Virus record (IMG/VR): IMGVR_UViG_3300042482_000297
Span: 1 to 21,117 of that record
Source of the DNA: a virus
Reading direction: 5' to 3' (one strand)
Length of the DNA stretch: 21,117 bases
The notes below the pieces were generated by a model. The model saw only the letters and a list, made by a program, of their open reading frames with translations, searched no databases and was not told the DNA's origin. The translations under genes were made by a program, and so were the position numbers. This document shows positions 1 to 21,117 of this stretch, one piece after another; position 1 is the first letter of the stretch; the number at the start of each line of letters is the position of its first letter.

Positions 1-1
1 G

Positions 2-79
2 AAGTGGCTCAGGCAAGTGGCGGATTGGTGGGATTATCTGGCGGATCAACAGGAAGCGGCAACGCCGCGGGAGGGGTGA
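2..79 (+). CDS. 3' end of an upstream gene (partial)
   Basis: Frame 2 is open from the left edge and stops at TGA 77-79. The 25 visible residues are KWLRQVADWWDYLADQQEAA followed by TPREG. They are rich in Trp, Gln and acidic residues and look like a soluble helical C-terminus. The next gene's GTG follows the stop directly, so the two were probably translated in series. Too little remains to name a family. The competing frame-1 reading through here gives a Gly-rich shadow. Confidence 0.5.
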   Translation, partial: KWLRQVADWWDYLADQQEAATPREG

Positions 80-727
80 GTGACTTGGTGCAAGGACACA
101 GCAAGGGACGCCGCCGTCCGAGCGGCAGAGGACAACCGGACGGGGCCGCTGCCAACGCTGGGGGAGGCGATTGCGGCACCGTTTGCCTGCACTGCTTGCG
201 GGGGGTACGGCATGGATCACCGATGCCGGGAATCGTGCAAGGAGTGCGACGGATTGGGGCGGGCGATGATTCCGAAAAGTGTTTCGGCATCATCGGCGGT
301 GGATCAGGAAAACAAGGGGGACGGCATGCGCACCGAGCGGGTGACGCTGGAGGTGACGGTTGACCCGCGGAGAATATTCTTCCCTGGTCAGTGGCACAAT
401 GCTCTGCGCCAGAGCGGAAATCTCAGGCCCGGCGAGTCCGTCCGCGTCGTGAGCGACGAGGAACGGCAGGCAGAGCGGCTGCGTGAATGCGCCGTGGCGG
501 CGCTGGATCGAGAATGCGACGAGGCGTTCATCAAAGCGGAACGGCTGACGCAAGAGCGTGACGCCGCGATCCGCGAGCGTGATGCCCTGCGAGCCGAGAG
601 AATCACGCAGGCGCTCACGGCCGACCGTTTTGCGGCCGCGGTCATGGAGGCGGACACGCTCAAGGCCCGCGTTGCCGAGTTGGAGGCCTCTGCGGGCGTG
701 GCGGTGAAGGAGGTGGGGCGTGAGTGA
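80..727 (+). CDS. Zinc-motif and coiled-coil protein, unknown function
   Basis: The 215-residue product begins at GTG 80, just after the previous stop, with GGGAGGGG upstream as ribosome site. Residues about 36-60 hold two CxxCxGxG motifs, CTACGGYG and CKECDGLG, the repeat used by DnaJ-type zinc domains to bind one zinc. There is no J domain, so it is not a chaperone homologue. The second half (about 130-205) is a charged heptad-like helix rich in Arg, Glu and Ala, probably a coiled coil. An internal in-frame ATG at 326 has AAGGGGG before it and could give a shorter form lacking the zinc motif; I prefer the long form because the frame stays open and the Cys spacing is orderly. The position among accessory genes fits a small regulatory or adaptor protein, but no function is assigned. 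Confidence 0.6.
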   Translation: MTWCKDTARDAAVRAAEDNRTGPLPTLGEAIAAPFACTACGGYGMDHRCRESCKECDGLGRAMIPKSVSASSAVDQENKGDGMRTERVTLEVTVDPRRIFFPGQWHNALRQSGNLRPGESVRVVSDEERQAERLRECAVAALDRECDEAFIKAERLTQERDAAIRERDALRAERITQALTADRFAAAVMEADTLKARVAELEASAGVAVKEVGRE

Positions 728-1166
728 TCGACGAACACCCGACGCAACGCTGATCTCCGCGCTGCGAATCCTCGCCCGCGACATCCAGAGCGGGGACGGA
801 TGTGCTAATGCCTGCCTGCTGGAAACGGCGACGCGGCTGGACGAGTTGGTCGAGGATCGGCGGTCTATCTCGACGTTGCACCACAAGGTTGAGAGCCTGG
901 AGGCAGAGATCGCCCGGCTCCGCGAGGATCGGCGGTGGGTGCCGGTGGGAGAGAGGTTGCCTGATTTGAACGAGGCGAACGGCTTCCGTTTCACATGCTT
1001 AGTCCGATGCCAGACGGGCAACGTCTGCGAGATGGTCTACGAGATCAACACGTTCGCCAAGCAGGAGCGAAACAGGCAGCCACGGTGGAAGTGGCAAGGA
1101 ATGATTTCGATGTGGGAAGTCACCCACTGGATGCCGCTGCCGCCGGGGCCGGAGGGAAAGGGGTGA
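720..1166 (+). CDS. DUF551 domain phage protein
   Basis: A 148-residue protein that overlaps the preceding stop by 8 bases and starts at GTG 720. Residues 73-144 match the DUF551 pattern of many phages: an opening WVPVGERLPD and a closing VTHWMPLPPGP, with a variable beta-rich middle. Residues about 35-70 form a charged helix that is likely coiled-coil. DUF551 proteins are common accessory genes in tailed phages and have no settled biochemical role. The family call is strong because both anchor motifs are present and correctly spaced. Confidence 0.85.
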   Translation: MSDRRTPDATLISALRILARDIQSGDGCANACLLETATRLDELVEDRRSISTLHHKVESLEAEIARLREDRRWVPVGERLPDLNEANGFRFTCLVRCQTGNVCEMVYEINTFAKQERNRQPRWKWQGMISMWEVTHWMPLPPGPEGKG

Positions 1167-1543
1167 CAACGAAGCCAAGCCGCGAGGCGTTTAGCGCCGC
1201 GTACCTCGACCGCAACGTGAAGATTCAAGACCTCTGCCTGCGATATCGAGTCTCCGACACGACAGTGAAAGCATGGGCACGGCGATTCGGGCTCGCACCG
1301 CGGCCGGCAGGCGGATTCCGCACGCCGAGCAACGCGCCGCGAATCGTGCTCAAGGCCGAAGAGAACCACTGCGAGCCTGTCGACGATGGCCCTGAGTGGG
1401 GAGATCCGACTCCAGAGGAGATCGCAGAACTGGCAGCGTACTGGCGAGCCAGGAACGTGCTAGCCATGCAGACCATGGAGGATCAGCACTGCGAGCACCG
1501 CCGAAACGGACGGTGCCTGAAGTGTCAGAAGTGGCAGGCTTGA
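1163..1543 (+). CDS. Helix-turn-helix protein with C-terminal Cys/His motif
   Basis: I place the start at GTG 1163, which overlaps the preceding TGA by 4 bases and has GAGGGAAAGG upstream; the frame is open further left but only as a shadow. The product is 126 residues. Residues about 8-40 (EAFSAAYLDRNVKIQDLCLR, then YRVSDTTVKAWARRFGL) look like a homeodomain-type helix-turn-helix of the kind found in transposase N-termini and small phage DNA-binding proteins. The C-terminus has HCEHRRNGRCLKC, a possible zinc knuckle. It probably binds DNA as a regulator; the target is unknown. A second protein of similar design lies at 3748-4140. Confidence 0.7.
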   Translation: MTTKPSREAFSAAYLDRNVKIQDLCLRYRVSDTTVKAWARRFGLAPRPAGGFRTPSNAPRIVLKAEENHCEPVDDGPEWGDPTPEEIAELAAYWRARNVLAMQTMEDQHCEHRRNGRCLKCQKWQA

Positions 1544-1565
1544 CCAAGTCGCCACGATTGGCGGC

Positions 1566-1976
1566 ATGATTTCCGAAGTGCTGCTACTCCACGAGCTCGA
1601 CGATGACCTGGCCCGGCATTGCGCCCAGTTCCTCTGTAAGCCGGGCTCGGACATGGCCCGCGAGTTCCGGTTGTGCCGGGCTCGCACCCCTCTGTGCGTG
1701 ATCTACGGCGAAGACGCTGACCCCTGTGCCTGGATCGCCACCCACGTCTGGCGTGGCATCCAGACGCTCGAGGGATTTGTCGCCCCTGAGCTCCGACGCC
1801 GGGGCATCGCCCGCATCGGCGTGTTATGGCTGAAGGCCTGCGGTCACATCGACATTACAAAGCCAGTGGCGGTATTTGCCCCCGCCTGCGTTGAGCTCGC
1901 CTACCAGTGCGGCTTTGACGACGTTCGGCTGTTTCAAAGGACTGACATTGGCGACTGGAAAGAGGTGAAAGCGTGA
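1566..1976 (+). CDS. GNAT-like acetyltransferase
   Basis: A 136-residue protein. The core LEGFVAPELRRRGIARIGV (residues 68-86) matches GNAT motif A: a beta strand followed by the acetyl-CoA pyrophosphate-binding loop R-R-x-G-x-A at 78-82. The C-terminal AYQCGFDDVRLFQR resembles the last strand-helix of the fold (a '..GF' motif). The length is slightly short for the family. The substrate is unknown; phage GNATs may modify host proteins or small molecules. The ribosome site before ATG 1566 is weak, and the gene overlaps the next by 4 bases (GTGA). Confidence 0.65.
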   Translation: MISEVLLLHELDDDLARHCAQFLCKPGSDMAREFRLCRARTPLCVIYGEDADPCAWIATHVWRGIQTLEGFVAPELRRRGIARIGVLWLKACGHIDITKPVAVFAPACVELAYQCGFDDVRLFQRTDIGDWKEVKA

Positions 1977-2368
1977 TCGCATTCACCGTCCCCGGCGATC
2001 CAGTGCCACAACCCCGCCCGCGAGTGTCGACGAGAGGCGGCTTTGCTCGGGCCTATGTCCCGGCCTCGCATCCCGTGCATGCCTTCCGCCAGGCGGTGGC
2101 ACTGTCGGCCACGATTGCCGGCCTCGGCCCGATCACAGAGCCGATCCAAGTGTGCGTAATATCGGTCTTTCAGCGTCCAAAATCTCACATGACCGGCCGC
2201 GGGGTGATCAAAGCCACAGCCCCGCGACTGCCGCGGCCCGACGTCGACAACCTTGCCAAAGCAGTGCTCGACGCCCTCGGTGACTTCTTCGACGACACGC
2301 TCGTGGAGTCTCTTCAGGTTTCCAAAAGCTACGGCGACGTGGCCCATACGAAAGTGGTGATCGCATGA
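1973..2368 (+). CDS. rusA: RusA-like Holliday junction resolvase
   Basis: The 131-residue product has the usual RusA length. It opens with FTVPGDPVPQPRPRV, the family's N-terminal signature. The catalytic region is PRPDVDNLAKAVLDAL (residues 88-102), followed by FFDDT at 105-109. In this family the aspartates (here D90, D92 and D107/D108) bind Mg2+ and cut branched DNA symmetrically. RusA enzymes resolve recombination intermediates and clear branched DNA before packaging. It starts at GTG 1973, overlapping the previous stop, and overlaps the methyltransferase by 4 bases. This is one of the most secure calls in the window. Confidence 0.92.
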   Translation: MIAFTVPGDPVPQPRPRVSTRGGFARAYVPASHPVHAFRQAVALSATIAGLGPITEPIQVCVISVFQRPKSHMTGRGVIKATAPRLPRPDVDNLAKAVLDALGDFFDDTLVESLQVSKSYGDVAHTKVVIA

Positions 2369-2889
2369 ACGACCAAAGCCTGCACGACTACCTGCGGGAA
2401 GTGGCACTGGCCCCCGGCGTGCGTAGCTACCTCGAGGTCGGATGCCGCGAGGGCGACAGCCTGCGGCAGATCGTCGCCAACTCGGTGATCATTGATCGAG
2501 TGGTGGTCTGCGATGTGTGGGGGCCGATGTACGGCGGAACTGGCCGCGGCAACAGCGATCACATTCAGTGGATGCTGAACGGACTGCTGTACACGGGCTC
2601 CCGGCTGTTCCTCGACGGCGACAGCAAGGAAACGGTGCCGACGCTCCGCGAGCAATTCGACGTCGTGCTCGTCGACGGCGACCATTCGCCAGCCGGGGCT
2701 TTGGCCGACCTGACCAACTGCTGGGGGCTGGTGGCTTCCGGCGGCCAGCTGGTGTTCCACGACATCCGCCATCCGGCCCATCCAGGCCTGCGGTCGCTGT
2801 TCCACGTCTTCATGGATGACCAGCCCGACTGTGGCCTCAGGCACGAGATTCTGGAGGGCCACGGTGTGGCAATCGCATGGAAGATGTGA
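2365..2889 (+). CDS. SAM-dependent methyltransferase (class I)
   Basis: A 174-residue Rossmann-type methyltransferase. Motif I is YLEVGCREG (residues 22-30), the acidic strand-2 end is VVVCD (46-50), the motif IV region is VVLVDGDHS (100-108), and a GGQLVFHDI strand follows at 126-134. The VDGDHS...GG.hhhHD layout is typical of the Methyltransf_24 type, which often methylates sugars or small molecules. No DNA-methyltransferase catalytic motif (DPPY or PCQ) is seen. It overlaps the resolvase by 4 bases and the glycosyltransferase by 13 bases, so a shared role in making or capping a glycan is plausible but inferred. Confidence 0.82.
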   Translation: MNDQSLHDYLREVALAPGVRSYLEVGCREGDSLRQIVANSVIIDRVVVCDVWGPMYGGTGRGNSDHIQWMLNGLLYTGSRLFLDGDSKETVPTLREQFDVVLVDGDHSPAGALADLTNCWGLVASGGQLVFHDIRHPAHPGLRSLFHVFMDDQPDCGLRHEILEGHGVAIAWKM

Positions 2890-3746
2890 CGATCAACCTT
2901 AACGAGTTCACGCCGGAAGTCGTGTTGCCAGTCGACCCGGAGTTTGCCGAGCAGTACCACGCAATGTCCGCCCTCGGCGAGGCCATTGCCAGAGAGTCAA
3001 AGGTCGTGATTGTCGGCATGGCCCGAGACATTGGGAACATCCTTCCGGTCACAATAGCCCGGCTCCAGGAGATCGGCTCTGGCTTCGGCCGATGGACTGC
3101 CGTGGTCGTGGAGAACGACTCGACCGACGACACCAAGGCCGTGTTGCAATCGTGGGCCGAGTCGAGCGGCGGCAACGTCCTGGCGGACTGCCGCGACCTC
3201 GGCCACAGCGACGAGCGGGGCTTTGAGGCGACAAGGGTGCAGCGGTATGCCACGTACCGAAACCGCTACCGCGAGCTCGCCCGCGACCGGTGGCCGGATG
3301 CCGACTACGTCCTGGCTGTCGACATGGATCCGTGGGGCGGTTTTTCCGAAAGCGGAATCTCCAACAGCCTCGGCTGGATGCACACCATGCCTGCCGCGGC
3401 ATGCATGGCCAGCACCTCGATCTACCGGGGCATCACAGACGCCAAAACGAAGGTGTGGGCGCATTACGATGCATGGGCATTTCGCGCGTGGGGCGAGGTT
3501 GCAAGGTTCGACCGTTACTTTCCGCTCTGGCTTCCGCCGCCAGGTGCTCAGCCGATCAAGGTCTACTCAGCGTTTGGAGCGTGTGCCCTTTACGATGCAA
3601 AGCGGTTCTATGAAGCGGAATACGTCAGCATCGACGGCGACATTGAGCACGCCGGATTCCACAAGAACATCCGCGATGCCGGCGGGGAGATTTACCTAAA
3701 CCCCGCGTCGCGTGTCGTCATGCACTGGCTCGGCGAGTACCTATGA
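2877..3746 (+). CDS. GT-A fold glycosyltransferase (CAP59/GT69-like)
   Basis: A 289-residue glycosyltransferase. Residues 42-51 (KVVIVGMARD) and 74-87 (TAVVVENDSTDDTK) are the nucleotide-sugar-binding half of a GT-A fold. RYATYRNRYRE (123-133) is followed by YVLAVDMD (144-151), which contains the metal-binding DxD (D149, D151). The VxENDSTDDT...RN..DxD order resembles the CAP59 mannosyltransferase family (GT69), though without alignment this subfamily call is tentative. There is no signal or membrane segment, so it likely acts in the cytoplasm. The ATG at 2877 lies within the methyltransferase's last codons, pointing to coupled translation. A second glycosyltransferase lies at 17986-18717. 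Confidence 0.8.
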   Translation: MEDVTINLNEFTPEVVLPVDPEFAEQYHAMSALGEAIARESKVVIVGMARDIGNILPVTIARLQEIGSGFGRWTAVVVENDSTDDTKAVLQSWAESSGGNVLADCRDLGHSDERGFEATRVQRYATYRNRYRELARDRWPDADYVLAVDMDPWGGFSESGISNSLGWMHTMPAAACMASTSIYRGITDAKTKVWAHYDAWAFRAWGEVARFDRYFPLWLPPPGAQPIKVYSAFGACALYDAKRFYEAEYVSIDGDIEHAGFHKNIRDAGGEIYLNPASRVVMHWLGEYL

Positions 3747-3747
3747 C

Positions 3748-4140
3748 GTGGCCGGCAACACCGCAACTATCGACGTGCAGGCGTTTCGCCTCCAGTGGGA
3801 TGCGGGTGTGCCGATGGCTGTCATGTGCAGCCACTGGACGATTACCAAAGACCAGCTGATCCGGCTAAAAGCCGTTTGGGAACTGCCGCTGCGGCACGAC
3901 CGAGCCAGGAAGCGGTGCCGGCTGGAGGATCCGGCCGTCGCAGAGGATCGGGCCTCGGGCCAGAGCCTGTCGCTCGCCCCTGGCGTGGAGGCCCGGGCGG
4001 CCTTGATCCGCAGCAAGTGGACGCTGGAGCTCGAGCACTCTCGCCGCGGCACGTCGTCTGGCGGCCCGAGCCAGGCTCTGCCGAAGATCGTCAGCATCTC
4101 GGCAATTCGGTCGGCCGTGCCCAAGCCCGAAGCCGAATAG
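3748..4140 (+). CDS. Putative helix-turn-helix protein
   Basis: I choose GTG 3748, one base after the glycosyltransferase stop; the frame also has an upstream GTG at 3712 and a downstream one at 3775. The 130-residue product begins with a helical segment, FRLQWDAGVPMAVMCSHW then TITKDQLIRLKAVWELP (about 14-48), which reads as a helix-turn-helix with the recognition helix in DQLIRLKAVW. The remainder is Arg/Ser-rich and without recognised domain. The arrangement (N-terminal helix-turn-helix and a disordered tail) is like the protein at 1163-1543. It is probably a DNA-binding regulator. The start has only a weak ribosome site. Confidence 0.6.
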   Translation: MAGNTATIDVQAFRLQWDAGVPMAVMCSHWTITKDQLIRLKAVWELPLRHDRARKRCRLEDPAVAEDRASGQSLSLAPGVEARAALIRSKWTLELEHSRRGTSSGGPSQALPKIVSISAIRSAVPKPEAE

Positions 4141-4198
4141 GCCCTGTGTTCAAGGAGTGCGTTTTCTCGGGTGAAATTGAGGCACAGGAGAAACTCCC

Positions 4199-4486
4199 AT
4201 GCCAACGCCCGAAGAGCTCGACCAGTTTGGTGCCGGCCTCTCGATCTGGGAGCAGCTGCGGCTGTTTCAGGAGTGGAGCCCTCTGATCGGCTTCGCCCAG
4301 CGATTCACGCTGGAGAAAGACGCCTACGCCCGCAGCGTGGTTGTGAGCGAGGCGCTCGAGTGGGTGGCGAGCAAGACTCGCAGCCGGCTCGACGACGAGC
4401 TCGTCGGCAAGGTCGTCGCCATCGCCAGAACCAAGGAAGGCGAAGACTTGATCCGCTGGGCCCTTGCGAAGTCGGGGGCTGCATGA
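4199..4486 (+). CDS. Hypothetical phage protein, 95 residues
   Basis: ATG 4199 is preceded by a good ribosome site (ACAGGAGAAACTCCC). The product is an acidic-basic helical protein with an aromatic-rich first half (IWEQLRLFQEW) and no membrane segment, zinc motif or recognised domain. It overlaps the next gene, which encodes a membrane protein, by 4 bases (ATGA). It opens the run of small genes around the papain-like peptidase. No function is assigned. Confidence 0.7.
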   Translation: MPTPEELDQFGAGLSIWEQLRLFQEWSPLIGFAQRFTLEKDAYARSVVVSEALEWVASKTRSRLDDELVGKVVAIARTKEGEDLIRWALAKSGAA

Positions 4487-5091
4487 GTGCGGATCTTGTC
4501 GTTCGTGCGGTCGCGGGGCTGGCGGCGGTGGCTATCGTCTGCCGGCCTGCCGTCCCCGTGGTGGTGGCTTGGGTCCGCGCCCACTCGGAGCAGATCCGCG
4601 CCTCCGTGAGCGGCTGGCCGGTCGCTGCCCTCGGGCTCGGCCTGGCCTACGTCGCCGCGTTCGGCGTTCCCGAATTGCCCCGCCCGTCACCCGCCGTCCC
4701 CGAGGTCGTCGTGTCCACGCCGAGCGAGAAGCTCCAAGCCGCTGTGGCCGATGTCCACACCGCCCTGAGAGGGGCCAACGCCGTTGACCGCGCGGTGTGG
4801 GCCCAACTCTGGACAAAGGCCGGCCGAGTCGTGGCTGGCGATGCCGCCGACACCGAGATCGTCTTCACCGACACCCGGTCACTGCGGGCCTACAACGTCC
4901 TTGCCCTGCGGATCGGATGGAGGCGGCTCGGCGAGAACGCCAAGGGCAAGTACCCGGGCCTCGCTGAAGCCACAGAGCGGGCCTTTGCGGCCATCATCGG
5001 CACCGACGTGCAACCAGTCACCCCCGAGCTCCGTGCCGCCTACGTCGAGCTCTCAAACGCCCTGGCGTGGTGTGGCGCAGGGAGGGGCTAG
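4483..5091 (+). CDS. Membrane-anchored protein, possible holin-region gene
   Basis: The start is ATG 4483 in an ATGA overlap; the frame is open further left only as a shadow. The 202-residue product has two hydrophobic segments, at about 5-30 (VRAVAGLAAVAIVCRPAVPV...) and 46-63 (WPVAALGLGLAYVAAFGV). A Pro-rich linker and a soluble helical domain of about 130 residues follow, containing SEKLQAAVADVHTALRGA and RIGWRRLGENAKGKYPGL. Two N-terminal membrane spans before a peptidase gene could indicate a holin or an envelope anchor, but the large soluble tail is unlike a typical holin. No family was recognised. Confidence 0.7.
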   Translation: MSADLVVRAVAGLAAVAIVCRPAVPVVVAWVRAHSEQIRASVSGWPVAALGLGLAYVAAFGVPELPRPSPAVPEVVVSTPSEKLQAAVADVHTALRGANAVDRAVWAQLWTKAGRVVAGDAADTEIVFTDTRSLRAYNVLALRIGWRRLGENAKGKYPGLAEATERAFAAIIGTDVQPVTPELRAAYVELSNALAWCGAGRG

Positions 5092-5094
5092 CCG

Positions 5095-6000
5095 ATGTTT
5101 GATCCGCTCTTCGGCTACGAGCCCAATCCGACCGGCACGGCCGCGTTTGTTTCGACGCTGGCCGCACGCTCGCTGGCTCAGGCCGGGCCCGACCTTGTTT
5201 TGGACGAGGGGCGGGATGTCTTCCTCGGCCACGCCCTCCTGCAGTGCAGCCCGAGGTGGCGGCGGCTGAACCAGCCCATCGGCAGCTGTGTCGGCTACGC
5301 ATGGGCCATGGCCGTCGACATCCTCGCTGCGTGTGACGTAGTCATCCGCCGCGAGCCAGAGGCATACGGCGGGGAAGTGTTCCCGGCGAGCGTCTACGGG
5401 TTTTCGCGCGTGGAAGTCAGGGGCGGGCCCAACCACGGAGGCGACGGATCTTATGGCGGCGCTGCCGCCAAGGCCGTCACGCGCTACGGCACTCTGCACT
5501 TTGGCCAAGACTACGGCGGCACGGTGTTCCACGAGACATCGGCGAGCATCGAAAAGGATTGGGGCCGCAACGGCGTGCCCGACAAGCTCGAGCCCTACGC
5601 GGCCGAACGCAAAGTCGCCGATGTGACGCTTTGCACCAACTTCCAGCAGGCAGCCACGGCGATCCAAAACGCCTATCCTGTGGCGGTGTGCTCGATGCGC
5701 GGCTTTGACATGACGCTGCGAAACGGCGTCCTCACAGCCAGCGGCCAGTGGGCCCACGCGATGCTTTTCTGCGGCCTGAGGTGGAAGCCAAAGCCACAGT
5801 TGTATCTGGCCAACAGTTGGGGCGACTGCTACAGCGGCACTTACGACGAGACCCTGCCGGCCGTGTTCCAGCGGTCAGGCGGCTGGGTCGACGCCGACGT
5901 GTGCACGTCAATGCTCAAGGGCGAAGACTCATTCGCCCTCGCCGGATTCCAAGGCTTCAAGCCGCGCTCGCTCCCCGACTGGACTGGAGGCGTCCTATGA
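5095..6000 (+). CDS. Papain-like cysteine peptidase (C1 type)
   Basis: A 301-residue protein with the full papain-type catalytic set in order. QPIGSCVGYAWA (60-71) supplies the oxyanion Gln60 and nucleophile Cys65. GQWAHAMLFCG (217-227) supplies His221. LANSWGDCYSG (238-248) supplies Asn240 within the hallmark NSWG. Spacing is close to papain (C25, H159, N175). There is no signal peptide and no propeptide-like region beyond the first 50 residues. It starts at ATG 5095 with AGGGAGGGG upstream. It lies between a two-span membrane protein and an exported Cys-rich peptide, so it may act on the envelope during lysis or entry, or be carried in the virion. Papain-type enzymes are not the usual phage lysins (CHAP, amidase, muramidase). 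The fold call is strong; the role is inference. Confidence 0.85.
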   Translation: MFDPLFGYEPNPTGTAAFVSTLAARSLAQAGPDLVLDEGRDVFLGHALLQCSPRWRRLNQPIGSCVGYAWAMAVDILAACDVVIRREPEAYGGEVFPASVYGFSRVEVRGGPNHGGDGSYGGAAAKAVTRYGTLHFGQDYGGTVFHETSASIEKDWGRNGVPDKLEPYAAERKVADVTLCTNFQQAATAIQNAYPVAVCSMRGFDMTLRNGVLTASGQWAHAMLFCGLRWKPKPQLYLANSWGDCYSGTYDETLPAVFQRSGGWVDADVCTSMLKGEDSFALAGFQGFKPRSLPDWTGGVL

Positions 6001-6251
6001 GAACAACCACAGCCCTCGGCGCGTTCGTCCTAGCGGTGATCGTCGCCGCTGGCGATTCGCGGTCCACGCTCGACGCCGAGCTCGCCTGCGAGACAGCCCG
6101 GGAGATGGTCAGGCTCCAGGCCAAACCGCTGCCGGCCCCGCCGAAGCCCACGCCGGCCAAGTGCGTCAAGTGCAACCCGACAGGCAAGGTCAAAAGCGGC
6201 GACGGCATTGCGGTCATCCCCTGCCCCGATTGCGACGGAGGCAAGAAATGA
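5997..6251 (+). CDS. Small exported protein with paired CxxC motifs
   Basis: The 84-residue product starts at ATG 5997, overlapping the peptidase stop (ATGA). Residues 1-19 (MRTTTALGAFVLAVIVAAG) form a signal-peptide-like start: a basic residue, a hydrophobic core and small residues. A Pro-rich linker (KPLPAPPKPTPAK) leads to two CxxC pairs, CVKCNPTGK and CPDCDGGK, resembling the DnaJ-type CxxCxGxG repeat also seen in the first full gene of the window. It may be a periplasmic or membrane-tethered zinc or disulfide peptide. The position after the peptidase suggests a lysis-module accessory such as a spanin-like part, but no homology is claimed. Confidence 0.62.
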   Translation: MRTTTALGAFVLAVIVAAGDSRSTLDAELACETAREMVRLQAKPLPAPPKPTPAKCVKCNPTGKVKSGDGIAVIPCPDCDGGKK

Positions 6252-6349
6252 GCCACGTTCTTTCATTCCTCGCCGGTGCGTTGGTGATGTTTGCGGCTGT
6301 CGTGGCGTGGTTCATGTGGGGCCTCGTTGAATCTGGGAGAAAGCGATGA
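6248..6349 (+). CDS. 33-residue single-span membrane peptide
   Basis: ATG 6248 overlaps the previous stop (ATGA), and the stop TGA 6347-6349 overlaps the next ATG, so it fits exactly between its neighbours. Residues about 5-27 (LSFLAGALVMFAAVVAWFMW) form one membrane helix, and the C-terminus is basic (ESGRKR), favouring a cytoplasmic tail. Peptides of this shape include phage holin or antiholin-type factors, but sequence alone cannot decide. Support comes from the exact fit and the clean topology. Confidence 0.6.
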   Translation: MSHVLSFLAGALVMFAAVVAWFMWGLVESGRKR

Positions 6350-6657
6350 GCAGAGCCGCCCTCGAGCGACACGTGTGGGAGCACCTCGGCCCGCGGAAGT
6401 TCGCGGCTGGCCGTGTTCGCGTTTCGCGAATCACGAAACGGGTGATCCGCCGCTGGAACTACACGCCCGACGCCGATGCGATTGCCGCCAACGTCGAGCT
6501 CGACGAGCGGCACGACGCCAAGATGGGAGTCATCCTGTCGTTCGTGCTCAGTGCCCTCATCGCCGAAATCGTCCGTCTGATCGCTGCATGGTGGAGGGAC
6601 AGCCACGCCAATCGCTGCCTGCTGATGGGCTACCAACGGGAGCTACCAGATGAGTGA
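6346..6657 (+). CDS. Small membrane protein, unknown function
   Basis: A 103-residue protein. The first 50 residues are basic and soluble (GPRKFAAGRVRVSRITKRVI). One hydrophobic segment follows at about 60-82 (MGVILSFVLSALIAEIVRLI), then a short polar tail. It overlaps the previous gene by 4 bases and the next by 8. It is part of the run of five small or membrane-associated products at 4483-6943. No family was recognised. Confidence 0.68.
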   Translation: MSRAALERHVWEHLGPRKFAAGRVRVSRITKRVIRRWNYTPDADAIAANVELDERHDAKMGVILSFVLSALIAEIVRLIAAWWRDSHANRCLLMGYQRELPDE

Positions 6658-6943
6658 CGAACGGTCGACGCTCGATATCGTCTTGCGGGTTGGCGAGCGG
6701 CTCGGTGTGCCGCTGCTGATCCTCGCAGCAGTTCTGTACATGGCCCGAGAGGCCGGCGTGGCGATTTACTCCACAGCCGTGGTGCCGATTGTCGAGGCTC
6801 ACGGCAAGTTTCTTGACAGCACGTCTAGAAACCTAGAGGAGATCGGCACAACGCAACGCCAACAGGCCGAGACGCTTCAAGAGATCGCAGTCGGGCAGAA
6901 AGAGATTGCCACGATTATGGAAGCCCAAGGCACGAGGAACTGA
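6650..6943 (+). CDS. Small membrane protein with C-terminal coiled coil
   Basis: A 97-residue protein starting at ATG 6650 with ACGGGAG upstream. One hydrophobic span at about 18-35 (LGVPLLILAAVLYMAR) is followed by a long polar helix with heptad-like spacing (LEEIGTTQRQQAETLQEI, then AVGQKEIATIM), probably a coiled coil. The shape, an N-terminal anchor plus a helical rod, is like some phage holin or Rz-type partners, though no motif proves it. Its stop shares one base with the next start (TGATG). Confidence 0.68.
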   Translation: MSDERSTLDIVLRVGERLGVPLLILAAVLYMAREAGVAIYSTAVVPIVEAHGKFLDSTSRNLEEIGTTQRQQAETLQEIAVGQKEIATIMEAQGTRN

Positions 6944-7263
6944 TGGCCACATTCAGCCTGGAAAGCGGCACGCTCAACCTGACGGTGCCCAAGGGCACGG
7001 AGCTCGTTGCCACGCTTGACTTCTCCGACAACACGACCGACTACACCGTCACCAGCGAGGTTTACTCGCTCGTCGACGGCTCGACGCTCTACTCGCCCGC
7101 CATCGCCACGGTCTCTGCCACGGCTGGCCAACACACGATCACTCTGACCGAGTCAGACACGGCCAACCGCGGGGCTGGCACCTACGGCCTCCGTGTCATC
7201 CGTGTGGCCCCTGGCACGGTCACGAGGCGCATCACCGATGGCATGCTCGAGGTGAAGCCATGA
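6943..7263 (+). CDS. Beta-rich baseplate/fibre adaptor (BppU N-terminal-like)
   Basis: A 106-residue all-beta protein. The alternating pattern GTLNLTVPKGTELVATLDF, then HTITLTESDTANRGAGTYGL and a closing RITDGMLEVKP follow the layout of the small N-terminal domain found in phage baseplate upper proteins and many fibre-associated genes. These serve as adaptor domains joining receptor-binding parts to the tail. It lies directly before the repeat fibre gene with a 4-base overlap, which supports a structural role. The domain assignment is from pattern only. Confidence 0.6.
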   Translation: MATFSLESGTLNLTVPKGTELVATLDFSDNTTDYTVTSEVYSLVDGSTLYSPAIATVSATAGQHTITLTESDTANRGAGTYGLRVIRVAPGTVTRRITDGMLEVKP

Positions 7264-8060
7264 CCGACATCTCTGTGAGCGGCAACTCACCGTCTTCTGT
7301 CAGCGTCAGCGGCAGCACGGTGTCTGTGTCCGTGAGCTCGGGCGTTGGCCCGCAAGGCCCGGCCGGCAAAGACGGCGGCGCTGGCGTTGCATCGCTCAAC
7401 GGCCTCACCGGCACGCTCACGATTGCCTCGGCCGGTGGCGTAACGGCCTCTGGTAGCACGATCACGATTGGCGGCGGCGGCGGTGCCTCAAGCTGGGACG
7501 ACCTGACAGGCAAGCCGGACCTGGTCTACAGCGTCGCCGGCCGCACCGGCACCGTGACGCTGAGCACAGCGGACATCTCCGGGTTCTCGGCCGCGGCATC
7601 GGCTGCCGCTCCCGTGCAGTCTGTGGCCGGCCGCACTGGTTCAGTCACGCTCACCACGGCAGATGTGAGCGGCTACCAAGCCCCGCCAGTAACAAGCGTT
7701 GCGGGCAGAACCGGTGACGTAACACTTTCTACCAGCGACGTAACAGGTTTTGCGACCGCAGCTGCGTCTGCTGCCCCTGTTCAGTCCGTTGCCGGCAGGA
7801 CGGGGGCGGTCACGCTCACGACCTCGGACGTCTCTGGCTACGCAGCGCCTCCTGTGACGAGCGTGGCTGGGCGAACGGGAGCGGTGACGCTGGCAGGCTC
7901 CGACATCAACGCTGCGACGACTACAGCCCTCGGCGTTATCCAAGTTGGCGTTGGCCTGACGGCTACGGCCGGCGTTCTCTCTGGCGTCAACATTACAAGC
8001 GGCACGGCTGCAGCAACCGGCGGATCGTCCGGCGACATCTACCTGAGGTATTCCGCATGA
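7260..8060 (+). CDS. Tail fibre protein with alternating repeats
   Basis: A 266-residue low-complexity fibre. After a Ser/Val-rich start, residues 30-41 hold a short collagen-like run (GPQGPAGKDGGA). A Gly-rich hinge and WDDLTGKPD, a motif common in phage fibres, follow. From residue 89 five SVAGRTGxVTL repeats occur in an alternating pattern of 30- and 25-residue units. The C-terminal part (LGVIQVGVGLTATAGVLSGV) is of a type seen at fibre ends. It probably trimerises and contacts the host. It overlaps both neighbours by 4 bases. The structural role is well supported; the receptor is unknown. Confidence 0.82.
   Translation: MTDISVSGNSPSSVSVSGSTVSVSVSSGVGPQGPAGKDGGAGVASLNGLTGTLTIASAGGVTASGSTITIGGGGGASSWDDLTGKPDLVYSVAGRTGTVTLSTADISGFSAAASAAAPVQSVAGRTGSVTLTTADVSGYQAPPVTSVAGRTGDVTLSTSDVTGFATAAASAAPVQSVAGRTGAVTLTTSDVSGYAAPPVTSVAGRTGAVTLAGSDINAATTTALGVIQVGVGLTATAGVLSGVNITSGTAAATGGSSGDIYLRYSA
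7524..7907 (+). repeat. Alternating A-B protein repeats in the tail fibre
   Basis: Five units, each opening with V-x-S-V-A-G-R-T-G-x-V-T-L, start at 7524, 7614, 7689, 7779 and 7854. Unit lengths alternate 90, 75, 90 and 75 bases, and the fifth is partial, so the true repeat is a 165-base dimer. The peptides are near-identical but the DNA is not: the Arg of VAGRTG is written CGC, CGC, AGA, AGG and CGA in the five copies. Confidence 0.9.
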
Positions 8061-8506
8061 ACCTCGCCGCTCTCGCCGCGAAGATCGCAGAACCGCAGTA
8101 CCGCGGCCTTTCCGACCAGCTCCTGGCCGACGCGGTCAACGGGCTCCGCGTCTCCGTCCGTCGCCCGGTGCCGACGTGGCAAGTCCGGCAGACAGCAATC
8201 GAGGGCGGGTACTGGCCGTCGCTGATCGAGGCTCGGGAGACGGGTACGAACCAGCTCAGGGCTTTGGCGATCACCGTGCTGGCGTGGATCGACGACCAGT
8301 CGGGCACGATCCAGTCCGTCGATATGGACCGGCCCGCGGTGATCGGGATGCGGGCCGCGCTCGTCCAGGCAAGGATCTGTTCGCAGGCTCAGGCCGATGC
8401 GTTATCGGCGCTGGCCGATCACTCGATCCCGTGGGCGGAATCGGTGGGGCTGCCGGAGATCGGCGTGGGGCTTATTGTTAACGCACGGAGAAACCCCAAT
8501 GGCTGA
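8057..8506 (+). CDS. Conserved phage protein of the fibre module
   Basis: A 149-residue helical protein. The opening LAAKIAEPQYRGLSDQLLAD and the closing ALADHSIPWAESVGLPEIG resemble a recurring phage protein encoded near tail and fibre genes, whose members start with an 'EPxYxGLSD' phrase and end with an Ala-rich helix and a 'PWAE' phrase. No catalytic motif is seen. It may be a small virion or assembly protein. It overlaps the next gene by 8 bases. The family memory is approximate and no function is known. Confidence 0.68.
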   Translation: MNLAALAAKIAEPQYRGLSDQLLADAVNGLRVSVRRPVPTWQVRQTAIEGGYWPSLIEARETGTNQLRALAITVLAWIDDQSGTIQSVDMDRPAVIGMRAALVQARICSQAQADALSALADHSIPWAESVGLPEIGVGLIVNARRNPNG

Positions 8507-8999
8507 TCTAAAACTTGCATACGGCACCGCGAGCGATGTGACGATCACGCTGGCGAGCCTTGCGAGCGACACAAACCTTTTGACCGGCCGAGAATCCGAT
8601 GTGATCGACAACACATCGCTGCTCGTCCTGGACTATCTGGTGTCGGGCAAGATCGCCGCGGGCACCTCGCCAACTGCCGCACGGTCAATCGAGGTGTGGG
8701 CGGTGGGCTCTTGGGACGGAACCAACTGGCCGGATGTATTCGACGGCACAGAGTCCGGCGAGACGATCACGTCTGCCGACATCAAGGCGAGCGTCTGCCG
8801 GTTTCTTGCTGCAATGGCAACAGCGAACACGACCGACCGCGTCTACCATTTTGGCCCGGTGTCGCTTGCGGCTGCGTTTGGGGGCGTGCTGCCGCCGAAG
8901 GTCGTGTTGTTTATCACGCACTCGACCGGCGTAGCGCTCAACAGCACCTCCGGGAATCACCAGATTCGGCTCCAGCCCGTCTATCAAACCATCAACTGA
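8499..8999 (+). CDS. Conserved phage structural protein, putative
   Basis: I choose ATG 8499 (ACGGAG upstream); the frame is open to 8397 but that part overlaps the previous gene. The 166-residue product is beta-rich: VTITLASLASDTNLLTGRES, then DYLVSGKIAAG, VWAVGSWDGTNWPDVF and a C-terminal LAAAFGGVLPPKVVLFITHS. That last motif recurs in phage proteins encoded near fibre genes and suggests a jelly-roll-like virion protein. The gene ends in a TGATG overlap with the LamG-type gene, placing it in the same module. Confidence 0.68.
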   Translation: MADLKLAYGTASDVTITLASLASDTNLLTGRESDVIDNTSLLVLDYLVSGKIAAGTSPTAARSIEVWAVGSWDGTNWPDVFDGTESGETITSADIKASVCRFLAAMATANTTDRVYHFGPVSLAAAFGGVLPPKVVLFITHSTGVALNSTSGNHQIRLQPVYQTIN

Positions 9000-9825
9000 T
9001 GCCACGCCACGAATACCCATCACTGCGTCAGGGGCTTGTCGGCGCGTGGTGCCCGTCGCTCGGTGCAAGCGGTTTGTCGCTGATCGACAGGAGCGGGCGA
9101 AACGCGCACGGGACGTTGACCAACATGGGTGGCCAGACCTCGTGGCAGCCCGTGGCTGGTGCGCCGGCGGTAACGCTCGACGGCACGAATGATTTTTCTT
9201 TGTCGTCTGATCGCACGGGGCTTGCCGGAAACGTGCCTTGGTCTGTGGCGTTCTGGTTATACAGCAGCGCTACAGGCGGCACGGTGATCTACTCCGGCGG
9301 TGGATCATCGGCTGGGCTCGGCATTCTCGTTCGATTGGGCACCTCGGGAGGCTTGCAGTATTCCGGCGGAACAACGAATTGCACAATCGGCAATGCGTTC
9401 GATTCAGGGAAATGGACGCATGGCGTGTTTGTTTACCCAGGAACCGTCATCCGCGAAACGATCTACTACAAGAACGGAGTGCGACTCGGAACCGTCTCCG
9501 AAAGCCCGGCGAATGCTGCAAACGTGGCGGCGAACTACGTGCGACAGTCTGTGTGGCTCGGATCGCTTTCCGGTACAGGGCAATTCCTCAACGGTTCGCT
9601 CGACGACGTGCGCCTCTACAACCGCTCGTTGACTCCATCCGAGATTTACCTTCTCGCCAGCCGTCGCGGGATCGGCCTGTCGCCGCTGCCGGATCGTGCG
9701 GCGGGGTTGCCGAGGAAGCTGAATGTCAACGTCGGCGGAACGTGGCGACCGTCTGATGCCTACATCAACGTCGGCGGAACATGGAAGCTGGGGCAGGCGA
9801 GCCTAAACGTCTCGGGAGTTTGGAA

Positions 9826-9829
<4 letters not shown>
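8999..9829 (+). CDS. LamG/concanavalin A-like adhesion protein
   Basis: The start is ATG 8999 in a TGATG overlap; the longer frame to 8696 is a shadow. The 276-residue product begins LRQGLVGAWCPSLGASG, a usual entry to a LamG-type jelly roll. It continues with VTLDGTNDFSL, VPWSVAFWLYSS, GKWTHGVFVY, YYKNGVRLGTV and LDDVRLYNRSLTPSEIYLL, the full strand series of the Laminin_G_3 fold, which binds carbohydrates or protein surfaces. The tail (about 240-276) has three short NVGGTWK-like repeats often found at the ends of phage tail proteins. It probably acts in host or surface binding. Confidence 0.85.
9728..9780 (+). repeat. Short direct repeat encoding NVGGTW
   Basis: The 14-base sequence AACGTCGGCGGAAC occurs exactly at 9728-9741 and 9767-9780, 39 bases (13 codons) apart, and is followed by a diverged third copy encoding NVSGVWK. 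It is the DNA behind the C-terminal repeats of the LamG-type protein. Confidence 0.85.
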
Positions 9830-11135
<1,306 letters not shown>

Positions 11136-11144
11136 GGTAAGCAG

Positions 11145-11501
11145 ATGCCAGAGAGACTGCCGGTGTTCAAGCCTCCACGCCTGCGGTCACGGCCGCGGGA
11201 GGAAGGCAGGCCCAACGCCCACCAGCGTGGCTACTGTGACAAGACGCACAAAGCCTGGAGGCGGGCCGTGCTGACGCGTGACGCATGGCAATGCCAGCAG
11301 TGCGGGCGAGTGTGCAGCAGCAGACGTGAGGCCCACGCTGACCACATCAAGCCAATCACCAGCGGCGGCGAGCGGTACGACGTGGCCAACGGCCAATGCC
11401 TGTGCGTGCGATGCCACGGCAGGAAGACGAAGGCCGAGCAGGTGTCGCAAAATGCGGCAGTGGGGGGGCGGTCGGCATCACGGCCTGAAATCCCACAATA
11501 A
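11145..11501 (+). CDS. HNH endonuclease next to terminase
   Basis: The 118-residue product starts at ATG 11145 with GAGG upstream. WQCQQCGRV (48-56) and CLCVRCHGRKT (85-95) are the zinc Cys pairs. AHADHIKP (63-70) holds the catalytic DH, and N82 completes the H-N-H set (H67, N82, H91). HNH proteins encoded directly before TerS/TerL are a common feature of HK97-like cos phages, where they assist the terminase in cutting DNA. The role as a packaging helper is therefore likely. The last codons cross a run of seven G (11462-11468). Confidence 0.9.
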   Translation: MPERLPVFKPPRLRSRPREEGRPNAHQRGYCDKTHKAWRRAVLTRDAWQCQQCGRVCSSRREAHADHIKPITSGGERYDVANGQCLCVRCHGRKTKAEQVSQNAAVGGRSASRPEIPQ

Positions 11502-11554
11502 ACCCCTGTCGTTAGAGGCAGTCACGTGTCCGCAGAAGTCCGCAAGGTTTTCCC

Positions 11555-12028
11555 ATGGCTCGCACCGGCCGACCCCCGCAACCCGCCGCCGTCAAAAACC
11601 TGCTCGGCAACAAGGGCAAGCGCAAGATCCGTCCAGACCTCGCATCGCCGCCCGGCGTTCCAGACATGCCGGCACGACTTTTGCCGGATCCTGTTGCCGT
11701 CGACAAGTGGCGGGAGCTGGTGCCGATCTTGCAGTCGCTCGGCACCTTGACCATGTCCGATGGCGAGGCGCTTGCCACGTTGTGTGAAGTGTTTTCATCG
11801 GCGCAGCAGTGCCTGCTTGCCTTTCGCGCCGGCGGCGCTGTGATGCACACCGACCTTGGGGGCGTGAAACCAAACCCGGCCGGCCCGTTGTACCGGGGAT
11901 TAGTGGCGCTGCAGTCCACGCTAATGAGCGAGTTTGGACTGACGCCGAGCTCGAGGGCCCGCATCGGTGGCAAAGAAACCAAGCCGACAGACGAAGTCGA
12001 AGAGTTCTTCAAGATCCACGGGGCCTAA
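11555..12028 (+). CDS. terS: Terminase small subunit, P27-like
   Basis: The 157-residue protein starts at ATG 11555 with AAGG upstream. The opening GRPPQPAAVKNLLGNKGKRK is the signature of P27-family small terminases, and VDKWRELVPILQSLGTLTMS with the following helices fits the rest of the family. The C-terminus LMSEFGLTPSSRARIG is also characteristic. Small subunits recognise viral DNA and load it onto TerL. It overlaps the TerL frame by 62 bases. Confidence 0.92.
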   Translation: MARTGRPPQPAAVKNLLGNKGKRKIRPDLASPPGVPDMPARLLPDPVAVDKWRELVPILQSLGTLTMSDGEALATLCEVFSSAQQCLLAFRAGGAVMHTDLGGVKPNPAGPLYRGLVALQSTLMSEFGLTPSSRARIGGKETKPTDEVEEFFKIHGA

Positions 12029-13577
12029 GCTCACGGCCGATGGCCAGGCGAAGTACCTTCGCGTGGTGTCGTTCTTCGAGAAAATCCTTCGGCACTCCAA
12101 AGGGCAGAACGCCGGCAAGCCGTTCCTGCTTTTGCCATGGCAGCACCACGTGGTGCGTGAGCTGTTCGGCCAAGTGCATCCTGACGGCACGAGAAAGCAC
12201 AGGGTCGGCTACATCGAGTTGCCAAAGAAGCAGGGCAAGTCGACAACGCTGGCCGGCATCGCGCTGTACATGACGATGTTCGACTCCGAGCCAGGGGCCG
12301 AGGTGTACGGCGCGGCTTGCGACCGCGAGCAAGCGGGCATCATCTACCGAGAAGCCGCGTCGATGGTGCGGGCCTCGCCGGCCCTGAGTAAGCACCTCGA
12401 GGTGATCGACAGCCGCAAGACCATCGTGCACAAGGCAAGCAACTCGTTTTACCGGGTGCTGTCTGCCGACGCGTTTAGGGCCGAAGGATTGAATATACAC
12501 GCTCTCCTTTTCGACGAGCTCCACGCACAGCGCGACCGGAGACTGTGGGACGCTCTTCGCTACGGCGGTGCAGCTCGTCGGCAACCACTGATCCTGTCCA
12601 TCACGACGGCAGGGTACGACAGGAAGAGCATCTGCTGGGAGCAACACGCCTACGCCGAGCGATGCATCGCCAAGCCAGAGACCGACCCAGCGTTCTTTGG
12701 GTGCATCTACGCCGCTCCTCCCGAGTGCGGATCGGACGGCACTTGGAAGGATGAGAAGGTTTGGAAGAAGGCCAACCCGTCACTCGGGGAGACAATCACG
12801 GTCGAGTCGTTCGCGGCCGACGCCCGCGAGGCAGATGCAAGCCCGTCGAAGCTCAACGCGTTCCTGCGGTACAGGCTCAATGTCTGGACAACATCCGACG
12901 TTCGTTGGCTGTCGCCAGCGGCCTGGTCGAAGTGTTCCAAACCACTCCGCGAGGACTTGGCCAGCCGCGAGTGGTACGCAGGGCTCGACTTGGCGAGCAC
13001 CTACGATCTTTCAGCGTTCGTCATGGTGTCGCAGGCCGAAGACGGATCCTTTGACGTTATGCCCTACTTCTGGGTGCCAGAGAACAACGCCGCCGAGCGG
13101 GCAACCCGCGACAAGATCGACTATCTTGGCTGGATCCGCGACGGTCACATACGCGCCACGGATGGGAACGTCACTGACTATGACGTGATCCGCCGCGACA
13201 TCGTCGCCCTGTCCCAGCAATTCAACATCCGCCAAGTGGCGATTGACCGTTGGAACGCCACCCAGCTAGCGACTCAACTTCAAGGAGAGGGCCTGCAAGT
13301 CGTAGGTTTTGGGCAGGGATTCGGCTCGATGTCGAGCCCGTCTAAGCAGTTAGAGAACCTCGTCTTGTCCGAGCGGATTCGGTGCCAGAGTCCGGTGATG
13401 GACTGGATGGCCGGCAACGTCGCTGTGCAGACAGACCACATGGGCAACCTGAAGCCGAGCAAGGCCAAGAGCACGGAACGCATCGACGGCATCGTCGCCC
13501 TGGTCATGGGGCTCGGGATCCACGCGGCGGCAACCGGCAAGCCGCCCGAACAAAACTGGGACATGGTCATCCTATGA
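11967..13577 (+). CDS. terL: Terminase large subunit
   Basis: A 536-residue ATPase-nuclease that drives DNA into the prohead and cuts it. The Walker A-like loop is ELPKKQGKST (84-93), and Walker B is LLFDE (180-184). The C-terminal RNase H-like nuclease holds GLDLASTYDLSAF (339-351, D341), VAIDRWN (424-430, D427) and KSTERIDGIVAL (501-512, D507), giving the usual three acidic residues. GTG 11967 is the first start and overlaps TerS by 62 bases. It adds a basic Ser-rich leader (residues 1-20), and a slightly later start is possible. The stop overlaps the portal start (ATGA). Length and motifs fit Terminase_1/HK97-type TerL. Confidence 0.95.
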   Translation: MAKKPSRQTKSKSSSRSTGPKLTADGQAKYLRVVSFFEKILRHSKGQNAGKPFLLLPWQHHVVRELFGQVHPDGTRKHRVGYIELPKKQGKSTTLAGIALYMTMFDSEPGAEVYGAACDREQAGIIYREAASMVRASPALSKHLEVIDSRKTIVHKASNSFYRVLSADAFRAEGLNIHALLFDELHAQRDRRLWDALRYGGAARRQPLILSITTAGYDRKSICWEQHAYAERCIAKPETDPAFFGCIYAAPPECGSDGTWKDEKVWKKANPSLGETITVESFAADAREADASPSKLNAFLRYRLNVWTTSDVRWLSPAAWSKCSKPLREDLASREWYAGLDLASTYDLSAFVMVSQAEDGSFDVMPYFWVPENNAAERATRDKIDYLGWIRDGHIRATDGNVTDYDVIRRDIVALSQQFNIRQVAIDRWNATQLATQLQGEGLQVVGFGQGFGSMSSPSKQLENLVLSERIRCQSPVMDWMAGNVAVQTDHMGNLKPSKAKSTERIDGIVALVMGLGIHAAATGKPPEQNWDMVIL

Positions 13578-15256
13578 GCGACATCATCCACAGCGGCATG
13601 TTCGACACGCCGTCCGACCGCGACTGGCGGATGCTCAACCTTCGCGGGACGGAATACGCAGGCGTCGACTGGGGAAACAGCAACCGCACGGTGGCTGGGG
13701 TGCGTGTGACACCGGAAAGCGCCCTGCAATGCTCGGCGTTTCTGGCGTGCGTCCGCGTGATCTCCGAGAGCGTGGCCAGCCTGCCGCTGCATCTGTTTGA
13801 GCGGCTCGGCAACGGCGACCGCGTTCGTGCCGAGGCCTCTCCGCTGTACAGGCTCCTCCACCAACAGCCCAATTCCTGGCAGACGGCGTTTGAGTTCCGC
13901 GAGCAGATGACGGCCCTCTACCTCATGTACGGGCATTCGTTCGCCGAGGTGATCGGCTCCTCGCGTGTCGGTGCCGTGGCTGAGATGAGACCACTGCACC
14001 CGGCCAACATGATCGTCGAGCGTGTGGAAAACGGTGCCCTTCGCTACCGCTACCGGGAGCCGGGCGGCACTGGCAAGGAAACCATCTACCGCCAGGACCA
14101 GATCTTTCACCTTCGGTTCCTGTCGCTCGACGGGATCAACGGCGTGGTGCCGGCCACGGTCTGCCGCGATGCCATCGCCCTGGCCCGGGCCCTCGAGCAG
14201 CACGGCGGTGCCTACTTCGGCAACGGTGCCCGGCCCGGCGTCGTGCTCGAGAGCGACAACCCGGTGCCGGCCGAAGCGGCCGAGCGTCTGGTGGCCGCGT
14301 GGGAGCGGATGCACCGCGGGGCAGACCGGGCGTTTCGCACGGCCATGCTGCCCAACGGCGTGAAGGCCAAGGAGCTCAGCGGCAGCAACGAAGCGGCTCA
14401 GTACCTTGAGACGCGGCAGTACCAAGTGATCGAGATCTGCCGGGCTTTCCGCATGCCCCCGCACATGATCCAAGACCTGACCCGCAGCACCTACAGCAAC
14501 ATTGAGGTGCAGGGCACCGAGTTCGTGCAGCATTGCCTGCTGCCGCACCTCAAGCGGTGGGAGGCGGCCATCTCGCGCGACCTCATTGCCGACGACGACA
14601 GGTACTTTGCTGAGCACAACGTCAACGGCCTGCTCCGCGGGGATTCGGCGGCACAGTCGTCGTTCCTCACATCGATGCTCGACCGCGGCATTTTCGACAT
14701 TGACGAGGCGCGTTCGTACCTCGGGATGGCTCCGCTCCCTGCCGAGGCAGGCAAGCTGCGGCTTGTGCCGCTGAACATGCAGACGGTGGCAGCTGCTACG
14801 GCTGGCCCGCCACAGCCACCGGCGATGCAGCCGGCCCCCGAGCCTGCCCCTGTGGTCGAAGACTCACCGGCCGACGACACCGAAGACGAGCTCGAGGGCA
14901 ACGGCCAGCGCAAGGCCAAGGCCGAAGACGTGGAAACGCGAGCCCTCACCATCAGCATCGACTTCGACGCCACGTTCTCTGCCGACCCTGGCCTGTGGGG
15001 CATGTTTGCCCGGCAGGCTGTGGCCGGCGGAAACACCGTCGTGATGATCAGCCGCCGCGAGGACACGCCAGAGAATCTGGCCACGATCACCGAGACCCTC
15101 GGTGCGTGGCGGGAGTTCTTTTCCCGCGTGCTCTTGATCGGCACCGAAACGCTGAAGGAAGCCGCCGCCCGAGATGCCCAGATCGCCGTCGATGTCTGGG
15201 TGGACGATTCCCCGCACACCATCACCGACCGCACGCCTCAGGAGGCTATGCCATGA
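13574..15256 (+). CDS. Portal protein with C-terminal HAD-like domain
   Basis: The start is ATG 13574 in an ATGA overlap with TerL. The 560-residue product is an HK97-family portal for about the first 400: ALQCSAFLACVRVISESVAS, YLMYGHSFAEVI, PHMIQDLTRSTYSNIEVQ and GIFDIDEARSYLGMAPLP are standard portal stretches. It forms the ring at one head vertex through which DNA passes. Beyond a Pro/Glu/Asp-rich linker (about 408-450) comes an extra domain, 457-550. It contains ISIDFDAT (motif I, D463/D465), VVMISRR (motif II, S493), K528 and VDVWVDDSP (motif IV, D544/D545), the order of motifs in HAD-family phosphatases. Common HK97 portals stop near 400-450 residues. The portal call is firm; the HAD call is from motif pattern and is fairly strong. 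Confidence 0.92.
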   Translation: MSDIIHSGMFDTPSDRDWRMLNLRGTEYAGVDWGNSNRTVAGVRVTPESALQCSAFLACVRVISESVASLPLHLFERLGNGDRVRAEASPLYRLLHQQPNSWQTAFEFREQMTALYLMYGHSFAEVIGSSRVGAVAEMRPLHPANMIVERVENGALRYRYREPGGTGKETIYRQDQIFHLRFLSLDGINGVVPATVCRDAIALARALEQHGGAYFGNGARPGVVLESDNPVPAEAAERLVAAWERMHRGADRAFRTAMLPNGVKAKELSGSNEAAQYLETRQYQVIEICRAFRMPPHMIQDLTRSTYSNIEVQGTEFVQHCLLPHLKRWEAAISRDLIADDDRYFAEHNVNGLLRGDSAAQSSFLTSMLDRGIFDIDEARSYLGMAPLPAEAGKLRLVPLNMQTVAAATAGPPQPPAMQPAPEPAPVVEDSPADDTEDELEGNGQRKAKAEDVETRALTISIDFDATFSADPGLWGMFARQAVAGGNTVVMISRREDTPENLATITETLGAWREFFSRVLLIGTETLKEAAARDAQIAVDVWVDDSPHTITDRTPQEAMP

Positions 15257-15888
15257 GCGAAATTGAACGCCGCGACTTTGAGTTCGACGCCGCCGACGAC
15301 CTGGTCGTTGAGAGCCGGGCTGACGGCCGCGCCGCCATCGTCGGCTATGCCGCGGTCTACAACCGCCTGTCGCTCGATCTGGGAGGCTTTCGGGAGATGA
15401 TCCTGCCGGGAGCCTTTGACAAGGTGCTCAGCCGGGAGCGGGGCCGCCAGGACGTTGTGGCGCTGTTCAACCACAACTCCGACATCGTCCTCGGCCGCAC
15501 GTCGAGCGGCACGCTGGAACTGTCGAGCGACGACAAGGGCCTCCGCTACGTCGTCACACCTCCCGTCAGCCGAGCCGACGTGCTCGAGCTGATCCAGCGA
15601 CGCGATGTGAAGGGCAGCAGCTTCGCGTTCACGGTCGACCCCAAGGGCGAGGCGTTCGTGGCCGACGAAAAGGGCGCGATCCGCCACATCCGCGAGGTGT
15701 CGGGCCTGTACGACGTGGGGCCGGTTCTGGTGCCGGCCTACCCAGCGTCGACGGCTGGCGTGGCCATGCGGTCGTACCAAGTGTGGCTGGCTTTGCAGGA
15801 GGCTCAGGCAAAGCCCGAGCCGCGTTCCCTGGTGCCCTACGCGGCCATCGCCGCTGCCCTTCGCCTGCGGAGCCAAATGCGTGGCTGA
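15253..15888 (+). CDS. HK97-family prohead protease
   Basis: The start is ATG 15253, overlapping the portal stop. The 211-residue protein carries the family marks: IVGYAAVYNRLS (29-40), ILPGAFDKVL (50-59), ALFNHNSDIVLGR (70-82, catalytic His74), GSSFAFTV (121-128, nucleophile Ser123) and DVGPVLVPAYPAS (154-166). The enzyme removes the delta domain of the capsid protein during head maturation. The order portal-protease-capsid is canonical. The stop lies inside the start of a small zinc-protein gene. Confidence 0.94.
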   Translation: MSEIERRDFEFDAADDLVVESRADGRAAIVGYAAVYNRLSLDLGGFREMILPGAFDKVLSRERGRQDVVALFNHNSDIVLGRTSSGTLELSSDDKGLRYVVTPPVSRADVLELIQRRDVKGSSFAFTVDPKGEAFVADEKGAIRHIREVSGLYDVGPVLVPAYPASTAGVAMRSYQVWLALQEAQAKPEPRSLVPYAAIAAALRLRSQMRG

Positions 15889-16060
15889 CCGACCGCGGTG
15901 CCAGTGTGGCGAGACGATGCGGACACGCTCCAGCCGCGCTTGCGGCGTGGAGCAGCTGCGGTACGTCCGCTGCCCCAGGTGCGGTGCCCGCGGTCGTGTT
16001 GTTGTGCAAACAACACATTCCGCGGTCGCGTTCTTCAAGGGGCACGGAGGGCGGTCCTAG
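15881..16060 (+). CDS. Ogr/Delta-like small zinc-finger protein
   Basis: This 59-residue frame fills most of the space between protease and capsid. GTG 15881 overlaps the protease stop by 8 bases and has GGAG eight bases upstream; the stop is TAG 16058-16060. The peptide opens VADRPRCQCGETMRTRSSR and continues with LRYVRCPRCGARGR. It therefore has C7-x-C9 and C31-x2-C34 pairs with a basic, Thr/Ser-Arg stretch between them. This resembles the Ogr/Delta family of phage late-gene activators (Cys pair, RTSR, RY..C..C), though the first pair is C-x-C rather than C-x2-C. It could instead be a Com-like translational regulator. A regulatory role is plausible but unproven. Confidence 0.68.
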   Translation: MADRPRCQCGETMRTRSSRACGVEQLRYVRCPRCGARGRVVVQTTHSAVAFFKGHGGRS

Positions 16061-16112
16061 TCTGCGTTTGTCGCACCGCGGCAACCCCTTGCTGTCCCAG
16101 GAGACGCAGACC

Positions 16113-17411
16113 ATGGACGTGATCAAGCAGCTCACCGACGAGTCGGCCGAAGTCGCCAACCGGATGGACGCCGTTCGTTCCATGGAGTGCGTCGACGCGG
16201 ACGCCGTCGCGGCCCGCGACCTCGAGCTGGAGTCTCTCTCCACCCGGGCCGGCAACCTCACCAAGAAGCTCAGCTTTGAGCACGCCGTCGTCGAGCAGGC
16301 CAAGAGCCTCCGAGCGGTGGTCGACCGCTGCACCCCGGCCGTCGAGCCCGCCAAGGCCCAGCGTGCCCGCATCGAGCCCGTCGCCTACCGCGGCAAGCTC
16401 CGTGCCTACAAGGATCCCGCCGAGGCCTTCACGGTGGGCCAGTGGATCAAGGCTCAGTACACCGGGGACGCCGACGCACGCCAGTGGTGTGCCGATCACG
16501 GCGTCGAGGTGCGGACGATGGGCGAAGCGACCAACGCGGCCGGCGGTGCCCTCGTCCCCGACGTGATGATTGCCAACCTCATCCGCCTGGTCGACGTCTA
16601 CTCCGTCTGGTCGAGCTCGATGCAACAGGTCCCAATGGCCAGTGACGCTGTCCTGTTTCCGAAGCGGGTTTCCGGCGTCACTGCCAACTGGACCGGCGAG
16701 AACGCCGAAATCACCACGAGCGATCCGGCAGTCAACCAGGTGCAGCTGGTCGCGTCCAAGCTGACGGTCGGCACGAAGGTCTCCAATGAGGTGCTTGCCG
16801 ATTCGGCAATCAACCTCGGAGATTTCATCACCGAAGAGTTCGCCACGGCCATCTCTGGCAAGCTCGAGGCCGCGGCGATTGCCGGCGACGGCACGAGCAC
16901 CTACGGCGGAATCGTCGGCCTCAAGGCCAAGATCGGTGCGGGCTCCGTCCACACGACCGGCGCAGGCCGTGACACGTGGGAAGAGCTCGTCGCGGCCGAC
17001 TTCCTCGGTGCGCTCGGCAAGCTCCCCCGCTACGCCCTTAACGGTGCCCGCTGGTACATCTCGAGCCTCGGCTTCGCCCTGGCGATGCAGCGGCTCGACA
17101 TGGCCGCTGGCGGCCGGGTCTCGGTCGAGGGTGGCACGGGGCTCCAGTTCGCTGGGTTCCCGGTCGAGATCACCGACCAGACCCATTCGACCGACACCGA
17201 CTTCACCGGCGAGACCATCGCTTACTTCGGCCGGCCCGACCTCTGTGGGATGTTCGGCCTGCGGTCGCAGTTCGCCACCCGGATCAGCACCGAGCGGTAC
17301 GTCGAGTTCGACCAGACGCTGTTCACCGGTGTCGCCCGCGGCACCATGGTCTGGCACTCGGCTGGCGATGCAACCACGGCTGGTGCCATCGTGGCGATCA
17401 AGGGTGCCTGA
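16113..17411 (+). CDS. Major capsid protein, HK97 fold
   Basis: The 432-residue product starts at ATG 16113, with CCAGGAGACG upstream as a strong ribosome site. Residues 1-75 are a helical, charged delta (scaffold) domain. The shell domain begins near 100-150 with the family phrase NAAGGALVPDVM (141-152). It continues with FPKRVSGVTANWTGENAEI, LTVGTKVSNEVLADSAINLG (E-loop and spine helix region), GDGTSTYGGIVGL and a C-terminal RISTERYVEFDQTLFTGVAR. The delta domain is presumably removed by the upstream protease; the cut site cannot be fixed by eye. The gene is rich in GC-ending codons, as expected for a highly expressed gene here. Confidence 0.95.
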   Translation: MDVIKQLTDESAEVANRMDAVRSMECVDADAVAARDLELESLSTRAGNLTKKLSFEHAVVEQAKSLRAVVDRCTPAVEPAKAQRARIEPVAYRGKLRAYKDPAEAFTVGQWIKAQYTGDADARQWCADHGVEVRTMGEATNAAGGALVPDVMIANLIRLVDVYSVWSSSMQQVPMASDAVLFPKRVSGVTANWTGENAEITTSDPAVNQVQLVASKLTVGTKVSNEVLADSAINLGDFITEEFATAISGKLEAAAIAGDGTSTYGGIVGLKAKIGAGSVHTTGAGRDTWEELVAADFLGALGKLPRYALNGARWYISSLGFALAMQRLDMAAGGRVSVEGGTGLQFAGFPVEITDQTHSTDTDFTGETIAYFGRPDLCGMFGLRSQFATRISTERYVEFDQTLFTGVARGTMVWHSAGDATTAGAIVAIKGA

Positions 17412-17463
17412 TGACCCGCCGGCGTCCTTCACTCACTCCTGACATGCCCCGGAGAACGCTTCC

Positions 17464-17904
17464 ATGAACCGTCTCGAGAACACCAAGACGCTGGCGAGCC
17501 TCTCGGACGACATCACGTCGTCTGCGACCCACTCGCACGAGATCGACACCCTCGGCTTCAAGTACGCGAGCATCGACGTGGCTTTCGAGAAGGTCGCCGC
17601 TGCCGGCACCAACTCGGCCGTCGCCCTCGTCTGCAAGCTGCAGCACGGCGACACCACGTCGGCCTACTCCGACATCTCGGGCTACGTGGGCGGCACGTCG
17701 TTCACGATCCCGACGCCGGCGAACACGAGCTCCGACGTGGTGGTGCGGTTCGATGTCGACCTCCGCGGGAAGAAGCGGTACGTGAAGGTGCTCGCCACCG
17801 GCAACGCCACCGGCTCGGTCTACTCCGTGGCTCGACTCGGCAAGCCCGAAGACGGCCCCGACACCGCCGCCGAGAAGGGTGCGTCGGTCGCTGTCGCCGG
17901 CTGA
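17464..17904 (+). CDS. Putative capsid decoration / head protein
   Basis: A 146-residue beta-rich protein following the capsid gene, with CGGAG before ATG 17464. It begins with a helical stretch (LENTKTLASLSDDITSSATH). Alternating strands follow (YASIDVAFEKV, VALVCKLQHGD, VVVRFDVDLRGKKRYVKVLA), ending VYSVARLGKPEDG. Proteins with a 'KRYVKV...VYxVARLG' ending are common just after the capsid gene in siphophages and are thought to be decoration or minor head proteins. The role rests on position and pattern. Confidence 0.65.
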   Translation: MNRLENTKTLASLSDDITSSATHSHEIDTLGFKYASIDVAFEKVAAAGTNSAVALVCKLQHGDTTSAYSDISGYVGGTSFTIPTPANTSSDVVVRFDVDLRGKKRYVKVLATGNATGSVYSVARLGKPEDGPDTAAEKGASVAVAG

Positions 17905-17936
17905 GCTTGACGCCTCAGCCAATCTGAACGCCCAAG

Positions 17937-17963
17937 CGGGCGGCGGGTAGCCCCCGTCGCCCG
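17937..17963 (+). terminator. Strong GC hairpin after the head genes
   Basis: CGGGCGGCGGG (17937-17947) can pair with CCCGTCGCCCG (17953-17963) across a 5-base loop, giving an 11-pair stem with a single G-T wobble, followed by TTTCGCGTTTC. The U-tract is short, so termination may be partial. The hairpin lies in the only sizeable gap of the head region, between the decoration gene and the glycosyltransferase, and could lower transcription after capsid or protect its mRNA. Confidence 0.55.
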
Positions 17964-17985
17964 TTTCGCGTTTCATGGAGGAGCG

Positions 17986-18717
17986 ATGCTCATCAAGGTC
18001 GGCGGCACATCTTGCGACATCCGCGTACATGCCGTTCTGTCGATGCCGCGGCTGTCGTTCACTAGCAACCATTTCGGCTGGTGGAAGGCGTTGATGCCCC
18101 TTGGCATTGAGCCGACGATGGGCACCGGGGCGTTTTGGTCGCAGGTAAACACCCGCATCTTTGAGCAGGTGCTCGACGAATACGAATACATTCTGACCCT
18201 CGACTACGACTCGTTTGTGCTCAAGGAAGACATCGAGCACCTCTTCGCCCTGGCCATGACTTTCGGGTGTGACGCACTCGCCCCGATCCAGACCAAGCGG
18301 GAAGACGGCCGGCCGATGTTCACGATGCTCGGGACGCTCGACAACCCGCCATCAGACGGCACCAATCACGTGCCGCGTGAGTGGTTTTCCGAGCCTGTGC
18401 AGCAGGTGGACGCGGCTCACTTCGGCTGCACGGTGATTTCGACCGCGGCCTTGCGGCGGTGCAAGAAGCCCTGGTTCTGGTCGACGCCCGATGCCAAGGG
18501 CAGCTGGGGCGATGGCCGCATTGATGACGACATCTACTTTTGGCAACAGTGGAAGGCGAGCGGCAACCGGTGCTACGTCAGCCCTCGAGTCGTGATCGGC
18601 CATGGTGAGTACCTCATCACATGGCCCGGCAAGGATCTTGCAAAGCCGGTCTACCAGTACACCACGGAATACAACGGCGAGAGCAAGAAGCCGGACACCA
18701 TCTGGAGCGCTGGCTGA
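17986..18717 (+). CDS. GT-A fold glycosyltransferase in the head module
   Basis: The 243-residue protein starts at ATG 17986 with GGAGGAG upstream, an excellent ribosome site. YILTLDYDSFVL (68-79) carries the metal/nucleotide-binding DxD (D73, D75). AAHFGCTVIS and GRIDDDIYFWQQW supply the acceptor-side Gly and acidic residues. CYVSPRVVIGHGEYL ends the catalytic domain, as in GT2-type enzymes. No membrane span is seen. It is preceded by a hairpin and placed between decoration and connector genes, where such an enzyme is not part of the standard head set. It may glycosylate the virion or be a cargo gene. The enzyme class is well supported; the substrate is unknown. Confidence 0.8.
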   Translation: MLIKVGGTSCDIRVHAVLSMPRLSFTSNHFGWWKALMPLGIEPTMGTGAFWSQVNTRIFEQVLDEYEYILTLDYDSFVLKEDIEHLFALAMTFGCDALAPIQTKREDGRPMFTMLGTLDNPPSDGTNHVPREWFSEPVQQVDAAHFGCTVISTAALRRCKKPWFWSTPDAKGSWGDGRIDDDIYFWQQWKASGNRCYVSPRVVIGHGEYLITWPGKDLAKPVYQYTTEYNGESKKPDTIWSAG

Positions 18718-18923
18718 TGCCACAGACCATCAAGATCACTCGCGGCTTCGGCCGCTACGTCAAAGGCCAGATTGTCACCATCGGCGGCGGCGTGGCTGAC
18801 GCGTGGATCCGCATGGGCCGGGCCGTGGCTGTGCCGACTGCAGAGCCAAAGATCGAGACCGCCTCGCTCGAGGTCGTGGCCGAGACCGCCGACCGGACAC
18901 CCAAGCGGAGGAAGACGCGATGA
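18717..18923 (+). CDS. Small phage protein of the connector region
   Basis: The start is ATG 18717 in a TGATG overlap. The 68-residue product has a beta-type first half (TIKITRGFGRYVKGQIVTIG, then ADAWIRMGRAVAV) and a basic tail (RTPKRRKTR). A small protein with a 'kGqiV.l....A..wI..G.A' pattern is common just before connector genes in HK97-like phages. It may be a minor head protein. It overlaps the connector by 4 bases. Confidence 0.7.
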   Translation: MPQTIKITRGFGRYVKGQIVTIGGGVADAWIRMGRAVAVPTAEPKIETASLEVVAETADRTPKRRKTR

Positions 18924-19519
18924 AACACGTTCGCAGCCTGAGGCGCACCAGCGGCCCCGAGGTCGAGCCTGTCAGCGTGGCCGATGCAAAGCTGCATCTT
19001 CGCGTCGACAGCGAGACCGACGACACCTACATCGCCGGGCTGATCTCCGCGGCCCGGGAGTGGTGCGAGGTCTACACCGACCGCACGTTCGTGCACACCC
19101 AGTACGCCATGACCATGGACACGTTTCCGTGGGAGATCGAGCTGCCGCGCCCCCCGGTCGCGGTGGCAGCTGGCTACACGGCCACGGCCGTGGCCTACGT
19201 CCGCGAGACCGGCGGCACCGCCACCCTGCCGACAAGCGAGTACCGCGTCGACAGGAACGCGGAGCCGGGCGTGATCCGCACGGTCTACGCCGGCACCTGG
19301 CCAAGCCACCTCATCGACCGCAACAGCATCACGGTCACGTGGTGGGCCGGCTACGGCGAAGACGGCACCAAGGTGCCGCGGGTCGTGAAGTCGGCGATCC
19401 TTATGCTCGTGGGCTTCTGGTACGAGCGGCGGCTGGCGGCCGACCAGGCCTCGGCCAACGAAGTGCCATTCGGCGTCCATGCCCTGCTCGACTCAATCAA
19501 GTGGGGCTCCTACCGATGA
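18920..19519 (+). CDS. Head-tail connector protein (gp6-like)
   Basis: The start is ATG 18920 (AGCGGAGGAAGACGCG upstream). The 199-residue protein has the typical connector opening PVSVADAKLHLRV (17-29), then TYIAGLISAAREWCEVYTDR, the helical pattern of the gp6/phiE125 gp8 family. A later VKSAILMLVGFWYERR is the conserved C-terminal helix. The family forms a ring under the portal that joins head to tail. The order capsid-connector-adaptor-gp10 is canonical. Confidence 0.9.
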   Translation: MKHVRSLRRTSGPEVEPVSVADAKLHLRVDSETDDTYIAGLISAAREWCEVYTDRTFVHTQYAMTMDTFPWEIELPRPPVAVAAGYTATAVAYVRETGGTATLPTSEYRVDRNAEPGVIRTVYAGTWPSHLIDRNSITVTWWAGYGEDGTKVPRVVKSAILMLVGFWYERRLAADQASANEVPFGVHALLDSIKWGSYR

Positions 19520-19839
19520 TCGACTTTGGCACGCTCCGCGAGCGGTTGACGGTGCAAGTGGCCAGCGGTGCCACCAACGCCCTCGGCGAGACCGTGCTGA
19601 CGTGGGCCAACAGCTCCTCGGTGTGGGCCAGCGTCGAGGGCGTGAGCGTCCGCGAGGCCCTTGTGGCCGGCCAGCAGGAGGTGAGCATCACCCACCGGGT
19701 GCGGCTCCGCTACCTCCCGGGCCTGACGCAGTCGCACCGGTTTGCGTGGCGCGGTCGCACCCTGGAGATCGTGTCGCTGCTCGAGCGGAACAACCGGGCC
19801 GAGCACGAGGCCATTTGCCAGGAGGGACGCAGTGCGTAA
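19516..19839 (+). CDS. Head-tail adaptor (Phage_H_T_join)
   Basis: The start is ATG 19516, overlapping the connector stop. The 107-residue beta protein shows the family phrases LRERLTVQVASGATNALGE, WANSSSVWASVEGVSVREAL and RVRLRYLPGLTQSHRFAWRG, with RTLEIVSLLERNNR near the end. Such proteins (SPP1 gp16 and HK97 gp9 type) close the head after packaging and dock the tail. Length fits the family (about 100-115). Confidence 0.9.
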   Translation: MIDFGTLRERLTVQVASGATNALGETVLTWANSSSVWASVEGVSVREALVAGQQEVSITHRVRLRYLPGLTQSHRFAWRGRTLEIVSLLERNNRAEHEAICQEGRSA

Positions 19840-20674
19840 AGGCGTCGAGGTGACAGTCGAGTTCCCCGAGCTCAACAACCTGAAGCGGGCGTTCAACAAC
19901 CTGCGCCCAAGCCTTGCCAAGAAGCACATGGGTGCGGCGATCCGTCAAACCCTCAAGCCAGGCGTCGATGCCCTCCGCAGCACCACGCCAAAAGGGCCGA
20001 CAGGCAACCTTCGCCGGGCGATTGCGTCGAAGGTGAAGACCTACTCCAACGGCGGCGCTGTCGGGCTGGTTGGCTACACGGCCGCCGGCAGCGGCAAGAC
20101 CAAGCCTGCGGCCTCGGGCACCGTGAAGAAGGGCAAGAACCTCGGCTACCACATGGGGTTTCTGGAGTTCGGCACCCGGGAGCGGCACACCAAGGGGCCG
20201 ATTGCCTCGAGCTTCAAGCGGCTCGGGCCGTTCAAGCTCAAGAGCAATGCAAGCCTCTTCCGCCAGAGCCGCCGGCTCACCGGCCAAGCCCAGCGGATGC
20301 TCCTGCGGGCCAGCCGGCAGCGATTCCAAGACGAGGCCTCGGCAGCAGCTCTCCTGCGGAGGGGCGCTCAAGGCAAGCTCTCGCAGGCTGGGGCCAAGTT
20401 CCGGCAGGCAGCTCAGGTGCGCACGTCCCCGGCCTATCCGCTGGCGTTTTTCAAGCGAGCCGCCCGCGGCCAGCGTGTCTACCTGTCGTCCATGCCCATC
20501 GGCGGCAGCAGCGGCCAGCCCCCGGTAAGGACGGCCTACGAGCGAGCCTTGCCCGAGATGCGGGCCACCCTGCCTGTCGAGATGGCCAAGAGCGTCCGTG
20601 CGGCCCTCCGCGACCTGGCCGACAAGTTCCCGCCGAAGCCCGGCACCCGCCGTGCGCCAGCCACCCCCTTCTAG
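19832..20674 (+). CDS. HK97 gp10-like tail completion protein, enlarged
   Basis: The start is GTG 19832 with CAGGAGGGACGCA upstream; the frame to 19742 is shadow. The 280-residue product shows the gp10 marks STTPKGPTGNLRRAIASKV (50-68) and GYHMGFLEFGTRERH (105-119), and near the end PPVRTAYERALPEMRATL (230-247), the 'RPA' helix of the family. Usual gp10 proteins are about 130-170 residues. Here about 110 residues of Arg/Gln/Ala-rich, mostly helical sequence (120-228) separate the two halves. The insert has no recognised domain. Tail completion proteins sit at the head-tail joint. Confidence 0.85.
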   Translation: MRKGVEVTVEFPELNNLKRAFNNLRPSLAKKHMGAAIRQTLKPGVDALRSTTPKGPTGNLRRAIASKVKTYSNGGAVGLVGYTAAGSGKTKPAASGTVKKGKNLGYHMGFLEFGTRERHTKGPIASSFKRLGPFKLKSNASLFRQSRRLTGQAQRMLLRASRQRFQDEASAAALLRRGAQGKLSQAGAKFRQAAQVRTSPAYPLAFFKRAARGQRVYLSSMPIGGSSGQPPVRTAYERALPEMRATLPVEMAKSVRAALRDLADKFPPKPGTRRAPATPF

Positions 20675-20686
20675 GATCCTCGCCCC

Positions 20687-21103
20687 ATGGCACTCAAAAG
20701 CCCAGAGTCTGTCCTGCGGGCCGCCCTAGTGGCCAATGCCACAGTGTCTGGTTTACTCGGCACCAAGATTTACCCTTTGGCAGCCGACGCCGATGTCACG
20801 CTGCCGTGGGTGACGTGGCGACGTTCAGCCATCCGCCGGCAGGCAACGCTGTCGGGGCCAATGGGCGTGCCCAATGTTGTGATCGAATACGACATCGTGG
20901 CCACCACCTACGAGGCCGCCAGGACGCTGGCAGACGCCATTCGCGGCGTTCTGGATGGTTACAACGGCACCGCCGACAATACGACGGTACGGCAGACGAG
21001 CCTTGAGGATGAAAGCGATCAGTTCGCGTCCCTCAATGGTGCCGAAATGCCCGACCTGTACATCGTCCGTCAGACCTACGAAGTTCTTTGGCAGGAGACA
21101 TGA
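20687..21103 (+). CDS. Tail terminator (DUF3168, gp17-like)
   Basis: The 138-residue protein starts at ATG 20687 with AGGA ten bases before. It opens SPESVLRAALVANATVSGLL, then GTKIYPLAADADVTLPWVTW and a closing DLYIVRQTYEVLWQE. This is the DUF3168 pattern. Members cap the tail tube and set the joint with the head. The position after gp10 and before the tail tube gene is canonical. Confidence 0.9.
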   Translation: MALKSPESVLRAALVANATVSGLLGTKIYPLAADADVTLPWVTWRRSAIRRQATLSGPMGVPNVVIEYDIVATTYEAARTLADAIRGVLDGYNGTADNTTVRQTSLEDESDQFASLNGAEMPDLYIVRQTYEVLWQET

Positions 21104-21106
21104 CGC

Positions 21107-21117
21107 ATGGCCGACAC
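21107..21117 (+). CDS. 5' end of next gene, probably tail tube protein (partial)
   Basis: ATG 21107 is preceded by GCAGGAGACATGACGC, a good ribosome site. Only M-A-D is visible before the window ends. In HK97-like phages the gene after the tail terminator encodes the major tail protein, so that is the expected product; the sequence itself cannot show it. Confidence 0.5.

Follow-up and report, generated by a model that had tools for sequence, protein, structure and literature searches.

A predicted HAD-superfamily phosphatase domain at the C terminus of phage portal proteins, exchanged as a head-module cassette

Introduction

Enzyme domains on phage portals have already been described. Nudix domains are fused to MuF proteins, portals, and the capsid-processing serine peptidase (PMC9503650), and PBECR, 2H, and InPase domains are fused to portals or MuF proteins (PMC5512222); these head-protein fusions have been read as packaged, injected enzymes (PMC5512222, PMC9503650). 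In a text search of PMC5512222, we encountered neither a HAD nor a phosphatase domain, and where PMC9503650 names HAD enzymes, the context is RNA repair or ADP-ribose. With regard to portal topology, the HK97 portal exposes its crown on the inner face of the capsid (PMC10359639), and the C-terminal domains of the P22 portal extend inwards (PMC4992974). Here, we analyzed an IMG/VR virus record of 21,117 bases from a freshwater phage (hereafter the window, meaning this whole stretch of DNA), in which the HK97-type portal continues into a HAD-like domain.

Results

Portal gene and head module

The portal of the window is encoded in a packaging and head module that comprises the following features:

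11555..12028, + strand: terminase small subunit, TerS (PHROG 83, E=4.8e-28)
11967..13577, + strand: terminase large subunit, TerL (Pfam TerL_nuclease, E=4.8e-44)
13574..15256, + strand: portal gene with C-terminal HAD domain (ATG 13574 to TGA 15256, 560 aa)
13736..14725, + strand: portal core, residues 55-384 (Pfam PF04860 Phage_portal, E=1.1e-102)
14798..14938, + strand: Pro/Ala/acidic linker, residues 409-455 (predicted disordered, pLDDT <50 in the full-length model)
15253..15888, + strand: S78 prohead protease gene (Pfam PF04586, E=1.4e-36)
16113..17411, + strand: HK97-fold major capsid protein, MCP (Pfam PF05065, E=1.8e-25)

The portal shares ATGA overlaps with TerL on its upstream side and with the S78 protease on its downstream side. 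Its product matches PHROG 12 (portal, E=2.5e-108), and its PF04860 core, lying in the gene order TerL-portal-S78-MCP, identifies it as an HK97-type portal. Further, the HK97 portal structure (PDB 8cez, 424 aa) aligns to residues 45-392 of the window portal (E=1.4e-53); the two proteins have the portal core in common, whereas the linker and the HAD domain, which belong to the ~160 residues beyond the core in the window portal, are absent from the HK97 portal. An initial annotation, made from the sequence alone, had described an HK97-type portal followed by a Pro/acidic linker and, in an unbroken frame, by a tail domain. The Pfam and 8cez matches and the predicted disorder of residues 409-455 agree with this description, and the reading frame is open across all 560 aa. 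A frameshift separating the portal from the tail domain, the possibility against which that annotation had set its proposal, is excluded by the occurrence of the same gene, at 100% identity, in two IMG/VR contigs (L002 and L004) from other metagenomes; these identical genes, together with the many relatives described below, likewise rule out an assembly error.

Outside this module, the window encodes a GDP-mannose 4,6-dehydratase-like protein (10170-11135; Pfam E=1.6e-135, PHROG 540), accompanied by a weakly glycosyltransferase-like gene (2877-3746) and a methyltransferase-like gene (2365-2889). A 301-residue protein (5095-6000) contains papain-like GSCVGYAWA, WAHAM, and NSWG stretches and had no match in Pfam, PHROG, or PDB searches. 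A tail-like protein (7260-8060; PHROG 2952, minor tail protein) carries repeated PVQSVAGRTGxVTLTTxDVSGY units.

Motifs and sequence relatives of the C-terminal domain

The folded C-terminal domain of the portal comprises ~90 residues, in which the four HAD motifs were located as follows:

14942..15208, + strand: HAD-like domain, residues 457-545 (AlphaFold2, Foldseek HAD cores, PHROGs 4919/4256)
14960..14974, + strand: motif I, DFDAT, with D463 as the putative nucleophile and D465 as the putative acid/base (D, D, and T467 invariant in 155/155)
15050..15058, + strand: motif II, S493, followed by the conserved R495 (S or T, and R, in 155/155)
15155..15157, + strand: motif III, K528 (invariant in 155/155)
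15203..15208, + strand: motif IV, D544-D545 (invariant in 155/155)

Motif I conforms to the DxDx(T/V) pattern of HAD proteins, and motifs II (the S/T that ends strand 2), III, and IV follow in order. These recomputed positions coincide with the ordered motif set of the initial annotation, in which the acid pair of the DVWVDDSP stretch corresponds to D544/D545. All catalytic positions are kept in each of the 155 distinct domains among the matches listed, whether portal-fused, protease-fused, or separate.

Portal residues 457-560 (14942-15253) match PHROGs 4919 and 4256 (E about 1e-12), which are of unknown function and of which a few records are labelled HAD-like or polynucleotide kinase. When the domain is aligned with stand-alone counterparts from phages such as rV5, phiEco32, PAK_P1, and Vibrio phage 1.034.O, the columns that do not vary include D463, D465, T467, R495, K528, D544, and D545, and position 493 holds S or T. 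Pfam and NCBIfam searches with the C-terminal domain returned no family, HAD included, at a meaningful score, and one relative of the domain gave a weak BT0820-type HAD match (E=0.012). Similarly, a profile search against solved structures found no HAD sequence match, its best matches being designed Rossmann proteins. The Swiss-army-knife HAD family of phage RNA-end phosphatases (PMC7824862, PMC9503650) is a lead as candidate kin.

Predicted fold

AlphaFold2 (24 alignment rows) predicted an E-H-E-H-E-H-E Rossmann core, with pLDDT mostly >94 in the domain core, and in the full-length model the HAD domain folds independently of the rest of the portal. A Foldseek search of the PDB gave 2mu1 as the best match (E=1.7e-3, probability 1.00), a modest E-value against solved HAD structures that is attributable to the small size of the domain; the CopA P-domain, KDO8P phosphatase (YrbI), Pnkp1, MDP-1, and T4 Pnk were also matched, with HAD cores leading the list and other Rossmann folds mixed in. 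Against viral models, phage HAD-like proteins were the best matches (E down to 1.6e-6), and weaker matches carry the labels XkdF or prohead protease. The structure prediction that the initial annotation had proposed as a check therefore returned a confident Rossmann core with HAD cores at the top of the Foldseek matches, which excludes a fold lacking this core, and the proposed fusion of a HAD-type domain to an HK97-type portal is supported by the fold, the motifs, and the continuous frame. A chance motif is ruled out by the PHROG matches, the AlphaFold2 fold, and the conservation of the motif residues in 155/155 domains. The portal C-terminus thus carries a flexibly tethered, minimal domain of the HAD superfamily that apparently lacks a cap, and the intact motifs of this domain suggest that it would have phosphatase activity.

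Distribution and architectures

Our scans of viral contigs covered the best 80 loci each or the matches listed, and the counts obtained, which are biased by the query, are minima: at least 91 distinct domains (identical domains merged) reside at the portal C-terminus, at least 52 at the C-terminus of the S78 protease, at least 5 at its N-terminus, and at least 7 in separate ORFs, including genes beside the S78 protease. Extended portals of this kind, for which a search had been suggested from the window alone, are thus present in large numbers. The S78 partner was confirmed by Pfam in relatives (E about 1e-31 to 1e-33), and no locus among the matches listed has two HAD domains. A fused relative, L003, has a portal 88% identical and a domain 77% identical to those of the window. 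Of the 50,697 phage records searched, 1,639 have a match to the portal, none of them covering 80% of it, and no fused portal was found there; a search of plasmids for the HAD domain found none. L121, which looks like a separate form, probably reflects a chimeric or erroneous contig, its linker being the portal linker.

In a tree of the domains, which rests on 101 columns and of which only the large splits were used, the portal-fused forms cluster and are nested among the protease-fused forms, and nearly all early-gene stand-alone forms lie outside this head-module group.

With regard to the host, three of the four genome matches are Planctomycetota MAGs, namely (i) L161, where the domain is fused, (ii) L162, where it occupies a separate reading frame overlapping the portal end, and (iii) L163, where it has a gene of its own following the protease; the remaining match, in Gemmobacter, is to a distant stand-alone gene. 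These binned contigs provide moderate evidence that the hosts are probably Planctomycetota. In the phylum of genome G003, 4 of 294 genomes match at E<=1e-6, which makes a host-genome role for the HAD domain unlikely.

Cassette exchange and selection

Comparison of the window with two near-identical contigs, L167 and L168, delimited the inserted segment:

14888..15251, + strand: exchangeable cassette of 364 bp (L167/L168 have 34 bp instead; flanks 92.6-94.1% identical)

The L167 and L168 portals are 98% identical to the window portal over the query and end after the linker, and the start of the S78 protease is retained where the cassette is replaced. Three further presence/absence pairs (L170 and L179, L177 and L181, L182 and L183) were found, and the flanks across all of these comparisons, that of the window with L167/L168 included, are 88-94% identical. 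Among 101 fused proteins, portal identity and domain identity correlate with r=0.39 only; at one extreme, portals 97-99% identical carry domains 61-69% identical, and at the opposite extreme, portals 53% identical carry domains 98% identical. The dN/dS ratio is about 0.26 for the HAD domain versus 0.33 for the portal. The domain is therefore dispensable, since near-identical phages lack it, and it is exchanged and under purifying selection.

Other modules at the exchange site

The exchange site, located in the head module where portal and protease meet, is a hot spot that also takes up modules of the ADP-ribosyltransferase, zincin-like peptidase, and TUDOR types. In L109 (2-1714), one frame encodes a portal fragment, the HAD domain, and then an ADP-ribosyltransferase (ART) exoenzyme domain (ADPrib_exo_Tox, Pfam E=2.8e-11), and in L156 the portal-HAD fusion is followed by a weak ART (DRAT) match (E=0.002). 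The portal-HAD proteins of L013 and L142 have zincin-like tails with an HExxH motif, L013 also giving an LPD1 match below the cut-off, and a Hva1_TUDOR domain is present on some sister portals, with the extra modules placed before or after the HAD domain. Further, Ntox46 and the HAD domain are encoded together in L095 by a single gene, which adjoins zincin-like genes. This co-occurrence with ART, zincin-like, and Ntox46 domains is a property of the loci of relatives and is absent from the window itself.

Several observations were made alongside. In L095 (9-4166) and L094, several neighbouring genes that lie upstream of the S78 protease and adjoin the Ntox46-HAD gene have in common a RAFCPGASPPDNSC-type stretch and HExxH zincin-like motifs. 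The window-like portal of L228 (1579-4302) is without the HAD domain and has a different tail of ~370 residues, which appears ART-like by eye and had no match in a Pfam search. In L251, L005, and others, the N-terminus of the S78 protease often carries a conserved YDHIDFTPP...GVRxEA domain, and in L251 the stretch between HAD and S78 matches PHROG 2859.

Discussion

Possible roles of the domain

The intact state of the catalytic residues through the swapping between portal and protease suggests an enzyme that is carried inside the phage particle. We favor, at about an even chance, the reading that the portal is a polyvalent protein whose HAD domain is a phosphatase loaded into the virion and perhaps delivered together with the DNA. 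Given the HK97 and P22 portal topology, a HAD tether after the crown would sit in the head, and we infer such an interior position for the phage analyzed here. During prohead assembly, with the crown facing the head interior, up to twelve HAD copies could be loaded there, and the mature virion would then hold 12 copies. The prohead protease works inside the prohead, and relatives would load the same domain through fusion to this protease; prohead loading is the sole feature common to the portal and protease fusions. In HK97, the channel through the portal measures about 22-35 Angstrom across (PMC10359639), and a folded HAD domain would therefore need unfolding or cleavage to leave. Most likely, it would be freed by proteolysis or exit unfolded, and would then enter the cell together with the phage DNA; the protease could also clip the domain off and degrade it before virion maturation. 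In the cell, the enzyme might remove a phosphate from a nucleotide or nucleic-acid end, and thereby protect the incoming genome or reprogramme the host, the type of substrate being a guess from the structural neighbours Pnkp1 and T4 Pnk. As a more tentative proposal, with the chances leaning against it, widespread freshwater, probably Planctomycetota, phages may keep the HAD phosphatase in the head, attached to either the portal ring or the maturation protease. Carried in the virion, it would serve counter-defence by dephosphorylating, at DNA entry, the nucleotide signals of the host or nucleic-acid ends produced by cutting.

The same fusions could instead reflect a role in head assembly or at DNA ends, in which the enzyme acts in the prohead or at the packaging motor, dephosphorylating either DNA ends or some component of the head, and stays out of the cell. 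Among the matches listed, the head-module forms are fused only to the portal and the prohead protease, both of which are prohead components, and the polynucleotide kinase/phosphatase of T4 is, with Pnkp1, a structural neighbour, which is consistent with such a role. We nevertheless consider it unlikely, as near-identical phages do without the domain, which is exchanged like an accessory cassette, and as the ADP-ribosyltransferase on the same sister portals has no obvious assembly role. It is also improbable, in our view, that the phosphatase has its task in the cell ahead of assembly (nucleotide or tRNA-end metabolism, for instance) and that its fusion is a by-product of gene overlap at the hot spot. 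In Vequintavirus, Kuravirus, and Pakpunavirus phages, the stand-alone relatives do have replication and nucleotide genes around them, and the tight packing of the head module, with its ATGA overlaps, favors accidental fusion; however, the separation of the head-module forms from most early-gene forms in the tree, and the repeated joining at three different head-protein termini, suggest that position matters.

A HAD fold that serves binding or structure only would suit a domain that is small and apparently capless and for which no activity is known, but a purely structural role would not demand the constancy of all catalytic positions that the 155 distinct sequences, drawn from very different phages, display; we regard a non-catalytic domain as very improbable.

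Comparison with known systems

While portal-borne enzymes are established, the HAD type is an addition to them, and the putative phosphatase would join the few enzyme types that form part of portals and head proteases. Its HAD fusions span hundreds of uncultivated phage contigs, and the cassette pairs, in which near-same phages occur with and without the domain, constitute a clean natural experiment. Portal C-termini behave here as a site at which modules are plugged in and which is expected to point into the head; they offer a testable enzyme-carrying route into cells, and virion-borne effectors can be found by reading the ends of portal and protease genes.

Compared with the phage proteins of PHROGs 4919/4256 from rV5, phiEco32, PAK_P1, and Vibrio phage 1.034.O, the window has the same domain with the same invariant residues, but those proteins are stand-alone genes outside the packaging module, whereas the window domain is portal-fused. 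With the small-capped or capless HADs (MDP-1, KDO8P phosphatase, Pnkp1, and the T4 Pnk phosphatase), it has in common the Rossmann core and the DxD...S/T...K...DD order, and it differs from them in comprising only about 90 residues. A further likeness is to the polyvalent and portal- or MuF-fused effectors (PMC5512222, PMC9503650), in which an enzyme is placed on a portal, MuF protein, or serine peptidase; here, too, the candidate enzyme domain is on a virion head protein, the portal in the window and S78 in relatives, and the ART, zincin-like, and Ntox46 domains seen in relatives of the window locus are of the kinds that occur as partners in those systems. The plugging of modules into the portal/protease hot spot matches the logic of polyvalent proteins, in which enzymes are built into virion proteins, with the difference that the enzyme here is, as predicted from its sequence, a HAD phosphatase.
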